From Vicinamibacterales bacterium (GTDB lineage Bacteria; Acidobacteriota; Vicinamibacteria; Vicinamibacterales; Fen-181), in assembly GCA_036504215.1 (NCBI GenBank), contig DASXVO010000054.1, positions 124,001 to 188,000 on the forward strand: a stretch of 64,000 bases of DNA, given 5' to 3'. The number at the start of each line of letters is the position of its first letter. Positions within the stretch are counted from its first letter, which is position 1. Position numbers and translations under genes: made by a program. Shown one piece after another: positions 1-64,000 of this stretch. Below the pieces are notes generated by a model, which saw nothing but the letters and a program-made list of their open reading frames with translations, was not told the origin of the DNA and ran no database searches.

Positions 1-101
1 GTCACCTTGTGCGCCGAGTTCCGGCCCAGTTCCTCGCTGTGGGCCAGCAGAACGCATCCGGTCGCGCTACGGTTCTTCCCGACTACGATTGTCGTGCACA
101 C
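1..101 (-). CDS. C69-family dipeptidase, N-terminus only (runs off the left edge)
   Basis: Only the first 33 codons are present. The GTG start at 101 gives MCTTIVVGK followed by about 24 residues including SEELGRNSAHKV. Family C69 dipeptidases begin with Met-Cys, and Cys2 is the N-terminal nucleophile exposed after processing; the MCTT.VVGK...TG pattern fits that N-terminus. A GGGGAG ribosome-binding sequence lies just upstream, and the gene overlaps the end of the preceding M14-like gene by 19 bases, so it is probably the next cistron of the same operon. A peptide-cleaving role agrees with the amino-acid catabolic genes upstream. The call rests on a short stretch. Confidence 0.6.
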   Translation of the reverse strand, partial: MCTTIVVGKNRSATGCVLLAHSEELGRNSAHKV

Positions 102-964
102 AACGACTCCCCGGTTGAGGCCCCGAAGAACGCGTCGATGAGCGCGACGTACAGGTCCACGCGCTCGGCGAGCGGCGGTGAATCCGGCGAGCGCAGGACC
201 GTCTCCACCGTGAGCACGGGACTGCATCCGATGCGCACGGCAAGCAACTCGTCAACCGATCCATCCGCGCTGTCCACGATGAGGCCGTCGACGATGCCCT
301 CCCCGAAACGGGTGACCCCCTCGCGCACCAGCGGCAGGCGCGACTGGGCCAGGAACTCCCGAACACGGCGCGTCGCCGGCTGAACCATCCCGTCGGGACC
401 CGTGACGTAGAGGTACGTTCCCCTTCCATCGAACTGGTACCCCGATGCCTCGTAGACCGGATCCTCGTGGAGGTCGAGTACCGCTGCGCCTGGGCGAATC
501 CTGATGCCGCGCATCACGAAGTCGGTGATCGCTGCGGCTTCGGCACACGCCGGCACCACCGCGCGCCCCAGCAGGTGGTCGCTGTCGGAGACGCTTTGCC
601 CGGAGGGCCCGTACCGCTGATGGTGCAGGTAGCCCCAGGGATTGAGCAGCGGCAGCACCAGCAATCGGAGCGCACGCCCGCGCTCGATCATCGTCGGGAC
701 GCCGCGCGCAAGAGCGAGCGCCCCGGCCGGTTCGCGGCCGTGAATGCCGCCAATCAAGACGGCATCCACCTCGTCCGCGTTCGCATACGCGCGAACCGGC
801 AGCGTGCCGCCGGATGGCGCCGGCTGTGTCGCTATTTCGATCGTCCGCCACCCGGCCGATTCGAGGGCGTCGAATCCTGCGAGCACGGCGGCGAGTGGCG
901 GGCGGCCGTCGCCCGCCGGCGGCACGACGAAACAGTCGGACGCGAGCCCGGCATGTGAGCGCAT
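83..964 (-). CDS. M14-like zinc hydrolase (carboxypeptidase / deacylase fold)
   Basis: A 293-residue protein with no signal peptide, so cytoplasmic. It shows the M14 zinc-ligand pattern: HGRE at residues 75-78 (His and Glu ligands), a second His in DLHED near 166, and a candidate catalytic Glu in LTVET near 254. This arrangement is shared by zinc carboxypeptidases and by the succinylglutamate desuccinylase/aspartoacylase branch, whose members remove an amino acid from a peptide or acyl conjugate. The gene starts 7 bases after the upstream aminotransferase and overlaps the C69 gene, so it belongs to the catabolic operon. It may release the amino acid that the operon degrades. The substrate cannot be read from the sequence. 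Confidence 0.7.
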   Translation of the reverse strand: MRSHAGLASDCFVVPPAGDGRPPLAAVLAGFDALESAGWRTIEIATQPAPSGGTLPVRAYANADEVDAVLIGGIHGREPAGALALARGVPTMIERGRALRLLVLPLLNPWGYLHHQRYGPSGQSVSDSDHLLGRAVVPACAEAAAITDFVMRGIRIRPGAAVLDLHEDPVYEASGYQFDGRGTYLYVTGPDGMVQPATRRVREFLAQSRLPLVREGVTRFGEGIVDGLIVDSADGSVDELLAVRIGCSPVLTVETVLRSPDSPPLAERVDLYVALIDAFFGASTGESLCARQS

Positions 965-971
965 GGAACGC

Positions 972-2306
972 CTAGCCGCGCGCGAGGTGTGTTCGCGCCT
1001 CGTTCAAGCTCGCCTCGAGCAGGACGAGCGCCTCCTCGACGTTCGCCTGCGACACCAGCAGCGGCGGCATGAAGCGAATCGTGCTCGCCCCGCACGACAG
1101 GAGGAGCAGGCCGTTGTGGAACGCGCGTGTCACCACGGCATCGCACAGCGCCTTGGCCGGCTGCTTCGACTGGCGATCCGTCACCAGTTCCATGCCGAGG
1201 AAGAGCCCCTTGCCGCGCACGTCGCCGATTTCCGGATGGCGTTCCTGGAGCGCCTGCAACCGTGCCAGAAGACCGAGCCCGACCTCGGCCGCGTTGGCCA
1301 TGTAGCGCTGCTCCACGAGGTCGAGCGTGGCGAGCGCCGCCGCGCAGCAGATCGGGTTGCCGCCGTAGGTGTTGCCGTGCGCCCCTCTCGGCCAGGCCCG
1401 CATCAGGCTCTTGCGTGCGGCCATCAGGCCGATCGGCATTCCGCTGCCGAGGCCCTTCGCGAGTGTGAGAATGTCCGGCTGCACGCCCCAATGCTCGCAC
1501 GCGAACATCCGGCCCGTTCTCCCGACGCCGGCCTGCACCTCGTCGAAGATCAGCAGGATGCCGTGGCGATCGCAGAGCGCACGCAGGCTGGCCAGAAATC
1601 TGTCCGGCGGCACCAGGTAGCCGCCTTCGCCCTGGAGCGGCTCCACGAGGACGGCGGCAACCTCGCCGGGCGGAACATTGCCCTGGAACAGCATCTCCTC
1701 GATGTAGCGGATGACGGCCTGTCCCTGATCCTGGCCCGCAAACAGCGGCCGGTACGGATTCGGATACGGCACGTGCGTCACCCCGGGCATCGTCGGGAAG
1801 AATCCCTTCTGCTGGGTGTACTTGCTGGACGTGAACGCCAGCGAGCCCATCGTCCTGCCGTGGAAGCCGCCGAGGAAGCCGATGAAGCGGCTCCGGCCGG
1901 TGGCGTAGCGCGCCAGCTTCAGGGCGGCTTCCACCGCCTCGGTGCCCGACTGGCAGAAGAAGCTCATCGCCGGTTCGCTCATCGGAGCGAGGCCTGCGAT
2001 GCGTTCGGCGAGGCGCGTCTGTCCCTCGTGCCAGTAGTCGCTCGAGATGTGGATGAACCGCTCCGCGGCCTGCTGGATCGCCCTGACGACGTCGGGGTGG
2101 CAGTGGCCTGTGCTGCACACGGCAATGCCGGCGGCAAAGTCGAGGAAGCGATTGCCGTCCACGTCCCAGACCTCCACGCCCAGCCCGTGGGACATGGCGA
2201 ACGGATAGTCTCGCGGGTACGACGGGGAGGTCACCTCGGCGTCGCGAGCCAACAAGGCCTGGGCGCGCGGCCCCGGAAGTTCAGTGCGGATGTGCGGTGT
2301 CTGCAT
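972..2306 (-). CDS. class-III PLP aminotransferase (ornithine/GABA/lysine omega-aminotransferase type)
   Basis: A 444-residue fold-type I PLP enzyme. It shows GTEAVE near 121 (cofactor phosphate binding), the FDEVQAG motif near 254-260 whose Asp contacts the pyridine nitrogen, and the Schiff-base Lys in TLAKGLGSG at about 284. The N-terminal block IRTELPGP with SPSYPRDYPF is typical of broad-range ornithine/GABA aminotransferases that act on a terminal or omega amino group. It is the fifth gene from the operon promoter at 6931-6960, 36 bases after the CoA-transferase beta subunit. With the second aminotransferase at 5569-6876 it allows two separate transaminations in one pathway. Exact substrate unknown. 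Confidence 0.85.
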   Translation of the reverse strand: MQTPHIRTELPGPRAQALLARDAEVTSPSYPRDYPFAMSHGLGVEVWDVDGNRFLDFAAGIAVCSTGHCHPDVVRAIQQAAERFIHISSDYWHEGQTRLAERIAGLAPMSEPAMSFFCQSGTEAVEAALKLARYATGRSRFIGFLGGFHGRTMGSLAFTSSKYTQQKGFFPTMPGVTHVPYPNPYRPLFAGQDQGQAVIRYIEEMLFQGNVPPGEVAAVLVEPLQGEGGYLVPPDRFLASLRALCDRHGILLIFDEVQAGVGRTGRMFACEHWGVQPDILTLAKGLGSGMPIGLMAARKSLMRAWPRGAHGNTYGGNPICCAAALATLDLVEQRYMANAAEVGLGLLARLQALQERHPEIGDVRGKGLFLGMELVTDRQSKQPAKALCDAVVTRAFHNGLLLLSCGASTIRFMPPLLVSQANVEEALVLLEASLNEARTHLARG

Positions 2307-2342
2307 AAGACCTTTCGTGTCGGCCCATCCGGCGGATCGGCC

Positions 2343-3137
2343 TCAATATGGAACGCGGATGCGGCTGCCGTGCGCGGCCCTCGTCCGCGCGTGCAGGTCA
2401 CGAAGGATTCGCAACTCTTCCTCGGTGGGGGGGGCGATGACCTCCACGTGGTCCGCGACCTTCAGGGGCCATCCGGTTGCCTGCTCGACCCGGGCAACCG
2501 ACACCCCTTCGAAGCACCCGACCAACTGCAACTCCTCGGTGTCCGGCGCGGGCCGCAGCATGCCGAGATCCGTGATCACCACCTGCGGTCCGGCTCCGAC
2601 AGCGCCCGATCGAGTCCGCGAGCCGTGGCCCTCCATGAACCCCGCGCTGCTGCAGAAGTCCAGCCGCGGGACGAAGGCGCGTGGAGTCTGCTTCAACACG
2701 ATGAAGGTCTGCCTGGCGTGGGCCGCGATCTCCGGCGCTCCACCAGCGCCAGGCAGGCGTGTCCTCGGACGCGCGTAGTCGCCGATGACCGTGGAGTTGA
2801 GATTGCCGAACCGGTCGATCTGCGCCGCGCCGAGGAACCCCACGTCGATACGCCCGCCCTGCAGCCAGTAGGCGAACACCTCGGGCAGCGGCACCACCGC
2901 GGTGGCGGTGTCGGCCAGTTCGCCGTCGCCGATCGACAACGGCAGAACATCCGGCCGTGTCCCGACCGTACCCGACTCGTAGATCAGGACGATGTTCGGG
3001 GCGTGTGTCCGGCGAGCGAGGTTGGCGGCCGCGGAAGGAAGGCCGATGCCGACGAAGCACACGCACCGATCCCACAGGAGCCTGGCCGCGGCGACCGTCA
3101 TCAATTCATCCGGATTCCACGGCGCGGTCACGATCAC
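2343..3137 (-). CDS. CoA-transferase beta subunit (glutaconate / 3-oxoadipate CoA-transferase type)
   Basis: A 264-residue family I CoA-transferase beta subunit. Glu54 in LIYESGTVG falls where the catalytic glutamate forms the gamma-glutamyl-CoA thioester in glutaconate CoA-transferase; VGIGLPS precedes it. The GTG start overlaps the TGA of the alpha subunit (GTGA) behind a strong GAGGAGGT ribosome-binding site, so the two subunits are translationally coupled. Subunit lengths of 288 and 264 match both GctAB and the CatIJ form of 3-oxoadipate CoA-transferase. The divergent thiolase of 3-oxoadipyl-CoA type favours a 3-oxoacid such as 3-oxoadipate as substrate, but this is inferred. Confidence 0.85.
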   Translation of the reverse strand: MIVTAPWNPDELMTVAAARLLWDRCVCFVGIGLPSAAANLARRTHAPNIVLIYESGTVGTRPDVLPLSIGDGELADTATAVVPLPEVFAYWLQGGRIDVGFLGAAQIDRFGNLNSTVIGDYARPRTRLPGAGGAPEIAAHARQTFIVLKQTPRAFVPRLDFCSSAGFMEGHGSRTRSGAVGAGPQVVITDLGMLRPAPDTEELQLVGCFEGVSVARVEQATGWPLKVADHVEVIAPPTEEELRILRDLHARTRAAHGSRIRVPY

Positions 3138-4000
3138 ACCTCCTCGCCGTTCCGGCTGGACGGGACGCCGACACTGCGCAGGAATGCCGCGTGGCCGTTC
3201 GTCCCGAGCACGTGTTCATCCATCCACCGGCCGAAGTGCTCGCGGTCGCGGCTGATCTCGTCCCACGCGAGATAGAACGCGTTGTCGCGGGCGTAGTAGC
3301 CCTGGGCGTACGACGGGTACGCTCCGCCCGGCACGCACGCGATGGCCGTCACCACCCAGTCGGGCAGCACGACGGCGTTCACCGGCGCATCCAGCCGGTC
3401 CACGATTTCTTCCACCGTCACGAGCAACTGTCGGCCCGCCATCGCGGCTTCCTTCTGGACGCCCAGGATGCCTCGAAGCAGCACGTTGCCGGCGCGGTCC
3501 GCCTGTTGGGCGTGGATGATCGTGAGGTCCGGACGTAGCGCGGGCACGGTCGCGATCGACTCGCCCGTGTAGGGGCACGTCACCGCCTTCACCTGCGGAT
3601 TCACGCGGGCCAGGTCCGTGCCGATATAGCCGCGGAGCACCCCGAAGGGCAGGTTCGACGCGCCAGCCGTGTAGGAAGCGGCCATGCCCGCGTGCGAGTG
3701 CTCGACAATCGCGATCGGCCGGGGCCACTGCCGCTCGACCGCATCACGCAGGCGATGGAGCGACCCGACGCCAGGGTTCCCGCCCCACGAGAAGGTCAAC
3801 GCCCGCGCGCAGCCCGCGCCGATCATCTGGTCGTAGATGATGTCTGGCGTCATGCGCACCAGGTGCAGATCCGTCTTCCGCTGCCGAATGATCTCGTGGC
3901 CGGCGGCGAAGGGAATCAGGTGTGTGAACCCCTCCATCGCGATCATCTGACCGTCGCGCACGAGCCCGGCGACGGCGTCTGCCAGCCCCATCAGGTTCAT
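3134..4000 (-). CDS. CoA-transferase alpha subunit (glutaconate / 3-oxoadipate CoA-transferase type)
   Basis: A 288-residue alpha subunit that pairs with the beta subunit directly downstream (4-base overlap). MIAMEGFTHLIPFAAGHEI near the N-terminus is the conserved CoA-transferase alpha segment. The active-site glutamate is on the partner chain, as is normal for this family. It begins only three bases after the stop of the aldehyde dehydrogenase. It would activate a carboxylic acid with CoA from succinyl-CoA or acetyl-CoA; in this operon the acid is presumably the product of the upstream transamination and oxidation steps. Confidence 0.83.
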   Translation of the reverse strand: MNLMGLADAVAGLVRDGQMIAMEGFTHLIPFAAGHEIIRQRKTDLHLVRMTPDIIYDQMIGAGCARALTFSWGGNPGVGSLHRLRDAVERQWPRPIAIVEHSHAGMAASYTAGASNLPFGVLRGYIGTDLARVNPQVKAVTCPYTGESIATVPALRPDLTIIHAQQADRAGNVLLRGILGVQKEAAMAGRQLLVTVEEIVDRLDAPVNAVVLPDWVVTAIACVPGGAYPSYAQGYYARDNAFYLAWDEISRDREHFGRWMDEHVLGTNGHAAFLRSVGVPSSRNGEEV

Positions 4001-4003
4001 GCG

Positions 4004-5572
4004 CTACTCCACCCAGGTCTGGGATTGCTCCCGCAGGTACTGAGGCAGGTAGTAGAAGGATCCGATCGCCTTGCCGGTGGACCCCGATCCCTTCCACCCG
4101 CCGAACGCCTGGTAACCCGGCCACGCGCCGGTCGTGGCGCCCTGGGGGCGATTCACATAGGTCACGCCCGCCTCGATGCCATCGAGGAACGCGGTGACCT
4201 CGTCCCGGCTCCCGTAACAGCCGGCCGTCAGTCCGAGCCTGGTGTCGTTCGCGCGGCGCAGCCCCTCCTCGAAGTCCTTCACGCGGTTCACCATCAGGAT
4301 CGGCATGAACATCTCTTCCTGGAACAGCGGATGATCGGCGGGTGCCTCGGCGAGCGTCGGCGCGACGAAATGTCCGTGCGCGAGATCGCCGTCGGTGAGG
4401 CGCGTGCCGCCGAGGAGTACGCGGCCGCCACCCTCAGCAAGTTTCGAGCAGCACGCATCGAAATCCGCAGCCGCGCGCGCCGAGATCACCGGTCCCATGT
4501 AGTTCTCCCGCCGGGTCGGATCGCCGACGGTGAGCGTCTGGATCCGCGCGGCGAGGCGGCTGATGAACTCGTCCGCGACGGCCTTCTCGACATACACCCG
4601 CGACAGCGCGGAGCACTTCTGACCGCTGAGGCCGTAGGCGGACCGCACGATTCCCGTGACCGCCCGTTCGAGGTCGCCCTTCGCCGTGACGATGCAGGGA
4701 TTCTTGCCGCCGAGTTCGGCGATGCAGGGGCGAGGCCAGCGGCCGGACGAGAGCGCCTGCAGGATCCGCATCCCGACATCGAACGAACCCGTGAACGTCG
4801 CGCCCGCAAGGTCCGGATGATGGACGAGCGCTTCGCCCACGGTCGATCCGCCGCCGATGACGTAGTTGAAGACGCCGGGCGGAACACCGGCATCCCTGAT
4901 GCAGTCGGCCAGCAGGCGTCCGGCCCAGGGGGTGTCGGTGGCGCCCTTCAGCACGACGGTGTTGCCGGTGACCAGCGCCGCAGCGGTCGGACCGCCGGCC
5001 AGCGCCAGCGGGTAGTTGAACGGGGCGATCACCGCCCAGACGCCGTGGGGCTTGAGCACGCTGCGGTTGTGCGAGGCCCAGCCGTCGAGCGGATCGTCGG
5101 GCAGCGCGCGGTCGAACCCATTGTTCCGCTCGAAATCGGCGGCGTAGCCCCGGAAGAAGTCGGCGGTCTCCTGGGCTTCACCGAGGGACTCCATGCGGTT
5201 CTTGCCGACCTCGATGGACATCGCGGCACCGATTGTGTAGACGCGTTCCTCCAGCAACGCGGCCACCCGCCGCACCAGCGCCACGCGGTCGACCATGGGC
5301 GTTCGTCGCCAGGCCGTGAACGCGCGCTTCGCGGCTCTGACCGCGCGGTCGACGTCGGCGGCGTCCCCGGCGGGACAGTGCCCGAGCACCACTCGCTGAT
5401 CGATGGGACTGCGCTTTATGGTGGTGCGCGCGGTCCGGACGTCGTCGCCGTCGATGTACATCGCATGCGCGGCGCCGAGACCGGCCTTCACCGTCTCCAG
5501 CGCGTCGTCGAAGCGGTGATGCATCTCCTCCGGCGGGTTGAACATCGTCGAATAGGTCAGCTTGTAGGTCAC
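4004..5572 (-). CDS. aldehyde dehydrogenase, glutamate-semialdehyde (P5C) dehydrogenase-like
   Basis: A 522-residue NAD(P)-dependent aldehyde dehydrogenase. Catalytic Cys at about 320 in LSGQKCSAL, general-base Glu at about 286 in IAELGGKNP, and APFNYPLALAGG near 183 mark the superfamily. The C-terminal GWKGSGSTGKAIGS and the long N-terminal region before the Rossmann domain resemble 1-pyrroline-5-carboxylate (glutamate semialdehyde) dehydrogenases. I place the start at the GTG at 5572, which overlaps the upstream TGA as GTGA; the open frame extends further upstream but into the neighbouring gene. In context it would oxidise the semialdehyde made by a terminal transamination, for example aminoadipate semialdehyde. 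Confidence 0.85.
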   Translation of the reverse strand: MTYKLTYSTMFNPPEEMHHRFDDALETVKAGLGAAHAMYIDGDDVRTARTTIKRSPIDQRVVLGHCPAGDAADVDRAVRAAKRAFTAWRRTPMVDRVALVRRVAALLEERVYTIGAAMSIEVGKNRMESLGEAQETADFFRGYAADFERNNGFDRALPDDPLDGWASHNRSVLKPHGVWAVIAPFNYPLALAGGPTAAALVTGNTVVLKGATDTPWAGRLLADCIRDAGVPPGVFNYVIGGGSTVGEALVHHPDLAGATFTGSFDVGMRILQALSSGRWPRPCIAELGGKNPCIVTAKGDLERAVTGIVRSAYGLSGQKCSALSRVYVEKAVADEFISRLAARIQTLTVGDPTRRENYMGPVISARAAADFDACCSKLAEGGGRVLLGGTRLTDGDLAHGHFVAPTLAEAPADHPLFQEEMFMPILMVNRVKDFEEGLRRANDTRLGLTAGCYGSRDEVTAFLDGIEAGVTYVNRPQGATTGAWPGYQAFGGWKGSGSTGKAIGSFYYLPQYLREQSQTWVE

Positions 5573-6876
5573 GACCACTCCGATTCGCCAAGCAGGCGAT
5601 CGAGCACGCCGAGGGCGTCGCGCAGTTCTGGTTCTTCGATGACGAGCGGTGGGGCGAGCAGGATGAGGTTTCCGCGCACGGCGAACGAGACGCCCGCTTC
5701 CATCGCGCGTTCGACCAGGCGGCGCAACGACGGATGCACGTCGGGCCACGGTCGCAGCGGCTCACGCGTCTGGCGGTCTTTCACGAGCTCCAGCACCGCG
5801 AACAGCCCGCGTCCGCCGCGGACGTCGCCGATGACCTCGTGTCGGCCCTGCATGGCCGTCAGTTCCTGGAACATCCACGCGCCGAGCGTGCGGGAACGGT
5901 CGATGAGTTGCTCGTCCTCGTAGGCCTGGATGGCTGCAACACCCGCGGCACAGGCCAGCGGATGACCGCAGTAGGTCAGGCCGGTGTAGAGCATCTGGTG
6001 TTCGAGACGGGACGCAACCTCGCGCGACGCCACGACGGCCCCGAGCGGGACATGGGCCCCGGTGAGGCCCTTGGCGAGCGTCATCAGGTCCGGCCGTCCC
6101 GCGTCGCCGTGCCGCTGCCACGCAAACCACTCTCCGCAGCGTCCGAATCCGCTCATCACCTCGTCGGCGATGAGGAAGACGCCCGTCTCGCGTGTGACGA
6201 GGCGAAGCGCGGGCCAGAAGCTGTCCGGCGCGACGATGCCGTTCGTGCCGGCATCCGCCTCCATCAGGACCGCGGCGGTGTCCGGATGGCCGTCGATCGT
6301 CTCGCGGACGACCTCGGCGGCGCGGCGGCCGCACGCGTCCGGCGAGGGTGTTCCAAACGGGCAGCGGTAGGCATACGGGGGAGGCACGTGCAGCACGTGA
6401 TAGACCGCCGGATCGACCTGAGCCCGCGTGCGGCTGTCGCCGCTGAAGGCCATCGCGCCGTAGCTGGCCCCGTGATACGAGCGGTCCCGCGCGATCACCA
6501 TCCCATGCGGCCTGCCAGCCGCCTGGCGGGCGAACTTCACGGCGTGCTCGTTGGCGTCGGCACCGCCAAGCGTGAAGAAGACGCGCCCGCCGTCGAACCC
6601 GGACTTCTCGAGCAGGCGGGAGGCCAGCGTCGCGCGGGGCGCGGCGCCCCAAGCGGCCGTCACGAAGCAGAGCCGCTCGGCCTGCTCACGGATCGCGCGG
6701 ACGAGCGCCGGATGCTGGTGGCCGAGATTCATGCACTCGGCCAGGCTGCTCATGTCGAGGTAGTGGCGGCCGTTCTCGTCCCAGAAGCACGCTCCGCGCC
6801 CGCCGACGATGGTCGGGGCCTTCCATTCGGCCTGCACGCACCAGCTGTGCAAAACAGTGTCTCGCTCGAGAGCCAT
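5569..6876 (-). CDS. class-III PLP aminotransferase, first gene of the catabolic operon
   Basis: A 435-residue fold-type I aminotransferase distinct from the one at 972-2306. Lys269 in LMTLAKGLTG is the PLP lysine, IADEVMSGFGR at 236-246 the Asp motif, and GGADANEHAVK the phosphate-binding region. The opening HSWCVQAEWKAP resembles the taurine/beta-alanine/omega-amino acid aminotransferase group. The ATG at 6876 was chosen because upstream sequence in the same frame is not conserved-looking and the promoter at 6931-6960 lies 50-80 bases upstream. It is the promoter-proximal gene, followed by GTGA coupling to the aldehyde dehydrogenase, so its product may be the aldehyde that the dehydrogenase oxidises. 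Confidence 0.85.
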   Translation of the reverse strand: MALERDTVLHSWCVQAEWKAPTIVGGRGACFWDENGRHYLDMSSLAECMNLGHQHPALVRAIREQAERLCFVTAAWGAAPRATLASRLLEKSGFDGGRVFFTLGGADANEHAVKFARQAAGRPHGMVIARDRSYHGASYGAMAFSGDSRTRAQVDPAVYHVLHVPPPYAYRCPFGTPSPDACGRRAAEVVRETIDGHPDTAAVLMEADAGTNGIVAPDSFWPALRLVTRETGVFLIADEVMSGFGRCGEWFAWQRHGDAGRPDLMTLAKGLTGAHVPLGAVVASREVASRLEHQMLYTGLTYCGHPLACAAGVAAIQAYEDEQLIDRSRTLGAWMFQELTAMQGRHEVIGDVRGGRGLFAVLELVKDRQTREPLRPWPDVHPSLRRLVERAMEAGVSFAVRGNLILLAPPLVIEEPELRDALGVLDRLLGESEWS

Positions 6877-6930
6877 GGTCGGTGTCCAGGGAGCGTTTCG
6901 TCGCCGCGGCGACCTTCGGATTGCGGACTC

Positions 6931-6960
6931 ATTACAGTATCCTCTACGCTGGCCTGTCAA
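6931..6960 (-). promoter_or_regulatory. sigma70-type promoter of the catabolic operon
   Basis: On the reverse strand TTGACA (6960-6955) is a perfect -35, followed by an 18-base spacer and TGTAAT (6936-6931), a 5/6 match to the -10. Transcription would begin near 6924, giving a leader of about 48 bases before the aminotransferase ATG. The divergent thiolase start lies about 60 bases beyond the -35, so one short region controls both directions. Confidence 0.6.
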
Positions 6961-7020
6961 CCGGGCGCCGCAGACACGAGGCCGCGTCGTCTCTGCGAAT
7001 GCCCGAACTGGGGGTTGAAC

Positions 7021-8226
7021 ATGCGATCGGCATATCTCTGCGCCGCGGTGCGGACGCCGTTCGGACGCCACGGGGGCGCCCTCGCTCGCGTGCGTACGGA
7101 CGATCTGGCGGCGTTCCCGATCAGCACGCTCATCGCGCGCCACCGGGGCGTGGACTGGGGCGCTGTGGACGACGTGGTGTTGGGATGCGCGAACCAGGCG
7201 GGCGAGGACAACCGGAACGTGGCCCGGATGGCGGCGCTTCTCGCTGGCCTGCCGCCGGATGTGCCGGGCGTCACCGTCAACCGCCTGTGCGCCTCGGGGC
7301 TGGAAGCCGTCGGCCAGGGTGCGAGGGCCATCTGGGCCGGAGAAGCAGACCTCATCATCGCCGGCGGCATCGAAAGCATGTCGCGTGCGCCCCTGGTCAT
7401 CAGCAAGGCGGGTGGGGCGTTCTCGAGAGACCAGCGCCTCGAGGACACGACCGTCGGCTGGCGCTTCGTGAACCCCAAGATGGAAGCCGCGCACGGCATC
7501 GACAGCAACGCCCAGACGGCCGAGAACCTCGCGCGTGAGAGGGGCATCTCACGAGTGGATCAAGATGCCTACGCCTGGCGCAGCCAGCAACGGGCGGAAG
7601 CGGCTCGAACGCGCGGCCTGCTGGCGGAGGAGATCGCGCCGATCGACGTCCGGTCCGGACGCGAGACCACGCACGTCGCGGTGGATGAGCATCCGCGCCC
7701 GGGGACGAGCCTGGAGCAACTCAGCACGCTGAAGCCGCTCCTCGGGCCGGGCACGACCATCACCGCCGGCAACGCGTCCGGGATCAACGACGGGGCCTGC
7801 GCGCTGCTGCTGGCATCAGAGGCCGCCGTCGCCCGCTACGGCCTCGAGCCAATCGCCCGCGTCACCGGAATGGCAAGTGCAGGGGTGCCCCCGCGCATCA
7901 TGGGCATTGGCCCCGTGGCGGCGATCTCCCGATTGCTGGATCGACAGGGGCTCGCGCTGGACGATGTCGACGTGCTGGAGATCAACGAGGCCTTTGCCGC
8001 ACAAATGCTGGCCTGCACGCGCGCCCTTGGGCTGGGCGACGACGCCGAGTTCGTGAACCCGAACGGCGGAGCCATCGCCTTCGGGCATCCGCTGGGCGCC
8101 AGCGGTGCGCGGCTGTGCCTGACGGCCGCCTTGGAGCTGAATCGCCGCCAGGGTCGCCACGCTGTCGTGAGCCTGTGCGTGGGCGTCGGGCAGGGTCTCG
8201 CGCTGGCGCTCGAACGCACGGCATGA
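7021..8226 (+). CDS. pcaF-like: acetyl-CoA acyltransferase, 3-oxoadipyl-CoA thiolase (PcaF) type
   Basis: A 401-residue thiolase with the full catalytic set: Cys90 in NRLCASGLEA, His356 in GHPLGASGAR and Cys386 in SLCVGVGQG. EDNRNVARMA near 62 and TTVGWRFVNPKM are the blocks I associate with beta-ketoadipyl-CoA thiolases rather than acetoacetyl-CoA thiolases. Start is the ATG at 7021 after GGGGGTT; the open frame upstream overlaps the opposite operon and is not coding. It lies divergent to the CoA-transferase operon. Together they would convert 3-oxoadipate to succinyl-CoA and acetyl-CoA. General acetyl-CoA acetyltransferase activity remains possible. Confidence 0.85.
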   Translation: MRSAYLCAAVRTPFGRHGGALARVRTDDLAAFPISTLIARHRGVDWGAVDDVVLGCANQAGEDNRNVARMAALLAGLPPDVPGVTVNRLCASGLEAVGQGARAIWAGEADLIIAGGIESMSRAPLVISKAGGAFSRDQRLEDTTVGWRFVNPKMEAAHGIDSNAQTAENLARERGISRVDQDAYAWRSQQRAEAARTRGLLAEEIAPIDVRSGRETTHVAVDEHPRPGTSLEQLSTLKPLLGPGTTITAGNASGINDGACALLLASEAAVARYGLEPIARVTGMASAGVPPRIMGIGPVAAISRLLDRQGLALDDVDVLEINEAFAAQMLACTRALGLGDDAEFVNPNGGAIAFGHPLGASGARLCLTAALELNRRQGRHAVVSLCVGVGQGLALALERTA

Positions 8227-8320
8227 TCCGCACCTGCCTGCGTCTGAACGAGCTCGGTGACGCCTTTCACCTCTCGTTCCGCTCATCGCGATGAAGGAAC
8301 GTGGCCGAGGAGAAGAAGCC

Positions 8321-8890
8321 GTGGTGATCGAAAGCGAGTCGATTCTCGACATCTGGCGGATCAACAACCGTGTGGCGACCTTCCTCGTCGAGAACCTGCC
8401 CGAGCAACTGTGGTCCGCATCGCCCTCGCCTGACCGACAACGCACCGCCCGCGCAATCCTGGCCCACGTGCACAATACGCGTGGCATGTGGGCACGGGTG
8501 CTTGGCGGCCGCCTGGACATCCCGGCATTCAGAAAAGTCGATCCCAGGACCGTGACGAGGTCCGAACTCGTCACATCTCTCGATCGAAGCGCGGCATCCA
8601 TCCTCGCCCTCTTGCGCGGCGGCATGGACGCAGGCGGTCGGTTTCCTGGCGTCGCTGGCGCCTTTGTCTTCGGCGCGCTCCCGCGCGACGTCGTGACCTT
8701 TCTCGGGTACGCGCTCTCCCACGAGAGCCACCATCGGGGTCAGGTCGTCTCATCGGCCAGGCACGCCGGCCATCGCCTTCCGGACCCGACCACCGCCGGC
8801 TTATGGCAGTGGTCCACCCGGTTGCGCGAAGCCCGCGCACGGGGTGGCGGATCACGAGTCCACGGCACCGGATGCTGCCCAGACGCGTGA
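8321..8890 (+). CDS. DinB/YfiT-like four-helix-bundle protein
   Basis: About 189 residues with the DinB-superfamily pattern: a first helix ILDIWRINNRVATFLVENLP, a His in LAHVHNTRGMW, and the closing SHESHHRGQ motif that supplies metal-binding histidines. Members are metal-dependent thiol-transferase-like proteins of mostly unknown substrate. An ATG at 8291 is in frame, but the GTG at 8321 sits 8 bases behind a GAGGAG ribosome-binding site and begins right at the conserved helix, so I prefer it. The last 20 residues are low in conservation. It follows the thiolase by about 100 bases on the same strand but has no evident metabolic link to it. Confidence 0.7.
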   Translation: MVIESESILDIWRINNRVATFLVENLPEQLWSASPSPDRQRTARAILAHVHNTRGMWARVLGGRLDIPAFRKVDPRTVTRSELVTSLDRSAASILALLRGGMDAGGRFPGVAGAFVFGALPRDVVTFLGYALSHESHHRGQVVSSARHAGHRLPDPTTAGLWQWSTRLREARARGGGSRVHGTGCCPDA

Positions 8891-8962
8891 GCCTGGGTTG
8901 GCCGATGGGGATCCCGGCGACAGGACCCCCGCCTCGACCACCGATATCGCCTGCTCAACAGG

Positions 8963-10099
8963 TCACATCTGTTCCACCGTCTTGTGGAAGTGGATGTTGC
9001 GCTCCTTCAAGTGCGCGAGGACGAACGCGAACGCGCGGTCGTCTTCGGCCACGAACTCCGGAGGCAGCACACCCTTGCGGCTGTACAGCCCATCGGCCAG
9101 CAGGCGCACGGCGGCCGTGGCCGTGTAGCCCGTCGTCCGAGCCATCGAGGTGACCTTGTTCGTCGTGTCGAAACGGTCGAGCAGATTGTAGGTGACCTTT
9201 TCGCGTCGGCCGTCCCGGTTGTCGCCTTCGATCTCGACGCGCATGACCGTGAACTCCTCCTCCTCCGGGCGCAGCTTCCAGACGGGGAACATGATGCGCG
9301 AGGTGAACTCGAGGGGCGAGATCATCGCGCCGCCGATCTCGATCGGGGTCTTGTCGAAGAAGCCCGTGTCGCGCAGCGCCTGCATGAGCCGGATGTGGCC
9401 CGGGTAGCGGAGCGTCTTCTCCTTCATGTTCTCGCACGTGATTGTCGTGGCGAGCGAGCGCAAGCCGTCGGTGTTGAACGACTCGAGCGTGCCGATGCCG
9501 TCGAAGTGCAGGAGTTCGGGATCGGTCAGGGCCGGCCGGACGATCTCACGGCCGCCCTCGATGTAGCGGGCGGGGCGCGTGTATTCCTCGATGACGTCGG
9601 CCGGTGAGAACACCGCCTTGTACTCGAATGGGAACTCGCGCACGGTCGGGAGCCCGCCAACGAGGATCTCGAGCCGGTGGAGCTTCTGCATGTGCTTCTG
9701 GTGATGGCCCGCGAAGATGTTGCTCATGCCCGGTGCCACGCCGAAGTCCATGATGGCCGTCACATCGTTCTTCTTCGCCAGTTCGTCGAGGTCGAACGGA
9801 TCCTCGGGGAAGAACGCGATATCCACGACGTCCTTCTTTGCTTCGATGACCGCCTGGAAGGCGCGTTTGCCGAGCCAGCCGGGCAGCGCGCCCACGACGA
9901 GGTCGAAGGGCTCGATGGTCTTCTTGACCGCATTCATGTCGGTGCAATCGGCCTGGAGAGTCTCGACCGCGAAGCCCTTGAACGCCGCAGCCAGGGCCTC
10001 CCGGCTCCGATCCACGGCCGTCACGTGGTAGTGGCCGGACAGATCCTTGGCGATTTCCTTGCCGACCAGACCAGCGCCGAGGACGACGATCTTCTTCAT
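8963..10099 (-). CDS. saccharopine dehydrogenase-family protein, lysine 6-dehydrogenase-like
   Basis: A 378-residue NAD(P)-dependent oxidoreductase opening with the Rossmann fingerprint VVLGAGLVGKEIAKDL. MDFGVAPGMSNIFAG, the VGGLP segment, LESFNTDGLRSL and the C-terminal ARTTGYTATAAVRLL match by eye the layout of L-lysine 6-dehydrogenase (about 385 residues, lysine to aminoadipate semialdehyde) more than bifunctional LKR/SDH. A ribosome-binding AGAGGTG precedes the ATG. It is a single-gene unit convergent with the DinB-like gene. Its position beside an aminotransferase/semialdehyde-dehydrogenase operon suggests lysine metabolism, but related family members have other substrates. Confidence 0.7.
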   Translation of the reverse strand: MKKIVVLGAGLVGKEIAKDLSGHYHVTAVDRSREALAAAFKGFAVETLQADCTDMNAVKKTIEPFDLVVGALPGWLGKRAFQAVIEAKKDVVDIAFFPEDPFDLDELAKKNDVTAIMDFGVAPGMSNIFAGHHQKHMQKLHRLEILVGGLPTVREFPFEYKAVFSPADVIEEYTRPARYIEGGREIVRPALTDPELLHFDGIGTLESFNTDGLRSLATTITCENMKEKTLRYPGHIRLMQALRDTGFFDKTPIEIGGAMISPLEFTSRIMFPVWKLRPEEEEFTVMRVEIEGDNRDGRREKVTYNLLDRFDTTNKVTSMARTTGYTATAAVRLLADGLYSRKGVLPPEFVAEDDRAFAFVLAHLKERNIHFHKTVEQM

Positions 10100-10457
10100 G
10101 GAACACCTCTGTGGGACTGTGTGATGTGAGACGGTTGAATCGAGCCGGTGCGCGGACGCCGCGTGTCATGTGATCCCGCGCGCGATTGCCGCGGGCCACA
10201 GGGAACGGCCCTGCGTCACCGATCATGCGAAGCGACCGAAATCGAGGGCGGGAGGAACTGGACTACAGACCCGCCGAGAGGGATCCGGTCCCGATCAGCA
10301 ATCGGTGGACGGCGAGATGGATGTAGGTGCGGATCAGCATCGAACTCCCGCGACGGTAGCACGCGGAATGATGAAGCGTCAAACGGGAGCACACGCCACA
10401 CACGAGCTTCGCCCGCGCGGCGGCGATTGAGCGAACCACGGGCGAGATGCTCGAGGC
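10100..10457. other. intergenic, no gene recognised
   Basis: About 358 bases between two reverse-strand genes. All reading frames give Arg/Pro/Ser-rich translations without recognisable motifs. The right end must hold the 3' untranslated region of the cupredoxin gene and the left end the promoter of the lysine-dehydrogenase-like gene, but no clear -35/-10 pair was found. Confidence 0.5.
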
Positions 10458-10853
10458 CTACGAGCGTCCGGCCCCGGCCTGCTTCGTGCCGGACGTCTCG
10501 ACGACCGTGAAGCTGCCCTTGCCCATGTTCATCCCGCAGACGATCTCGATGGGCCCGGATTTGGAGGGCGTGAACTCGATCGTCGTATCGCCGGCCTTGA
10601 CGGTCTTCTTCACGTCGAAGGCGTTGATGACGACCGTCCGCATGCACCCCTTGACGGTGTTGAGATCGACCTCCATCTTGACCGGGACGCCCTTGGTCAC
10701 GGTCGGGGGCGTGACGACGTAGCCCTTGGTGTCGAAGCTCAACTTCACGACCTGAGGCTGCTTCTTCTCGATCTTGCCGGCCTGGACGCCGGCCGCGGTC
10801 GCGATGGCGCCGAGCAGCACGATCGACACCGCGAGTGTGGGCAGTCGCATCAT
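10458..10853 (-). CDS. secreted cupredoxin-domain protein
   Basis: A 131-residue protein with a cleavable signal peptide (LAVSIVLLGAIATAAG followed by VQA) and a single cupredoxin-like beta sandwich. The C-terminal VCGMNMGKGSFTV has the Cys-x-Met-x-Met-Gly arrangement of the cupredoxin_1 group (copper ligands Cys and Met near the end); a second Cys lies in KGCMRTVV. The ATG at 10853 is preceded by a strong AGGAGG site, which fixes the start although the open frame continues far upstream. Likely a periplasmic copper-binding or electron-transfer domain. No redox partner is adjacent. Confidence 0.75.
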   Translation of the reverse strand: MMRLPTLAVSIVLLGAIATAAGVQAGKIEKKQPQVVKLSFDTKGYVVTPPTVTKGVPVKMEVDLNTVKGCMRTVVINAFDVKKTVKAGDTTIEFTPSKSGPIEIVCGMNMGKGSFTVVETSGTKQAGAGRS

Positions 10854-11186
10854 GGGTGCCTCCTGTGCCGCCCATTCTCGCACGAGTCGACAAGGTGAGG
10901 TGTCGGTGGGCGCCGCGCCTCCTGGCCTTTCGGACCGGCGTGGAACAGATAGACGTACGTCCCGTTCTGCTCGAGGAAGGTCTCGATCGGGCAGCCTGTG
11001 GTTGCTGACGTCCCCGAGGATTGCCGACGAGTGAAGACACTGCATTTGCAGAACCGGCGCCTCCGCGCCGCCCGCGACCTGAAACTTGCGCGCCTGATGA
11101 GCGGAGAGATCGCGGTGTAGATCGGTCGTCTTGTATTTCTGGTTAATCCCTTGGCGGAGGATCAACGAGAAATATAGAGTGCCCGT
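10854..11186. other. intergenic with possible decayed coding fragment
   Basis: About 330 bases. On the reverse strand, near 10920-10990, one frame reads CPIETFLEQNGTYVYLFHAG, which looks protein-like but is bounded by non-coding-looking sequence; I do not recognise it. The rightmost bases hold a promoter-like hexamer for the AbiEi relic (see 11175-11180). Nothing else identified. Confidence 0.3.
11175..11180 (+). promoter_or_regulatory. TANNNT -10-like hexamer 6 bases before a start codon
   Basis: TAGAGT (within AATATAGAGT) ends 6 bases before the ATG at 11187, with no ribosome-binding sequence between. This spacing puts the transcription start at or next to the ATG, as in leaderless genes. 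The same layout recurs at several other genes in this window. Confidence 0.4.
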
Positions 11187-11829
11187 ATGAAAGAGCGCCT
11201 CGGACGCCTGGAGGCGCAGTTGTTCGCCTACGCGCAGATGCGCAAGCTGCGCGTGGACGCCGAACGAAAGCCTGGCGATCAACACTCTGATGGCGGATCG
11301 CGCGGGGCGGTACCAGATTTGCGGCCCCAACGCCTTCAATCGCTACGGCTACGACGGTCAGATCCCCAACCGGATCTACACCTACAACAACCGCATCTCC
11401 GGCGACCGCGCCATCGCGACGGTCAACCTCACCCTCATCAAGGTCGCGGACGAGCGCTTAGGGGAGACCGATGCGCAGAAGACCGTCGATGGCGAGACCG
11501 CCGTCTACTCGTCGCGCGCCCGGACGCGCTTCGACGCGGTCTACGACTGGTCGCGGTTCGGCAGCCTGCCGCGCGCGTACGGCTGGATTCGTGCGGATCT
11601 CGGTGCCAAGAGGGTCCTGCCGGCCGACCTCGTTCGCATCACCCTGCGCTTCGGCGACGTCGGCGCCATCCGGCGGATCGGCGCCCTGCTCGATCGCGAG
11701 GGCGTCAACGAACGGCACATGCGAAGACTCGAACAGGAACTCCGCACGCCGACAAATCCGATCCCGTGGATCCCGGGGCGCGCTCGGCGCGGAACCGTCG
11801 ACCGGCGCTGGGGTATCGTTTGGAACGAC
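11187..11829 (+). pseudogene. AbiEi-type antitoxin relic with internal deletion of the winged-helix region
   Basis: The frame from 11187 gives MKERLGRLEAQLFAYAQMRK, the usual start of type IV AbiEi-family antitoxins. At about 11248-11252 the reading frame switches and continues as WTPNESLAINTLMADRAGRY, then ICGPNAFNRYGYDG, NRISGDRAIATVNLTLIKVA, FDAVYDWSRFGSLPR and RRWGIVWND, all expected for the C-terminal antitoxin domain. The residues that normally lie between KLR and WTP, the winged-helix DNA-binding part, are missing. The remaining sequence is otherwise well preserved, so the lesion is a deletion with a frame change rather than gradual decay. DNA-binding autoregulation would be lost. Confidence 0.7.
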
Positions 11830-11922
11830 CGTCTGACCCTGACTGCCGCGAGAACGGGCTTCCAGGTCCGACTCGTCGAGAAGGACTACTTCTACTCCGT
11901 GCTCCTGCAGTACCTCGCGTCG
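11830..11922 (+). pseudogene. AbiEii toxin (nucleotidyltransferase) N-terminal remnant
   Basis: Directly fused in frame to the antitoxin relic is AARTGFQVRLVEKDYFYSVL and then LQYLA, matching the N-terminal helix of AbiEii/AbiGii nucleotidyltransferase toxins, where an LEKDYF..VLLQYLA block precedes the glycine-serine nucleotidyltransferase motif. The catalytic GG/GS motif and all downstream toxin sequence are absent. The normal stop and start codons between antitoxin and toxin have been removed by the same kind of deletion. About 30 residues survive, so no toxin activity is possible. Confidence 0.55.
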
Positions 11923-11936
11923 ACTGTGCGCGGTCG

Positions 11937-12326
11937 CTGGTGCAGCACAACCGCGAGTTCTACGGCTTCATCCGGACCGGCGTGCCCGTTGAGTGGCGCG
12001 CCGGGTGTTCGTGCGCTTCAAGGCGCTGGTGATGGTGCCGAGCGCCCTGGCCTACGCGGAGCGCCACGACAACATCGGGGCCATCCACAAGACGCTCCAG
12101 GAGAAGCGTGACACGGCGGATGTCACGGAAGTGCTGAAGGAGCGGCAACGGATCGTCAACGAGGCGATCCGGACGGCGGCGTCCGGGGACGACCACGCCG
12201 AGGGGCTCAGCGACAGAAAGCTCGCGTTGTTCGACCTGCTGTTCAAGGGCAGTATCGGCCGTGGCCGACAGCGCGTCCGACTTCGTGTGGCAGCAACACG
12301 CCAGCGGGCACGACCTGGCGGCGTAA
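11937..12326 (+). pseudogene. hsdR (relic): type I restriction endonuclease subunit R (HsdR) relic, ends retained, middle deleted
   Basis: Several short blocks in different frames match different parts of a DUF3387-type HsdR in the right order. NREFYGFIRTGVPVEW (11949-11996) resembles the N-terminal domain. From about 12002, VRFKALVMVPSALAYAERHD, TLQEKRDTADVTEVLKE, IVNEAIRT and GDDHAEGL resemble the C-terminal region, followed without the usual intervening residues by KLALFDLLFKGS. At 12261-12326 another frame gives SDFVWQQHASGHDLAA and a stop, the expected C-terminus. The helicase and nuclease domains are gone. Roughly 1000 residues have been reduced to about 120. Assignment is from remembered family patterns. 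Confidence 0.55.
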
Positions 12327-12454
12327 CGGGTCGCCAGCGATCTTGTCACTCAATCGTCATGTGGGGCCAAACCTCGTTCGAGGCGAAATTGAGGGCATCC
12401 GTAGGGCACGATTGCCCTCCCGCCGCGTCTAACCCACATCAGGAGGACGCTGAG

Positions 12455-13267
12455 GTGCGACGAATCCCCATCGGTGTTCTGGCGACATCCGCCCTGACTC
12501 TATGGCTGGCGACGACCGCACCAGCCCAAACCCCGGCACCAATCCAGCCCGATCTGGCGCGTCTGGCCAGTGGACAAGGCGCGCAGGTCTTCAACCGCAG
12601 CCTGACGGCCGAGAAGGAAGGCGAGCGCGCGGTGGCGCGCCTGGACGCCCGTGCTGGCGACGGCGGCGCGCTGCTCGACGGCGTGCAACTCGGCGACGGC
12701 GTGATCGACGTGGATCTGCGGGGCAAGGATGTCGCCCAGCGGAGCTTCCTGGGCATCGCCTTCCACGTCGTCGATTGGACGAGGTACGAGGCGGTCTACT
12801 TCCGTCCGTTCAATTTCCGGGCGGCGACCCCGGAGCAACGCCTTCACTCCGTCCAGTACATCTCCCACCCGATCAACACCTGGCAGAACCTGCGGGCGGA
12901 ACGGACAGGACAGTTCGAAAAGGCTGTCGAGCCGCCGCCCGATCCCAACGGCTGGTTCCACGCGCGCATCGTCCTGGCGAAGTCGAAGGTCGAGGTCTAC
13001 GTCAATAACGCCGCCACGCCGAGCCTCGTGGTCGACGACTTGGGCCAACAGAAGAGCGGCGGAGTGGCGTTGTGGGCGGGGAACGGGTCGGACGGGACGT
13101 TCGCCAGCCTGAAGATCACGCCCACGGCGCCGATGTCAACGCGGCCGCCCGACACGCGGGGACGCCGACCGACCTGGCTTACGAGCGGGAACAGCGCGAG
13201 CTGGTCCAGTCGCTGGAGTCCAAGGGCGGCCGACTCACGCCCATTCGACTCGACGTCACCACGCTGA
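12455..13267 (+). CDS. secreted concanavalin-like (DUF1080/LamG-type) protein with altered C-terminus
   Basis: GTG start at 12455, 8 bases after a perfect AGGAGG. A signal peptide (VLATSALTLWLATTAPAQ) is followed by a jelly-roll domain of about 200 residues: IDVDLRGKDVAQRSFLGIAF, YEAVYFRPFNF, QYISHPINTW, VEVYVNNAATPSLVVDDL and a closing FASLKITP. This is the layout of family-16-like or 3-keto-disaccharide hydrolase domains that bind or cleave glycans. From about residue 226 the frame becomes Arg/Pro/Ser-rich and unlike protein. The neighbouring frame instead continues into a metallo-beta-lactamase tail, so the authentic C-terminus has been lost or shifted. Confidence 0.6.
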   Translation: MRRIPIGVLATSALTLWLATTAPAQTPAPIQPDLARLASGQGAQVFNRSLTAEKEGERAVARLDARAGDGGALLDGVQLGDGVIDVDLRGKDVAQRSFLGIAFHVVDWTRYEAVYFRPFNFRAATPEQRLHSVQYISHPINTWQNLRAERTGQFEKAVEPPPDPNGWFHARIVLAKSKVEVYVNNAATPSLVVDDLGQQKSGGVALWAGNGSDGTFASLKITPTAPMSTRPPDTRGRRPTWLTSGNSASWSSRWSPRAADSRPFDSTSPR

Positions 13268-13584
13268 CCCCGGCCGTCCACCGCATCGCGTTCCCCTGGG
13301 GCATGATGGACGACGTGCTCGACGTGTTCCCCGAGAACACGACGTTTGTGAGCGGTCACGGCCGCGACCTGAACGCCGCCGGTGTGAGGGCCTGTCGCGA
13401 CGCGCTCGACGCGATGATCGCCGTCGTGCGGACCCACGTGGCTGCGGGGCGAACGGTCGACCAGATGGCGCAGGACGATGTGCTGAAGGCGTACAAGGCG
13501 CAGTACTCGCTGCTCGATTTCCTCAGTCCTGACGCGTTGATTCCGCGGGTGGCCGATGCGCTGAAGCAGGGCACGCTGAAGTAG
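13132..13584 (+). pseudogene. metallo-beta-lactamase-fold C-terminal fragment, out of frame with preceding gene
   Basis: About 150 codons with no start codon of their own. IRLDVTTLTPAVHRIAFPWG is followed by VFPENTTFVSGHGRDLNAAG, where the SGHG histidine corresponds to the last metal-ligand region of metallo-beta-lactamase hydrolases, and by a helical tail ending DALKQGTLK. The N-terminal HxHxDH domain is absent. It abuts the secreted jelly-roll gene in the +1 frame, suggesting that a deletion fused the front of one gene to the back of another. Not expected to be functional. Confidence 0.55.
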
Positions 13585-13630
13585 AGGTCGACGGCGCCCC
13601 CGGGTTCCCGGTCGGCATTCGAGCTTCCGT

Positions 13631-14830
13631 CTACGCCAGGGTGCGCGCCGCGGTCAGCGCGTAGATGGCAGTGCAGTCGAACAGGTCCTTCAATCGAATG
13701 TACTCGTCGGGACCGTGCGAGATCCCGAGAAGTCCCGGGCCGTAGCCGTAGGCCGGCACTCCACGATCGCAGAAGAAGCGGACTTCGAGCACACCGGGAC
13801 ACAACTCGGACGGCGCGTCGGCGCCGGTCACGTCCCTGACGGTTTGCGCCAGCACTGCCCCGAGGTGTGCGCCGGCCGGAGCCATTGCCGCGTCGCTCTC
13901 CTGGAAGGTCTCGACCTCGAGCTCCAGACCCGAGGCGCGGTGCCGGTCGAACACCTCCCACAGTTCCTCTTTGACCTGCGACAGCGTCTCCTCGGGATTG
14001 ATGCGCCGCTCGATCGAGAACCACGCGCCGTCGGGCACGACGTTGGACGCGACGCCGCTGCCGGATTCTCCGCCCAGGATCATGACCGACCGGTTCGCCT
14101 CGGGAGGCTCGATCGGCACCGCCGTTCGCCTCGCGACGACGCGGTGCTTCAGCTCGAGCAACGAGTTCATGACGGCGACCATCCCTTCGAACGCATTGAC
14201 GCCGAGATGGGGAAGCGCGCCATGCGTCGATCGGCCGGCGATGCGGACGCGAAGCGTGAGCGCCCCTCTACAGGCATGCCAGATTCTGCCGCTCGAAGGT
14301 TCGGGCATCAGGGCGCCGACCGCAGGTCGCGGCAACAGCCCTCCGGCTGCAAGATACCGCATCCCCAGCCGACCCCCGGTTTCTTCGTCCGGCACGAGCG
14401 TCACGGTGATTTGCCGGGACAGCCGGATGCCGCACTCGCGCAGCGCTCGGATCGCGAAGAGCATCGCGACGATGCCGCCCTTCATATCGGAGCTGCCGCG
14501 CCCGTAGAGTCGTCCCTCCCGTGGCTCGGCCTTGAACTGGGTGGGCGACTGGGCCGACACGACATCGTAGTGGCCATGGAAATGGAGGCCGGCTTCGCCG
14601 GAACCGTACGACCCCACGATCGACGGCCTCGGGAACTCGCCGTTCGGTGCGGTGTGAATGTGGTACTCGACGCCGGTGGCGTCCAGGAATCGCGAGAACC
14701 ACCGAACGCATTCCCGGTACGCCGTTCCGGGCGGATTCACCGTCTGCAGCGCGATCAGTTCGCTGAGCGCGTCGGTGATGGCCTGTTCATTGGCTGCGAC
14801 GAACGATCGAATCTGTCGGTCGGTGTCCAT
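13631..14830 (-). CDS. M20-family metallopeptidase (ArgE/DapE/CPG2 type), cytoplasmic
   Basis: A 399-residue di-zinc hydrolase without signal peptide. HFHGHYDVV near 88 gives the first His/Asp ligands, GRGSSDMKGG the bridging Asp, and VPDEETGG the catalytic and metal-binding glutamates; HGALPH marks the dimerisation lid domain and a late His lies in GISHGPDEY. The family cleaves N-acyl amino acids or dipeptides. A TATACT hexamer on the reverse strand (14870-14865) about 35 bases upstream of the ATG may be its -10, with GAGG as ribosome-binding site. It stands alone between relics. Confidence 0.85.
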   Translation of the reverse strand: MDTDRQIRSFVAANEQAITDALSELIALQTVNPPGTAYRECVRWFSRFLDATGVEYHIHTAPNGEFPRPSIVGSYGSGEAGLHFHGHYDVVSAQSPTQFKAEPREGRLYGRGSSDMKGGIVAMLFAIRALRECGIRLSRQITVTLVPDEETGGRLGMRYLAAGGLLPRPAVGALMPEPSSGRIWHACRGALTLRVRIAGRSTHGALPHLGVNAFEGMVAVMNSLLELKHRVVARRTAVPIEPPEANRSVMILGGESGSGVASNVVPDGAWFSIERRINPEETLSQVKEELWEVFDRHRASGLELEVETFQESDAAMAPAGAHLGAVLAQTVRDVTGADAPSELCPGVLEVRFFCDRGVPAYGYGPGLLGISHGPDEYIRLKDLFDCTAIYALTAARTLA

Positions 14831-14925
14831 GGTGGCGGGTACCTCGGGGCGGCGACTGGCGCGGAGTATAGCACCGGCTCCTCTCCATCAGGACGCGGGT
14901 GGGCGGCTCTTCCGCTCCTGCGCCA

Positions 14926-15495
14926 TCATCCAGCGCTGCGCTCGTCTGGGATCAAATCCTCGCGAAGCCCACCGGCAATGGCCATGACCCCCTTCACCAG
15001 ATCGGGTTCCTGCAGGGCAACGAGGTACGCCTGAAAGACCCCCAGGGAGTGCCCCATGAGATACACGTTCCCGGCATCGTGCGTCTTCTGCACCGTGCGG
15101 ATCGCGTCGATGACATACCTGGTCACGAGAGGATCCGTGCGCGGCCAGAGCGTGGCGTCGCCGGTGGGGATGTCCTAACTCCTGCCCACGCCCCACTCCT
15201 TGCCATCGGAGATGAGAAGTGGGTACGGGGCTTCGGGCACCACCAACACGGGCTTGGGATCGGTGAGCTCATCCCACATCCGGGCCGTACCCGCCAGCGT
15301 TCCACCCTTGCCGTGCAGCACGACGAACAACGGCAGCCTGCGACCCGGCTCGTCTGGAAGACGCACGCTCACCGGACACAGGATGCCGGCTTCGATGTGA
15401 ATGGTCTCCTGGGCCGTGACCGACCGCAGTGCGACAGCGCAGCCGCCCAGGACCAGCAGCGCCAGCGTCAACCCCTTCGAAGGGAATCCGTTCAT
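14926..15495 (-). pseudogene. secreted alpha/beta-hydrolase (esterase) interrupted by an in-frame TAG
   Basis: The ATG at 15495 behind GGAGGGGG starts a lipoprotein-like signal (LTLALLVLGGCAVALRS). LFVVLHGKGGTLAGTARMWD supplies the HGKGG oxyanion region. After VGRS an amber TAG occurs at 15177-15175, and the same frame continues as DIPTGDATLWPRTDP and then NVYLMGHSLGVFQAYLVALQ with the GHSLG nucleophile elbow. The frame then stops after LIPDERSAG, before the Asp and His of the triad. The gene therefore carries both a nonsense codon and a missing C-terminus. It resembles the polyhydroxyalkanoate-depolymerase/phospholipase-like esterase group. Confidence 0.7.
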
Positions 15496-15656
15496 GCCCC
15501 CTCCATGTCCTGACCAGACAGTGTGCCAGCCCCAGGCAGGGTGTGGCACACGTCCTGCTATTCATCAGTCACATCCGCGCGGGCCCCAGCACACATCGCG
15601 TCAAGCCCCTGCGTGTCGCGACGGCGTAGACTGTCGGCGTTGCCGGGGAGGGTTCC

Positions 15657-15907
15657 ATGGTGTCCGCAATGCGCTGGCGCTCTCTGTCGCTGCTGGTGGG
15701 CCTACTCGCCGTGTCGGGTAGTGTCCAGGCTTCCTTCGCGCTCGCCCCGCCCTCCGTCGATACCGTCCTCGTCGCTCAGGCTGAGACTCGCCCGACCGCG
15801 ACGATCGTGACGAGCCGTGGTGGACCTATTTCGTCCGGCAGGGCCGCGACGCGAGCGATCTGCTCAACGACGTTTTGAAGCCCCTCCTGCAGGAGCACCA
15901 ACCATGA
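15657..15907 (+). pseudogene. secreted protein relic: signal peptide joined to C-terminal end
   Basis: The ATG at 15657 after GGGGAGGG encodes a signal peptide (LSLLVGLLAVSGSVQA) and about 30 further residues. Around 15805 a different frame takes over, reading DEPWWTYFVRQGRDASDLLN and LKPLLQEHQP, then a TGA that overlaps the next ATG as ATGA. The PWW.Y..RQGR ending resembles the C-terminus of a family found next to VWA-domain proteins in Acidobacteria. Only about 80 codons remain of what should be several hundred, so the centre has been deleted while the translational coupling to the next gene is intact. Confidence 0.5.
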
Positions 15908-16278
15908 CCCTCGCGCGTCGTGCCGGATGCGTCGCACTTCTCCTCTTCGCCACGCTGGGCGCGGTTGCTGCCGCTGCTCGCCGAGCCGGCGACACCCCGG
16001 GTACCCGCAGCCCGCGGGTGACCTTCTCGACCAGGGTCGAGGCCGTGCGTGTCGACGTCCTGGTGACGGAGGACGGCGTTCCGGTGCGCGGACTCACCGC
16101 ACGGGACTTCGACGTGCTCGACAACGGTGTTCCCCAGACGGTCGACCTCGTCAGCTTCGAACAGTTGCCGCTCAACGTCGTCCTCGCGTTCGACGTCAGC
16201 CACAGTGTGGCTGGAGAATCGCTCGACCACCTTCGGACGGCCGGGAAGGCGCTGCTCGGCGGCCTTCGCGCCGGGGAC
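15904..16278 (+). pseudogene. secreted VWA-domain protein, truncated after the first third
   Basis: ATG overlapping the previous stop (ATGA). A signal peptide is followed by VEAVRVDVLVTEDGVPVRGL, TARDFDVLDNGVPQTVDLVS and LNVVLAFDVSHSVAGESL, where DVSHS corresponds to the DxSxS metal-ion site of von Willebrand A domains. Similarity stops after LLGGLRAGD; the frame then runs on as unrelated sequence antisense to the next gene. At least half of the VWA domain is missing. The roughly 230 bases that follow, up to the DinB-like gene, hold no feature I can identify. Confidence 0.65.
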
Positions 16279-16512
16279 CACCGAAGACCAATGGAGGAGG
16301 AAGCGATCGGTACCGCCTGGCTGGATGGCCAGACCCAGGCTCTGCATCGGGGCATCACGCCGGAACTGATATCACAGGCGGCGTGGAACCGGAACGACGG
16401 TCACGCATCGACCGTCGACCCAGTTGTGTTGCGCACGTCGCTGCCTGGTCCAATGCCGTGCTGCTACGTATCCCAGGTCGCTGGCCTGCGCAACACACGT
16501 GAGCTCGAGGGG

Positions 16513-17043
16513 TCAGCGCGGCTGGCTCGATGGCGGCACCATCTTGTTCAGCCGCATGTAGGTGACGACGTTGCCGTAGTGCTCGAAGTCGTGGGCGGCG
16601 TTGAACGACAGGATCGCCAGCCTGGCCATCGGCCGACCGAAGAAGTCCGCCGGTGTCGCCGCGTTGGCGTCCGTGACGGCGGCAAACGCCTTGTCGCAGT
16701 AGGCGAAGGAGTCGGCCAGGGCCTTTACCAGGTCGGCCTTGGTCGTCTTCGTCTTCTCGATGCCCTCGACCGGCACCTTCTCGCCCAGCACGCCGGCGCA
16801 GAACCCGTAGTTGGAGTCGGCGACGTGTGCGAACAGCTGCCCGAAGGTACGAACCTCCGGCGTCGGCTTGTAGTTGTAGAGGCTTTCGGGCACCTGGTCG
16901 GCGGACTTGGTGAGGTAGTTCTTGACCGAGTTGTAGGGAGCCTTGGCGCCGGCCGTGAGCGGGTCCTTCGGGGCCTGCGCCTGTGCCAACACCAACGAGG
17001 CAGTTCCCGCACACACCAAGCCGAGCAGCAACAGCTTCTTCAT
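16513..17043 (-). CDS. secreted DinB-family protein
   Basis: A 176-residue protein: signal peptide MKKLLLLGLVCAGTASLVLA, then a DinB-like four-helix bundle with YNSVKNYLTKSADQVPESLY, a first His in FGQLFAHVADSNY and a C-terminal AAHDFEHYGNVVTYMR supplying two further His residues, the usual metal triad. Exported DinB-like proteins are common in Acidobacteria-type genomes but have no known substrate. The gene is intact although it sits among relics. The reverse-strand sequence directly upstream gives no clear promoter. Confidence 0.75.
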   Translation of the reverse strand: MKKLLLLGLVCAGTASLVLAQAQAPKDPLTAGAKAPYNSVKNYLTKSADQVPESLYNYKPTPEVRTFGQLFAHVADSNYGFCAGVLGEKVPVEGIEKTKTTKADLVKALADSFAYCDKAFAAVTDANAATPADFFGRPMARLAILSFNAAHDFEHYGNVVTYMRLNKMVPPSSQPR

Positions 17044-17236
17044 ACTCTACTCCTTCGCGGGGGCCGGCCGGTCGATGGTCGGCCCAGTCTCTCCTGCCAC
17101 GCGTACGGCGTCCGGAGTGTATTTGCCGAAGCGGGCCGGAATGTATCGCCTGCCCTTGTCGCGGCGGCGCCGCTGCTGCTGACCCTGGCCGGAATTCACC
17201 GCGTTCAGGAGTACGTGGTAGTCCGGCTCCGTCGCC

Positions 17237-17797
17237 CTACCGCGGCCACAACCACCCGAAACACCCGGCGGTCAGAAGTCCATAGAGCAGGCCGTCCATC
17301 ATCGACTTCAACGTGGCACCCCAGTTCCGCTTGTACCAAATCGAGTTCTGGAGCAGCGCCAGCGAGTACCCCATGAACGCCGTGCAGCCGGCGAACCGGA
17401 AAACCTGCAGGTAGTGCGCGCCGGGCTGCAGCGCGCGGCCGGTGATGTACGCCGCGAAGATCCCGACGACCACCGAGTAGACGAACCACAGCGTGAGGCT
17501 GCTCGCCATCGACGGCGGCCCGCTCGGCACGACGGTCATGAAGATCACCGGCCCCTTCTTCATCTTCTCGACGAACGCGGGCGACTTCATGTCCGCCATC
17601 GATCCGGCCAGCGGCGTCGCGTAGTCCCCGGGCGGGAGGCTGAGACGCCCGAGGGCGTCTCTGACTTCGTCTTCCTTCGGCAACCGGCGCCAGTCGTTGG
17701 CATGGTAGCCGAGCACCATGTGAACGAGCGAACTCGCGACGAACACGACTACCGCCGAGAGCAGGATTGGCATCCACAGGGACAGCACAGGGACCAT
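17237..17797 (-). CDS. conserved inner-membrane protein of unknown function
   Basis: A 186-residue protein with about four hydrophobic segments: residues 5-25 ([20 protein letters not shown]), about 95-115, about 125-145 and the C-terminus ([17 protein letters not shown]). A cytoplasmic stretch carries [14 protein letters not shown] and ends with [13 protein letters not shown]. The ATG at 17797 was preferred because an AGGAGGAG site lies just upstream; an in-frame ATG further up lacks one. I do not recognise a characterised family. It is a single gene between the two secreted proteins. Confidence 0.6.
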
Positions 17798-17978
17798 GCA
17801 CTCCTCCTCGTGTTCAACGGGCATTCCGGGCCGAGGGACGAATGACTGAGGATGTCAGCATCGTAGTCAGGCGGACGCGCGAACGCAAGGCGCGCCCGCG
17901 CCAACGTGTCGAACTTGCTGCTCGCCCGGACCTCGCCCTGGAAACGGAGTAGGCGCGGGAGAGCGAAGGCAACGCCAC

Positions 17979-18164
17979 TCAGCCCGCCTTCTTCAGCTCG
18001 CAGACCACCGCAAGGTCGCCCTCCGACGACGACGCCGTGCCGGCGTAGTACCCGGCGAGAGACGAGGGCAATCCCTGGGCAGCCACGGTCCCCGCCAGCC
18101 AGAGTATCAGCGCTGCGGCCGTAGTCGACACACAGCCAAGGCGACGCCAGGAACAACAATGCAT
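17979..18164 (-). CDS. small secreted protein, possibly frameshifted
   Basis: 61 residues from an ATG behind AGGAGGG. The signal peptide AAALILWLAGTVAA ends at AQG, followed by LAGYYAGTASSSEGDLAVVC and ELKKAG. The YAGT...EGDLAVVCEL pattern resembles the start of a short beta-rich secreted domain. The frame stops abruptly, and the neighbouring frame continues with LLRFQGEVRASSKFDTLA, which would be a natural continuation of the same domain. The gene may therefore be a frameshifted relic. Function unknown. Confidence 0.4.
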   Translation of the reverse strand: MHCCSWRRLGCVSTTAAALILWLAGTVAAQGLPSSLAGYYAGTASSSEGDLAVVCELKKAG

Positions 18165-18380
18165 GGGTCTTCCCTCCTGGACGCAAACCACGCCGTATCT
18201 CTGAATCCCATCGGGGTCGGCGTGTGGACGGCCGTCCTCGCGTCGTCTCGTTGATACGAGTCCCGTCGCCGATACGGTGCTCGCGAAGTCCTCGTTCCCT
18301 CCTACAACCGTCTCAGGTCCACAACCCTCCACTGATTCTCGACAGGGGAACAGCCTTCTTCCATCGAAACTGGGGCTACC

Positions 18381-18417
18381 GCCAAAGTGGAAAAGGCGCA
18401 ACTTCCACTTCTTTGGC
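18381..18417. repeat. imperfect inverted repeat in a divergent intergenic region
   Basis: GCCAAAGTGGAA (18381-18392) and TTCCACTTCTTTGGC (18403-18417) pair with a three-base bulge around a 10-base loop. The 300-base region 18165-18465 between divergent genes contains no other feature I can identify; the hairpin may be an operator or an RNA structure in the leader of the forward gene. Confidence 0.4.
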
Positions 18418-18465
18418 ATTTCGGCTCGACCGACCCCGGTGTCTACTCGATGCAGGAGGTCGATC

Positions 18466-19305
18466 ATGCGTTACTCGCGTGGCATCGTCACAGCAGTCAT
18501 CATCGTGGCATTCGTGCAAGGTGTCCGTGCGCAACCGGGGCCCGATCGCGACGCGGCCTGGAGCGCGTTCACCGGCTGGTTCAGGACGGCACCGCTGACC
18601 CGGCATCCGCTGGTGGCGTACGCCGACAAGCTGAAGCAGGACGGCAAGGCCGAATTGGACGTTCAGCGGGAGATCGGCGTTCTGACCGGTCTGCTCAGCG
18701 TGCGGTCGGACTGGATCGGGATCCACTTCGACAGGGCTTACGGGAGGCCGTTGACGGGTGATCCCTCTCGGGATGGCTTCAGCACCAGGCCAAGCGACCT
18801 GCTCGTCGACTCGATCAAGGGTGTGAAACCCGGTGCGGCGCTCGACGCCGGAATGGGCCAGGGCCGGAACGCCGTCTACCTGGCCTGACAGGACTGGACG
18901 GTCACCGGCTTCGATATCTCCGAGGAAGCCCTCGTCGCATCACGGGCGAACGCCGAACAGGCCGGCGTCCGTCTTGCCACCGTCAAAGCCACCTACGACA
19001 GCTCCGACTTCGGGTCCGAACGGTGGGATCTCATCGTGCTCGCGTTTGCGTGGGCCCCGGTGACCGATCCCACGTTCGTCGTCCGACTCCGCACGTCGCT
19101 TCGTCCGGGCGGACGGATCGTCTTCGAGCATTTCATCCGGGATTCCGAACGCCCGCTGCCGAACATCATCCGGGCGCTCGATCCGAACGAACTGCGTGCC
19201 TGCTTCAGCGGCTTCCGGATCCCGTTCTACGAGGAGGCTGACGGGATTGGCGACTGGGGTGGACCAGGCTCGCGGCTGGTGAAGATGGTGGCCGTGAAAT
19301 GGTAG
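18466..19305 (+). pseudogene. exported SAM-dependent methyltransferase with in-frame TGA
   Basis: The ATG at 18466 follows AGGAGGT. A signal peptide (IVTAVIIVAFVQGVRA) precedes a class I methyltransferase: motif I LDAGMGQGRNAVYLA, then a TGA at 18886-18888, and in the same frame WTVTGFDISEEALVASRANA (the acidic ribose-binding motif II), WDLIVLAFAWAP and LRPGGRIVFEHFIRD. The stop stands where this family usually has an Arg or another residue between LA and the next strand, so CGA to TGA is a simple explanation. Read through, the protein would be 278 residues. An exported SAM enzyme is itself unusual. Confidence 0.7.
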
Positions 19306-19321
19306 GCGGCACTGCCGCGTC

Positions 19322-19698
19322 GTGCCTGCACGCGCAGTCCGCCGGCGTTTCGAGCACCTCTCGAGGGGAGATGTGGCGGCGATTCATCCCGACCGAACGT
19401 CAGACGCCAGTTGGGACGACGCGCTCCGACTCGCGCTGGGCGAGACGGTCACACTGCACCTCGAGGAGTACCGCGGCGTCGTCTTCATCGGCGTGCGTGG
19501 CCAGGGGGAATCGGCCTGTCCTATCCGTCCGACGGTATCGAGTTCGCGATCCGCCGGTCGAAATTCCCGGGTCAGCGATGGCTGCTGCGCCTGCATGCCT
19601 CGGCATTCCTGGCCGGCGGCCAGCTGGGCACGCTCGCGTGTCCGCCCGCCGCCGCCGGGAGGACGACGGACGGGTGGCTGGAGCTGCGCTTCAAGTAG
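19322..19698 (+). pseudogene. hypothetical gene split by a frameshift at a G-run
   Basis: Frame one gives DALRLALGETVTLHLEEYRG and VVFIGVRG up to about 19500. From there the neighbouring frame continues smoothly as GIGLSYPSDGIEFAIRRSKF and PGQRWLLRLHASAFLAGGQL, ending TTDGWLELRFK. The switch coincides with a run of five G at about 19503-19507. A single-base indel there, real or a sequencing error, would account for it. The domain is beta-rich and unrecognised. The true start is unclear; no ribosome-binding site was found near 19322. Confidence 0.45.
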
Positions 19699-19714
19699 AG
19701 AGACTCGACGGAGC

Positions 19715-20911
19715 CTACAGTATGGCGCCTGCCGGCTCCTCCGCCTCGACACCCACAAACTCGTCACCATCGTCGTAGACGGTCAGCCTCGTGGCGGCGG
19801 CTCTGAGGATGAAGCCAGCGACGATGCCGCCCGCCAATGACAGGGTGACGGTGATGGCGATGCCAGCGAGTTGCGCTGTGGCGATCCCCTGGACCACAAA
19901 GGTCGCAATCAAGCCGCCGAGGATCCCCGGCATGCCGTGCAGGTTGTGGACGCCGCAGGTGTCGACGATCTTGAACGCGCACTGGATCTTCGGCTGCACG
20001 ACAGCGTAGCCCACGACGCACAGCGCGCCCGCGAGCAGCCCGATTCCAAACGCCAGCGGCGCCGGTACCAGGTTGCACGTGGCGCCGATGGCCACACCGC
20101 CCGCAAGCGCCGCGTTGGCCATGTCGGCAATGCTCACCTTGCCCTTGCCGACGAGTGAACTCACGATGTAGGTCGCCAGCGTGGCCCCGCACAAGGCGAG
20201 GATCGTATTGACCGCCGTCGCCGCAAACTGCTCGGTCGGCACGACCGCACTGCAGAAACTCGGCCAGAACAGCCACAACACCATGGAGCCAATCATCGAG
20301 AAGCGGTTGGAGGTTGGATCGTTGGCGACCTCGATGTCGCGGTGGCGCCGGCTGGTTAGGGCGACGGCGAGTCCGAGGCCGAAGTAGGCGCCGAATGCGT
20401 GGATAGTGATGGACCCGGCCGCGTCCACGAACCCTCTGGTCGCAGCAAGGCCTCCGTCGAGCACCAAGTGCTCGTTCAGCATGTACAGCGGCACCATCAC
20501 GAGCGCCAGAAGCGCGTACTGATACAGACGGATACGGCCGGGAACGGCTCCCGCGGCGATCAGGGCCGACGCGACAGCGAACTCGCTCAGCAGTAGCGCC
20601 TTGATCGTGTGCGCACCGACAGGCTCGGCGGATAGGATGCCGGTCGAGCGCAGGGCGAGGTACGAGGGCATTCCGACGGCCACGATCAGGTACGTGCCGG
20701 TGAGCGCGCCGTATCCGTACCGTTTGACGAAGACCATCAGGAACCCGAACCCGACGAGCAACATGGCCAGGATATGAATGGCGAAATCGTATTGCTGCAC
20801 CTCCCGCACCGTGCTGACGAGATCCGAGGCCACGGGTTGTGCGCTCGCAAGAACGGGCGTCAGCAACAGCACGCAGATCACTGTTGCGACGAATGACGAC
20901 AAGACCCTCAC
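19715..20911 (-). CDS. Rh-type (Rhesus-family) ammonium channel
   Basis: A 398-residue membrane protein with a signal peptide (to about residue 24) and 11 transmembrane helices. The pore histidines are present: His171 in DAAGSITIHAFGAYFGLG and His322 in DTCGVHNLHGMPGILGG. These two motifs, plus NRFSMIGSMVLWLFWPSF, are the Rh/Rh50 versions, not the GVHGVGG type of ordinary bacterial AmtB. Rh proteins conduct NH3 and possibly CO2. No glnK regulator is adjacent. The Met preceding SSF was taken as start; TCACCTCAG upstream on the plus strand gives CTGAGGTGA as a weak ribosome-binding site. Confidence 0.85.
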   Translation of the reverse strand: MRVLSSFVATVICVLLLTPVLASAQPVASDLVSTVREVQQYDFAIHILAMLLVGFGFLMVFVKRYGYGALTGTYLIVAVGMPSYLALRSTGILSAEPVGAHTIKALLLSEFAVASALIAAGAVPGRIRLYQYALLALVMVPLYMLNEHLVLDGGLAATRGFVDAAGSITIHAFGAYFGLGLAVALTSRRHRDIEVANDPTSNRFSMIGSMVLWLFWPSFCSAVVPTEQFAATAVNTILALCGATLATYIVSSLVGKGKVSIADMANAALAGGVAIGATCNLVPAPLAFGIGLLAGALCVVGYAVVQPKIQCAFKIVDTCGVHNLHGMPGILGGLIATFVVQGIATAQLAGIAITVTLSLAGGIVAGFILRAAATRLTVYDDGDEFVGVEAEEPAGAIL

Positions 20912-21040
20912 CTCAGGTGTCCTTTCCTCGGTGCCGGGACGCGACGTGATGGTGACGGAGTGGTTGCGTCGAGAGCGCGCCGCGGGGGTGGGAGCGACGT
21001 AGCGGCAGGCGGGCTGAGGACATACCGAAAGCGGCGTCGA

Positions 21041-21060
21041 CGCTCAGGTGTTTCTGAGCG
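21041..21060. repeat. 7-bp inverted repeat upstream of the Rh channel
   Basis: CGCTCAG-GTGTTT-CTGAGCG forms a perfect 7-bp stem with a 6-base loop. It lies between the methyltransferase gene (ending 21170) and the Rh gene (starting 20911), both reverse strand. Without a T-run it is a poor intrinsic terminator; an operator or leader structure is equally possible. Confidence 0.3.
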
Positions 21061-21169
21061 GCCGATGCGTTCCGGTTACCTTCACCAGATTGCGGCCACC
21101 GCCGCGTGGCAGATCTTCGGTCGCAGATCGCGCGCCAGGATCTGGCGAGGTCGGCTGGGAGGGCCCGAA

Positions 21170-22393
21170 TCACCCACGCAGCTGCGACGGCTGCGGGCAG
21201 TAGAGAATCTCGCGCGCCAGCAGCTCGGTCATCACGTCCACCCAGCGCTCTTTGGGGTGACCGAGGCCGGCGACGGCCTCCATCACGCGCCTGCCCCGGA
21301 ATGGGGTGGTCTGATCCTTGAACGCCACGACCACCGACGCGGTCAGCCCGCTCAAGCTCACCGGCGGGCGGAGGCGCAGTCGGTAGCTCAGGCCCTCGAT
21401 CCGCTGGCCGCGGTGCAGATTGCGGGTTTCGGTCTGTATCGACACCTCCGGGCTGATCGCGAAGTAGCAGCCTGCACACGCGTCCGCCGACGGCAAGGGA
21501 CGCAGCCGGTTCTCTCTGGTGCCCACGATCAGATCCAGCTTGTGCCGCATCTGCAGCTGTTCGACCAACTGGAAGCGCTGCAAGTCGGTGAGGTGCTGGA
21601 CCAGTGCCTGTCCGCCTGGAGTGCGCGACGGCAATGACCATTCCTCGGGCTCGCACCAGCGCAGGAACTTCAGGCCGCTTCGTTCGAGCATCCCCCAGAG
21701 TTCGCCCACCTCGTAGGAGGTTTCGTTGACGTTCAGATAGCGATCGACGAATTCGCTTTCGGGGATCCCGTCGAACAGACCGCACGGCCCGAACCGAACG
21801 GCGTCACTCGGCATCTCCGAAGCCAGCTTCCTGGCAACCGCCAGCCGCTCGGCAATCGGGCGGTCCCTGGGAATCAGAATATCGACGGCGCGAACGAACC
21901 GGTACAGGGCATCGCGCCCGTGGGTCCCATACACCATCAGGCCGATGATGCCGTGCGGGGCGAGCACGCGTCGCAGATGTGTGAGCCCCTCCTCCGGTGA
22001 CGAGAGGTGATGGAGCACCCCCGACGAGAAGATCACGTCGAAGCCGCCATCCGGAACATCCAGTCCTTCGAGCGTCATCAGGTCGACCTCTTGGAAGCGG
22101 ACGTTGCGCAGCCCCTCCTTCTCGGCTTCGGCGGCTGCATCGCTCAAGTTGACCCGGTTGACGTCGATGCCGGTGAAATGAACGTCCGGCTGGGTGAACG
22201 CCGCGCCCAGCACCTGGTTGCCGCGGCCGCACCCCGCGTCCAGGCAGTGCATCGGCCTTCCCGCCGGCCGGTCGAGCAGACCGTAGCTCAAGAGCAGCCG
22301 CACGTCCGATCCCGTGCGAATCTCCATCTCCGGACTGGCCGGATACGGGTATCGCTCGTACATGTCGCGGATCGCCAGTGTAATCGGGTCCAT
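21170..22393 (-). CDS. class I SAM-dependent methyltransferase with C-terminal extension
   Basis: 407 residues from the ATG at 22393. IRDMYERYPYPASPE precedes the Rossmann core: motif I CLDAGCGRGNQVLGAA near 50, TGIDVNRVNLSDAA, and GGFDVIFSSGVLHHLSSPEE, which are strongly methyltransferase-like. After about residue 190 a long helical region follows (RPIAERLAVARKLASEMPS) and then a beta-rich C-terminal domain without known motifs, of the type seen in methyltransferases with a regulatory or substrate domain. It starts 11 bases after the DppC-like permease and is the last gene of the importer operon. Acceptor unknown; a peptide or amino acid is possible from context only. Confidence 0.75.
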   Translation of the reverse strand: MDPITLAIRDMYERYPYPASPEMEIRTGSDVRLLLSYGLLDRPAGRPMHCLDAGCGRGNQVLGAAFTQPDVHFTGIDVNRVNLSDAAAEAEKEGLRNVRFQEVDLMTLEGLDVPDGGFDVIFSSGVLHHLSSPEEGLTHLRRVLAPHGIIGLMVYGTHGRDALYRFVRAVDILIPRDRPIAERLAVARKLASEMPSDAVRFGPCGLFDGIPESEFVDRYLNVNETSYEVGELWGMLERSGLKFLRWCEPEEWSLPSRTPGGQALVQHLTDLQRFQLVEQLQMRHKLDLIVGTRENRLRPLPSADACAGCYFAISPEVSIQTETRNLHRGQRIEGLSYRLRLRPPVSLSGLTASVVVAFKDQTTPFRGRRVMEAVAGLGHPKERWVDVMTELLAREILYCPQPSQLRG

Positions 22394-22404
22394 GGATTCC
22401 CCCC

Positions 22405-23232
22405 CTACCGCACCGCCCCTTCGCTTCCCGACAGCGCGTCGCCCACCACGTTGATGCCGAGCGCCGTCAGGAAGATGAACAGCCCAGGGAACAGCGCCAG
22501 CCACGGTTCCGAGGTCATCGTCGTCTGCGCCTGGTAGAGCATGTTGCCCCAGCTGGGCGTGGGCGGCTGCACGCCGACGCCAAAGAAGCTGAGCGCCGAC
22601 TCGAGCAGCATGCCCCGGGCGATCGCCAGCGTCAACGACACGGCGATCGAAGCGGTGGCGCCGGGCAGCAGGTGGCGCCAGATCACGCGACGCGCATTGG
22701 CGCCGGCCGCGCGCGCGGCGGACACGAACTCGCGCTCCCTCAGTCCCAGGAACTCCGCGCGCACGAGGCGCGCGGTCTCCATCCAGCCTGCCAGGCCGAC
22801 GAGCACGATGAGCGCGGGCACGGACGGCTGGAGCACGGCCGAGGCGATCATCAGGAACGGCAGCCGCGGCATGGCGAGCATCGCGTCGGTCATCCGCATG
22901 AGCAGGCTGTCCACGACGCCACCGGCGTAGCCGCTCGCCGCGCCGATCCCGACGCCGACGGCCGCCGCGACCAGTGCCGACAAGAGGCCGACCGCCAACG
23001 AGACCCTCGCGCCGAACAGGACCCGGGTGCAGAGATCGCGGCCGAGTTCGTCGGTCCCGAACCAGTGGTTGGACGACGGCGCGGCGCGCCTGTTGGAGAG
23101 ATCGAGGGCCTCGGCAGAGTAGGGTGCGATCAGTGGCGCGGCCGCCGCGAGAACGATCAGAGCCGCCAGCAGCAGCGCGGCCACCTTCACGGCCATGCTT
23201 CCGGACGTCCACCCGCGGCGCGGCCGCATCAT
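22405..23232 (-). CDS. oligopeptide-type ABC importer permease (DppC/OppC family)
   Basis: 275 residues, N-terminal membrane segment then a short periplasmic part (HWFGTDELGRDL, the OppC-N signature) and the five-helix BPD_transp_1 domain. The cytoplasmic EAA loop is AARAAGANARRVIWRHLLPG, which docks to the ATPase. The ATG at 23232 overlaps the stop of the DppB-like gene (ATGA). No ATP-binding protein is encoded in the window, so the complex must borrow an ATPase encoded elsewhere. Confidence 0.9.
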   Translation of the reverse strand: MMRPRRGWTSGSMAVKVAALLLAALIVLAAAAPLIAPYSAEALDLSNRRAAPSSNHWFGTDELGRDLCTRVLFGARVSLAVGLLSALVAAAVGVGIGAASGYAGGVVDSLLMRMTDAMLAMPRLPFLMIASAVLQPSVPALIVLVGLAGWMETARLVRAEFLGLREREFVSAARAAGANARRVIWRHLLPGATASIAVSLTLAIARGMLLESALSFFGVGVQPPTPSWGNMLYQAQTTMTSEPWLALFPGLFIFLTALGINVVGDALSGSEGAVR

Positions 23233-24188
23233 GCGGCCCCGCTCCCAATCCTCGGGTCGAGGCGGCGATGGAGCAGATCCGCGCCGAGGTTGAGCACGAC
23301 CACGGCGCAGGACGACATCATCAGGAACGCCATCAGCACGGTGTAGTCGCGCTTCGCCAGGGCATCGGTGAACAGGCTGCCGACGCCGGGCCACGCGAAT
23401 ACGCTCTCGGTCACCACGGCTCCCGACACCATGATGGCGGCGTCGATCATCGCGACGGTCAGCACCGGTATCACCGCATTGCGCAGCGCGTGCCGCAGCC
23501 AGACGGACCAGGCGGGCACGCCTCTGGCGCGAGCCGCCGCGATGTAGGGCTGCCCGAGGACGTCGCCCATCGACGCTCGCAGGTACCGGGACCACGCCGC
23601 CGCGTGCACGAGCGCGAGCACGGTTGTCGGCATCGCCAGGTGTTCGAGTCGATCGACGAGGCCGCTGCCGCCGAGCGTGCTGCGGCCGGACGAGGGCAGC
23701 CAGCCGAGCCAGACGCTGAAGACGATCTGCAGGACGAGGCCGAACCAGAACACGGGCAGTGAGATCCCGGCCGAGGCCAGGGCCGCGGTGAGTCGGTCGA
23801 ACCAGCCGTGACGTCGTATGGCCGCGATGACGCCGACGGGCATGGCGATCAACGCGCCGAGTGCCATCGAGCTGGCGACGAGCTCGAGCGTCGCCGGAAG
23901 ACGCTCGATGATCCGTTCGAGCACCGGCCGGCCATCGGCGTAGCTGTAACCCCAATCACCGCGCACGAACGCCCCGAGCCAGGACAGGTACTGAATCCAG
24001 AGCGGGCGGTCGAGGCCGAGGGCCCGCCGCAACCGCTCGATGTCCTGCGGCCGGACATTCGGGTTCGAGAGGTAGAGCGTCAGCGGGCCGCCTGGCGCCG
24101 CGTGGATCAGCAGGAACACGAGCAACGACACGACGAGCAGGAGGGGGACCGCCTGGCACAGCCGACGGACGATGAATCGGGCGAACAC
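23229..24188 (-). CDS. oligopeptide-type ABC importer permease (DppB/OppB family)
   Basis: 319 residues with about six transmembrane helices. It begins MFARFIVRRLCQAVPLLLVV, the standard DppB opening, followed by the periplasmic LNPNVRP-like region and the EAA loop AAARARGVPAWSVWLRHALRN. The C-terminal FAWPGVGSLFTDALAKRDY is characteristic of the family. It abuts the stop of the binding protein with no gap and overlaps the DppC gene, so all three are coexpressed. Confidence 0.9.
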   Translation of the reverse strand: MFARFIVRRLCQAVPLLLVVSLLVFLLIHAAPGGPLTLYLSNPNVRPQDIERLRRALGLDRPLWIQYLSWLGAFVRGDWGYSYADGRPVLERIIERLPATLELVASSMALGALIAMPVGVIAAIRRHGWFDRLTAALASAGISLPVFWFGLVLQIVFSVWLGWLPSSGRSTLGGSGLVDRLEHLAMPTTVLALVHAAAWSRYLRASMGDVLGQPYIAAARARGVPAWSVWLRHALRNAVIPVLTVAMIDAAIMVSGAVVTESVFAWPGVGSLFTDALAKRDYTVLMAFLMMSSCAVVVLNLGADLLHRRLDPRIGSGAA

Positions 24189-25796
24189 CTATTGCCCAAT
24201 CTTCCATTCGTACACGTTCCAGAAGATCCCGACGTTCGTCGGATTCCCCCGGAAGCCGCGAAGCCGCGCGGGCACCGCATCGAGCCGCGTGATGTTGTAG
24301 AGCGGAATCTCCGGGGCCAGATCGGCGATCCGACGTTGGGCCTCCTGCAGCAGCCGGCGGCGCTCGCCGAGATCCACCGTCCGATCGGACGCGTACAGCA
24401 CCTTCGTCAACGCGTCGTCACGCAGGTAGTTGATGTTCCGGCCCGCCGGTGGCGTCCGGTCCGCGGCGAAAAAGAGGGTCATCTCCGGATCGGACGGCAT
24501 CTGCCACCAGTGCAGCATCGCGTCGAACCGACCCTCGAACCACAGCGCGCTGATCGTGGTCCCATCCTGGAGCTGCACCTTCACGTCGGCGCCGACATCC
24601 CGCCACTGGCGCTGCACCGCCTGAGCGATGTTCTCCCTGATCGCGAAACCCGCCTGCGTGACCAGCGTGAACGACAGCGGCCGGCCGTCGCGCTCGCGGA
24701 CGGCGTCGCCGTTGGTGTCGCGCCACCCGGCATCGTCCAGCAGCGCGCGTGCCTGGGACGGATCGAACCCGTAGCGGCGAACCTGGTCGGTATACGCCCA
24801 CGACAGCGGCTGGACCGGTCCGTCGATGACCGGCGCGAGGCCGTCGAGAATCGTTCGCGTCAGGAGCGACCGGTCGATGGCATGCGCCAGGGCGCGGCGC
24901 ACGCGCACGTCCCGAAACGCCGGCACGCTCTTCTGGTTGAGCGTGATGTGCTCGTAGGCGTTCCCCATCATCCGGTGGATCGCGAGGCCCGGCACCGACT
25001 GAATCTCCCGGTACTTGTCCCAGGGCACGAGGGCGACGACGTGCACCTCGCCGCTGCGAAGCTGGTTGATGCGCGTGTTGGTGTTCGTGAGGAACTTGAA
25101 GAGCAGGCGCTCGATCCTCGGCTGCCCGCGCCAGTACTTGGGCACGCGCTCGAGGAGGATGTGCTCGCCGGTGCGCCATTCGACGACGCGGTACGGTCCG
25201 GTGCCGAGCGGCTTGCGGTTGTAGTCCGTGGCCCGATCGATGTCGCGTCCCTCGAGGACGTGCTTCGGGAAGCAGCCCCTGATGAATTGGATCGCGTAGG
25301 GCGCGTAGACCTCGCGATAGTGGATGACCGCCGTCAGCGCATCGGGCGCGTCCACCGACGAGATGCGGTCGAATCCATCGGTACTCTCGGGTTTGTACGC
25401 CGGGTTCTGGAGTGCCTCGACGGTGAACTTGACGTCGGCCGACGAGAAAGGTCGGCCGTCCTGCCACGAGACGTTCGGGCGCAGCTTCCAGGTGACGTCC
25501 ATCCCGCCGTCGGGACGGAGGCGCACGCCGCCGTTCTCGAGCGACGGCACGTCGGTCGCGAGCACCGGCACGACGTTCATCTTCTCGTCGGTGGTCGTCA
25601 GGCCCTCGACCACGCACGTCTGGATGTCCTCGAGGATGTGTGTGCTGAACCGGTTCAGCGTGTCGGGCTCGCGGTCGTAGCCGATGATGAGCAGGCTGTT
25701 CGACGGGCCGGTGGCCGGCCGCGGTGAGCAGCCGCCGAAGGCGACGACCGCCGCGATCGATGCGACGCCGACGCGCAGTCCCCTATGTTGCGGCAT
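24189..25796 (-). CDS. family 5 solute-binding lipoprotein of a peptide importer
   Basis: 535 residues. The lipobox VAFGGC near 17-22 predicts lipidation, and the SBP_bac_5 pattern follows: YDREPDTLNRF, WKLRPNVSWQDGRPFSSADV, LGTGPYRVVEW, RVRRALAHAIDRSLL. Such proteins capture oligopeptides or similar amines for the permeases encoded downstream. Its ATG lies inside the last codons of the DUF885 gene (14-base overlap), linking import to that hydrolase. The preferred peptide cannot be read from sequence. Confidence 0.9.
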   Translation of the reverse strand: MPQHRGLRVGVASIAAVVAFGGCSPRPATGPSNSLLIIGYDREPDTLNRFSTHILEDIQTCVVEGLTTTDEKMNVVPVLATDVPSLENGGVRLRPDGGMDVTWKLRPNVSWQDGRPFSSADVKFTVEALQNPAYKPESTDGFDRISSVDAPDALTAVIHYREVYAPYAIQFIRGCFPKHVLEGRDIDRATDYNRKPLGTGPYRVVEWRTGEHILLERVPKYWRGQPRIERLLFKFLTNTNTRINQLRSGEVHVVALVPWDKYREIQSVPGLAIHRMMGNAYEHITLNQKSVPAFRDVRVRRALAHAIDRSLLTRTILDGLAPVIDGPVQPLSWAYTDQVRRYGFDPSQARALLDDAGWRDTNGDAVRERDGRPLSFTLVTQAGFAIRENIAQAVQRQWRDVGADVKVQLQDGTTISALWFEGRFDAMLHWWQMPSDPEMTLFFAADRTPPAGRNINYLRDDALTKVLYASDRTVDLGERRRLLQEAQRRIADLAPEIPLYNITRLDAVPARLRGFRGNPTNVGIFWNVYEWKIGQ

Positions 25797-27591
25797 CTGC
25801 CCTCATCAGTTTTGCGGCCAGCGCCACGGGGATCGCTCCGAACGACAGCAACCGGTCGTGGAATGCTCGCAGGGAGAAGCGCGCCCCGAGCGCCTTCGAC
25901 CGTTCGGCGCGAAGCTGGTGAATCTGGCTGGTTCCGAGCCAGTACATGACCGCGGCGCCCGGGAACATCGAGTTCTTGGAAGCCTCGCTTCGCGCGGCTT
26001 CTGGCGACATCCCCACGCCGTCGGCGTAGAACGTCACCGCCTCGTCGAAGGTCATCATCCCCTGGTGGAGTTCGATGTCCACGATCGCGCGGCCGAGCTG
26101 CCGGAGGCGGCTGTGTTCCTCGGCCACGGTCTCGAGCGGCGTCAGGAGCCCGTATTCCTGCGCGAGATCCGTCGCGTAGCACGCCCAGCCCTCGGCCAGC
26201 GTGCCGCCGCAGAACATGGCGATACGGCTGGCGCCGTCCACCGCCGCGATCCGCCCGACGAGCGACAGGGAGCGCGCGGCGTGGGCATTCTGCACGTGAT
26301 GGCCGAGCCCGCCGTGGTGGACCACGTGGTTCAGCTTGATCACGTTCGTGTTGACGGCCCGCAGGCGCCGCTCGCATTCCTCCGGCGGCATCATCGTGTC
26401 GATCGCCGGCACCGTGCACTCGTGCACCGCGGGCGGATCGAACGGCGCCGGCGAACGGTAGAAGAGATAGTAGAGCGAGGGAGCGGCCTCGCGGGTCCAG
26501 ACTGGGATCGGCACGAACCGGATCGGTGCGTCGGGCCATGTGACGAGGTCGTGTGCGGCCGCCATCTCGCGACACTTCCGCCACCACTCGTCGTGCGCGC
26601 CGAGATACGACGGGACGTCCGGATGATTGTCGGCCAACCGCCCCTGGATGTCAGGCCAGCCGCCGGGCGCCTCGCGTCGAGCCGCCTCGGAGAAGCGGGC
26701 GCTCTGCACCTCGAATGCCGCACGGGCCTCGGCGAGCAGCGCGGCAGCGGGCTGCGGCGTCCAGTGCCCGCGTCTCAACAACAACTCGAGATGCTCGCCG
26801 CCGCACGAGTAGCGCGAGGCGGCCGCCGGGCGTATCGTCTTCCGCAGCCACGTCTCGAGGCGCCCGAACGCGGCCAGCGCGTCTCGCGCGGCGTCTCGCG
26901 CGGCCTGCACTTCCGGCGTCGCCTTGCACGTGCACATCGCCGCCGCCATCCGCGCGCCTCGGAGCGGGTCGAAACCGGCTCCGGCTCCTTCGACTGCCGC
27001 GCGGGCTGACTCGTGCGCCAGCCAGAGGTCGAGACCAAACGACAGCAGCGTCCTGGCCCCGCCGCATTCGCGCAGGGCGCGGGCCGTCCACTCCGCGGGA
27101 ATCTCAGCCGCGATCGACCGGCGAGCCTGCTCGAGGAAGCCAGGGATGCCACGCAGCCGGGCGGTGAGCGACTCCAGCCGCGCGGCGAAGGGTGCGAACT
27201 CGCGGTTCATCAGCGCGATGATTCCGAAGATCGCCTCGCCAGTGAACAGAGCGGGGTTGCCGCGCTGAAAGTGCGGGCCGTTCAGCTCGGCGATCTGGAT
27301 CTCGAGGAAGGAGTCGGCAAGTTGGATGTCGATCGATCGCGCAGGCCACGACGGTGTCTCCGCCCCGAGCGCTCCGGTCGGCGCCAGTGCGCGGGGGCCG
27401 GCCGAAGCCGAGCCGGACTCGTCCGCGAGGCCCCTGCGCAGCGCCCTCATCTCTGCCACGGCAGCCTCGAGGCCGTCGGGCGACCAATCCGGCAGCCGGT
27501 CGTCGTGGTCGTGGACGCCCGTGAACGTGGCCGTCACCGGCCGAAGCCGGCAGTAGCTCTCGAAGAACGGACCCAGCGCATCGTGCGACAC
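25783..27591 (-). CDS. DUF885-family protein (putative metallopeptidase)
   Basis: 602 residues, no signal peptide, helical throughout. The DUF885 hallmark region is KLNHVVHHGGLGHHVQNAHA followed by CGGTLAEGWACYATDLAQEY, where the clustered histidines and the Glu of EGW are the likely metal site. The GTG start at 27591 has AGAGGT upstream. It is the first gene of a five-gene operon with the peptide-binding protein, two permeases and a methyltransferase, which supports a role in cytoplasmic breakdown of imported peptides. DUF885 is sometimes assigned to M2/M3-like peptidases; activity is unproven here. Confidence 0.75.
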   Translation of the reverse strand: MSHDALGPFFESYCRLRPVTATFTGVHDHDDRLPDWSPDGLEAAVAEMRALRRGLADESGSASAGPRALAPTGALGAETPSWPARSIDIQLADSFLEIQIAELNGPHFQRGNPALFTGEAIFGIIALMNREFAPFAARLESLTARLRGIPGFLEQARRSIAAEIPAEWTARALRECGGARTLLSFGLDLWLAHESARAAVEGAGAGFDPLRGARMAAAMCTCKATPEVQAARDAARDALAAFGRLETWLRKTIRPAAASRYSCGGEHLELLLRRGHWTPQPAAALLAEARAAFEVQSARFSEAARREAPGGWPDIQGRLADNHPDVPSYLGAHDEWWRKCREMAAAHDLVTWPDAPIRFVPIPVWTREAAPSLYYLFYRSPAPFDPPAVHECTVPAIDTMMPPEECERRLRAVNTNVIKLNHVVHHGGLGHHVQNAHAARSLSLVGRIAAVDGASRIAMFCGGTLAEGWACYATDLAQEYGLLTPLETVAEEHSRLRQLGRAIVDIELHQGMMTFDEAVTFYADGVGMSPEAARSEASKNSMFPGAAVMYWLGTSQIHQLRAERSKALGARFSLRAFHDRLLSFGAIPVALAAKLMRADAAT

Positions 27592-27709
27592 AAGCTACCT
27601 CTCGAAAGGGCCCCCGTCGGACCGGACCGGTCAGCCACATCGAGGCCTTCCCGTCGATGGTTGGGACAACCGCACCGAGGCCGGCCTGTCTATCGGTCAG
27701 CGCGCGACG

Positions 27710-28843
27710 TCAACCCTGCGTCGAGTCCAACGGCAGCGACACCCACCGCCGCTCGCGAAACGACAACTCCACGGCATTGATCGTCTCCTGCACCCAGGCG
27801 CCGTCGGCGAAATCCCCCTGGCTCTGGCGTCCGATGTCGAGAATCTCGTCCACGAAGTCGGCGGTGAGATTCGCGTAGAACAGCGACCGCCAACTCTCTT
27901 CATCGCTCCCGCCGGCAGGGTAGAACCGCTCGGGAATCGGCAGCCGCCTGAACTCCACTTCGTCCGGCTTCGCGCCGTGGACGGTTTCGCAGCATCCGAA
28001 CTCCTCGACGAGGCGGCAGATCAGGGCGCCTTGGCTGCCGTAGATGCGCGCCTCGAGGCCCGGGTAGTTGCCGACGGTGACGAAACTGGTCTGGATCGAG
28101 CACAAGGCGCCGTTGTCGAATTCGCCGATGAAGATGTCCCCGTCGTCGATGTTCATCCGCATCATGCGGCCCGTGGCGCGCACGATCCGTTCGGGAACGA
28201 AGTTGCGCATCGTGCCCACGACCGACCGCAGGTTGCTGCCGACGAACCAGTGCGCCAGGTCGATGATCGGCGCGCCGTAACCCTCGAGCGACGAGACCTG
28301 GAGCACCGACTGGTCCGCCTCGTGATCGACCTGACGGAGCGGCGTGGAAGGGTTCAACCACTGCGAGTTCTGCTCGTAGCCGTTGAAGACGAACGGTGTG
28401 CCGATGTAACCCTCGTCGATGAGGAACTTCACGTACCGCATGCCGGGGCTGTGGCGGAAGGTGAATCCCATCTTCGTCTTCAAGCCCTTCGAGCGTGCCA
28501 GGTCGCGCGCGCGGAGCGTGTCCCGGTAGTCGTAGGCGACGGGTTTCTCGCAGAGCACGTGCTTGCCGGCCTGGAGCGCGGCCCACGTCAACTCGAGGTG
28601 CGTGGCGCTCGGCGTGCACACATCGACCATGTCGATGTCGTCGCGGGCAATGAGGGCCTGATGGCTGGCTGTGCACACCGGGATCCGGAAGTCGCGGGCC
28701 GCCGCCTCGGCAAGGGGAAGATTCGGATCGGCGATGGCCACGACCTCGCACCGCGGGTCGCGCGCGAAGCCGGGCAGATGAGCCAGACGCGCCCACGCCC
28801 CCGCGCCCAGCACCCCAACGCGCACTTTCTTCGATGGTGTCAT
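27710..28843 (-). CDS. Gfo/Idh/MocA-family NAD(P)-dependent oxidoreductase
   Basis: 377 residues. The N-terminal Rossmann fingerprint is VRVGVLGAGAWARLAHLPGF, and GKHVLCEKPVAYDY near 95 is the conserved EKP motif whose Lys helps bind the cofactor and substrate. The C-terminal alpha/beta substrate domain holds GAPIIDLAHWFVG with the catalytic Asp/His. The family oxidises or reduces sugars, inositols or similar polyols. It is not coupled to a neighbour (118 bases to the DUF885 start, 50 to the next gene). Confidence 0.85.
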   Translation of the reverse strand: MTPSKKVRVGVLGAGAWARLAHLPGFARDPRCEVVAIADPNLPLAEAAARDFRIPVCTASHQALIARDDIDMVDVCTPSATHLELTWAALQAGKHVLCEKPVAYDYRDTLRARDLARSKGLKTKMGFTFRHSPGMRYVKFLIDEGYIGTPFVFNGYEQNSQWLNPSTPLRQVDHEADQSVLQVSSLEGYGAPIIDLAHWFVGSNLRSVVGTMRNFVPERIVRATGRMMRMNIDDGDIFIGEFDNGALCSIQTSFVTVGNYPGLEARIYGSQGALICRLVEEFGCCETVHGAKPDEVEFRRLPIPERFYPAGGSDEESWRSLFYANLTADFVDEILDIGRQSQGDFADGAWVQETINAVELSFRERRWVSLPLDSTQG

Positions 28844-28893
28844 CGATCCGCCCCCAGTCGACCATTCCTGCAGAACCGAGCCCGCGGCCGTCC

Positions 28894-30102
28894 CTACCTG
28901 CCGCCAGCCGACTTCACGACCTTCCCGCCCTTCATGACGAAGACCACGCGCCGAAGGGCGGTGATGTCCTCGAGTGGATCGCCGTCCACGGCGATCAGGT
29001 CCGCCTCCATGCCGGGAGCGACCGCGCCAATCCTGGACTCCAACCCGAGCGACGCGGCCGCGAGCGACGTGATCGACACGATGGCGGCAGCCGGATCCTG
29101 CCCGCCCTTCTGCACGCGGTAGATCAGTTCCTCGATGTTACGGCCGTGCGCGCCGGCCACCGCGTCGGTGCCGAAGACGATCTTCAGGTTCGGCGTCGCC
29201 AACGCCTGCTTGAACATGACGAGGTCCACCGGGATCGCCTTCTCCATGGCGGCGAACCCTTCGGCGTTGTAGTTGCCGATCCCGTCGTATTTCGCGCGGT
29301 TGTCGAGGTAGTTCTGCTTCACGAGGCCGATGTTCGGATCGATGTAGGTCCCGCGCGCTGCCAGGGCGCTGAGCGCGCTCTGGTCCGCGAAGGTCGCATG
29401 CTCGATCGTCGTGCAGCCCGCGTCGGCCGCGACCTTGATCGTGTCCGGCCCGTACGCGTGGATCAGCGTGCGAAGTCCCTGCGCCCTGGCCTCACCGCAG
29501 GCCGCCTGGAGTTGCTCGTTGCTCAGCGTCTGGCCGCCACCGTCGCGGACGCTCTTCGACGCGAAGATCTTGATCAGGTCGGCGCCGTCCGCCTTCAGCT
29601 TCCGGACCGTCTCGCGGATCTGATCGATGGTGAGCTGCGGGTTCGTGATCGCGCGAAGACATGTCAGCACCCGCGGACCGGGCAGGATGCCTCGAGCGAC
29701 GGCGTCGCGGACGTCCTTGTCCACCGGGTCGCCCACGCTCTGGACCGTCGTGAACCCGGCCATGAGCGTCACGAACGCGTTTTCCATCGCGTAGCCCATC
29801 TGCTGGGTCGGCGATGCGTCGCGCGGAGCGAACCGGCCGTCCGGCCCGAAATGCCACGTCAGGTGCACGTGGGTGTCGATGAGTCCCGGGAGGACCGTGA
29901 GCCGGCTCAGGTCGTAGGTGGCGCCCGGCGTCGATGGCCCGACCCGCTGGATCGACGCCCCCTGGACGACGATGGTGACGTTGCGCGCGGCGAACCCTTT
30001 GCCGTCCAGCAACACGCCGGCCCGGATGGTGATCGGCTGGTCCTGGCCGGCGCACAGGCCGGCTGCAAGCATGAAGGCGCAGGCGAAATGGAACGTTCTC
30101 AT
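28894..30102 (-). CDS. secreted amidohydrolase (imidazolonepropionase-like / prolidase-type)
   Basis: 402 residues with a short signal peptide (FHFACAFMLAAGLCAGQ). The metal-dependent amidohydrolase TIM barrel shows PGLIDTHVHLTWH (HxH ligands), a Lys in ADLIKIFASKSVRDGG, HAYGPD and EHATF histidines, and the catalytic Asp in IVFGTDAVAG. Secreted members of this group hydrolyse dipeptides or cyclic amides. The ATG at 30102 lies 6 bases from a TAGCAT hexamer (30114-30109, reverse strand), suggesting a leaderless transcript. It is followed on the same strand by the oxidoreductase gene after 50 bases. Confidence 0.85.
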   Translation of the reverse strand: MRTFHFACAFMLAAGLCAGQDQPITIRAGVLLDGKGFAARNVTIVVQGASIQRVGPSTPGATYDLSRLTVLPGLIDTHVHLTWHFGPDGRFAPRDASPTQQMGYAMENAFVTLMAGFTTVQSVGDPVDKDVRDAVARGILPGPRVLTCLRAITNPQLTIDQIRETVRKLKADGADLIKIFASKSVRDGGGQTLSNEQLQAACGEARAQGLRTLIHAYGPDTIKVAADAGCTTIEHATFADQSALSALAARGTYIDPNIGLVKQNYLDNRAKYDGIGNYNAEGFAAMEKAIPVDLVMFKQALATPNLKIVFGTDAVAGAHGRNIEELIYRVQKGGQDPAAAIVSITSLAAASLGLESRIGAVAPGMEADLIAVDGDPLEDITALRRVVFVMKGGKVVKSAGGR

Positions 30103-30108
30103 GCGGGG

Positions 30109-30114
30109 ATGCTA
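30109..30114 (-). promoter_or_regulatory. TAGCAT -10-like hexamer, leaderless arrangement
   Basis: Reverse-strand TAGCAT ends 6 bases before the amidohydrolase ATG at 30102; no ribosome-binding sequence fits in between. One of three TAGCAT copies at this kind of position in the window. Confidence 0.45.
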
Positions 30115-30197
30115 ACCGGGATGACCGACCTTTGGCGAGCGGTTCGTGGCGATGTTCTCGAGGGAGAACCCCAGTCAACACGCCGCGTCGCCAGCCG

Positions 30198-31646
30198 TCA
30201 CTTCGGGATCGGCGGCTTCTGCCCGGCAGGGATCGGTGACTTGTAGGGTTTTCCTCCGGTCTTCTTGACGAAGTCGGCACGAGCCTGCTTGATCAAATCG
30301 GGCCGGGTCAGCAGGTCCACGCCGGTCAGGGCGATCACGCTCGCCGCGGTCTCGGCCGCGTGGCTCGCGCCCGGGAGGCCGTGCGATGCGGACGTCGCCC
30401 AGCTGTGCCACGGCAGCTCCCTGCCCGCGGTCGCCACCGACAGGCCCACGGTCGGCGTGATGTGGCTCACGTCCGAGACGTCGGTCGAACCCCCTTCGGC
30501 TGGCTGCACACGGTCGGCGAGTGTCCGTATCGACGTGTCGATGCCCGATTCGGGCAACCCGAGCTCGCGCTGCAGCTGTCTGGCGAACACCTGCTCGGCC
30601 TCACCGAACTTCGGTCCGCCCACCGCCTCGAGGTTCCGCTGCATCGCCTCCTGGAGCGGCCGGTTGAAGACGTACTCGTGAAGTCCTGTCGTCAGCGTGA
30701 CCTTGTAGGTGGTCCTCGTCGCGAGCGCGGCGCCTTCGGCAATCTTCTGAATCCACGCGTAGTGCGCGTCGACCGACGCCCGATCGACGTCGCGGACGTA
30801 GGCCCACACGCTCGCGTACGACGGCACCACGTTGGGCGCCTCGCCCGCCGATGGGAACACGTAATGAATGCGCGAGGTCGGCTTCACGTGCTCGCGCATC
30901 ATGTTGAGGCCGTGCGCGAACAGCTCCACCGCGTCGAGCGCGCTCTTGCCGTTCCAGGGGTCGAACGCCGCGTGCGCCGGCTGACCGAAGAACTCGACCG
31001 TGAAGTTGTTCATCGCCTGGTTCGCCGTGTTGGCGACGGCGTTCTCCTGCGACGGATGCCATTCGATCGCGGCGTCGAGATCGTCGAAGGCGCCGTCACG
31101 CGCCATGTAGATCTTGCCGATGCCTGTCTCCTCGGCCGGCGTCCCGTACAACCTCAGTGTTCCCGGAAGGTGCTGCGCCGCCATGGTCCGCTTCAGGGCG
31201 ATCGCAGCGCCGACCGAACCCGCGCCGAACAGATCGTGCCCGCAGCCCTGGCCCGAGCTCACGCCGTCCTCCCGCGCCTGCTTCTTCGGAACCACGGCGT
31301 TGCCAATTCCGGGAAGGGCGTCGTATTCGGCAAGGATCCCGATGACGGGCTTGCCCGTGCCGTAGCTGGCGACGAACGCGGTGGGCATGCCCGCGACACC
31401 ACGCTCCACTCGGAACCCCTCCCGCTCCAGGATGTCGGCGAGGAACGCCGCGGATCGCTGCTCTCTCAGTGCACGTTCCGAGTACTTCCAGAGGGTGCTC
31501 GAGATCCGGGCGATGTCGCCGGCGATACGGTCCGTTTCGGCAAGCGCCGCCCGCTTCGCAGCGGGAACATCCTGAGCGGCGGCCGGAATCGCGAGGAGGA
31601 CGGCCACGGTGAGAAACAGGGCGGAGGCGGGCTTTGGGTTGGGCAT
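30198..31646 (-). CDS. secreted M20-family amidohydrolase, AbgB-like
   Basis: 482 residues from the ATG at 31646 behind AGGAAA; an upstream in-frame start exists but would lengthen the signal peptide (ASALFLTVAVLLAIPAAAQ). The M20D pattern is clear: GILAEYDALPG, QGCGHDLFGAGS (metal-ligand Cys/His), PAEETGIGK, IEWHPSQ, and a late DVSDVSH. It most resembles p-aminobenzoyl-glutamate hydrolase subunit B, which cleaves an amide to release glutamate. Export and the adjacent secreted amidohydrolase point to scavenging of amino-acid conjugates. Confidence 0.85.
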   Translation of the reverse strand: MPNPKPASALFLTVAVLLAIPAAAQDVPAAKRAALAETDRIAGDIARISSTLWKYSERALREQRSAAFLADILEREGFRVERGVAGMPTAFVASYGTGKPVIGILAEYDALPGIGNAVVPKKQAREDGVSSGQGCGHDLFGAGSVGAAIALKRTMAAQHLPGTLRLYGTPAEETGIGKIYMARDGAFDDLDAAIEWHPSQENAVANTANQAMNNFTVEFFGQPAHAAFDPWNGKSALDAVELFAHGLNMMREHVKPTSRIHYVFPSAGEAPNVVPSYASVWAYVRDVDRASVDAHYAWIQKIAEGAALATRTTYKVTLTTGLHEYVFNRPLQEAMQRNLEAVGGPKFGEAEQVFARQLQRELGLPESGIDTSIRTLADRVQPAEGGSTDVSDVSHITPTVGLSVATAGRELPWHSWATSASHGLPGASHAAETAASVIALTGVDLLTRPDLIKQARADFVKKTGGKPYKSPIPAGQKPPIPK

Positions 31647-31806
31647 GATGTTTCCTGGTGGGGACACCGTACCTTACCCAATGTGAGCGGAGAAGCGCAA
31701 TGCGCAGCCTGGGGGAGCGGGGTGCACGCCCGGCGGCCAACGCTCACGCGTCACGCCGCTCGGTCCAACGCCAGGCGACCCGAAGCCAGGGTGCGAAGGA
31801 GCGTGT

Positions 31807-31831
31807 GGCCATCACTCCGGGAGTGATGGCC
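31807..31831. repeat. perfect 12-bp inverted repeat over a stop codon
   Basis: GGCCATCACTCC-G-GGAGTGATGGCC, a 25-base palindrome with a single central base. It overlaps the last codons and TGA of the zinc-ribbon gene at 31812-32465. No T-run follows on either strand, so if it terminates transcription it does so as a simple stable hairpin; a dimeric protein-binding site is the alternative. Confidence 0.6.
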
Positions 31832-32465
31832 CGGCCGCTTCCGAGTCCCCGCCAACGCCTTTGAAGTGGTCCTCGTCCTCGGCGAAGAGGATGTTGAAGC
31901 TGGTCAGCGATCCGTAGCACGCCGTGACGTATGCCTGGAGCCTGATCTTGGCATCCTCGGGGAAGTCCATCGCGTTGACCTGTTGCTCGAGCGTACGCAG
32001 GCGATTGCGGATCATGACGATCTTGTGGAAGAACGTTTCGATGGGCCAGACCTTCTCCTGCAGCCCGGGCCTCCCCGGCCGCAGCACCAACTGGCCGTCG
32101 CGCCACTTGTCGGCGGGCACGGCAACCGTAACCCCGCTCTCCAGCCGAATCATGCGGCGCAGCACCGCCTCGAGGTCCGCCTCCGGGAGGTTGGCAGCGA
32201 CCGGCGGCGCGATACGTTCCCGTTCGGACAGGCGGGGCACCGCAAGCGTCGGCGCGTCGTGGGTCTCGACACGCGCAGGCGCGGACGCGGTGGCCGGAAC
32301 CCGCTCGGCGCCTCCGCCGCGGAAGTTGTGCTGGCTGCCGCAGAAGTCGCACTGTACACGAATCGGCCGTCCCGCCGAGTCCGCCGCGATGACGGTGTGC
32401 ACCCGGTCGATCTTGCACGCGCGGCACAGGTCTTCGACGTTCTCTCCCGCCCGATAGGTTCGCAT
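31812..32465 (-). CDS. zinc-ribbon protein of unknown function
   Basis: 217 residues. The N-terminus has two CxxC pairs, LCRACKIDRVH near 14 and VQCDFCGSQHNF near 40, spaced as a zinc ribbon. After a Pro/Ala-rich linker a helical C-terminal domain follows (LEAVLRRMIRLESG, VWPIETFFHKIVMIRNRLRT, LQAYVTACYGSLTSFNILFA). The combination resembles small nucleic-acid-associated conserved proteins, but I do not recognise the family. The ATG lies 6 bases after a TACCAT hexamer without a ribosome-binding site. A TonB C-terminal relic lies just upstream on the same strand. Confidence 0.6.
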   Translation of the reverse strand: MRTYRAGENVEDLCRACKIDRVHTVIAADSAGRPIRVQCDFCGSQHNFRGGGAERVPATASAPARVETHDAPTLAVPRLSERERIAPPVAANLPEADLEAVLRRMIRLESGVTVAVPADKWRDGQLVLRPGRPGLQEKVWPIETFFHKIVMIRNRLRTLEQQVNAMDFPEDAKIRLQAYVTACYGSLTSFNILFAEDEDHFKGVGGDSEAAGPSLPE

Positions 32466-32471
32466 GCGGCG

Positions 32472-32477
32472 ATGGTA
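32472..32477 (-). promoter_or_regulatory. TACCAT -10-like hexamer, leaderless arrangement
   Basis: Reverse-strand TACCAT ends 6 bases before the ATG at 32465, the same spacing as at the other TANNNT sites in the window. Confidence 0.35.
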
Positions 32478-32600
32478 TCACCGCGCCTGAATCGCGACCA
32501 CGTCCGCCACACCGTCCAGGCCAATGACCGCCTTCAGCACGACCACACCCTGAAGGCCTGCCTGCCTGGCCGCCGTGGTGTAGATCGGCCGCGAGTCCTT
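32478..32600 (-). pseudogene. TonB C-terminal domain fragment
   Basis: On the reverse strand one frame reads RPIYTTAARQAGLQGVVVLK and AVIGLDGVADVV, ending AIQAR and a stop. YP.AARQA..QGVV.LEAVIG.DG is the hallmark of the energy-transducing TonB C-terminal domain, normally followed by LRSIPLLDQAALDAV. That second half and the membrane-anchored N-terminus are missing. About 40 codons survive. It lies between divergently transcribed genes. Confidence 0.5.
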
Positions 32601-32734
32601 TCGATCGTCTGCCTCGGGGGCGCAGCCAGGCGTCGACCGAGGATCGTCGGTGACGGACCATGGAAGTCCGATTCATCTGAACTGGCGGACGAGTTGAGAC
32701 CGGCCGGCGAGTTGAATGGGAACGCGGACTGCAC

Positions 32735-32740
32735 TAGCAT
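32735..32740 (+). promoter_or_regulatory. TAGCAT -10-like hexamer before the second binding-protein gene
   Basis: TAGCAT ends 8 bases before the ATG at 32749; the intervening GGCGGCCA is not a good ribosome-binding site. Suggests transcription starting within one or two bases of the ATG. Confidence 0.4.
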
Positions 32741-32748
32741 GGCGGCCA

Positions 32749-34452
32749 ATGCTCAGGAACTTCACCGTTGCCGTCCTCATCGTCTTCGCGCTGGTGGGGA
32801 CCGGTTGCACGAAAGAACGATCCACGGCCGGCGCGCCCGAGGCGCGGACGCTCATCTCGTCGATTCGCGGCGAGCCGCGTACGTTCAACCGCTTTGCGGG
32901 GCGTGACTCGGTGCTCGATATGGTCACGCACCTCACGCAGGGCCGTCTGGTGCGCATCGATCGAACGACCCAGGACCTCCAACCGTGGCTGGCCGAATCG
33001 TGGGCGCCGGGACCAGACGGCCTGAGCTACACCGTGAAGCTTCGCAAGGGCGTGCGGTTCTCCGACGGGACGCCGTTCACCTCGGCCGACGTCCTGTTCA
33101 CCTTCCGCGCCGTGTACGACGAGAGGACCGCCAGCCCGCTCGGCGAATCGATGCGGGTCGGCGGCAAGCCGTTACTGGTCACCGCGCCGGACGCGGACAC
33201 GGTGATCATCCGCTTTCCGTCGCTCTTCGGACCGGGGATGCGGCTGCTCGACAACCTGGCCATCCTGCCGAAGCACAAGCTGCAGGCGGCGCTCGACGCG
33301 GGCACGCTCGCGTCGGCGTGGGGGCCATCCACGCCGGTCTCGGAGATCGTGGGTCTCGGCCCGTTCGTGCTGAAGGAGTATCAGCCGGGACAGCGGCTGG
33401 TGTTCGTGCGCAACCCCAACTACTGGCGCAGCGACTCGAGCGGTGCGAAGCTGCCCGCGCTCGACCGCCTGACGCTCGAGATCGTGCCCGACCAGAACGC
33501 GGAGTTGCTGCGCCTGCAGGCGGGGCAGATCGACTTCACGCAGACCGAGGTGCGGCCGGACGACTACGCCACGCTCAAGCGGGCGGCCGACGCGGGCAGG
33601 CTGTCGCTCGTCGATCTCGGCGTGGGCCTCGATGCCGACTCCTTCTGGATCAACCTGCGGTCGAACTGGCCGGGAGCGGCCAGGCGGCCATGGCTGCAGC
33701 GCGTCGAGTTGCGGCGCGCGATCTCGCACGCGGTCGATCGCCGCGCGTTCGCGGACACGGTGTTCCTGGGCGCGGGCGTGCCGGTGTACGGGCTGGTTTC
33801 GCCGGGCAACGCGCGGTGGTTCGCGGCCGACCTGCCGAGGTACGACTACGACCCGGCAGCCGCGAAGAAGCTGCTCGCGTCGATCGGTCTGACGATGCGG
33901 AAGGGCACGACAACGCTGGAGGATCGCCCGGGTGTGAAGGCCTCGTTCACCATCCTCACGCAGAAGGGGAACACGCTGCTCGAGCGAGGCGCGGCCTTCA
34001 TCGCGGAAGAGCTGAAGAAGGTCGGCCTGGCCGTCGAGGTGGCCCCGCTCGAGATCGGCGCGGCGATCGACCGCATCGAGCGCGGCGAATACGACGCCGT
34101 CTACTTCCGGTTCCTGACGACGGATCTGGATCCGGCGCTGAACCTGGATCTGTGGTTGAGCTCGGGGGGCGGGCACGTGTGGAACCCTGGCCAATCGAAG
34201 CCAGCCACCGACTGGGAGAAGCAGGTGGACGATCTGATGCTGCGCCAGGCGGCGACGAGCGAACAGGCCGAGCGCAAGGCGATATTCGACCAGGTGCAGA
34301 CGATCGTCGCGGAGCACCAGCCGATCATCCAGTTCGTGGCGCCGCGCATCTACATCCCGATGAGCTCCCGCGTGCGTGGTGCAACTCCTGCGTTGTTGCG
34401 GCCGGCGATCCTGTGGAATCCGGACGGCCTGACGGTGAGTGGACCGAAGTGA
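32749..34452 (+). CDS. family 5 solute-binding lipoprotein (second peptide importer)
   Basis: 567 residues with a lipoprotein signal (VAVLIVFALVGTGC; the Cys becomes lipidated). SBP_bac_5 landmarks: IRGEPRTFNRFAGRD, VKLRKGVRFSDGTPFTSADV, LGPFVLKEYQPGQ, VELRRAISHAVDRRAF, and the C-terminal VAEHQPIIQFVAPRIY. I chose the ATG at 32749, which begins exactly at the signal peptide; an in-frame codon at 32716 adds an unlikely leader. Followed after 26 bases by its permeases. It is only distantly similar to the binding protein at 24189-25796, so ligands probably differ. Confidence 0.9.
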   Translation: MLRNFTVAVLIVFALVGTGCTKERSTAGAPEARTLISSIRGEPRTFNRFAGRDSVLDMVTHLTQGRLVRIDRTTQDLQPWLAESWAPGPDGLSYTVKLRKGVRFSDGTPFTSADVLFTFRAVYDERTASPLGESMRVGGKPLLVTAPDADTVIIRFPSLFGPGMRLLDNLAILPKHKLQAALDAGTLASAWGPSTPVSEIVGLGPFVLKEYQPGQRLVFVRNPNYWRSDSSGAKLPALDRLTLEIVPDQNAELLRLQAGQIDFTQTEVRPDDYATLKRAADAGRLSLVDLGVGLDADSFWINLRSNWPGAARRPWLQRVELRRAISHAVDRRAFADTVFLGAGVPVYGLVSPGNARWFAADLPRYDYDPAAAKKLLASIGLTMRKGTTTLEDRPGVKASFTILTQKGNTLLERGAAFIAEELKKVGLAVEVAPLEIGAAIDRIERGEYDAVYFRFLTTDLDPALNLDLWLSSGGGHVWNPGQSKPATDWEKQVDDLMLRQAATSEQAERKAIFDQVQTIVAEHQPIIQFVAPRIYIPMSSRVRGATPALLRPAILWNPDGLTVSGPK

Positions 34453-34478
34453 ACGCTGGCTCCTGACTCCTGGCTGCG

Positions 34479-35447
34479 ATGCTGTCTTTTCTGATCCGCC
34501 GCCTGGCCGCCGCCCTCGTGCTCGTGGCAGTGGTGTCGTCGGGGGCGCTGCTTCTGACGCGTCTCGCGCCGGGCGACTTCGCGTCGGAGCTCTTCGGGTC
34601 GGGTGCGACGCGCGAGTCGATGGCGCGCGAGCGGGCGCGCTACGGTCTCGATCGCCCGATTGCGTCGTTCTATGCCGACTGGGTGTCGCGCGCGGCCCGG
34701 CTCGACCTCGGCACGTCGCTGTACTATCGCCGCCCGGTCACGGAGTTGGTCCGGCAGCGCGCGTTGAACACGGGGCTGCTCGCGTTGTGCGCGCTCGTCG
34801 CGGCCACGTTCATCGGCATTCCGGCGGGTATCATCGGCGGCAGCCGCCGGGGCCTCGTCCCCAGCGTCATCCGCGGGACGTCGCTCCTGTTCCTCTCGCT
34901 TCCCTCGCTCGTCACCTCACTCGTGTTGGTGCTATTTGCCGCCCGCACCGGGTGGTTCCCGATTGGCGGGATGGGATCGATCGACGCGTGGCAGGCTGGG
35001 ACTGCCGTCTGGTTCGCGGATCTCGCGTGGCACCTGCCGCTGCCAACCGCCGCGCTGGCGCTGCCGTTGGCCGCCATGCTGGAGCGGCTCCAGGCGCAGT
35101 CGATGCGTGACGCGGTCGATCGGCCGTTCTCGCTGGCTTCGCTCGCGCGCGGCGTGCCGCGGGGCCGTCTGGTCTGGCGCGACACGCTCCGCGCCGCGAT
35201 CGCGCCGGTCGCATCCGTCTACGGGTTCGTCCTCGGCAGCCTGCTCAGCGGATCGTTCGTCGTGGAGGTCGTGACCGCGTGGCCCGGCCTCGGCCGGTTG
35301 ATGTACGACGCGTTGGTGGCCCGCGACCTGTATCTCGTTGCCGGGTGCGCGGCCGCCGGCTCGATTTTCCTCGCCGCCGGCAGCCTCGTCTCCGATCTCG
35401 CCCTCGCGTGGGCTGATCCGCGCCTGCGCACGTCGTCACGGGCCTGA
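34479..35447 (+). CDS. oligopeptide-type ABC permease (DppB family), second importer
   Basis: 322 residues. MLSFLIRRLAAALVLVAVVS opens the first helix, then LTRLAPGDFASELFG, an EAA loop LASLARGVPRGRLVWRDTLR, and the VVEVVTAWPGLGRLMYDALV block typical of DppB C-termini. Six hydrophobic helices. It follows the binding protein closely, and the DppC-like gene comes 18 bases after it. Confidence 0.88.
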   Translation: MLSFLIRRLAAALVLVAVVSSGALLLTRLAPGDFASELFGSGATRESMARERARYGLDRPIASFYADWVSRAARLDLGTSLYYRRPVTELVRQRALNTGLLALCALVAATFIGIPAGIIGGSRRGLVPSVIRGTSLLFLSLPSLVTSLVLVLFAARTGWFPIGGMGSIDAWQAGTAVWFADLAWHLPLPTAALALPLAAMLERLQAQSMRDAVDRPFSLASLARGVPRGRLVWRDTLRAAIAPVASVYGFVLGSLLSGSFVVEVVTAWPGLGRLMYDALVARDLYLVAGCAAAGSIFLAAGSLVSDLALAWADPRLRTSSRA

Positions 35448-35453
35448 GCCTGC

Positions 35454-35459
35454 TATCAT
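35454..35459 (+). promoter_or_regulatory. TATCAT -10-like hexamer before the second DppC gene
   Basis: TATCAT ends 6 bases before the GTG at 35466. A promoter inside the operon directly before the last gene is unexpected and may allow the DppC-like protein to be made independently. Confidence 0.35.
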
Positions 35460-35465
35460 CTCCCC

Positions 35466-36479
35466 GTGACGCGCCGTCCGCGACTCTCCACCGGCACGAG
35501 TTGGAGCGGCATTGGGCTGCTTGCGGTCGTGGCGCTGTCCGCTGTCGCCGCGCCGGTCCTGGCGCCGCACGATGCCGGTGAGGCGTTTCGCGGGTTCCTC
35601 TACGCGCCGCCCATGCGGCCGCACGTCGTGGCGGACGATGGGACCTGGCGAGCGCCCTTTGTGTACCCGCTGCGGCTGGTGAGCCGGTTGGAACAGAGGT
35701 ACGAAGAAGACCGCGCGCACCCAGCGTCGCTGGCGTTCTTCTCGGGCTGGAAGGTCATTGGGGTCGCGGACGAGCGCGCAGGGCCGTGGCTCCCACTCGG
35801 CGCCGACGCGTCGGGCCGCGACCAGCTCACGCGGCTGCTGTTTGGCGCGCGAACGTCGCTTGGCGTCGCGCTGCTCGCGACGCTCGGCGCGCTGTTGATC
35901 GGGGGAATCGCGGGCGGCATTGCCGGCTACAGCGGCGGGGCTCTGGACGAGGCGTTGATGCGGGTCGCCGAGTTCGTGCTGGTGTTGCCCGCGGTGTACG
36001 TGGTGCTGGCGCTGCGGGCGGCTCTGCCGCTCGTGTTGCCGGCGTGGATCGTCTTCGTGCTGATGGCGGGCATCTTCGCGGTGGTCGGCTGGCCGTGGGT
36101 GGCGCGTGCCGTGCGGGCGACGGTTGCGGCCGAGCGGACGCGCGAGTACGCCGACGCGGCGCGATCGCTCGGCGCGGGCCACGCGCGGGTGCTCCTGCGC
36201 CACCTGATGCCGGCGTGCCGCGGCTTGATGGCGACGCAGGCGATCCTGCTGCTGCCGACCTTCATCGTGGCCGAGGCGACGCTGTCGTTCATCGGCCTCG
36301 GCTTTCCCGACGCCGTGCCCAGTTGGGGATCGATGCTCCACGAGGCGGCGAACGTCAACGCGATGGCCGATTTCCCGTGGACGCTCGCTCCGGCCGCCGC
36401 GATCTTCGCCGTCACGCTGGGGGCGAACCTGGTCCTGGAGAGATCGACGCAGGAACCACACCGCGCGCAGCGGACATAG
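35466..36479 (+). CDS. oligopeptide-type ABC permease (DppC family), second importer
   Basis: 337 residues from a GTG. The first helix (IGLLAVVALSAVAAPVLAPH) is followed by an unusually long periplasmic stretch of about 90 residues before LGADASGRDQLTRLLFGART, the normal OppC-N end. The core has the EAA loop AARSLGAGHARVLLRHLMPA and LSFIGLGFPDAVPSWGSML. The extended loop may give a specific docking surface for its binding protein. As with the first importer, no ATPase gene follows. Confidence 0.87.
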   Translation: MTRRPRLSTGTSWSGIGLLAVVALSAVAAPVLAPHDAGEAFRGFLYAPPMRPHVVADDGTWRAPFVYPLRLVSRLEQRYEEDRAHPASLAFFSGWKVIGVADERAGPWLPLGADASGRDQLTRLLFGARTSLGVALLATLGALLIGGIAGGIAGYSGGALDEALMRVAEFVLVLPAVYVVLALRAALPLVLPAWIVFVLMAGIFAVVGWPWVARAVRATVAAERTREYADAARSLGAGHARVLLRHLMPACRGLMATQAILLLPTFIVAEATLSFIGLGFPDAVPSWGSMLHEAANVNAMADFPWTLAPAAAIFAVTLGANLVLERSTQEPHRAQRT

Positions 36480-36540
36480 GGTTGTTGCCGGCGTCTCCGC
36501 GGACTCTGCGAGTTCTGTGTTGACCCATGGTCGAGGTCCG

Positions 36541-37458
36541 ATGACTGCAAAGACGCGCGCTGCGGCAATGTCCGTCACGTCCAATGCGAGCCTGGTCTTG
36601 CTGAAGCTGGCCGTCGGCATGCTTTCGGGATCGGTCAGCATCATCTCCGAGGCTATTCACTCGGCCAACGATCTGCTCGCTGCGGTGATCGCCTGGTTCT
36701 CGGTACGGACCTCCGACAAGGCACCCGATGCCGAGCACCCCTACGGCCACGGCAAGATCGAAGGCATCTCCGGCGCCATCGAGGCGGCGCTCATCGTGGT
36801 GGCCGCGATCTGGATCGTGGTGGAGGCGACAAAGAAGATCCGCCACGGTGGTGAGGTGGAGCACCTCGGCCTCGGCACCGCGGTGATGCTGGTATCGGTC
36901 GTGGTGAACGTCTTCGTGTCGCGCTACCTGTTCAAGGTGGCGAAACAGGAGGACTCGCTCGCCCTCGAAGCGGACGCGCATCACCTCTCCACGGATGTCT
37001 ATACGTCATTCGGCGTCGCCGGCGGCCTGGCCATCGTCCTGGTCGCGCGCAGCGTCTTCCACTCAACCGCGCTCGATATCGTCGATCCGATCGTCGCGAT
37101 CGGCGTGGCGTTGTTCATCCTCAAGATCGGTGTCGGGCTGACGCTGCAGGCGGCCGACCATCTGCTCGACCGAGGGCTCCCCGAGGAGGAGCTGCAGGCG
37201 ATCAAGAACTTGATTGACGGTCACCCGAGCGTGCTCGAGTCGCACAATCTGCGGACGCGAAAGTCGGGCAGCCACCGCTACATCGACGCACACATCACGA
37301 TGGGGGGTGAGGTGACGCTCGCCGACGCGCACCAGACGGCCGCCGCGATAGAGCAGAAGATCGCAGCCGCGTTGCCGCCCGCGCACGCGGTCATCCACGT
37401 GGACCCGCTCGAGGCGATCCCGCAGGCGAGGCGGCCGATACGAAGGGAGGAAGGATGA
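36541..37458 (+). CDS. cation diffusion facilitator (CDF) metal exporter
   Basis: 305 residues from the ATG at 36541, which has GAGGTCC just upstream. Six transmembrane helices: SVSIISEAIHSANDLLAAVI carries the helix-2 metal site, EADAHHLSTDVYTS the helix-5 HxxxD site, and EHPYGHGKIEG the cytoplasmic loop. A C-terminal metallochaperone-like domain (IDAHITMGGEVTLADAHQTA) follows. In helix 2 the usual Asp four residues after His is Asn-Asp shifted (IHSAND), worth noting for metal selectivity. The family exports Zn, Fe, Mn or Cd in exchange for protons. The stop lies in the first copy of the purine repeat. Confidence 0.88.
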   Translation: MTAKTRAAAMSVTSNASLVLLKLAVGMLSGSVSIISEAIHSANDLLAAVIAWFSVRTSDKAPDAEHPYGHGKIEGISGAIEAALIVVAAIWIVVEATKKIRHGGEVEHLGLGTAVMLVSVVVNVFVSRYLFKVAKQEDSLALEADAHHLSTDVYTSFGVAGGLAIVLVARSVFHSTALDIVDPIVAIGVALFILKIGVGLTLQAADHLLDRGLPEEELQAIKNLIDGHPSVLESHNLRTRKSGSHRYIDAHITMGGEVTLADAHQTAAAIEQKIAAALPPAHAVIHVDPLEAIPQARRPIRREEG

Positions 37459-37509
37459 AAGAGGAAGGAGGAAGGGAGGAAGGATGAAGGATGAAGGAGG
37501 AAGGATGAA
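37446..37509. repeat. purine-rich tract with three exact copies of a 14-mer
   Basis: GGAGGAAGGATGAA occurs at 37446, 37475 and 37496 within a stretch whose forward strand is almost entirely purine. The first copy contains the stop codon of the CDF gene. The tract lies just before the promoter of the aldolase gene. Confidence 0.75.
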
Positions 37510-37528
37510 CTGACCCGGCCGCATGCGC

Positions 37529-37534
37529 TAGCAT
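37529..37534 (+). promoter_or_regulatory. TAGCAT -10-like hexamer before the aldolase gene
   Basis: TAGCAT ends 7 bases before the ATG at 37542; intervening AGGACCC is at most a weak ribosome-binding site and too close to the ATG. Confidence 0.45.
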
Positions 37535-37541
37535 AGGACCC

Positions 37542-38438
37542 ATGAACCTTGAAGGCATCTTTCCGCCAATCGCAACCCCGTTCAAAGACGACGCGATCGA
37601 TCTCGACGGGATGAAGTCGAACGTCACGAAATGGATGACGACCGGCCTTGCCGGCGTGCTCGTCCTCGGCTCGAACGGCGAAGCTCCGCTGCTCGATGCC
37701 GACGAGTCGTTTCGCGTCGCGTCGGCGGCCCGGGAGTGCGTCCCTTCCGGCAAGACGCTCATCGTCGGCGCCGGTGAGGAGTCCACGCGCAGCACGATCG
37801 CGGCCGTCAAGCGTGCCGCGCAGGCCGGCGCGGATGTCGTCCTCGTGCGCACGCCGTGCTACTTCAAGAAGCAGATGACCACGGATCTGTTCGTCCGGCA
37901 CTTCACCGCCGTGGCGGACGCGTCACCCGTGCCGGTGCTGCCGTACAACGTGCCGGGGCTGACCGGCGTCAGCATGGCCGCGGAGGCCGTGGCCAGGCTG
38001 GCGACGCATGCCAACATCCCCGGAGTGAAGGACTCGAGCGCGGACCTGACGCAGATTGCCGATCTCGTCGCGATGACGCCACCCGGCTTCAAGGTGCTCG
38101 TCGGCTCGGCGCCCACGCTCTACGCGAGCCTCTGCGTCGGGGCGATCGGCGGCATCGTGGCGGCCGCGTGTGTGATTCCGGATCTGATGGTGGAACTCTA
38201 TCGCCTGGCGCGCGCAGGGAAGCACGCCGAGGCCCTCGCACTGCAGCGCCGCATCACTCCGCTGGGGAAGTCGGTGACCACCATGTTTGGCGTCGCCGGC
38301 CTGAAGGCAGCCATGGACCTCGCCGGCTACGTCGGCGGTGTCCCGCGCCAGCCCCTGCCGGCGGCAACACCACAGATGATCGACACACTCCGCGGACAGT
38401 TCGCCGAGCTCGGGGTCGGGCTGGCTTCTCGAACGTGA
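37542..38438 (+). CDS. DapA-superfamily aldolase, 4-hydroxy-2-oxoglutarate aldolase (HOGA)-like
   Basis: 298 residues, class I aldolase TIM barrel. Tyr135 in VLPYNVPG and Schiff-base Lys163 in IPGVKDSSAD are the catalytic pair. LVLGSNGEAPLL and the C-terminal VAGLKAAMDLAGYVGGVPRQ resemble mitochondrial HOGA1 (GSNGEFPFL; GLKKIMDWFGYYGG) more than dihydrodipicolinate synthase, which has a GTTGE motif. HOGA splits 4-hydroxy-2-oxoglutarate, the last hydroxyproline-degradation intermediate, into pyruvate and glyoxylate. An alanine-glyoxylate aminotransferase-like gene lies two genes downstream, which would consume the glyoxylate. A different 2-keto-acid substrate remains possible. Confidence 0.72.
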   Translation: MNLEGIFPPIATPFKDDAIDLDGMKSNVTKWMTTGLAGVLVLGSNGEAPLLDADESFRVASAARECVPSGKTLIVGAGEESTRSTIAAVKRAAQAGADVVLVRTPCYFKKQMTTDLFVRHFTAVADASPVPVLPYNVPGLTGVSMAAEAVARLATHANIPGVKDSSADLTQIADLVAMTPPGFKVLVGSAPTLYASLCVGAIGGIVAAACVIPDLMVELYRLARAGKHAEALALQRRITPLGKSVTTMFGVAGLKAAMDLAGYVGGVPRQPLPAATPQMIDTLRGQFAELGVGLASRT

Positions 38439-38475
38439 TCATGGAGTTGTAGGAACAGGGGGACGCTCGAGAGCC

Positions 38476-39219
38476 ATGTCCGCCAATCGCCCATCAGCCC
38501 CGGTCCCGATGCCGCCCTCTGCGAGTCCCCCGCCCCCGGCGCACGGACTCTTTGCGACGGGCGTCCGTTTCGTCGGGATGATGGTGGTGTTCGGCTCCCT
38601 GCTGTTCGTCGCAGCCGGTACGACTCGCTGGCCGGCGGCGTGGGCCTACCTGCTCATCAGCGCGGTGCAATTGGCGGCGTATACCGCCATCGTCGTCCGC
38701 GTGCACCCCGACCTTATCCAGGAGCGGACACACCCGCCGGCAGACGCAAAACGGTGGGACAAGCCGCTGGTCGGCATCATCGGCGTCGCAGGACCGCTGG
38801 CGTTCATTCTCGTTTCCGCGTTCGATCGGCGATTTGGCTGGAGCGGGCCGATGCCAACGGGCCTCGAGGTTGTGGGCCTCGCGCTCGTGGCCGCGGGCGG
38901 CGTGATCGTGAATGCCGCGGTGCTGGCCAACCGCTTCTTTTCGGCTCTCGTCCGCATTCAGCGCGATCGGGGCCATCACGTCATCGACCGGGGTCCCTAC
39001 CGAGTCGTCCGCCACCCGGGCTACGTCGCGTCGATCATGAACTCTCTCGGCGCGCCCATGGCGCTCGGTTCCTGGTGGGCCGTGCTCGTCGGGTCGATCA
39101 TCTCGGCCGTCATCGTGGTCCGCACCGCGATGGAGGACCGCACGCTGCGCGGGGAACTGGAGGGCTACCAGGCGTACGCCAGCCGCGTCCGCTTCCGCCT
39201 CGTCCCCGGGATCTGGTGA
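38476..39219 (+). CDS. isoprenylcysteine carboxyl methyltransferase-like integral membrane protein
   Basis: 247 residues, Pro-rich N-terminus then about five membrane helices. HHVIDRGPYRVVRHPGYVAS is the cofactor-binding signature of the ICMT/PEMT superfamily, followed by MEDRTLRGELEGYQAYASRV and a final FRLVPGIW. Such bacterial proteins methylate lipids or small membrane substrates using SAM, but few have known targets. It sits 37 bases after the aldolase and 44 before the aminotransferase on the same strand, so it may be cotranscribed although no metabolic link is obvious. Confidence 0.75.
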   Translation: MSANRPSAPVPMPPSASPPPPAHGLFATGVRFVGMMVVFGSLLFVAAGTTRWPAAWAYLLISAVQLAAYTAIVVRVHPDLIQERTHPPADAKRWDKPLVGIIGVAGPLAFILVSAFDRRFGWSGPMPTGLEVVGLALVAAGGVIVNAAVLANRFFSALVRIQRDRGHHVIDRGPYRVVRHPGYVASIMNSLGAPMALGSWWAVLVGSIISAVIVVRTAMEDRTLRGELEGYQAYASRVRFRLVPGIW

Positions 39220-39251
39220 AGGTCACCCATCCGGCGCCCCGGCTCCTGCTC

Positions 39252-39257
39252 TACAAT
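39252..39257 (+). promoter_or_regulatory. TACAAT -10-like hexamer before the aminotransferase
   Basis: TACAAT (5/6 to TATAAT) ends 6 bases before the ATG at 39264, placing the transcription start at the start codon. Confidence 0.45.
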
Positions 39258-39263
39258 GCACAG

Positions 39264-40415
39264 ATGATTTCTCTCCCTTCGTCCGAACGTCTCCTCCTCG
39301 GTCCCGGTCCCAGCATGATGTCGCCGCGAGTGATGCGGGCACTGGGGGCGCCAATGCTCGGTCACCTCGACCCCGATCTGCTCGCGATGATGGATGACAT
39401 CCGCGGGCGGCTCCAGGGGCTCTTCCGCGCACCAGCCGGATCGTTCACCTTCGCCGTGTCGGGCACGGGAACATCCGGACTCGAGGCGATTGTCGCCAAT
39501 CTCGTCGAGGACGGCACGCGCGTTCTGGCGGTCGTCACGGGATACTTCGGCGATCGCCTCGCGCAGGTCTGCGCGCGCTACGGCGCACGCGTCACCCGGC
39601 TCGACGTCGAGTGGGGGCGCGCCTGCGATCCGCAGCAGGTGCGCGACGCGCTCTCGAAGGCCGGCGCGGACATCGTGTGCGTCGTCCACGCGGAGACGTC
39701 CACCGGCGTGCGCAATCCCGTGGAGGCGATCGCGAAGATCGCTCACGACAACGGGGCGATCGTGATCGTCGACGCGGTCACGTCGCTCGGCGGCCACCCA
39801 CTCGAGATGGAGAAGTGGAGCCTCGACGCCGTCTACAGCTGCACGCAGAAGTGCGTGGGCGCGCCGTCGGGCCTGGCGCCGGTCGCGTTCGCACCGTCAG
39901 CGCTCGACCGCCGCGTCAAGTGCCGCAGCTTCTATCTGGATCTTGCGCTGCTCGAAGACTACTGGGTGCGGCGGAAGTACCACCACACGATCAGCGCGTC
40001 GCTCGTCTACGCGCTGCACGAGGCCCTCGTCGCGATCGACGAGGAAGGCCTCGAGACGCGCTGGCAACGGCACCAGCGGAACCATCAGATTCTCGCCACC
40101 GGCCTCGAGGCGATGGGGCTCGGCCTGCTGCCGCCGCCGGCCGAGCGGCTCTGGACGCTGAACGCGGTGCGCGTCCCGGACGGTGTGGACGAACCGAAGA
40201 TCCGCAGGGATCTCCTGACGCGCTTCAACATGGAAGTGGGATCGGGCCTCGGGCCACTGGCCGGCAAGATCCTCCGGGTCGGCCTGATGGGACACAGTTC
40301 GTCGCCGCAGGCGATCCTGCTCTTCCTCGGCGCGCTCGAGAGCGTGCTGCGCGCCCAGGGCGCAGCCATCGCGCGGGGCGCGGGCACTGCTGCAGCGGTC
40401 GGGGCGATGGGCTAG
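39264..40415 (+). CDS. class V aminotransferase, alanine-glyoxylate / serine-pyruvate type (AGXT-like)
   Basis: 383 residues. [20 protein letters not shown] and [16 protein letters not shown] are the AGXT-type opening; [12 protein letters not shown] binds the cofactor phosphate; [10 protein letters not shown] holds the Asp (about 170) and [13 protein letters not shown] the PLP Lys at about 196. This set is typical of alanine:glyoxylate and serine:pyruvate aminotransferases. The last 25 residues (Ala/Gly-rich) are not conserved-looking and overlap the antisense ADOP relic frame. With the HOGA-like gene it forms a glyoxylate-producing and -consuming pair. Confidence 0.85.
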
Positions 40416-40434
40416 CCTCGGCTGTGGACTCGTT

Positions 40435-40662
40435 CCGGCTGGCGCCAAGCGCCAGCCGAATCCTGATTTCCCGGGTGCGTTGTGTGACGGTGTAAGACAC
40501 GACGCCGAAGGTGCCGACCGCCGCCAGCGTCAGGGCGAGCACGCCGAAGATGCCGAGCAGCAGCGTCGCGAACCGCTGCGCCGCCGACAGTACCGCCGGA
40601 TCGAGACGGCCGCGCGTGACGACATAGGTCAGGCGCGACGAGATCGTGGCGAGCCGCTTCAT
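40435..40662 (-). pseudogene. ADOP/MacB-type ABC permease relic: N-terminus fused to C-terminal helix
   Basis: The frame from 40662 reads [20 protein letters not shown], like the N-terminal helix region of acidobacterial ADOP permeases, and continues directly with [40 protein letters not shown] and IRLALGASR, which belongs to the final FtsX domain. The several hundred residues between, and the last helices, are missing. After GASR the frame is noise running antisense to the aminotransferase 3' end. Such permeases normally sit right after a PadR gene, as here. Confidence 0.65.
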
Positions 40663-40684
40663 GACTGCCTCCCGGGCCCCGGGT

Positions 40685-41029
40685 TCACGCCGTCTCCATC
40701 ACGAGCCGGATCGCGAGCACGAGAGCGTCGAACTGACGCGATTCCTGCTCGAGCTGACGACGCCCCTCCGGCGTCAGGTTGTAGAAGCGCGCCTTCCGAT
40801 TGTTTTCCGAGATGCCCCACTCGGCCCTCACCCACCGTTTGACGAGCATGCGGTTGAGCGCCGGGTAGAGCGAGCCTTCCTCGACGGCGAGTGCGTCGGC
40901 GGACGCCTCTTCGATCCGGCGGGCGATGGCATAGCCGTGCAGCGGGCCGCCGGCCAGTGTTCGGAGGATGAGCAGATACAGCGTGCCGGGGAGGAGATCG
41001 AGTGCGTCGGGTGTCGCTCTGATTCCCAT
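40685..41029 (-). CDS. PadR-family transcriptional regulator
   Basis: 114 residues: winged helix with [52 protein letters not shown] and [18 protein letters not shown], a complete PadR DNA-binding domain plus a short C-terminal helix. Genes of this subgroup usually repress themselves and a following ADOP-type permease. That permease is reduced to a relic 22 bases downstream, so this regulator may now control only itself or distant targets. It is divergent from the M48 protease gene. Confidence 0.85.
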
Positions 41030-41050
41030 GTCCAGACTATCTATAGAACA
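41030..41050 (-). promoter_or_regulatory. PadR promoter/operator region with TCTATAGA palindrome
   Basis: TCTATAGA (41040-41047) is self-complementary and lies 10-18 bases before the PadR ATG; its TATAGA half is a reasonable -10. PadR proteins often bind AT-rich palindromes overlapping their own promoter. Confidence 0.35.
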
Positions 41051-41089
41051 CGCATGGGAGTCTGTCGAGGATTGGCGCCTCGTTGACGC

Positions 41090-41095
41090 TACACT
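41090..41095 (+). promoter_or_regulatory. TACACT -10-like hexamer before the M48 protease gene
   Basis: TACACT ends 6 bases before the GTG at 41102, the same spacing as at other leaderless-type starts here. No ribosome-binding site precedes the GTG. Confidence 0.4.
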
Positions 41096-41101
41096 GGTCA
41101 C

Positions 41102-42547
41102 GTGACCACGCGTTTCGCGGTTCTCGTCCTGCTCGCCACGCTCGTGCCCGGCTGCGGGCGCGGCCGGGTGCCGCAGCCGCCCATTCCGCCTCGCCTCTCC
41201 GATGGGCAGGAACTGTTGGTGGGCCTGCGGGCCGACGCGGATGTGCGACGCGATCTGGGCGTCTACGCCAACGATGGTCTGCAGCAGGTCGTGCAGCAAC
41301 TCTGCGCCCGACTGGCCGCAGCGTCAGGCCGTGCGGCGCTGCCGTGGCGCGCGACGATCCTCGACGTGGCCGCCGCGAACGCCTTCGCGTTGCCAGGCGG
41401 CCAGATCTACCTCACGCGCGGCCTGCTCCCGTATCTCACCAGCGACGCGGAACTCGCGGCGGTCATCGGCCACGAGGTGGCGCACGTGGCCACCGGCCTG
41501 GCGGCCCGCCAGTTCGCCGCCGCCACGACCGGCGGGGGCGACCCGCTCATCATCGGGCTCTTCTCGCCGATCGTGCGACGGCTGCGCCCCCCGGCCGCAG
41601 GGTCCATCAGCCCGACTGTGCTGTTCGGCAGGTTCAGACCCGACGAGGAGTTGGTCGCCGACACGCTGGCGTCGGGATATCTCGCCAGGTCGGGCTTCGA
41701 TCCGAACGCCGTTCCCGCATTCCTCGCATCGCTCGCGGAGCAGCAGCTTCAAAGCGACAAGCGAGGTGTGCCGACGTGGCTCGAGACCCACGTGTCTTCC
41801 GCTGATCTGATCGAGCAGTTGCGGGCGGCGACGAGGACGCTCGACACGCCCCCGCCGGCGGGTTGGACGGTCAATCGCGACGGCTACCAGCAACGCGTTC
41901 ACGGCATGGTGTTCGGCGACAACCCGCGCGACGGGCTCGTGCGAGGTCGCGAGTTCATCCAGGCGGAGCGGCGCTTTGCGCTCACGATTCCGGCGCGGTG
42001 GGAAGTGACGAACAGCCGGATGCAGATGGCGGTCGAGCACCCGGACGAAGACGCGGCACTCGTCGTCCGGGTGCTCCCGCGCGCCCGTCGCGCCGACCTG
42101 GCTGCCGTCGCGCGGACGACGATGGAGGGGGCCGGTTTCAGGACGGCGGGCGGAGAGGAGACGACGATCAACGGGGCGCCGGCATTCGTCGGCACCTGGG
42201 ACGGCGAGCGCGATGCCGCCTCTCCGGTGCGCGTGCGCGCAGCATTCGTGCGCCTCGGGAGCGTGGTCCACTTGCTGGCGGGCATCGCGTCCGCCGACCG
42301 TTTCACGTTCGTCGAAGCGTCGCTCCAGGCCAGCATCTCGTCGTTTCGCGCGATCGACGGCGCGGAAGCCGACCGCGTCAGGATGAATGTGATCGATCTC
42401 TATTCGGTGCAGCCGGGCGACACGTGGGACAGGATCGCGCGCCACTTCGGCGGGATCGTGATGCCCGCCACGCTCGCCCAGATGAACCACGGCCTGCCGG
42501 ACCCGGTGCCGCCTGGCACCCGCGTGAAGGTGGTCACGACGCGATAG
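41102..42547 (+). CDS. M48-family metalloprotease lipoprotein with LysM-like C-terminus
   Basis: 481 residues. The lipobox LATLVPGC indicates an envelope lipoprotein. VIGHEVAHVATG at 122-133 is the HExxH zinc motif and DEELVADTLASGYLARSGFD supplies the third ligand (ELVAD), as in BepA/LoiP-like proteases that handle outer-membrane proteins. NAFALPGGQIYLTRGLL is also diagnostic. The last 45 residues (LYSVQPGDTWDRIARHFGG and PPGTRVKVV) form a LysM-like peptidoglycan-binding module. GTG start. Confidence 0.88.
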   Translation: MTTRFAVLVLLATLVPGCGRGRVPQPPIPPRLSDGQELLVGLRADADVRRDLGVYANDGLQQVVQQLCARLAAASGRAALPWRATILDVAAANAFALPGGQIYLTRGLLPYLTSDAELAAVIGHEVAHVATGLAARQFAAATTGGGDPLIIGLFSPIVRRLRPPAAGSISPTVLFGRFRPDEELVADTLASGYLARSGFDPNAVPAFLASLAEQQLQSDKRGVPTWLETHVSSADLIEQLRAATRTLDTPPPAGWTVNRDGYQQRVHGMVFGDNPRDGLVRGREFIQAERRFALTIPARWEVTNSRMQMAVEHPDEDAALVVRVLPRARRADLAAVARTTMEGAGFRTAGGEETTINGAPAFVGTWDGERDAASPVRVRAAFVRLGSVVHLLAGIASADRFTFVEASLQASISSFRAIDGAEADRVRMNVIDLYSVQPGDTWDRIARHFGGIVMPATLAQMNHGLPDPVPPGTRVKVVTTR

Positions 42548-42556
42548 CCGACCCAG

Positions 42557-42576
42557 ATCGACGACGCGTCGTCGAT
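42557..42576. repeat. perfect 20-base palindrome after the protease gene
   Basis: ATCGACGACGCGTCGTCGAT reads identically on both strands. It begins 10 bases after the protease stop codon. No T-run follows, so it may be an operator or a structural terminator. Confidence 0.55.
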
Positions 42577-42685
42577 GCGCGGCCGATCGCCTCCCGCATG
42601 GGCATCGTCACGCCGCCACCCGAGGAAGAGGGGCCCAAGGAAGAGCTGACGGCTCCAGACCCGGACAGGATTGCCACGGCTGACC

Positions 42686-42715
42686 TTGACACCCTTTTCC
42701 CGCGGGCGCTATAGT
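42686..42715 (+). promoter_or_regulatory. strong sigma70-type promoter upstream of the zincin gene
   Basis: TTGACA (42686-42691), 18-base spacer, TATAGT (42710-42715). This is one of the best consensus promoters in the window. Transcription would start near 42722, giving a leader of about 65 bases before the ATG at 42788. Confidence 0.65.
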
Positions 42716-42787
42716 CGGCGCGCTTCTCCAGGTCTTCCCCCGGACCACCAGCAGCACAGCTCCAACGACCGGGTCGCGGGCGCGCGC

Positions 42788-43675
42788 ATGATTAATTACA
42801 CGGAACGCATCAGCGTGCTGATGCGCGACATCGTCGCACGTGTCCCGCGGCTGTCCTACATCGACTCCGACGATCTGCTCGTGTTCGCACGATACGGCCG
42901 CCCGGGGGCCGAGGGCGCGTTCGCGACCTGCCACTGCATCAGCCTGCCGCCGACCGAGCCGGGCTACTACTACTGGCGCGATCGGCAGACCGGCCGCATC
43001 ACGCGCCGCTCGCGATGGTTCGTCACCAAGTCGCCGTCGGTTTCTGTCGGCGGGCGCCGCATCCACTACCTGATCTCGTTCGCGCTGCCGCGCTTCTGTG
43101 ACCAGACGCTCGCGGGTTCGCGCAAGGAGCATTGCTACGACCAGCGCGCACCGACCTGGCTGGCGAAGCTCGATACGGTCGTCCACGAGCTGTACCACAT
43201 CGATCCGAGCGCTCCGGGGATCCGGCGGGTCGAGCGCGCCGATGGCGTGGCGACGTACTCGTCACACGGTCGGGACTTCCTGGCCGACGTTGCCGACATG
43301 GTGCGGGAGTATCTGGCGACGCGGCCCGATCCGGCCACCTTCGATTTTCTGCGGCATCGGTTCTCGGAGCTCGAGGAGATGCACGCGGGTGTGCTCGGCA
43401 CGACGTTCCGGACGTTCCCATCCTTCCCGCAACGCTACATCGACGTGCTGCCCAACGCCGCTCAGCCGGAGACGCCGGCCAGCGTGCGCATCCAGACGCT
43501 GAAAACGTCGGCGGTCCCGACGCGGTACACGGAGGACGACCTCGTGGTGCGGCAGTTCCTCGCATGCGCCACTCGGCGGCTCTCACGCCGCGACACGCGA
43601 CGCGAGTCCCCCCTGGTGCGCCAGATGCGCCGGCCCGACGGTGCCCCGATCGAGCGCGCAGCGGCCGGGCAGTGA
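42788..43675 (+). CDS. putative zinc metallopeptidase of unrecognised family
   Basis: 295 residues from ATG ATT AAT TAC. DTVVHELYHIDP at 129-140 has the HExxH zincin motif (His133, Glu134, His137) and SSHGRDFLADVADMVREY downstream could supply a third His ligand, like SprT or phage-type metallopeptidases. Upstream, CHCISLPP, YYYWRDRQTGRITRRSRWFV and CDQTLAGSRKEHCYDQ contain several cysteines that might form a structural metal site. The C-terminal 60 residues are Arg-rich. No signal peptide, so cytoplasmic. The promoter at 42686-42715 precedes it. Confidence 0.65.
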   Translation: MINYTERISVLMRDIVARVPRLSYIDSDDLLVFARYGRPGAEGAFATCHCISLPPTEPGYYYWRDRQTGRITRRSRWFVTKSPSVSVGGRRIHYLISFALPRFCDQTLAGSRKEHCYDQRAPTWLAKLDTVVHELYHIDPSAPGIRRVERADGVATYSSHGRDFLADVADMVREYLATRPDPATFDFLRHRFSELEEMHAGVLGTTFRTFPSFPQRYIDVLPNAAQPETPASVRIQTLKTSAVPTRYTEDDLVVRQFLACATRRLSRRDTRRESPLVRQMRRPDGAPIERAAAGQ

Positions 43676-43779
43676 GCCTCCTGATCGCGAACCGAAGGGC
43701 GAGGAACGAAGACGCGGACCCCGGCGGTACCGCGCAAGGCGCGGTCGCGGCGCCTGCGTCCACGGAAACGACTCGGGGC

Positions 43780-44310
43780 TCACGTCGGGCGCTTCGCGGC
43801 CGCGAGCCGAGTTCTCCAGTACTCCATCGACAGCCGATCGATTCTCACCTGGCCGCGTGAGCTCGGCGCATGGACGAACGCGTCGTCGCCGACGACGATG
43901 CCGACGTGCGAGACGCGGTGTCCGTCGATGGCGAAGAACACGAGGTCTCCCGGCCGCACGTCCGCAGGATCGATGTTCTGTCCGACCTCGAACTGCTCGC
44001 GCACGCTCCGCGGCATCCCGATGCCCGACTGGGTGAACACGTACTGGACAAAGCCGCTGCAGTCGAATCCGTCGGGGTCTTGTCCGCCGTTTCGGTACGG
44101 CGCGCCGACGAGTGACTGTGCGAGGTCAGCCGCCGCGACGGCGGCGGGAGACAACGCGGGCCGTGGCGCGGGCGACGGGCGCTCGACAGGCGCCGTGTCC
44201 GGTTGGCGCGGGTCGTGGGCGCCGGGGTAGGGCCGAGGCACGTGGCCAGAACTGGCGCACCCGGACGCGACGAGCGCGCCGAGGGCGACGATGGACAGAG
44301 CGCGACGCAC
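43780..44310 (-). CDS. NlpC/P60-family (C40) peptidoglycan hydrolase lipoprotein
   Basis: 176 residues with lipobox LGALVASGC, a Pro-rich linker of about 30 residues, then the catalytic domain: LVGAPYRNGG, Cys84 in GFDCSGFVQYVF, His135 in RVSHVGIVVG and His147 in FVHAPSSRGQ. The family cleaves gamma-D-glutamyl-diaminopimelate bonds in cell-wall stem peptides. GTG start; no clear ribosome-binding spacing. Convergent with the zincin gene. Confidence 0.88.
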   Translation of the reverse strand: MRRALSIVALGALVASGCASSGHVPRPYPGAHDPRQPDTAPVERPSPAPRPALSPAAVAAADLAQSLVGAPYRNGGQDPDGFDCSGFVQYVFTQSGIGMPRSVREQFEVGQNIDPADVRPGDLVFFAIDGHRVSHVGIVVGDDAFVHAPSSRGQVRIDRLSMEYWRTRLAAAKRPT

Positions 44311-44395
44311 GTCCTTCCTATCGGGCGGAGCGGAACGGCCGGACAGGCCTCGGCTGCTAAGCGACTGAACCGGAACGTGTTAGGGCTCTGTCAGG

Positions 44396-44424
44396 TTGAC
44401 AGTCGAGATCGGCTCGGTCAAAAT
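44396..44424 (+). promoter_or_regulatory. sigma70-type promoter of the HNH gene
   Basis: TTGACA (44396-44401), 17-base spacer, CAAAAT (44419-44424). It overlaps the extended open frame upstream of 44435 and therefore supports the ATG at 44435 as the true start, with a very short leader. Confidence 0.55.
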
Positions 44425-44434
44425 ACCAATCATC

Positions 44435-44968
44435 ATGGAGCACACGCTGCTCCTCAACGCCTCCTACGAGCCGCTCAAGGTGGTGCCTTGGCGAAAGGCC
44501 ATCACCTTGTGCTGCCAGGGCAAGGTCGAGATCATCTCGGTCTACGACCGTGAGATCCGATCCGTCTCGATCAGCTTCAAGCTGCCGTCCGTCGTCCGCC
44601 TGTTGCGGTACGTCCGTATCAAGCGCCGTTTCGACTACGTGCCGTTCTCGCGCGCCAACATCTACGCCCGCGACGACCACGCGTGCCAGTACTGCGGGCA
44701 GACGCTGCCGGTCACCGAGTTGACGTTCGATCACGTCGTGCCGGTGGCGCAGGGTGGCCGCAAGGACTGGGAGAACATCGTCACCTGCTGCGTGAGCTGT
44801 AATCGGCGGAAAGGCGGCCGCACGCCGGCCGAAGCGGCGATGCGGCTCGTGCGGGTGCCGGCCCGCCCGCAGGCCGTGCCCGCCATCCGCATCACGATTG
44901 GCTTGCGCAATGCGCCCGAGAGCTGGCGCGACTACCTCTACTGGAACGTGGAGCTGGACGATACGTAG
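44435..44968 (+). CDS. HNH endonuclease-domain protein
   Basis: 177 residues beginning MEHTLLLNASYEPLKVVPWR, the standard start of a widespread bacterial HNH family. A zinc-supported HNH core follows: CQYCGQTLP, LTFDHVVPVAQGG and CVSCNRRKGG, giving the four zinc cysteines and the catalytic His. The conserved context of this family is chromosomal and not obviously tied to restriction or mobile elements, and its role is unknown. Its promoter lies directly upstream. Confidence 0.85.
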   Translation: MEHTLLLNASYEPLKVVPWRKAITLCCQGKVEIISVYDREIRSVSISFKLPSVVRLLRYVRIKRRFDYVPFSRANIYARDDHACQYCGQTLPVTELTFDHVVPVAQGGRKDWENIVTCCVSCNRRKGGRTPAEAAMRLVRVPARPQAVPAIRITIGLRNAPESWRDYLYWNVELDDT

Positions 44969-45015
44969 CAGCCTCTCGAATGAGACCGTTGCTCGCGGCT
45001 GGTTGCCAGTAGTCA

Positions 45016-46014
45016 ATGGTTGCCTTTCACACTCCACGTCCGCGCATCGTGCCCGCTCGAGCCGTCGACGGCGGGTGCGTCACCATTGAGGCCGGGGCCG
45101 ATCCGTTCTCAGTCGACCCGCCGCCGTTCGTTCGCCTCGGCGGCGTCCATGCGCGCGTCGTCACCGCGTCGTCCCGTCGGGTCCGCGTGGTCGTGCCCGG
45201 TGAGATCATGGGCGGACGCGTGCCCGTCACGTTCGACGCGGTCGAGCCGCCGATCGGGTTCATCGAGATCGGAACGCGCGTCGCGACGGGGCTGCACCAG
45301 GTGGACAGCCCGGCGTTCGACGCCGACGGCAACCTCTACGTCACCTGCAGCGGAACCCGCGGCCAGCGCGTGCCCGTGTCCATCTTTCGAATCCGCCCCG
45401 ACGGCACGCGTGAGGTGCTCGTCACCGGTCTCGTCAACGCGACGTCACTGGCGTTCGATCCGTTTGGCGCGCTCTGCGTCTCGAGCCGGTTCGACGGAAC
45501 CGTCTACCGCGTGACGGCGGACGGACGCGTGGAGAAGATCGCGTCGGAGCTCGGCGTGGCCTGCGGCATCGCGTTCCTTTCCGACGGGACGATGTTCGTG
45601 GGCGACCGCGGCGGGACGCTGTTCCGGGTGAATGCGGCCGGGCGGGTGATTCTGTGGGCCACGCTGCCGGCCAGCGTGGCCGCGTATCACCTCGCCGTCG
45701 CGGCGGATGAGTCGGTGTACGTGAGCGGGCCGACGCTCTCGACGCGTGACGCCATCTACCGCGTCGATCGACGTGGCGAGGTCACGCGGGCATTCGAGGG
45801 GTTCGGACGGCCTCAAGGGCTCGCCTTCGGACAGGACGGTGCGCTCCACGTGGCCGAGGCGGTGGCCGGCGCCAGCGGTATCTACCGGGTCGATTCGGAC
45901 GGCAGCCGCACGTTGATGGTCGCGGGCGCGGCGCTCGTCGGCCTCGCCATCCACCCGGTGCATGGCGTCGCCGTGGCGTCGAACGACACCGTCTACCGCC
46001 TCGACGCGTTCTAA
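45016..46014 (+). CDS. cytoplasmic NHL/SMP-30-like beta-propeller protein
   Basis: 332 residues. After an N-terminal immunoglobulin-like (IPT/TIG) segment of about 80 residues (VRLGGVHARVV) come repeated propeller blades: SPAFDADGNLYVTCSG, SLAFDPFGALCVSSRF, GIAFLSDGTMFVGDRG, LAVAADESVYVSGP, GLAFGQDGALHVAEAV. The pattern resembles gluconolactonase/SMP-30 or NHL proteins, but no metal-site residues could be confirmed by eye. No signal peptide. Function uncertain; the amino-acid permease follows 67 bases later. Confidence 0.65.
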   Translation: MVAFHTPRPRIVPARAVDGGCVTIEAGADPFSVDPPPFVRLGGVHARVVTASSRRVRVVVPGEIMGGRVPVTFDAVEPPIGFIEIGTRVATGLHQVDSPAFDADGNLYVTCSGTRGQRVPVSIFRIRPDGTREVLVTGLVNATSLAFDPFGALCVSSRFDGTVYRVTADGRVEKIASELGVACGIAFLSDGTMFVGDRGGTLFRVNAAGRVILWATLPASVAAYHLAVAADESVYVSGPTLSTRDAIYRVDRRGEVTRAFEGFGRPQGLAFGQDGALHVAEAVAGASGIYRVDSDGSRTLMVAGAALVGLAIHPVHGVAVASNDTVYRLDAF

Positions 46015-46081
46015 CCTTTTCGCTTGCCCGCTCCAGTCGATTCCGGGGATGATGCACAGCGCACCCCACCCGGAGGACTCC

Positions 46082-47611
46082 TTGTCTCAGTTGTTCCGCG
46101 TGAAATCACTGGACCTGATGATCGGCGAAGCCGAGCGTGGGTCCTCGCTCAAACGCGCGCTCGGCCCGTTCCAGCTCACGGTGCTCGGCGTTGGCGCGAT
46201 CATCGGCGCGGGGATCTTCTCGACGATTGGGACGGCGGCGGCGGGCGGCGGATCGCACGTCGGCGCCGGGCCCGCGATCATCCTCTCGTTCGTGCTGACG
46301 GCCATCGCGTGCGGCTTCGCGGCGCTCTGCTACGCCGAGTTCGCCGCGATGGTGCCGATCGCCGGATCGGCCTACACCTACGCGTACGCGACACTTGGGG
46401 AACTGATCGCCTGGATCATCGGTTGGGATCTCATCATCGAGTACGCGGTCGGCAACGTCGCGGTCGCGATCTCCTGGTCGGGGTATTTCCAGGAACTGCT
46501 CCGCAACATGGGCGTTGGTTTCCCGGCGTGGCTCGGCACCGACTACCGCTCGGCGGCGATGGCGACGCGGGACATCGCGGCGGTCGTCGCGAAGGGCTCC
46601 GACCCGACCAGCCTGGGACCCGCGATAACGCTCGCGGCGCAGGCCCTGACCGACGCGCCGCGGCTGTTCGGCGTCCCGATCGTCTTCAACTTCCCGGCGT
46701 TCCTCATTGTCATGCTGATCACGTGGGTGCTCGTGAAAGGCATCAAGGAGAGCGCATGGGTGACGACCGCGACGACGGTCCTGAACGTGCTGATCATCGG
46801 GTTCTTCTGTGTCGTCGGGTTCTTCTACGTGAAGCCGGCGAACTGGACGCCGTTCGCGCCGAACGGATTCAAGGGAATCTGGGGTGCTGCGGCGATCATC
46901 TTCTTCGCCTACATCGGCTTCGACGCGGTGTCCACGGCGGCGGAGGAGACACGCAACCCGCAGCGCGACATGCCCATCGGCATGATCGCCAGCCTCATCA
47001 TCTGCACGGTCATCTACATCGCGGTGGCTGTCGTGCTCACCGGCCTCCTGCCCTGGAACCAACTCGGCACCGCACAACCCTTGGCGACGGCGTTCTCGGC
47101 GCAGGGGATGAACTGGGCCGCCGGGGTCATCTCGCTCGGCGCGATCTTCGCGTGCACGTCGGTGTTGATGGTGTTCCAGCTCGGCCAGCCCCGGATCTTC
47201 TTCTCGATGGCGCGCGACGGGCTCCTCCCGCAGTGGGCGGCGAAGATCCATCCGAAGTACAAGACGCCGCACGTCACCACGATCCTCACGGGTGTCGCGG
47301 TGGCGTCGTTCTCGTGCTTCACGAACATCAACGAGGTCGTGGAGCTGACGAACATCGGCACGCTGTTCGCGTTCGTGCTGGTGTCGATCGGGATCCTCAT
47401 CCTGCGCTACTCGGATCCCAAGCGGCCGCGGCCGTTCCGCACCCCGCTGGTGCCGCTGGTCCCGCTGCTGTCGGTGGTGAGCTGCACCATGCTGATGATG
47501 GAGCTGCCGGCACGGACGTGGTGGCGGTTCGTGATCTGGCTGGCGTTCGGGTTGGTGCTGTACTTCCTGTACGGGTATCGACACAGCCGACTGCGCCAGA
47601 TCCCGGAGTAG
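46082..47611 (+). CDS. APC-superfamily cationic amino-acid transporter (CAT type)
   Basis: 509 residues, about 12-14 transmembrane helices. LKRALGPFQLTVLGVGAIIG and AGIFST give the helix-1 GxG substrate-binding break; FFAYIGFDAVSTAAEETRNP and QRDMPIGMI are typical of CAT/YfnA-like permeases. I prefer the TTG at 46082, 5 bases after GGAGGA and beginning LSQLFRVKSLD as in relatives, over the ATG at 46049, which lacks a ribosome-binding site. Imports basic or branched amino acids in exchange with protons. Matches the amino-acid-based metabolism elsewhere in the window. Confidence 0.87.
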   Translation: MSQLFRVKSLDLMIGEAERGSSLKRALGPFQLTVLGVGAIIGAGIFSTIGTAAAGGGSHVGAGPAIILSFVLTAIACGFAALCYAEFAAMVPIAGSAYTYAYATLGELIAWIIGWDLIIEYAVGNVAVAISWSGYFQELLRNMGVGFPAWLGTDYRSAAMATRDIAAVVAKGSDPTSLGPAITLAAQALTDAPRLFGVPIVFNFPAFLIVMLITWVLVKGIKESAWVTTATTVLNVLIIGFFCVVGFFYVKPANWTPFAPNGFKGIWGAAAIIFFAYIGFDAVSTAAEETRNPQRDMPIGMIASLIICTVIYIAVAVVLTGLLPWNQLGTAQPLATAFSAQGMNWAAGVISLGAIFACTSVLMVFQLGQPRIFFSMARDGLLPQWAAKIHPKYKTPHVTTILTGVAVASFSCFTNINEVVELTNIGTLFAFVLVSIGILILRYSDPKRPRPFRTPLVPLVPLLSVVSCTMLMMELPARTWWRFVIWLAFGLVLYFLYGYRHSRLRQIPE

Positions 47612-47729
47612 GCCGCAGCACCCCGAGGCTCGGGGGCCGCCGTTCGCCCTCGCTGAGCGTCAGGGCCGTCGCGCGGCCACGAGGTGCGCGCCGAGCGGGC
47701 GGGCAGGTGATGGCGCCGAGGCAACTGCG

Positions 47730-48059
47730 TCAATCGACGATGAACAGCCTGGCGCCGGTTGCGGTGCGGGAGCGGTGCGGCGCCGCACCGTCGGCGACCT
47801 GGTAGCTCTGGCCCGGCTTCAGCAGGTGCGTCTCGCCGTTCTTCAGGTCGGTGTGGAGTTCTCCCTCGAGCACGAGAAGGACGTGGCCGCGCTCGCACCA
47901 GTGGTCGGCCACGTATCCGGCCGAGTACTCGACCATCCGCACGCGGATGTTCCCAATCTCGAGCGTGTGCCAGTACGCCGCACCCTTTTCGCCAGGGTGT
48001 GTCGTCGCGGGAACGGTGCTCCAGTCAACGGTGGTGAACGGAACGTTTTCGATCTTCAT
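47730..48059 (-). CDS. DHCW-motif cupin protein
   Basis: 109 residues forming a single small cupin: VDWSTVPATTHPGEKGAAYW, VRMVEYSAGYVADHWCERGH and VLLVLEGELHTDLKNGET. The DHWC segment is the variant of the DHCW motif that names the family, with His ligands at ADHW and CERGH. Function not established; probably a small metal-binding protein. It is last on the reverse strand after the ABC-2 permease gene. Confidence 0.75.
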   Translation of the reverse strand: MKIENVPFTTVDWSTVPATTHPGEKGAAYWHTLEIGNIRVRMVEYSAGYVADHWCERGHVLLVLEGELHTDLKNGETHLLKPGQSYQVADGAAPHRSRTATGARLFIVD

Positions 48060-48096
48060 GGCTTTGGCCTGTTGGCGCGGACCTCTGACTACTACC

Positions 48097-49890
48097 TCAG
48101 TCCACGCTGCTGACTCCCAGCCGTTGTGTGGCCGGTTCGAACGGTTCCTCGAACACGACGTCGCACCATCTTCGCATGCTCCGCGTCCTGACGAACGCCA
48201 GCCCGATCACGCCGAGGCCGAGCACCCCTGCCACGATTCCTGCGCGGTCGGGCGATTCCATCGCCCAGTGCTCCAGCCAACCCAACGGGACGGCGGCCAG
48301 GAAGGCAGTCAGCCCGGCATGCCAGGCGGATGACCGCGAGCGCCCGGAGTCTCCCGCGCAGGTGAAGGGTAATGATCTGAGATTCAGGAACGCCCACTCG
48401 ACGACGAGAGCGGCGGCCACCACGCCAAACAGCAGGTGCACGGCCGCCAAGTGACCTCCCCAGACCAGCGCGTGCACCGGCACGAGCGCCACGACCGGGA
48501 CGACGCCCACGACCCACGCCGCGCGGCGGACACCGGCGAAGGAGGCTCCAGGATCACGCATCCAGGTGGTCTGAAACACCCAGTTGGCGCGCAGGTCGGC
48601 GGGCACGACGGAGACGAACCGCACCGTCCCGACCGCAGCACAGACGAGGATCAGCTGCACGGTCAGCAACGCTGCCGAGGGCGCGACCGGGGGACCGAGC
48701 AGCGTGTGAAGATCGCTCGCGGGCACGAAAACGATCAGCGTGGCAAGGGCTACGGCCGCTCCACCCGCCAGGTACATGCGCTGCCCTGCGCCGCGAACGA
48801 GCGTCTGCAACGTGAAGAAGAACGTCGCGCCCGAGAGCGGATCTCGGAGGATCGTCCGCGACAGCAGAGCGGTCACCGCGGCGACCACCGGGCGCGGAAG
48901 GACCGACCGCGGCTCCGGCAAGCGGCGGGCGAGCCGTCGGGTTTCGAACGCATAGCCGCCGACCGCCACGAGCATGACGAGGCCCAGGCCGCTCGCGGCC
49001 GTCGCAGCCAGCCGCTCGAACGTGGGCATGTGCGCCAGATAGGCGCGACGATAGTGCTCCGCGGCCTCCGGGCTCCATCGCTGTCGTCCGTTGGGAGCCA
49101 CCACTCCGGGCGAATCGAGAATCATCCGGCTGGTCAGGGTTTCGTACAACCCAAGAAACCACATCGGCGGGCTGAGAGATACCCCGCGTCCACCCGTCGG
49201 AAGGAGGGACGTCGGCACGCTGGGACGGGCGGGTACGAGCAGCAGCGCGGTGACGAACAGCAGCACGAGCGCCGACTGGACGATCACCGAGAGGCGCCGG
49301 AATGCTCGCGCGCTGGTGAAGAATGCCAGGGTCTCCCGGCATGCCAGGACCACGAAGAACCCGAAGGCGCCGGCCGCCAGGGAGACGCCGGCGTGTGTGA
49401 CCATCAGCCAGACACCACATCCGAGACCCACCTGCAAAGTGCCGAGCAGGATGGCCGGGTACAGCACGCTTGGGATCGCGTTGACCGCGACCGCGAATGT
49501 CATCACGAACAGGCCGAGCGCCTGCATCTTCGCGACGAGCAGCGTGCGCCGACTGATCGGCAGTGGACCGACGACCGCGACATCGCGCGCATCGAGCACG
49601 AGGGCATCCCATTCGACGAGCGTCGCGATGCCCATGACGATCATCGAGATCGAGACGCACGTCAGCTTGTCGTCGAGCGCGATGAGGAGGCGCTGTCCCG
49701 GCGTGATCCACGCGTTCATGTATTTCAGCAGGAGCGGCGCCGCAGCCAGCAGGCCCGGCACGGCGAGCGCGGCGTACACGAAGCCGATCTTCTCCTCGCC
49801 GCCGCCGTTCGGGGCGACGAGGTCGTTGTCGAAGAACCGCCGGAAGAAGATCCGTCGGAGCAGTCGTACCTCACCGATCTCGCCGGCCAT
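48097..49890 (-). CDS. large ABC-2-type membrane subunit paired with the ATPase upstream
   Basis: 597 residues with about twelve hydrophobic segments. The N-terminal part shows LRRIFFRRFFDNDLVAPNGG and, near 90, EWDALVLDARDVAVVGPLPI, followed by alternating long helices and charged loops, typical of large ABC-2-like exporter membrane proteins in Acidobacteria. It starts 11 bases after the ATPase gene, so the two form an exporter. Substrate unknown. Confidence 0.65.
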   Translation of the reverse strand: MAGEIGEVRLLRRIFFRRFFDNDLVAPNGGGEEKIGFVYAALAVPGLLAAAPLLLKYMNAWITPGQRLLIALDDKLTCVSISMIVMGIATLVEWDALVLDARDVAVVGPLPISRRTLLVAKMQALGLFVMTFAVAVNAIPSVLYPAILLGTLQVGLGCGVWLMVTHAGVSLAAGAFGFFVVLACRETLAFFTSARAFRRLSVIVQSALVLLFVTALLLVPARPSVPTSLLPTGGRGVSLSPPMWFLGLYETLTSRMILDSPGVVAPNGRQRWSPEAAEHYRRAYLAHMPTFERLAATAASGLGLVMLVAVGGYAFETRRLARRLPEPRSVLPRPVVAAVTALLSRTILRDPLSGATFFFTLQTLVRGAGQRMYLAGGAAVALATLIVFVPASDLHTLLGPPVAPSAALLTVQLILVCAAVGTVRFVSVVPADLRANWVFQTTWMRDPGASFAGVRRAAWVVGVVPVVALVPVHALVWGGHLAAVHLLFGVVAAALVVEWAFLNLRSLPFTCAGDSGRSRSSAWHAGLTAFLAAVPLGWLEHWAMESPDRAGIVAGVLGLGVIGLAFVRTRSMRRWCDVVFEEPFEPATQRLGVSSVD

Positions 49891-49901
49891 GCGGCCTCCT
49901 G

Positions 49902-50666
49902 CTAAGCGCGGACGGTGTCGGCAATCTCGCGCGCCACGCGTTCGGGATCTTCCCTGAAAACGAGCTCGGCAAACACTTCCTCGAGCGTCCCGCGCGACAT
50001 CAGCTCGCGCAGGCGCTCGACGGAATCGTCGGCCACGACCTGCCCGCGTGTCAGCACGACGACGCGCGAGCAGAGCTTCTCGACCACCTCGAGAACATGT
50101 GAGCTGTAGAGGATCGTCTTGCCGCGGTCGGCCAAGGTCCGCACCAGATGCTTGAAGACCAGAGCGGCGGTCACATCGAGACCCGACAACGGCTCGTCGA
50201 AGATGAGGACGTCGGGGTCGTGGATGAGCGCAGCTGAGATCAGGATCTTCTGCCGCATGCCCTTGGAGTACGAGCCAAGCGATTGATCGCCGTCGTGGTC
50301 CAGACCGAGCAGGCGCAGGAGGCCGTCGATCCGCCGCTCGATCGTGGCTGCGCCGAGCCGGCGCAGACGGCCCACGAGCTGCAGGTACTCCCGGCCCGAC
50401 AGGAACGGATAGAGGTTCGGCTCCTCTGGCACGTATCCGACCCGTCGCCTGAAGCCGACGAGGTCCTCCTGGATGTCCCGGCCTTCGAAGAACACCTCGC
50501 CGCTCGTCGGTTCGACCAGCCCAATCATCATGTTGACGGTGGTGGACTTTCCCGAGCCGTTCGGCCCGAGGTAGCCGAGAACCTCACCCGGCTCGACGCG
50601 GAAGCTGACGTCCTTGACCGCCGGCACGCCGGCGTACCGCTTGGTGAGATGGCGGGCCTCGAGCAT
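49902..50666 (-). CDS. ABC exporter ATP-binding protein
   Basis: 254 residues from the ATG at 50666 with GGAAGGAG upstream. Walker A YLGPNGSGKSTT, Q-loop in YVPEEPNLYPFLSG, signature LGSYSKGMRQKILI and Walker B DVLIFDEPLSGLD followed by the H-loop YSSHVLE are all intact. CcmA/DrrA-like ABC-2 ATPase. The C-terminal 50 residues (LRELMSRGTLEEVFAELVFR) are the usual extension. Coupled to the membrane subunit downstream. Confidence 0.9.
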   Translation of the reverse strand: MLEARHLTKRYAGVPAVKDVSFRVEPGEVLGYLGPNGSGKSTTVNMMIGLVEPTSGEVFFEGRDIQEDLVGFRRRVGYVPEEPNLYPFLSGREYLQLVGRLRRLGAATIERRIDGLLRLLGLDHDGDQSLGSYSKGMRQKILISAALIHDPDVLIFDEPLSGLDVTAALVFKHLVRTLADRGKTILYSSHVLEVVEKLCSRVVVLTRGQVVADDSVERLRELMSRGTLEEVFAELVFREDPERVAREIADTVRA

Positions 50667-50766
50667 GGCGAAATCGGCTCCTTCCTGATCGACTCTGGAC
50701 GGATTGGACACCGGTGGCGCGCATTCGGCCCACCATGGAGGCGGGATTTCGTGCGACTCGGAGCAC

Positions 50767-51306
50767 TCAGCCGCGCGAGAGCATCAGGTCGGCCAGCGGC
50801 TTTCTGGGCTTCTCCCCCGGCTTGTCGGTCGGGTAGCCGAGCGGGGTGAAGGCGAGCGGTTCGACGCCGTCGGGCAGGTGCAGCAGATCGCGAGCCACCT
50901 TCGGATCGAACGCCGCCACCCAACAGGTGCCGAGGCCGAGCGCGGCGGCTGCGAGGATCAGGTGGTCCATGGCGATCGTCGCATCGACGTCCGCGTAGTT
51001 CTTGCCGTCGCGGCGGATCCAGGCTTCGCCCGGGACGCTGCAGATCCCGACGACGAGCGGAGCCTCAGTGAACCATGGTTGTGGATAGAGACGGCCCAGC
51101 TCGGCCTCGTGCCGGCGCGTGTCGAGCACGACGAGGCGGAACGGCTGCCGGTTGGCGGCGGTCGGTGCCAGTTGTGCGGCGCGCAGCACCTGCTGCAGCT
51201 TGTCGACCTCGACGGGACGGTCCGAGTAGCCGCGCACGCTGTAGCGCGACTCGATCAGGCTGAAGAAGTCCACGGGGTCTGTCGCGCGGCGGTCATTTGG
51301 TGCCAT
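50767..51306 (-). CDS. nitroreductase-family flavoprotein
   Basis: 179 residues. SLIESRYSVRGYSDRPVEVD and LQQVLRAAQLAPTAANRQPF are the FMN-binding N-terminus; MDHLILAAAALGLGTCWVAA is the second FMN segment. The protein is short, like the minimal nitroreductases that reduce nitro or quinone groups with NAD(P)H. I chose the ATG at 51306; a GTG at 51318 is in frame. Divergent from the FKBP gene. Confidence 0.82.
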   Translation of the reverse strand: MAPNDRRATDPVDFFSLIESRYSVRGYSDRPVEVDKLQQVLRAAQLAPTAANRQPFRLVVLDTRRHEAELGRLYPQPWFTEAPLVVGICSVPGEAWIRRDGKNYADVDATIAMDHLILAAAALGLGTCWVAAFDPKVARDLLHLPDGVEPLAFTPLGYPTDKPGEKPRKPLADLMLSRG

Positions 51307-51347
51307 AATCGTGGGCACTGCCTGCCCTTCTTCCTGGAGCGCCCGTG

Positions 51348-51791
51348 ATGCTCGTGCGTAAGTTGCGTCCGACCCTCTTGTTCGTCGTGCTGGCCGCCGT
51401 CGTGGTGACGGCCGGCTGCGGCGACTCGGTGACCGCCCCGACCAACTACGCGGCGTTCAACTCGACCGACCTGCGCGTGGGTGGTGGAACCGACGCGACC
51501 GTCGGCAAGGTCATCACGGTGAAGTATACCGGCTGGTTCTACGACGCGTCGGCGACCGATCAGAAGGGCGTGCAGTTCGACTCGACGACCGGAGGCACGC
51601 CGTTCACCTTCACGCTCGGCGGCGGACAAGTGATTTCCGGCTGGGAGCAGGGTTTACCGGGCATGAAGGTTGGCGGATTGCGCCGCCTGGTCATCCCGCC
51701 CTCGCTCGCGTACGGCTCGACGCGGAACGGGTTGATTCCGCCCTTTACAACGCTGCTGTTCGAAATCGAGCTGGTCGAAGTGCAGCAGTAG
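51348..51791 (+). CDS. FKBP-type peptidyl-prolyl isomerase lipoprotein
   Basis: 147 residues: lipobox VVTAGC, short linker, then one FKBP domain with VKYTGWFYDASATDQKG, GGQVISGWEQGLPGMKVGG, RLVIPPSLAYGS and LLFEIELVEV, covering the conserved FK506-binding pocket (Tyr, Trp, Ile, Phe). A periplasmic folding factor anchored to a membrane. A weak ribosome-binding CTGGAG lies about 14 bases upstream. Confidence 0.9.
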   Translation: MLVRKLRPTLLFVVLAAVVVTAGCGDSVTAPTNYAAFNSTDLRVGGGTDATVGKVITVKYTGWFYDASATDQKGVQFDSTTGGTPFTFTLGGGQVISGWEQGLPGMKVGGLRRLVIPPSLAYGSTRNGLIPPFTTLLFEIELVEVQQ

Positions 51792-51792
51792 C

Positions 51793-52881
51793 CTACTTGC
51801 GCCCGAGATGGAGCTTGACGCCGGCCGCCAGGAAGGTCAGGCGTTCGTTGAGTTCTCCTTCTCCCCCCGTGCGCGGACCGCCCTTGACTTCCGCGCGCCC
51901 ACCCTCGGCGTAGACGGCCACCGTGCGCGTCAGCCACCCTTCGAAGCCACCGCCGAACAACCAGCCCCAGCCCGCGGTTCGGAACACGAACGCCTGCGTC
52001 CCGCCGGGGAAGGTCTGATCGACGCCATCGACGGTGACCGTCACGGGGTTGATCGTCTCGGTCGTCGAGAACGTCCCGCGGTGGTAGTTGGCGCCGCCGA
52101 TGCCGTAGATCCTCACCGGCCCGACCGGCACGCCGACCTTTCCGGCAATCGTCAACAACTGGACATCGAGCGAACCGTTGAAGCTGTAGGTGCCCCCGCT
52201 TCCGTCGGCCGTCAACTTGCCCGGTCTGAGGTAACTGGCGCCCACGGCCACGTACTGGTTGAACCAGTAGTCTCCTCCGGCCGCGTAGGTCCCCTTCATG
52301 TCGTTGGCGGTACACTTCGACGCCGTGCCGCACATCACGTCGCCGGTATCGCTGTACCTCGCGCCACCGCCGCCGCCGAAGAGCACAAGGCGAGTGGGGG
52401 CCTTTCTCCAGGCCCTGGCACTTCCCGACGAACCCGGCTGCTCGTCGCCGAGCCACTCCTTGGGCACAGGCCCTTGCCGCAGCCACAACGCCGGCCTGCC
52501 TGCCGCCACATCGACGAGCAGCGTGGTGACCGGCCGCACGACGAACACGCCGGAGACCTCGCGGCGCTCGCAGCCGTCGGCGCGCGCCGGGGCGTCCACG
52601 CCGCCTTCGACGAGCCAGACGCGCTCCAGGTTCGCGCACACGTCCACGTAGATCCGCGCGTCCGTTTCCTTCTTGCCGAGGTGGGCGGACATGTCCGCGG
52701 ACAAGGTGGCGTTGCCCGAGGCGTCCACCGTTCCCGTGGCGACCCGTTTCGCATTGAGTCCGATCTCGACCGCCGACCCCGGCGGCGCGTGCCGCACAAT
52801 CACGGTCTGCGCCGTTCCGATGCCGGCACCCACGGTCAGAATGCACGCGGCCGTGAGCGCCAGCCGCCGCCAGGGTTTCAT
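51793..52881 (-). CDS. outer-membrane beta-barrel protein with beta-rich N-terminal part
   Basis: 362 residues, signal peptide (LALTAACILTVGAGIGTAQ) and GGAGGAG ribosome-binding site. Residues 20-150 are a beta-rich periplasmic section with three Cys (VDVCANLERV, DGCERREV). From about 160 on, alternating amphipathic strands (GGDYWFNQYVAVGASYLRPG, FRTAGWGWLFGGGFEGWL, AVYAEGGRAEVKG) end in LTFLAAGVKLHLGRK. The C-terminal residue is not Phe or Trp, slightly atypical of Bam substrates. Function unknown; it lies tail-to-tail with the FKBP gene. Confidence 0.6.
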   Translation of the reverse strand: MKPWRRLALTAACILTVGAGIGTAQTVIVRHAPPGSAVEIGLNAKRVATGTVDASGNATLSADMSAHLGKKETDARIYVDVCANLERVWLVEGGVDAPARADGCERREVSGVFVVRPVTTLLVDVAAGRPALWLRQGPVPKEWLGDEQPGSSGSARAWRKAPTRLVLFGGGGGARYSDTGDVMCGTASKCTANDMKGTYAAGGDYWFNQYVAVGASYLRPGKLTADGSGGTYSFNGSLDVQLLTIAGKVGVPVGPVRIYGIGGANYHRGTFSTTETINPVTVTVDGVDQTFPGGTQAFVFRTAGWGWLFGGGFEGWLTRTVAVYAEGGRAEVKGGPRTGGEGELNERLTFLAAGVKLHLGRK

Positions 52882-52969
52882 GATGGGTCTCTCCTCCATA
52901 CTGTCCAGACAAGGCCTTCTGATTATCGTTCAGAGCGCGCGAAGATGCACCGGGGAATCTTCGGGCTGG

Positions 52970-52998
52970 TTGACGCCTCGCGCTCGTGGCAGTACGAT
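52970..52998 (+). promoter_or_regulatory. sigma70-type promoter of the TonB-dependent receptor
   Basis: TTGACG (52970-52975), 17-base spacer, TACGAT (52993-52998). Predicted transcription start is near 53005, with a leader of about 77 bases. Confidence 0.55.
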
Positions 52999-53081
52999 CC
53001 ACCATTCTCCCATGTGTGTGGGCGGTGGCGCTGTCCGCGGCGTCGCCGACGTGTCTCGACTCCAGCGAGGATGGAGGAACC

Positions 53082-55997
53082 ATGATTCGGAAGGCAGCCC
53101 TCTGGGCGGTGTTGTGCCTTGCGATTGCCCCCGCCGTGTCGTCAGCGCAGCAGACCGGCACGATCAGCGGGAAGATCGTGGGGACGGACGGCCTGGTGAT
53201 TCCAGGCGTTACCATCGAAGCGCGGTCGGAATCGTTGCCGGCGCCCCGCGTCACGGTCAGCGGCGGGACCGGCGAGTATCGCCTCCCGGCGCTTCAGCCT
53301 GGCAGCTACACGGTGACGTTCGAGCTCCAGGGCATGAACAAGGTCACCAAGCAGTTGCTCGTGCAGTTGCAGCAGGACACGGTTCTCGATGTCACGATGA
53401 GTGTCCAGGGCGTCACCGAGACGGTGACCGTCACCGCCGCGATCGTGCCGGCCATCGAGAAGGACTCGACCGCCATCAAGAGCGGCGTCTCGTCCGAGGC
53501 GATTCAGTCGCTCCCGGTCGGCCAGGAGTACCGCGACCTCATCAAGCTGATCCCCGGCGTCCAGTATTCACAGGACACGACACGGGGACCGAGCGCCGGC
53601 GGCAGCGGCCAGGACAACGTCTACAAGTTCGACGGCGTCAACGTGACGATGCCGCTGTTCGGCACGCTGGCGGCCGAACCCGCATCGCATGACATCGCAC
53701 AGGTGACCACCATCAAGGGCGGCGCCAAGGCGGTGGACTTCGATCGCTCGGGCGGGTTCACCGTGGACTCGGTCAGCAAGTCCGGCACGAGCAAGTTCGC
53801 CGGCCAGGTCAGCTACCAGTTGCAGAGCAACGGCATGGCCGCGGGCCTCCAGAACGGCAGCCTCTCGAAGTACGACCAGGATCGGGCCTGGCTCACGATC
53901 AACGGCGGCGGTCCGGTCATCCCGAACAAGATGTATTTCTACGCGTCGTACTACAGGCCGACGCGCACGCGCCAGAACCAGGCGAATCTGTACGGCAACC
54001 TGCCGAACTACGAGAGCACCCGCAACGAGGGTTTCGGCAAGCTGACGATTTCGCCAGTCGGTTCCGTCCTGCTCAACCTCACCTGGCGCCAATCGCACCG
54101 CCTCGACACGGGAGACACCTTCGCGTCGAATGCGTCGGCGACGACGGGTGCGGGCAGCGAGGCGTGGCAGAAGATCGGCACCGCCGAGGGGTCGTGGATC
54201 ATCAACGCGCGTAGTTTCGTGTCCTTCAAGTACACGCACTACGAGAACCCGAACCGGAGCCGTCCGGACCACGTGGCGAACGTGACCATCAGCACCACGC
54301 CGGGAGCGAGGCTGGACACGGCCAATCTGGACACGATCGGGCTGCTCTCGGTGCCGACGCCGGTGGCGGGGGCGACGGCCTTCAACACGTTCATCCAGCC
54401 GCTCATCGCCCGTTACGGGTATGCGTCGAACGGCGTGCAGACGGGCGGCGGCGCGGTGGGGTACGGCACCCTGTTCGACGAGGACAATTTCTTCAGGGAC
54501 GCGGGCCAAATCGGCTACAACTTCACGCTCGGCAGCGCGGTTCGTCAGGACCTCCACGCCGGCCTGCAGTGGTCGAGCGACTCGGAAGACCTGTTCCGCA
54601 GCACGAACGGATGGGGTTCCATCACTGTGCCCGGTGGCCGCACAGCCAGCATCGGGGTCAACGGCATCCCCGCCTACTACGTCGCCGCATTCCAGCAGCA
54701 GACGATCGGCCTCGCGCCGACCATCCACTCCGTGTACAAGGAACTCAACCTCGAGTTCAACGATTCGATCACCTGGAAGAACTGGTCGTTCAATGCGGGT
54801 CTCGTCATGAGCCGGGACACACTCTACGGCCAGGGCTTGAGGGAGGATTCGACGGCGCTGTCGGGTTTCGTCTCCGCGGCCGGCAACCAGTACCAGATGT
54901 ACCAGGTTCCGTTCAGCAAGACGCTTCAGCCCCGCCTCGGGGCGACCTGGGCGTACAACGGCCGTGACACGGTCTACGCCAGCTACGCACGGTACGTTCC
55001 GGCGGCCAGCTCGCTACCGCGTGCCGCCTCCTGGGCCAGGAACCTGGCGACGACGATCAACGCGTACTTCGACGCGAACGGCGTTCTCTACGGAAACTCG
55101 CCCGTGGCAGGGTCCTCGGGCAAACTCTTCGTCCAGGACATGACGCCTCGAACGACGGACGAGTTCCTCATCGGGACGGCCAAGCAGTTCTCGCCGAACC
55201 TGACGGCGCGTGTCTATGTCCGGCACCGCGAGGCCACGCACTTCTGGGAGGACACGAACAACAACGCCCGGGTGGCCTTCAGCCCGCCCGCCGGTATCCC
55301 GCAGCAACTCTACATTTCCGACCTGACCGCCCGGCTGGGCCAGATCGGGAGCGGGTCGAGCTACGTCATCGCGGAACTCGATGGCGCCTACACGAACTTC
55401 TGGGAGGCAACCGCCGAAGCCGAGTGGCGGACACGGAAATCGTTCGTCCGCGCGTCCTATACGTGGAGCCGGTACCGCGGCAACTTCGACCAGGACAACA
55501 CGACGGCGGGCAACGACGCGAACATCTTCATCGGGTCGTCGTTCATCGGGGACGGCGCGGGGCGTCAGTTGTGGAACTTCAAAGACGGCACCCTGCGCGG
55601 TGATCGCCCCTTCATGCTGAAGCTGTACGGCTACTACCAGCTGAACTGGAACGCCAGCGTGGGCGCCTACGGCATCCTGCAGTCCGGCCAGCCGTGGGAA
55701 GCGTGGAGCTACGAGCCGTATATCACGCTGACGACGAACACGAGCGACACGTCACGGTTCGCGGAATCTGCCGGCGCGCGACGTACGCCGACGCACTACC
55801 AGCTCGATCTGAACTACACGCAGGACATCAAGTTCACCCAGCGGTACAAGCTCCAGGTCGCGTTGGATTTGTTCAACGTGTTCAACAAGCAGACGGGGTA
55901 CAACTACCAGCCGAGCGTGCACAGCGCGCTTTTCGGCCAGCCACGCTCGTGGTTCGACCCACGGCGCCTGCAGATCGCGGCACGGTTCCAGTTTTGA
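53082..55997 (+). CDS. TonB-dependent outer-membrane receptor with N-terminal carboxypeptidase-regulatory-like domain
   Basis: 971 residues from the ATG behind ATGGAGGAAC. Signal peptide, then an Ig-like domain (GTISGKIVGTDGLVIPGVTI, LQPGSYTVTFELQGM), then a plug (SLPVGQEYRDLIKLIPGVQY, DNVYKFDGVNVTMPLFG) and a long 22-strand-type barrel ending FNVFNKQTGYNYQPSV and RRLQIAARFQF. The terminal Phe and amphipathic strand fit Bam targeting. This architecture, with no TonB box visible at the very N-terminus, is common in Acidobacteria for glycan or peptide uptake. No SusD-like partner is adjacent. Confidence 0.87.
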   Translation: MIRKAALWAVLCLAIAPAVSSAQQTGTISGKIVGTDGLVIPGVTIEARSESLPAPRVTVSGGTGEYRLPALQPGSYTVTFELQGMNKVTKQLLVQLQQDTVLDVTMSVQGVTETVTVTAAIVPAIEKDSTAIKSGVSSEAIQSLPVGQEYRDLIKLIPGVQYSQDTTRGPSAGGSGQDNVYKFDGVNVTMPLFGTLAAEPASHDIAQVTTIKGGAKAVDFDRSGGFTVDSVSKSGTSKFAGQVSYQLQSNGMAAGLQNGSLSKYDQDRAWLTINGGGPVIPNKMYFYASYYRPTRTRQNQANLYGNLPNYESTRNEGFGKLTISPVGSVLLNLTWRQSHRLDTGDTFASNASATTGAGSEAWQKIGTAEGSWIINARSFVSFKYTHYENPNRSRPDHVANVTISTTPGARLDTANLDTIGLLSVPTPVAGATAFNTFIQPLIARYGYASNGVQTGGGAVGYGTLFDEDNFFRDAGQIGYNFTLGSAVRQDLHAGLQWSSDSEDLFRSTNGWGSITVPGGRTASIGVNGIPAYYVAAFQQQTIGLAPTIHSVYKELNLEFNDSITWKNWSFNAGLVMSRDTLYGQGLREDSTALSGFVSAAGNQYQMYQVPFSKTLQPRLGATWAYNGRDTVYASYARYVPAASSLPRAASWARNLATTINAYFDANGVLYGNSPVAGSSGKLFVQDMTPRTTDEFLIGTAKQFSPNLTARVYVRHREATHFWEDTNNNARVAFSPPAGIPQQLYISDLTARLGQIGSGSSYVIAELDGAYTNFWEATAEAEWRTRKSFVRASYTWSRYRGNFDQDNTTAGNDANIFIGSSFIGDGAGRQLWNFKDGTLRGDRPFMLKLYGYYQLNWNASVGAYGILQSGQPWEAWSYEPYITLTTNTSDTSRFAESAGARRTPTHYQLDLNYTQDIKFTQRYKLQVALDLFNVFNKQTGYNYQPSVHSALFGQPRSWFDPRRLQIAARFQF

Positions 55998-56050
55998 TCG
56001 GCTCCAGGCCCTGGGCTCCAGGTCATGGGCTCTGACACGGCATCGCGCAG

Positions 56051-56079
56051 AAGGGGTCGGCACCGGGCCGGCCCCTTTT
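56051..56079 (+). terminator. intrinsic terminator after the TonB receptor
   Basis: AAGGGGTCGGC-ACCGG-GCCGGCCCCTT forms an 11-bp stem (one G-T pair) with a 5-base loop, followed by further Ts (TTTT overall). It sits between convergent genes and should stop forward transcription; the A-run on the opposite strand could help in reverse. Confidence 0.7.
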
Positions 56080-56091
56080 CATTGGCCTGCG

Positions 56092-58122
56092 CTACTGCTG
56101 GAAGAGGCGCTCTGTCGCGATGAGCGGGCGGGTCGTGGCGTCGGCATGCTGGCGGGCGCGATCGATACGCGCGGCACGGTCGGGCTCGTTCAGCAGCACG
56201 CTCACCTGCGCACGCTTGAACAGCGCCATCGGGTACTCGGGATGTGACGCCGGCACGCGATCGAGCGCATCGCGGGCTGCCGGGAATCGGCGCGCCGCGA
56301 CGTACAGCAGGCCCAGTTCCAGATCACGGTCGAAGCGGCCCGGGTCCAGTGTGCGCGCTTGCTCGAACGCCTCGATGGCCGCCGAGGTCTGACCCACGCC
56401 CATCTCGAGTTCACCGAGTTCACCGAGTTCCGCCCCCGATGGCGTGCGCAGCGCATACACCTTCTGCCGCAGCGCGATCGCCTCCTCCATCCGCCCCTGC
56501 CGTTCGCGAAGACTGGCGAGCGCCTCGAGCGCCGGCAGTCGGTCCGGCGTGTCCGCCACGATCCGTTCGAGCAGCGGTACCGCCTGCTCCCACTGCCTGC
56601 CGCGCGCGTAGTACAGCGCGAGGTAGGTGCGTACGTCGGGTGACGTCGGTGAGATCTCAGCCGCCCGCCTGAACATCGCGATCGCCTGTCGCTCGTGGCC
56701 GAGCGAGGAGTGCGCCGTCGCCAACCGAAGCGCCGCGTCGAGGTTGAAGCGGTCCGCTGCGAGGATCCTCTCGAGCAGCGGGATGGCCTTCGCGTACTCC
56801 CCTGCCACGAACAGGCCCGACGCCTTCTCGATCACCTCGAACAGCCCGGTCCTGTCGGCGGGACGCGGCGCGTCCCTCCTCACCTCGGGCGTCGCCGTCG
56901 CGCTCACGTAACCGAGACTCGCGAGCGATCGACGCGCATTGTCGTCGAGCGTATCGGCCGCGCGGGCCACCGCCGGTGACGGCACCGGGTAATCGCGCAG
57001 CGCCGCTGGTACGCGCGAGCGGACGGCTGGGTCATCGGCAAGGTCGCGCGCCTCGGCCGGGTCGGCGGCGACGTCGTAGATCTCGACGCGTCCAGCGAGG
57101 ATCGACTTGTGCCGTCCGTCCACCGTCATGACCTGCGGCTGCCAGCCGAATTCGAGGAACGGCTTCATCGCCTCACCCAACACCACCTCGCGATCCAGCG
57201 TCCGCAGGCTGCTCGTGGCCTCCACGCCGGCCCAGTCGAGGAGCGTGTGGAAGACGCGCCGCGTGCTGACGGCCGTATCGCTCGTGCCGGGCGTCACGCC
57301 GGGACCGAGGATCACCAGCGGCACGTGCATCGTGGACTGGTAGAGCAGGTTCCCATGCTGGAGTTCGCCGTGGTCGCCGAGACCTTCGCCGTGATCGCCG
57401 ACGACCACCATCGCGATCGGCCCGCGTGCTCGCTGCTCGAAGGCCGCCGCGAGGCGGCCGAGTTGCTCGTCCATGGCCGCGACTTCGCCGAGGTACGGCT
57501 TGGCCGCGAAGCGGGTCTTGAACGGCTCGGGCGGCGTGTACGGAGCGTGCGGGTCGAAGTAGTGGACCCAGAGGAAGAGCGGTTGCGGGCCGCCCTGATT
57601 CAGCAGCGCGATCGCCGCCTCGGTCGTGTCCCGCGACGGCCGTTCCGCCTGCCCGGCCGGCAGCACATCGTCGTACGTGTCGAAGCCGCGGGCGAGGCCG
57701 AACCGTCGGGCCAGCGTGAACGACGAGACGAACGCCGCGGTGCGATAGCCGGCCCGGCGCAGCCCCTCTGCGACGACCGGTTGGTCGGGGGCCAGCGGCC
57801 GGGCGTTCTCGTGGACGCCATGGCCGGCCGGGTAGAGGCCGGTCATCATCGACGTGTGCGACGGCAGCGTCTCGGGCACGGTGGCATACGCCTGACGGAA
57901 GCGCAATCCACGCGCGGCCAGGGCCGTGAACGCTGGCGTCTGAATGCCAACGGCCTCGGGCCCGATCGAGTCCGCACGGGTGGTGTCGAGCGTGACGAGC
58001 AAGATCGACGGACGGGCTCCGGCCGATGCGGTCTTCGAGGGCAGCGCTCGCTCGGCCGTGCCGCAGGCGGCCGCGACCAGTACTGCCGTCAGCACGAGTG
58101 GACACACGCGGTTCCGAGTCAT
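56092..58122 (-). CDS. sulfatase-like alkaline-phosphatase-superfamily lipoprotein with TPR repeats
   Basis: 676 residues, lipobox LVAAACG. LVTLDTTRADSIG near 45 supplies the first metal Asp, VVGDHGEGLGDHGELQHGN the second, and VPETLPSHTSMMTGLYPAGH replaces the Cys/Ser-x-Pro-Ser-Arg sulfatase motif with Thr-Leu-Pro-Ser-His. It therefore lacks the residue that becomes formylglycine, so a phosphoryl-transfer activity is as likely as sulfate hydrolysis. The C-terminal 230 residues are tetratricopeptide repeats (AIPLLERILAADRFNLDAAL, AIAMFRRAAEISPTSPDVRT). Start is the ATG at 58122 behind TTGGAGC. Confidence 0.8.
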   Translation of the reverse strand: MTRNRVCPLVLTAVLVAAACGTAERALPSKTASAGARPSILLVTLDTTRADSIGPEAVGIQTPAFTALAARGLRFRQAYATVPETLPSHTSMMTGLYPAGHGVHENARPLAPDQPVVAEGLRRAGYRTAAFVSSFTLARRFGLARGFDTYDDVLPAGQAERPSRDTTEAAIALLNQGGPQPLFLWVHYFDPHAPYTPPEPFKTRFAAKPYLGEVAAMDEQLGRLAAAFEQRARGPIAMVVVGDHGEGLGDHGELQHGNLLYQSTMHVPLVILGPGVTPGTSDTAVSTRRVFHTLLDWAGVEATSSLRTLDREVVLGEAMKPFLEFGWQPQVMTVDGRHKSILAGRVEIYDVAADPAEARDLADDPAVRSRVPAALRDYPVPSPAVARAADTLDDNARRSLASLGYVSATATPEVRRDAPRPADRTGLFEVIEKASGLFVAGEYAKAIPLLERILAADRFNLDAALRLATAHSSLGHERQAIAMFRRAAEISPTSPDVRTYLALYYARGRQWEQAVPLLERIVADTPDRLPALEALASLRERQGRMEEAIALRQKVYALRTPSGAELGELGELEMGVGQTSAAIEAFEQARTLDPGRFDRDLELGLLYVAARRFPAARDALDRVPASHPEYPMALFKRAQVSVLLNEPDRAARIDRARQHADATTRPLIATERLFQQ

Positions 58123-58195
58123 CAGTGCTCCAACGGGCCACGGGGCCGGCGCCTGCCGACCCCCTGCCCGTCGCAAAAGCCAGGCCGCCGCCGCG

Positions 58196-59137
58196 CTAAC
58201 CAGCCAGTTCGTCGTAGGCCGCGCCGAGGACGCGCTCGATGAGAGGGCCGTGGTCGGGGAATCCCTTCAGTGGATCGGTGATCTTGACGATCGCGTCACG
58301 CGGCTTGCCGCTCTTCCGCTCGCCCCGCACGAACTCCAGCAGCGCGATCAGGTAGTCGCGCTGGTAGAGGAGATCGGCGCTGCCGCCTGTGACGTCGTAC
58401 TTCGGCCCCGCGTGCCCGAAGACGTAGATCGTGTCCTTCCCATGGTCGGCGACGGTCGCTTCGAGTGCCTTGACCCAGTTGGCGATCGACGCGCCAGCCG
58501 GCTTGTCGATGTACGGGTGCCGGCGGTTGAACACCAGGTCGCCCATGTGGACGACGTTGGCCTTCTCGAACGTGACCACGCCGTCGCCGCCGGTGTGCGC
58601 GGGACCGTAATGCTTCAGCGCCATGAACTCGTCGCCGACGCTCTCGCGCCACGTCTTCTCGAACGTCACATTGGCCACCACCTGTTCGGGCTGCGGCGGC
58701 GCGCCCGCCTGTGCGCTCTTCGCGGCACGGTCCGCGGCTTCGAGCTGCAGCCTCGGTTCATTGACCTGCGCGAGGATCTTCTTCGCCACCGGCTTGAACA
58801 CGACATTGCCCGCGGTGTGATCGCCGTGATGGTGCGTGTTGACGAGAAAGTCGACCGGCCGCGAGCCGGATCGTTCGTTGAGACCCTGGAGGCAGATCGT
58901 CGCGGTCGCGGGGAACTGCGAATCGATGACGACGATGCTCTTCTTGTCCAGGTGCCAGCCGATCGTTCCACCCTGGCCGGTGAAGTAGCCCACGGAACCG
59001 CGGACCGTGGCAAACGCGGTCTGTGGCCGCGCCTGCGCGGCCTGAGGCGAGGCGGCGACGAACGCCCGCCAGTCGAGGGTAGTGGCCGCAGCGGCCAACG
59101 ACGACGACGCGAGGAACTGACGGCGGCTCAGAAACAT
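58196..59137 (-). CDS. exported metallo-beta-lactamase-fold hydrolase
   Basis: 313 residues. The N-terminus SRRQFLASSSLAAAATT is a twin-arginine-type signal. LVNTHHHGDHTAGNVVF near 98 is the HxHxDH di-metal motif, ALKHYGPAHTGGDGVVTF and VVHMGDLVFNRRHPYID supply the remaining His and the bridging Asp, and VFGHAGPKYD a final His. This resembles the lactonase/glyoxalase-II-like branch rather than true beta-lactamases. AAGGAG lies 11 bases before the ATG. Precedes the phosphorylase gene in transcription order on the same strand but is not coupled. Confidence 0.85.
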   Translation of the reverse strand: MFLSRRQFLASSSLAAAATTLDWRAFVAASPQAAQARPQTAFATVRGSVGYFTGQGGTIGWHLDKKSIVVIDSQFPATATICLQGLNERSGSRPVDFLVNTHHHGDHTAGNVVFKPVAKKILAQVNEPRLQLEAADRAAKSAQAGAPPQPEQVVANVTFEKTWRESVGDEFMALKHYGPAHTGGDGVVTFEKANVVHMGDLVFNRRHPYIDKPAGASIANWVKALEATVADHGKDTIYVFGHAGPKYDVTGGSADLLYQRDYLIALLEFVRGERKSGKPRDAIVKITDPLKGFPDHGPLIERVLGAAYDELAG

Positions 59138-59221
59138 GGTCTTGCAGCTCCTTGGAAAGAGTGCCTTCGCCGACACGAGAACAGACTGGACCATTGTATG
59201 CGCGCCGGACGGCGCCCCGGC

Positions 59222-61684
59222 TCAATCGGTCGTGCCGGGCTCGATCTGCCAGACCCGCTCGCAGTACTCGCGGACCGACCGATCGGACGAGAACTCGCCC
59301 ATGCGGGCGACGTTGATGATCGAGTGACGCGTCCAGACGTCCTGGGTCCGCCATCGAGCGCTGACCGAATCCTGGCAATCGACGTAGGGCTGGTAGTCCG
59401 CCAGCAGCAGGAACGAGTCGGTCCACAGCAGGTTGTCGACGATCGGGCGGAACAGCTCCGTGTCTCCGTGCGACAGCGCGCCCGATCCGATCAGATCGAT
59501 CGCGCCGCGAAGGGCGGCATTCTGCTCGTAGATGGTCCGCGGCTGGTAACCATGGGCCCACGTGGCCTCCACCTGTTGCGCGGTGAGCCCGAAGAGGAAG
59601 AAATGATCCGCGCCCACCTGCTCGCGGATCTCGACGTTCGCGCCGTCCAGCGTGCCGATCGTCAGCGCCCCGTTCAGCGAGAACTTCATGTTCCCCGTGC
59701 CGCTCGCCTCCTTGCCCGCCGTGGAGATCTGCTCCGACAGATCGGCGGCCGGGTAGATGGGCTGCGCGTTCTTCACGTTGAAGTCCGGAAAGAACACGAC
59801 CTTCAAGCGGCCGCGGACGTCCGGGTCCTGGTTGACGAGGTCGGCGACGGAGGTGATCAGCTTGATGATCAGCTTCGCCATCCGATATGCCGGCGCCGCC
59901 TTGCCGGCGAACACGAACGTGCGCGGTACGATGTCGAGGCCTGGGTTCTCCTTCAGGCGCCGGTACAGCGTGAGGATGTGCAGGACGTTCAGGTGCTGCC
60001 GCTTGTACTCGTGGATCCGTTTCACCTGGATGTCGAACAGCGACGTCGGATCGACCACGACGCCGGTCCGCTTCTCGATCAGCCCGGCCAGACGCCGCTT
60101 GTTGGCGAGCTTGGCCTCTCGCCAGAGATCGCGGAAGCCGGGGTCGTCCTGGTGGTCTTCGAGCCGGCGGAGATCCTCCAGGTGACGGATCCAGCGATCG
60201 CCGATCCGGCTGGTGATGAGCGAGGCCAGTGCGGGATTGCTGAGCGCGAGAAAGCGGCGGGGGGTGACCCCGTTGGTCACGTTGCAGAACCGCTCCGGGA
60301 ACATCCCCACCCAGTCGGGCAGGACTTCTCGCATCAGGAGTTCGGTGTGGAGAGCGGCGACGCCGTTGATGGCGTGGCTGCCGACGCACGCGAGGTAGGC
60401 CATGCGCACGGCCCGGCCGCCGTGCTCGTCGACGAGCGACATCCTCGCGACGCGCGCCTCGTCGCCCGGATACCGTCGCCGGACCTCGTCCAGCAGGCGC
60501 CGGTTGATTTCGAAGATGATTTCGAGGTGCCGCGGGAGCAGGCGACCGAAGAGATCCAGCGGCCACGTCTCGAGCGCCTCGGGCAACAGCGTGTGGTTCG
60601 TGTAGCCGGTCGCGCTCACCGTGGCGGCCCACGCGGACTCCCAGCTCAGGCCGTGATCGTCGAGCAGGAGCCGCATGAGTTCGGCCACAGCCACTGCCGG
60701 GTGCGTGTCGTTCAGCTGAAGGGTCCAGTGCTGGTGGAACGTCTCGGGCCGGCCGCCGAAGCGCAGGTGCATCCGCATCATGTCCTGCACCGACGCCGAG
60801 ACGAAGAAATACTGCTGCTGCAGCCGCAGCGCCTTGCCCTGCACCGGCTCGTCGTTCGGGTAGAGGACCTTGCTGATCGTCTCGGACTTCACCTTGTCGT
60901 CGACGGCGTGCGCGTAGTGGCCGATGTTGAACTCGGCGAAGTCGAACGACTCGATCGCTTCCGCACGCCACAGGCGCAGCGTGTTGCAGTGGCCGACGCG
61001 GTAGCCGAGGACGGGCGTGTCGTGCGGCACGGCCCGCACGATCTCTCCGGGGATCCATCGCACGCGGAACCGGCCTTCCGCGTCCAGATAGCCCTCCGTT
61101 GTTCCGCCGAACTTCACCTCCAGCGTCAGTTCGGGTCGTGCGATCTCCCACGGGTTGCCCCAGCGGAGCCACTTGTCCGCCACCTCCACCTGCCATCCAT
61201 CGCGGATTTCCTGGTCGAAGATGCCGAACTCGTAGCGGATACCGTAGCCGATGGCGGGGACTTCGAGCGTGGCGAGCGAGTCCATGTAGCACGCCGCGAG
61301 GCGCCCGAGTCCGCCGTTGCCAAGCCCCGGCTCCTCCTCCTGGTCCAGGACTGCGTCGAGGTCGACGCCGATGCCGGCCATGGCCTCACGCATCGCATCG
61401 TAGATGCCGAGATTCACCAGGTTCGCGCCGAGTTGGGGCCCCATGAGGAATTCCGCGGAGAGATAGGCCACGCCTCGGACTCGCGACTCACGGACCAGTT
61501 CGTCGACCGTGTCGACGCCGCGCCGGAACAGTCGGTCGCGCACAGCGTAGGCAGCCGCCAGGTACAGGTCGTTCAGTGACGCCGTGCGTGGATGGCGTCC
61601 CTGCAGGTAGAAGAGGTGCTCGATGACGGCTCGCCTCAGGCTCTCGACGCTCGAGCACGTGCGGACGTCTTCCTGGTTCGACAT
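59222..61684 (-). CDS. glgP: glycogen/starch phosphorylase
   Basis: 820 residues, full length for GT35. RVRGVAYLSAEFLMGPQLGA and GLGNGGLGRLAACYMDSLAT give the N-terminal dimer and substrate region, QLNDTHPAVAVAELMRLL is conserved, and KEASGTGNMKFSLNGALTIG contains the PLP-bound Lys of the signature. Phosphorylase releases glucose-1-phosphate from alpha-1,4-glucan. The start MSNQEDVR at 61684 has GAGGGGG upstream; the open frame extends further but into the deaminase gene. No other glycogen gene is in the window. Confidence 0.95.
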   Translation of the reverse strand: MSNQEDVRTCSSVESLRRAVIEHLFYLQGRHPRTASLNDLYLAAAYAVRDRLFRRGVDTVDELVRESRVRGVAYLSAEFLMGPQLGANLVNLGIYDAMREAMAGIGVDLDAVLDQEEEPGLGNGGLGRLAACYMDSLATLEVPAIGYGIRYEFGIFDQEIRDGWQVEVADKWLRWGNPWEIARPELTLEVKFGGTTEGYLDAEGRFRVRWIPGEIVRAVPHDTPVLGYRVGHCNTLRLWRAEAIESFDFAEFNIGHYAHAVDDKVKSETISKVLYPNDEPVQGKALRLQQQYFFVSASVQDMMRMHLRFGGRPETFHQHWTLQLNDTHPAVAVAELMRLLLDDHGLSWESAWAATVSATGYTNHTLLPEALETWPLDLFGRLLPRHLEIIFEINRRLLDEVRRRYPGDEARVARMSLVDEHGGRAVRMAYLACVGSHAINGVAALHTELLMREVLPDWVGMFPERFCNVTNGVTPRRFLALSNPALASLITSRIGDRWIRHLEDLRRLEDHQDDPGFRDLWREAKLANKRRLAGLIEKRTGVVVDPTSLFDIQVKRIHEYKRQHLNVLHILTLYRRLKENPGLDIVPRTFVFAGKAAPAYRMAKLIIKLITSVADLVNQDPDVRGRLKVVFFPDFNVKNAQPIYPAADLSEQISTAGKEASGTGNMKFSLNGALTIGTLDGANVEIREQVGADHFFLFGLTAQQVEATWAHGYQPRTIYEQNAALRGAIDLIGSGALSHGDTELFRPIVDNLLWTDSFLLLADYQPYVDCQDSVSARWRTQDVWTRHSIINVARMGEFSSDRSVREYCERVWQIEPGTTD

Positions 61685-61706
61685 CGGTTGTCCCCCTCTT
61701 GTCCAA

Positions 61707-62987
61707 CTATGCGCGTTGGTGCCGCAGGAGGCCGGAGACGTAGACCTGGCGGACAGCCGAGCGGCCAGCCCGGTGCAGGATGCGCGATAGCAGATCGTCG
61801 GTCGACTCGGTCGTCGGGGCGCCAGCGGGCACGATGTGCCGCGCGTCGAGCACGATGAAATCCGCCGCCTTCCCTTTCTCCAGGCTCCCGACATCGTCGA
61901 ATCCGAGGGCCTTCGCGCCGCCAACCGTGGCCGTGCGCAGAAGTTCTGCCGGGCTGGGTGCGTGGCCATCGAGGAGGTGGACGGTCCATGACATGCGTGC
62001 GACCCGGAAGACCGAGAGGTCCGGACCGGCACCGACGTCCGACCCGAGACCGACGCGCGCCACCTGTGCGCGCTGCCAGTTCATGACGCCGCTGCCGAGG
62101 AACACGTTCGAGGTCGGACAGTGGGCGATCGCGCATGGCGCGAGGTGCTGCCACTCGCGGGCGGTCAGCCAGATGGCGTGCGCGAAGAGGCTGCGCGGCG
62201 TGACGAGCCCCGCGTTCTCGTACACCTCGAGGTACTCCTCCCCGAACCGCTCGCGCACCGCCTGGCACTCGGGCTGCTGCTCGGAAAGGTGGGTCTGAAT
62301 CGGCAACTGCTTCTCGCGCGCCAGCGTGCCGCACCCCTCGAGGAGTTCCCGGGTGCAGGACAGCGCAAAGCGCGGCGTAACCGCAAACCGGAGCCTGGGA
62401 CGATCGAGCTGCGCGAGTGCGTACGCCTCGTCGAGCACGCGCTTTGTCGTCACGCTCCGGTACGCGCCTTCGTCCATGAGCGGCGGGCCGATCCACGCGT
62501 GGATGCCCACCTCCTCTGCGGCATCGAAGCAGGCCTCCACCGAGTCGGGCCACGCCGACGTGTAGAGCGCGGCGGTCGTCGTGCCCTGCACGAGCATCTC
62601 GTGCATGAAGTTCCGGGACAGGATACGCGCGCGCTCGCCGCGGAACCGGCGCTCGAGGGGGAACGTCCACTTGCGCAGCCACTCGAGCAGGCTCTCGGGG
62701 TGGACGCCGCAGACAGGGAGCTGCGGAACGTGCGCGTGCGTGTCGACGAGGCCGGGAAAGACGATGTGCGGCCGGAGATCGGTGCAGTGGCGTGGTGCCG
62801 CCTTGCTGGGCCGCTTCCACGGTCCGGCGTGCAGGATCAAGCCGTCCTGCACATCGAGACGGCCGTCGTTCCAGTCCGCCCAGCCCGACTCGCCGACCGG
62901 CGTCAGGATGTGAGCCCGGTAGGTGGTCACAGGAGCCTGCGGTTGGCGGCTGGCCGCGGGCGTTTGGCGTTGCGACTGTGGGGTCAT
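61707..62987 (-). CDS. guaD: guanine deaminase
   Basis: 426 residues. The ATG at 62987 overlaps the stop of the xanthine-dehydrogenase FAD subunit (ATGA). The amidohydrolase barrel has PGLVDTHAHVPQLPVCG (HxH plus the PQ substrate-binding pair of guanine deaminases), THLSEQQPECQAVRERFGEE, FAHAIWL and the catalytic Asp in VGLGSDVGAGPDLS, a pattern specific to this enzyme. It converts guanine to xanthine, which the adjacent dehydrogenase subunits oxidise to urate. The first 30 residues are Gln/Pro-rich and poorly conserved. Confidence 0.85.
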   Translation of the reverse strand: MTPQSQRQTPAASRQPQAPVTTYRAHILTPVGESGWADWNDGRLDVQDGLILHAGPWKRPSKAAPRHCTDLRPHIVFPGLVDTHAHVPQLPVCGVHPESLLEWLRKWTFPLERRFRGERARILSRNFMHEMLVQGTTTAALYTSAWPDSVEACFDAAEEVGIHAWIGPPLMDEGAYRSVTTKRVLDEAYALAQLDRPRLRFAVTPRFALSCTRELLEGCGTLAREKQLPIQTHLSEQQPECQAVRERFGEEYLEVYENAGLVTPRSLFAHAIWLTAREWQHLAPCAIAHCPTSNVFLGSGVMNWQRAQVARVGLGSDVGAGPDLSVFRVARMSWTVHLLDGHAPSPAELLRTATVGGAKALGFDDVGSLEKGKAADFIVLDARHIVPAGAPTTESTDDLLSRILHRAGRSAVRQVYVSGLLRHQRA

Positions 62988-63805
62988 GCGGTTTCGTTCC
63001 AGAAGGCGCGCAGGAGATTGCACGCGACGCGGCGGCGGTACGCCGCGGTCGATCGGATGTCGTCGATTGGATGGATCTCGGTCAGCAGCGCGGCTGTCGC
63101 CTCGTCGAGCGATCCCCCGGAGGCGAGAATGTCCTCAGTCTGCGGTACGCGGACGACGGTTGGCGCAACGCTGCCGAAGGCGATGCGCGGCTTCGGCGCA
63201 CGCACGGCGGCGATGACGACCTTGGAGATCGCCTGCGCGGCGCGCGTCCCGACCTTTCGGAAGTACTGCCGCCCGGCGACGGGCGCGACTTCGACCGCTG
63301 CGATGAGTTCGTCCGGGCGCCTCACGCTCGCGCGATATCCGGTGTAGAACTCGTGGAACGGCACGCGTCGGACGCCGGACGCGCTCCGCAGCACGAGCAC
63401 GGCATCGACCGCGGCGAGCACGGGCAGGGTGTCGCCGGCGGGTGAGGCGTTGGCGATGTTGCCGCCGATCGTGCCCCGGTTCTGGATCTGCACGGCGCCG
63501 ACTTCGCGAGCGGCTGCGACGAGCGACGGGAGCCGTCGGCGCACGAGCGGCGAGCGGATGAGATCGCTGAAGGTCGTGAGCGCGCCGATCGAGAGCACCG
63601 TGCCGTTGACGGTGATCCCACGAAGCGCGTCGAGTCCCCACAGGTTCAGGAAACGGGTGCCGGGTCGCGTCCCGGCATTGAGGAGGACGTAGACGTCGGT
63701 GCACCCCGCGAGCGGCACGATCGGCTGACCGTCACGCATCACCTCGAGCGCGTGTTTCAGCGACCGCGGCTCGACGAGCTCGAGCGAAGAGATGGCGGGA
63801 TGCAT
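62984..63805 (-). CDS. xanthine dehydrogenase FAD-binding subunit
   Basis: 273 residues of the molybdopterin dehydrogenase FAD domain: LAGCTDVYVLLNAG, VGAVQIQNRGTIGGNIANAS and PAGDTLPVLAAVDAVL give the FAD site, and YFRKVGTRAAQAISKVVIAA starts the C-terminal domain. It is the medium subunit of xanthine or a related dehydrogenase and starts just after the 2Fe-2S subunit; the large molybdenum subunit must lie beyond the window. Coupled to guanine deaminase by ATGA. Confidence 0.85.
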   Translation of the reverse strand: MHPAISSLELVEPRSLKHALEVMRDGQPIVPLAGCTDVYVLLNAGTRPGTRFLNLWGLDALRGITVNGTVLSIGALTTFSDLIRSPLVRRRLPSLVAAAREVGAVQIQNRGTIGGNIANASPAGDTLPVLAAVDAVLVLRSASGVRRVPFHEFYTGYRASVRRPDELIAAVEVAPVAGRQYFRKVGTRAAQAISKVVIAAVRAPKPRIAFGSVAPTVVRVPQTEDILASGGSLDEATAALLTEIHPIDDIRSTAAYRRRVACNLLRAFWNETA

Positions 63806-63807
63806 CG

Positions 63808-64000
63808 CTACGCCTTCCCCTTCGACTCGCTCCGGGCAGGCCGCCTGGCCGCCTTTCCGCCCTTCTTCCGTCCCGCCTCGATCGCCCTGTAGATGCCGGT
63901 GTATCCGGTGCACCGGCAGATGTTGCCCGCGAGTCCGATACGGACGTCCTCGAGCGAGGCGTTCGGCGGCAGCGCCGCCGCCGCCATGATCATGCCCGGC
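63808..64000 (-). CDS. xanthine dehydrogenase 2Fe-2S subunit, C-terminal part (runs off the right edge)
   Basis: The last 63 codons are present. PGMIMAAAALPP precedes IGLAGNICRCTGYTGIYRAI, the cysteine pair of the second iron-sulfur cluster in XdhC/CoxS-type subunits, then a basic tail (GRKKGGKAARRPA) and the stop at 63808-63810. The FAD-subunit ATG follows 3 bases after it. The plant-type cluster domain and the start lie outside the window. Confidence 0.85.
   Translation of the reverse strand, partial: PGMIMAAAALPPNASLEDVRIGLAGNICRCTGYTGIYRAIEAGRKKGGKAARRPARSESKGKA

Follow-up and report, generated by a model that had tools for sequence, protein, structure and literature searches.

A predicted Rh50-type ammonia channel in a Vicinamibacterales genome that also carries an AmtB-type gene

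The window analyzed here, a stretch of 64,000 nt from a Vicinamibacterales bacterium (assembly GCA_036504215.1, contig DASXVO010000054.1, nt 124,001 to 188,000), contains a gene that a sequence-only reading had assigned to an Rh-type rather than an AmtB-type ammonium channel. The locus raises two questions: to which of the two types the product belongs, and whether such a channel would serve uptake, equilibration or release of ammonia in this bacterium.

Gene, predicted protein and pore residues

The gene was an intact ORF of 398 aa on the minus strand, nt 20911..19715, with a GTG start at 20911 and a stop at 19715-19717; the plus strand of the same segment was broken up by stops. The coordinates in the sequence-only reading were exact, and the strand had been absent from it. 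The codon-position G+C of the gene was similar to that of the neighbouring genes, and a pattern scan of nt 19500-21300 for promoters and terminators found none. At nt 19322-19698 of the plus strand, two overlapping frames resembled, by eye, one small gene convergent with the Rh50 gene, whose reading frame shifts close to the G-run at 19504-19508; the shift may be an assembly error or a sign of decay.

Among solved structures, the best match of the predicted protein was Rh50 of Nitrosomonas europaea (NeRh50; E 5.1e-133, 447 bits), with human RhAG second (E 9e-53, 183 bits); values for human RhCG and Rh(CE) were E 1.4e-50 (176 bits) and E 4.6e-23, respectively, and Escherichia coli AmtB (E 7e-11, 45 bits) fell far below the Rh matches. 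The Pfam Ammonium_transp domain was detected at E 2.8e-53, and this value together with that for NeRh50 places the match beyond chance. The NCBIfam amt model gave 126.1 bits, under its cut-off of 343.3. Identity was 58% over 362 aligned positions to NeRh50 (PDB 3b9w, 3b9y, 3b9z, 3bhs), 36% to RhAG, 35% to RhCG, 24% to E. coli AmtB and 18% to the Amt protein encoded by the same genome. Because of the 58% identity to a solved structure, the fold was taken as settled, and the product is predicted by this homology to be a trimeric membrane protein with 11-12 helices.

An alignment of 111 rows was compiled, comprising 28 Amt and 83 Rh rows, the latter being the window protein, 77 of the 80 best loci of a genome scan (see below), two further loci and three PDB chains. 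The motifs SITIHAFGAYFGL (residues 167-179) and TCGVHNLHGMPG (residues 318-329), which had been quoted as Rh50 signatures, were both found, and their general forms distinguished Rh from Amt rows: TCGV.NLHG.PG was present in 80 and IH.FGA.FGL in 71 of the 83 Rh rows, and neither in any of the 28 Amt rows. The window protein shared the twin-His, Asp and Phe-gate residues with NeRh50 (Table 1), and the places of AmtB W148 and S219 were taken by the same hydrophobic kind of residue in both. The diagnostic motifs and pore residues were also common to RhAG and RhCG, which belong to the same family. With E. coli AmtB, the protein had the superfamily and the twin-His pore residues in common but lacked equivalents of Trp148 and Ser219. 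As read from the alignment, Leu151 and Val223 at these places are the Rh-type loss of the AmtB S1 ammonium site; a review describes NeRh50 as keeping, of the S1 site, the Phe alone, with no ammonium-binding site there (PMC10433425).

Table 1 Features of the Rh50 gene and its upstream neighbours (coordinates are those of the window; residue counts are from the 111-row alignment)
Feature	Position (nt)	Strand	Evidence or observation
Rh50-type ammonia/ammonium channel gene	19715..20911	-	ORF, NeRh50 match, tree
Rh50 N-terminal hydrophobic stretch, signal-peptide-like		-	Judged by eye
Putative Shine-Dalgarno-like GAGGAAAGGA, 8 nt ahead of the Rh50 GTG	20920..20929	-	Sequence read
Phe gate, Phe111 (AmtB F107)	20579..20581	-	Phe in 80/83 Rh, 28/28 Amt rows
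Leu151 (at AmtB W148)	20459..20461	-	Trp in 28/28 Amt, 0/83 Rh rows (79 Leu)
Invariant Asp163 (AmtB D160)	20423..20425	-	Asp in 83/83 Rh, 28/28 Amt rows
Twin-His, first His, His171 (AmtB H168)	20399..20401	-	His in 83/83 Rh, 28/28 Amt rows
Phe gate, Phe219 (AmtB F215)	20255..20257	-	Phe in 83/83 Rh, 28/28 Amt rows
Val223 (at AmtB S219)	20243..20245	-	Ser in 27/28 Amt, 0/83 Rh rows
Twin-His, second His, His325 (AmtB H318)	19937..19939	-	His in 83/83 Rh, 28/28 Amt rows
SAM-dependent methyltransferase, upstream neighbour	21170..22408	-	Pfam Methyltransf_31, E 4.8e-20
Tightly packed upstream run, same strand as Rh50	22405..27591	-	NCBIfam, Pfam
DUF885 protein	27591-25783	-	NCBIfam, Pfam
Oligopeptide-binding protein	25796-24189	-	NCBIfam, Pfam
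Two oligopeptide ABC permeases	24188-23229, 23238-22405	-	NCBIfam, Pfam

Phylogeny and distribution

A phylogeny had been proposed in the sequence-only reading as a check on the Rh assignment. In a maximum-likelihood tree (quick search, LG+C20, SH-aLRT) built from 73 of the 111 aligned rows, the 55 Rh rows were split from the 18 Amt rows with an SH-aLRT of 100, and the window protein fell on the Rh side, outside AmtB; the branch between the two was long (4.3), which leaves the root within Rh open and the side of the window protein beyond doubt. The assignment to the Rh type was therefore borne out by the sequence searches, the diagnostic pore residues and the tree, and it is virtually certain that the gene encodes a member of the Rh50 family of the Amt/Mep/Rh superfamily.

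Within the Rh side, the window protein clustered (support 99) with those of the acidobacterial MAGs fen_186, fen_299 and GL140_5, close orthologues in the same family with 68-76% identity. Next to this group were one row from Fibrobacteres and two from Verrucomicrobia (support 99) and, further out, deltaproteobacterial and Bacillota rows (support 91). NeRh50 was located in a separate nitrifier clade with rows from Nitrosovibrio, Nitrosomonas and Nitrospira, and the human proteins RhAG and RhCG, with 35-36% identity, likewise branched apart from the window protein. Other acidobacterial rows, namely two from Holophagaceae (L034 and L054) and L004 and L005, were placed elsewhere in the tree. The latter two are divergent Rh50 proteins (54% and 51% identity, respectively) from genomes of other families of the same phylum (G276 and G223), and their separate branch represents a second acidobacterial Rh50 lineage. 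AU tests rejected trees in which all 8 acidobacterial Rh rows (p-AU 5.9e-05) or 6 of the 8 (p 0.0025) were forced into one clade; these tests were based on quick trees with groups picked after the tree had been seen, and the p values are optimistic. Since the forced clades were rejected, Rh50 probably entered the Acidobacteria more than once, in agreement with the view of Matassi 2017 (PMC5209957) that horizontal transfer drives the spread of Rh50. The same paper describes the Rh50 of the acidobacterium Koribacter versatilis as nested among Clostridiales; this protein, of the same family as that of the window, was compared by its published description.

In a sample of 297 genomes of the phylum, 17 gave matches with E values of 1e-10 or lower; three of these, the window's own included, did so at Rh strength, and the rest were Amt-like (26-33% identity). 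Within the order, matches at E 1e-40 or better were found in 5 of 162 genomes, all in the family of the window; Rh50 was present in 5 of the 7 genomes of this family, the two without it being 91% and 83% complete, and in none of the 155 others of the order. Three other genomes of the family carried orthologues that aligned along most of the sequence at 70-78% identity, and a fourth gave a partial match with 74% identity. This patchy distribution is consistent with lateral acquisition. Plasmid spread was considered and rejected: among the matches listed (10 of 15 plasmid records in all), one was at Rh strength, on a replicon of Peptoclostridium acidaminophilum, and the other nine were at the Amt-like level of 29-34% identity.

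A scan of the genomes of 84,980 species yielded 382 stretches encoding relatives, which may hold repeats of one locus as well as distant kin, and no prevalence was drawn from this number. The best 80 of the 382, which were examined, span nitrifiers, Verrucomicrobia, Lentisphaerae, Bacillota, Myxococcota and others. The statement that N. europaea is the known bacterial example is out of date, as Matassi 2017 (PMC5209957) reported Rh50 in 34 of 3,853 prokaryote genomes, one of them that of the acidobacterium Koribacter versatilis, and the present scan found many more. Other published carriers among bacteria are nitrifiers, anammox bacteria and Clostridia, and Rh types have also been published for comammox clade A (PMC6311188). 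Literature searches on an "Rh-type" ammonium transporter in Acidobacteria found none, and those on Rh50 and ammonia in Acidobacteria found Matassi 2017 alone.

AmtB-type gene, P-II and metabolic setting

The sequence-only reading had described a single gene without glnK. The first part is true of the locus and not of the genome, in which a gene of the AmtB type lies at C7:36484-37689 (L001:1474-2712). Its product passed the NCBIfam amt cut-off of 343.3 with 423.5 bits and matched Amt-1 of A. fulgidus (1.2e-92) and AmtB (5e-81), with no Rh chain among its 28 solved-structure matches. The second part holds for the whole genome, and is thus stronger than claimed: no match to P-II (GlnB/GlnK, PF00543) was found in this genome, rated 100% complete, by a search that was positive in 13 of 14 genomes used as control. 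The AmtB-type gene is likewise without a P-II partner, in which respect the genome differs from E. coli with its AmtB and GlnK. P-II was present in 112 of the 162 genomes of the order and in only one of the seven of the family, being undetected in the genome of the window and in five of the six other family genomes, some of which are incomplete.

Among 17 Rh50 genomes picked from the best 80 relatives, 12 had a further Pfam Ammonium_transp gene, and Rh50 stood alone in five (G431, G440, G442, G444 and G445), several of these genomes being drafts. Coexistence of Rh50 and AmtB was flagged as worth comparative study by Matassi 2017 (PMC5209957), in which N. europaea is described as having no AMT gene. 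The genome of the window differs from N. europaea in the additional AmtB-type gene and in having no detectable AmoA, the Nitrosovibrio and Nitrospira genomes searched as controls both being positive; an explanation of the gene by nitrification was rejected on the latter ground. Urease was not found in the genome either (control positive in 4 of 14 genomes), and two genes for ELFV (glutamate/leucine-type) dehydrogenases were present.

The methyltransferase gene ends about 258 bp upstream of the Rh50 gene and is itself preceded by the run of peptide-related genes listed in Table 1. The window also encodes M20 peptidases, a class-III aminotransferase and, by a weak match, a CoA-transferase subunit; a peptide-using host fits this gene content. 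In the flanks of L021, L022 and L023 (up to 6 kb, less for L022), the loci of the three MAG orthologues, the Rh gene was the only match to the window; an operon with peptide uptake was thus discarded as proof of role. Two oligopeptide-type ABC transporter sets lie within 14 kb, at nt 22405-25796 (minus strand) and 32716-36479 (plus strand, named from the appearance of its translations alone); the interval that separates the two sets contains genes for DUF885, M20 peptidase and amidohydrolase proteins. In the region of nt 15817-16347, a frame on the plus strand starts, to judge by eye, like a VWFA-domain protein and then changes to unrelated sequence, in the manner of a truncated or frameshifted gene.

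Predicted role and alternative readings

By homology, Rh50 would form a trimer in the cytoplasmic membrane, each subunit with one Phe-gated hydrophobic pore lined by the twin His. Without the AmtB S1 site, it would conduct ammonia down its gradient, at rather low affinity and in either direction, and would work without P-II control. Because a separate AmtB-type transporter would serve uptake, the likeliest role of Rh50 would be to equilibrate or vent the ammonia that is freed during growth on peptides and amino acids. The reading that best accounts for the data overall, at a probability of roughly 0.6, is a low-affinity, gradient-driven, P-II-independent Rh50 channel that equilibrates or vents ammonia; its trimeric state, its activity as a channel, the low affinity and a physiological role in net export are inferred. 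For the role taken by itself, the chance that it is mainly equilibration or export may be put at about even, and so may that of net export during growth on peptides, the likeliest use. Export or equilibration of NH3 derived from amino acids, as suggested in the sequence-only reading, is plausible; the direction is unreadable from sequence, and the peptide-uptake neighbourhood was not kept in the three relatives.

NeRh50 itself has been described in two ways. Bidirectional, pH-dependent methylammonium transport and simulations were reported in favour of an NH3 channel, and proteoliposome electrophysiology reported the protein to be electrogenic (PMC7447429, PMC10433425, PMC10794816). As the pore residues are the same, this split applies to the window protein as well, and passive NH3 equilibration may be the wrong description of what it does.

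A role in uptake is also possible for the window protein because loss of Rh50 is reported to lower methylammonium uptake in N. europaea (PMC10794816). Rh50 would then serve chiefly as a second, low-affinity route of uptake while ammonium is abundant, as it does in ammonia-oxidising bacteria, and AmtB would be used under ammonium scarcity. The window protein and N. europaea Rh50 belong to the same family, and Rh types are used by most ammonia-oxidising bacteria and by comammox clade A (PMC6311188), but without a detectable AmoA the cell is not expected to need ammonia in quantity for catabolism, and the genome retains its AmtB-type gene; we regard this role as the less probable one, though a serious candidate. 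Conduction of CO2 or exchange of NH4+ for H+, both proposed for other Rh proteins (PMC10794816), is improbable for the window protein, since the twin-His pore is intact and, for CO2, reviews describe neither a CO2 pocket nor permeation of CO2 in simulations (PMC10433425, PMC10794816).

That the gene is a non-functional relic or sits on a contaminant contig might be suspected from an assembly of 90 contigs with an estimated contamination of 3.45% and from the absence of Rh50 in the rest of the order (all 155 genomes). Its frame is intact, however, and lies inside a long contig (at least 188 kb), four other family genomes carry orthologues (one by a partial match), and its codon-position G+C resembles that of its neighbours, which makes this reading very improbable. 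An AmtB-type transporter resembling Rh in the two motifs alone, a thought prompted by the single Pfam family that holds both types, is ruled out for practical purposes by the amt score below cut-off, NeRh50 as the best structural match, the pore residues, the tree, and the identities and motifs.

The reading of the protein as an Rh50 channel that would equilibrate or vent ammonia may be carried further, to a rather speculative scenario: this acidobacterial family would have gained Rh50 laterally, retained its AmtB-type transporter and dropped P-II control, with Rh50 acting as a constitutive ammonia vent. If this is true, such a vent would make the GlnK gate dispensable for a cell that degrades peptides. 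The Rh50 family, its structure and its patchy spread have already been described, and the gene is of a kind already known; it adds one more acidobacterial family, apparently of non-nitrifiers, to the carriers of bacterial Rh50. The main point of interest is the natural case that it provides, in which Rh50 and AmtB coexist in a genome without a detectable P-II gene.
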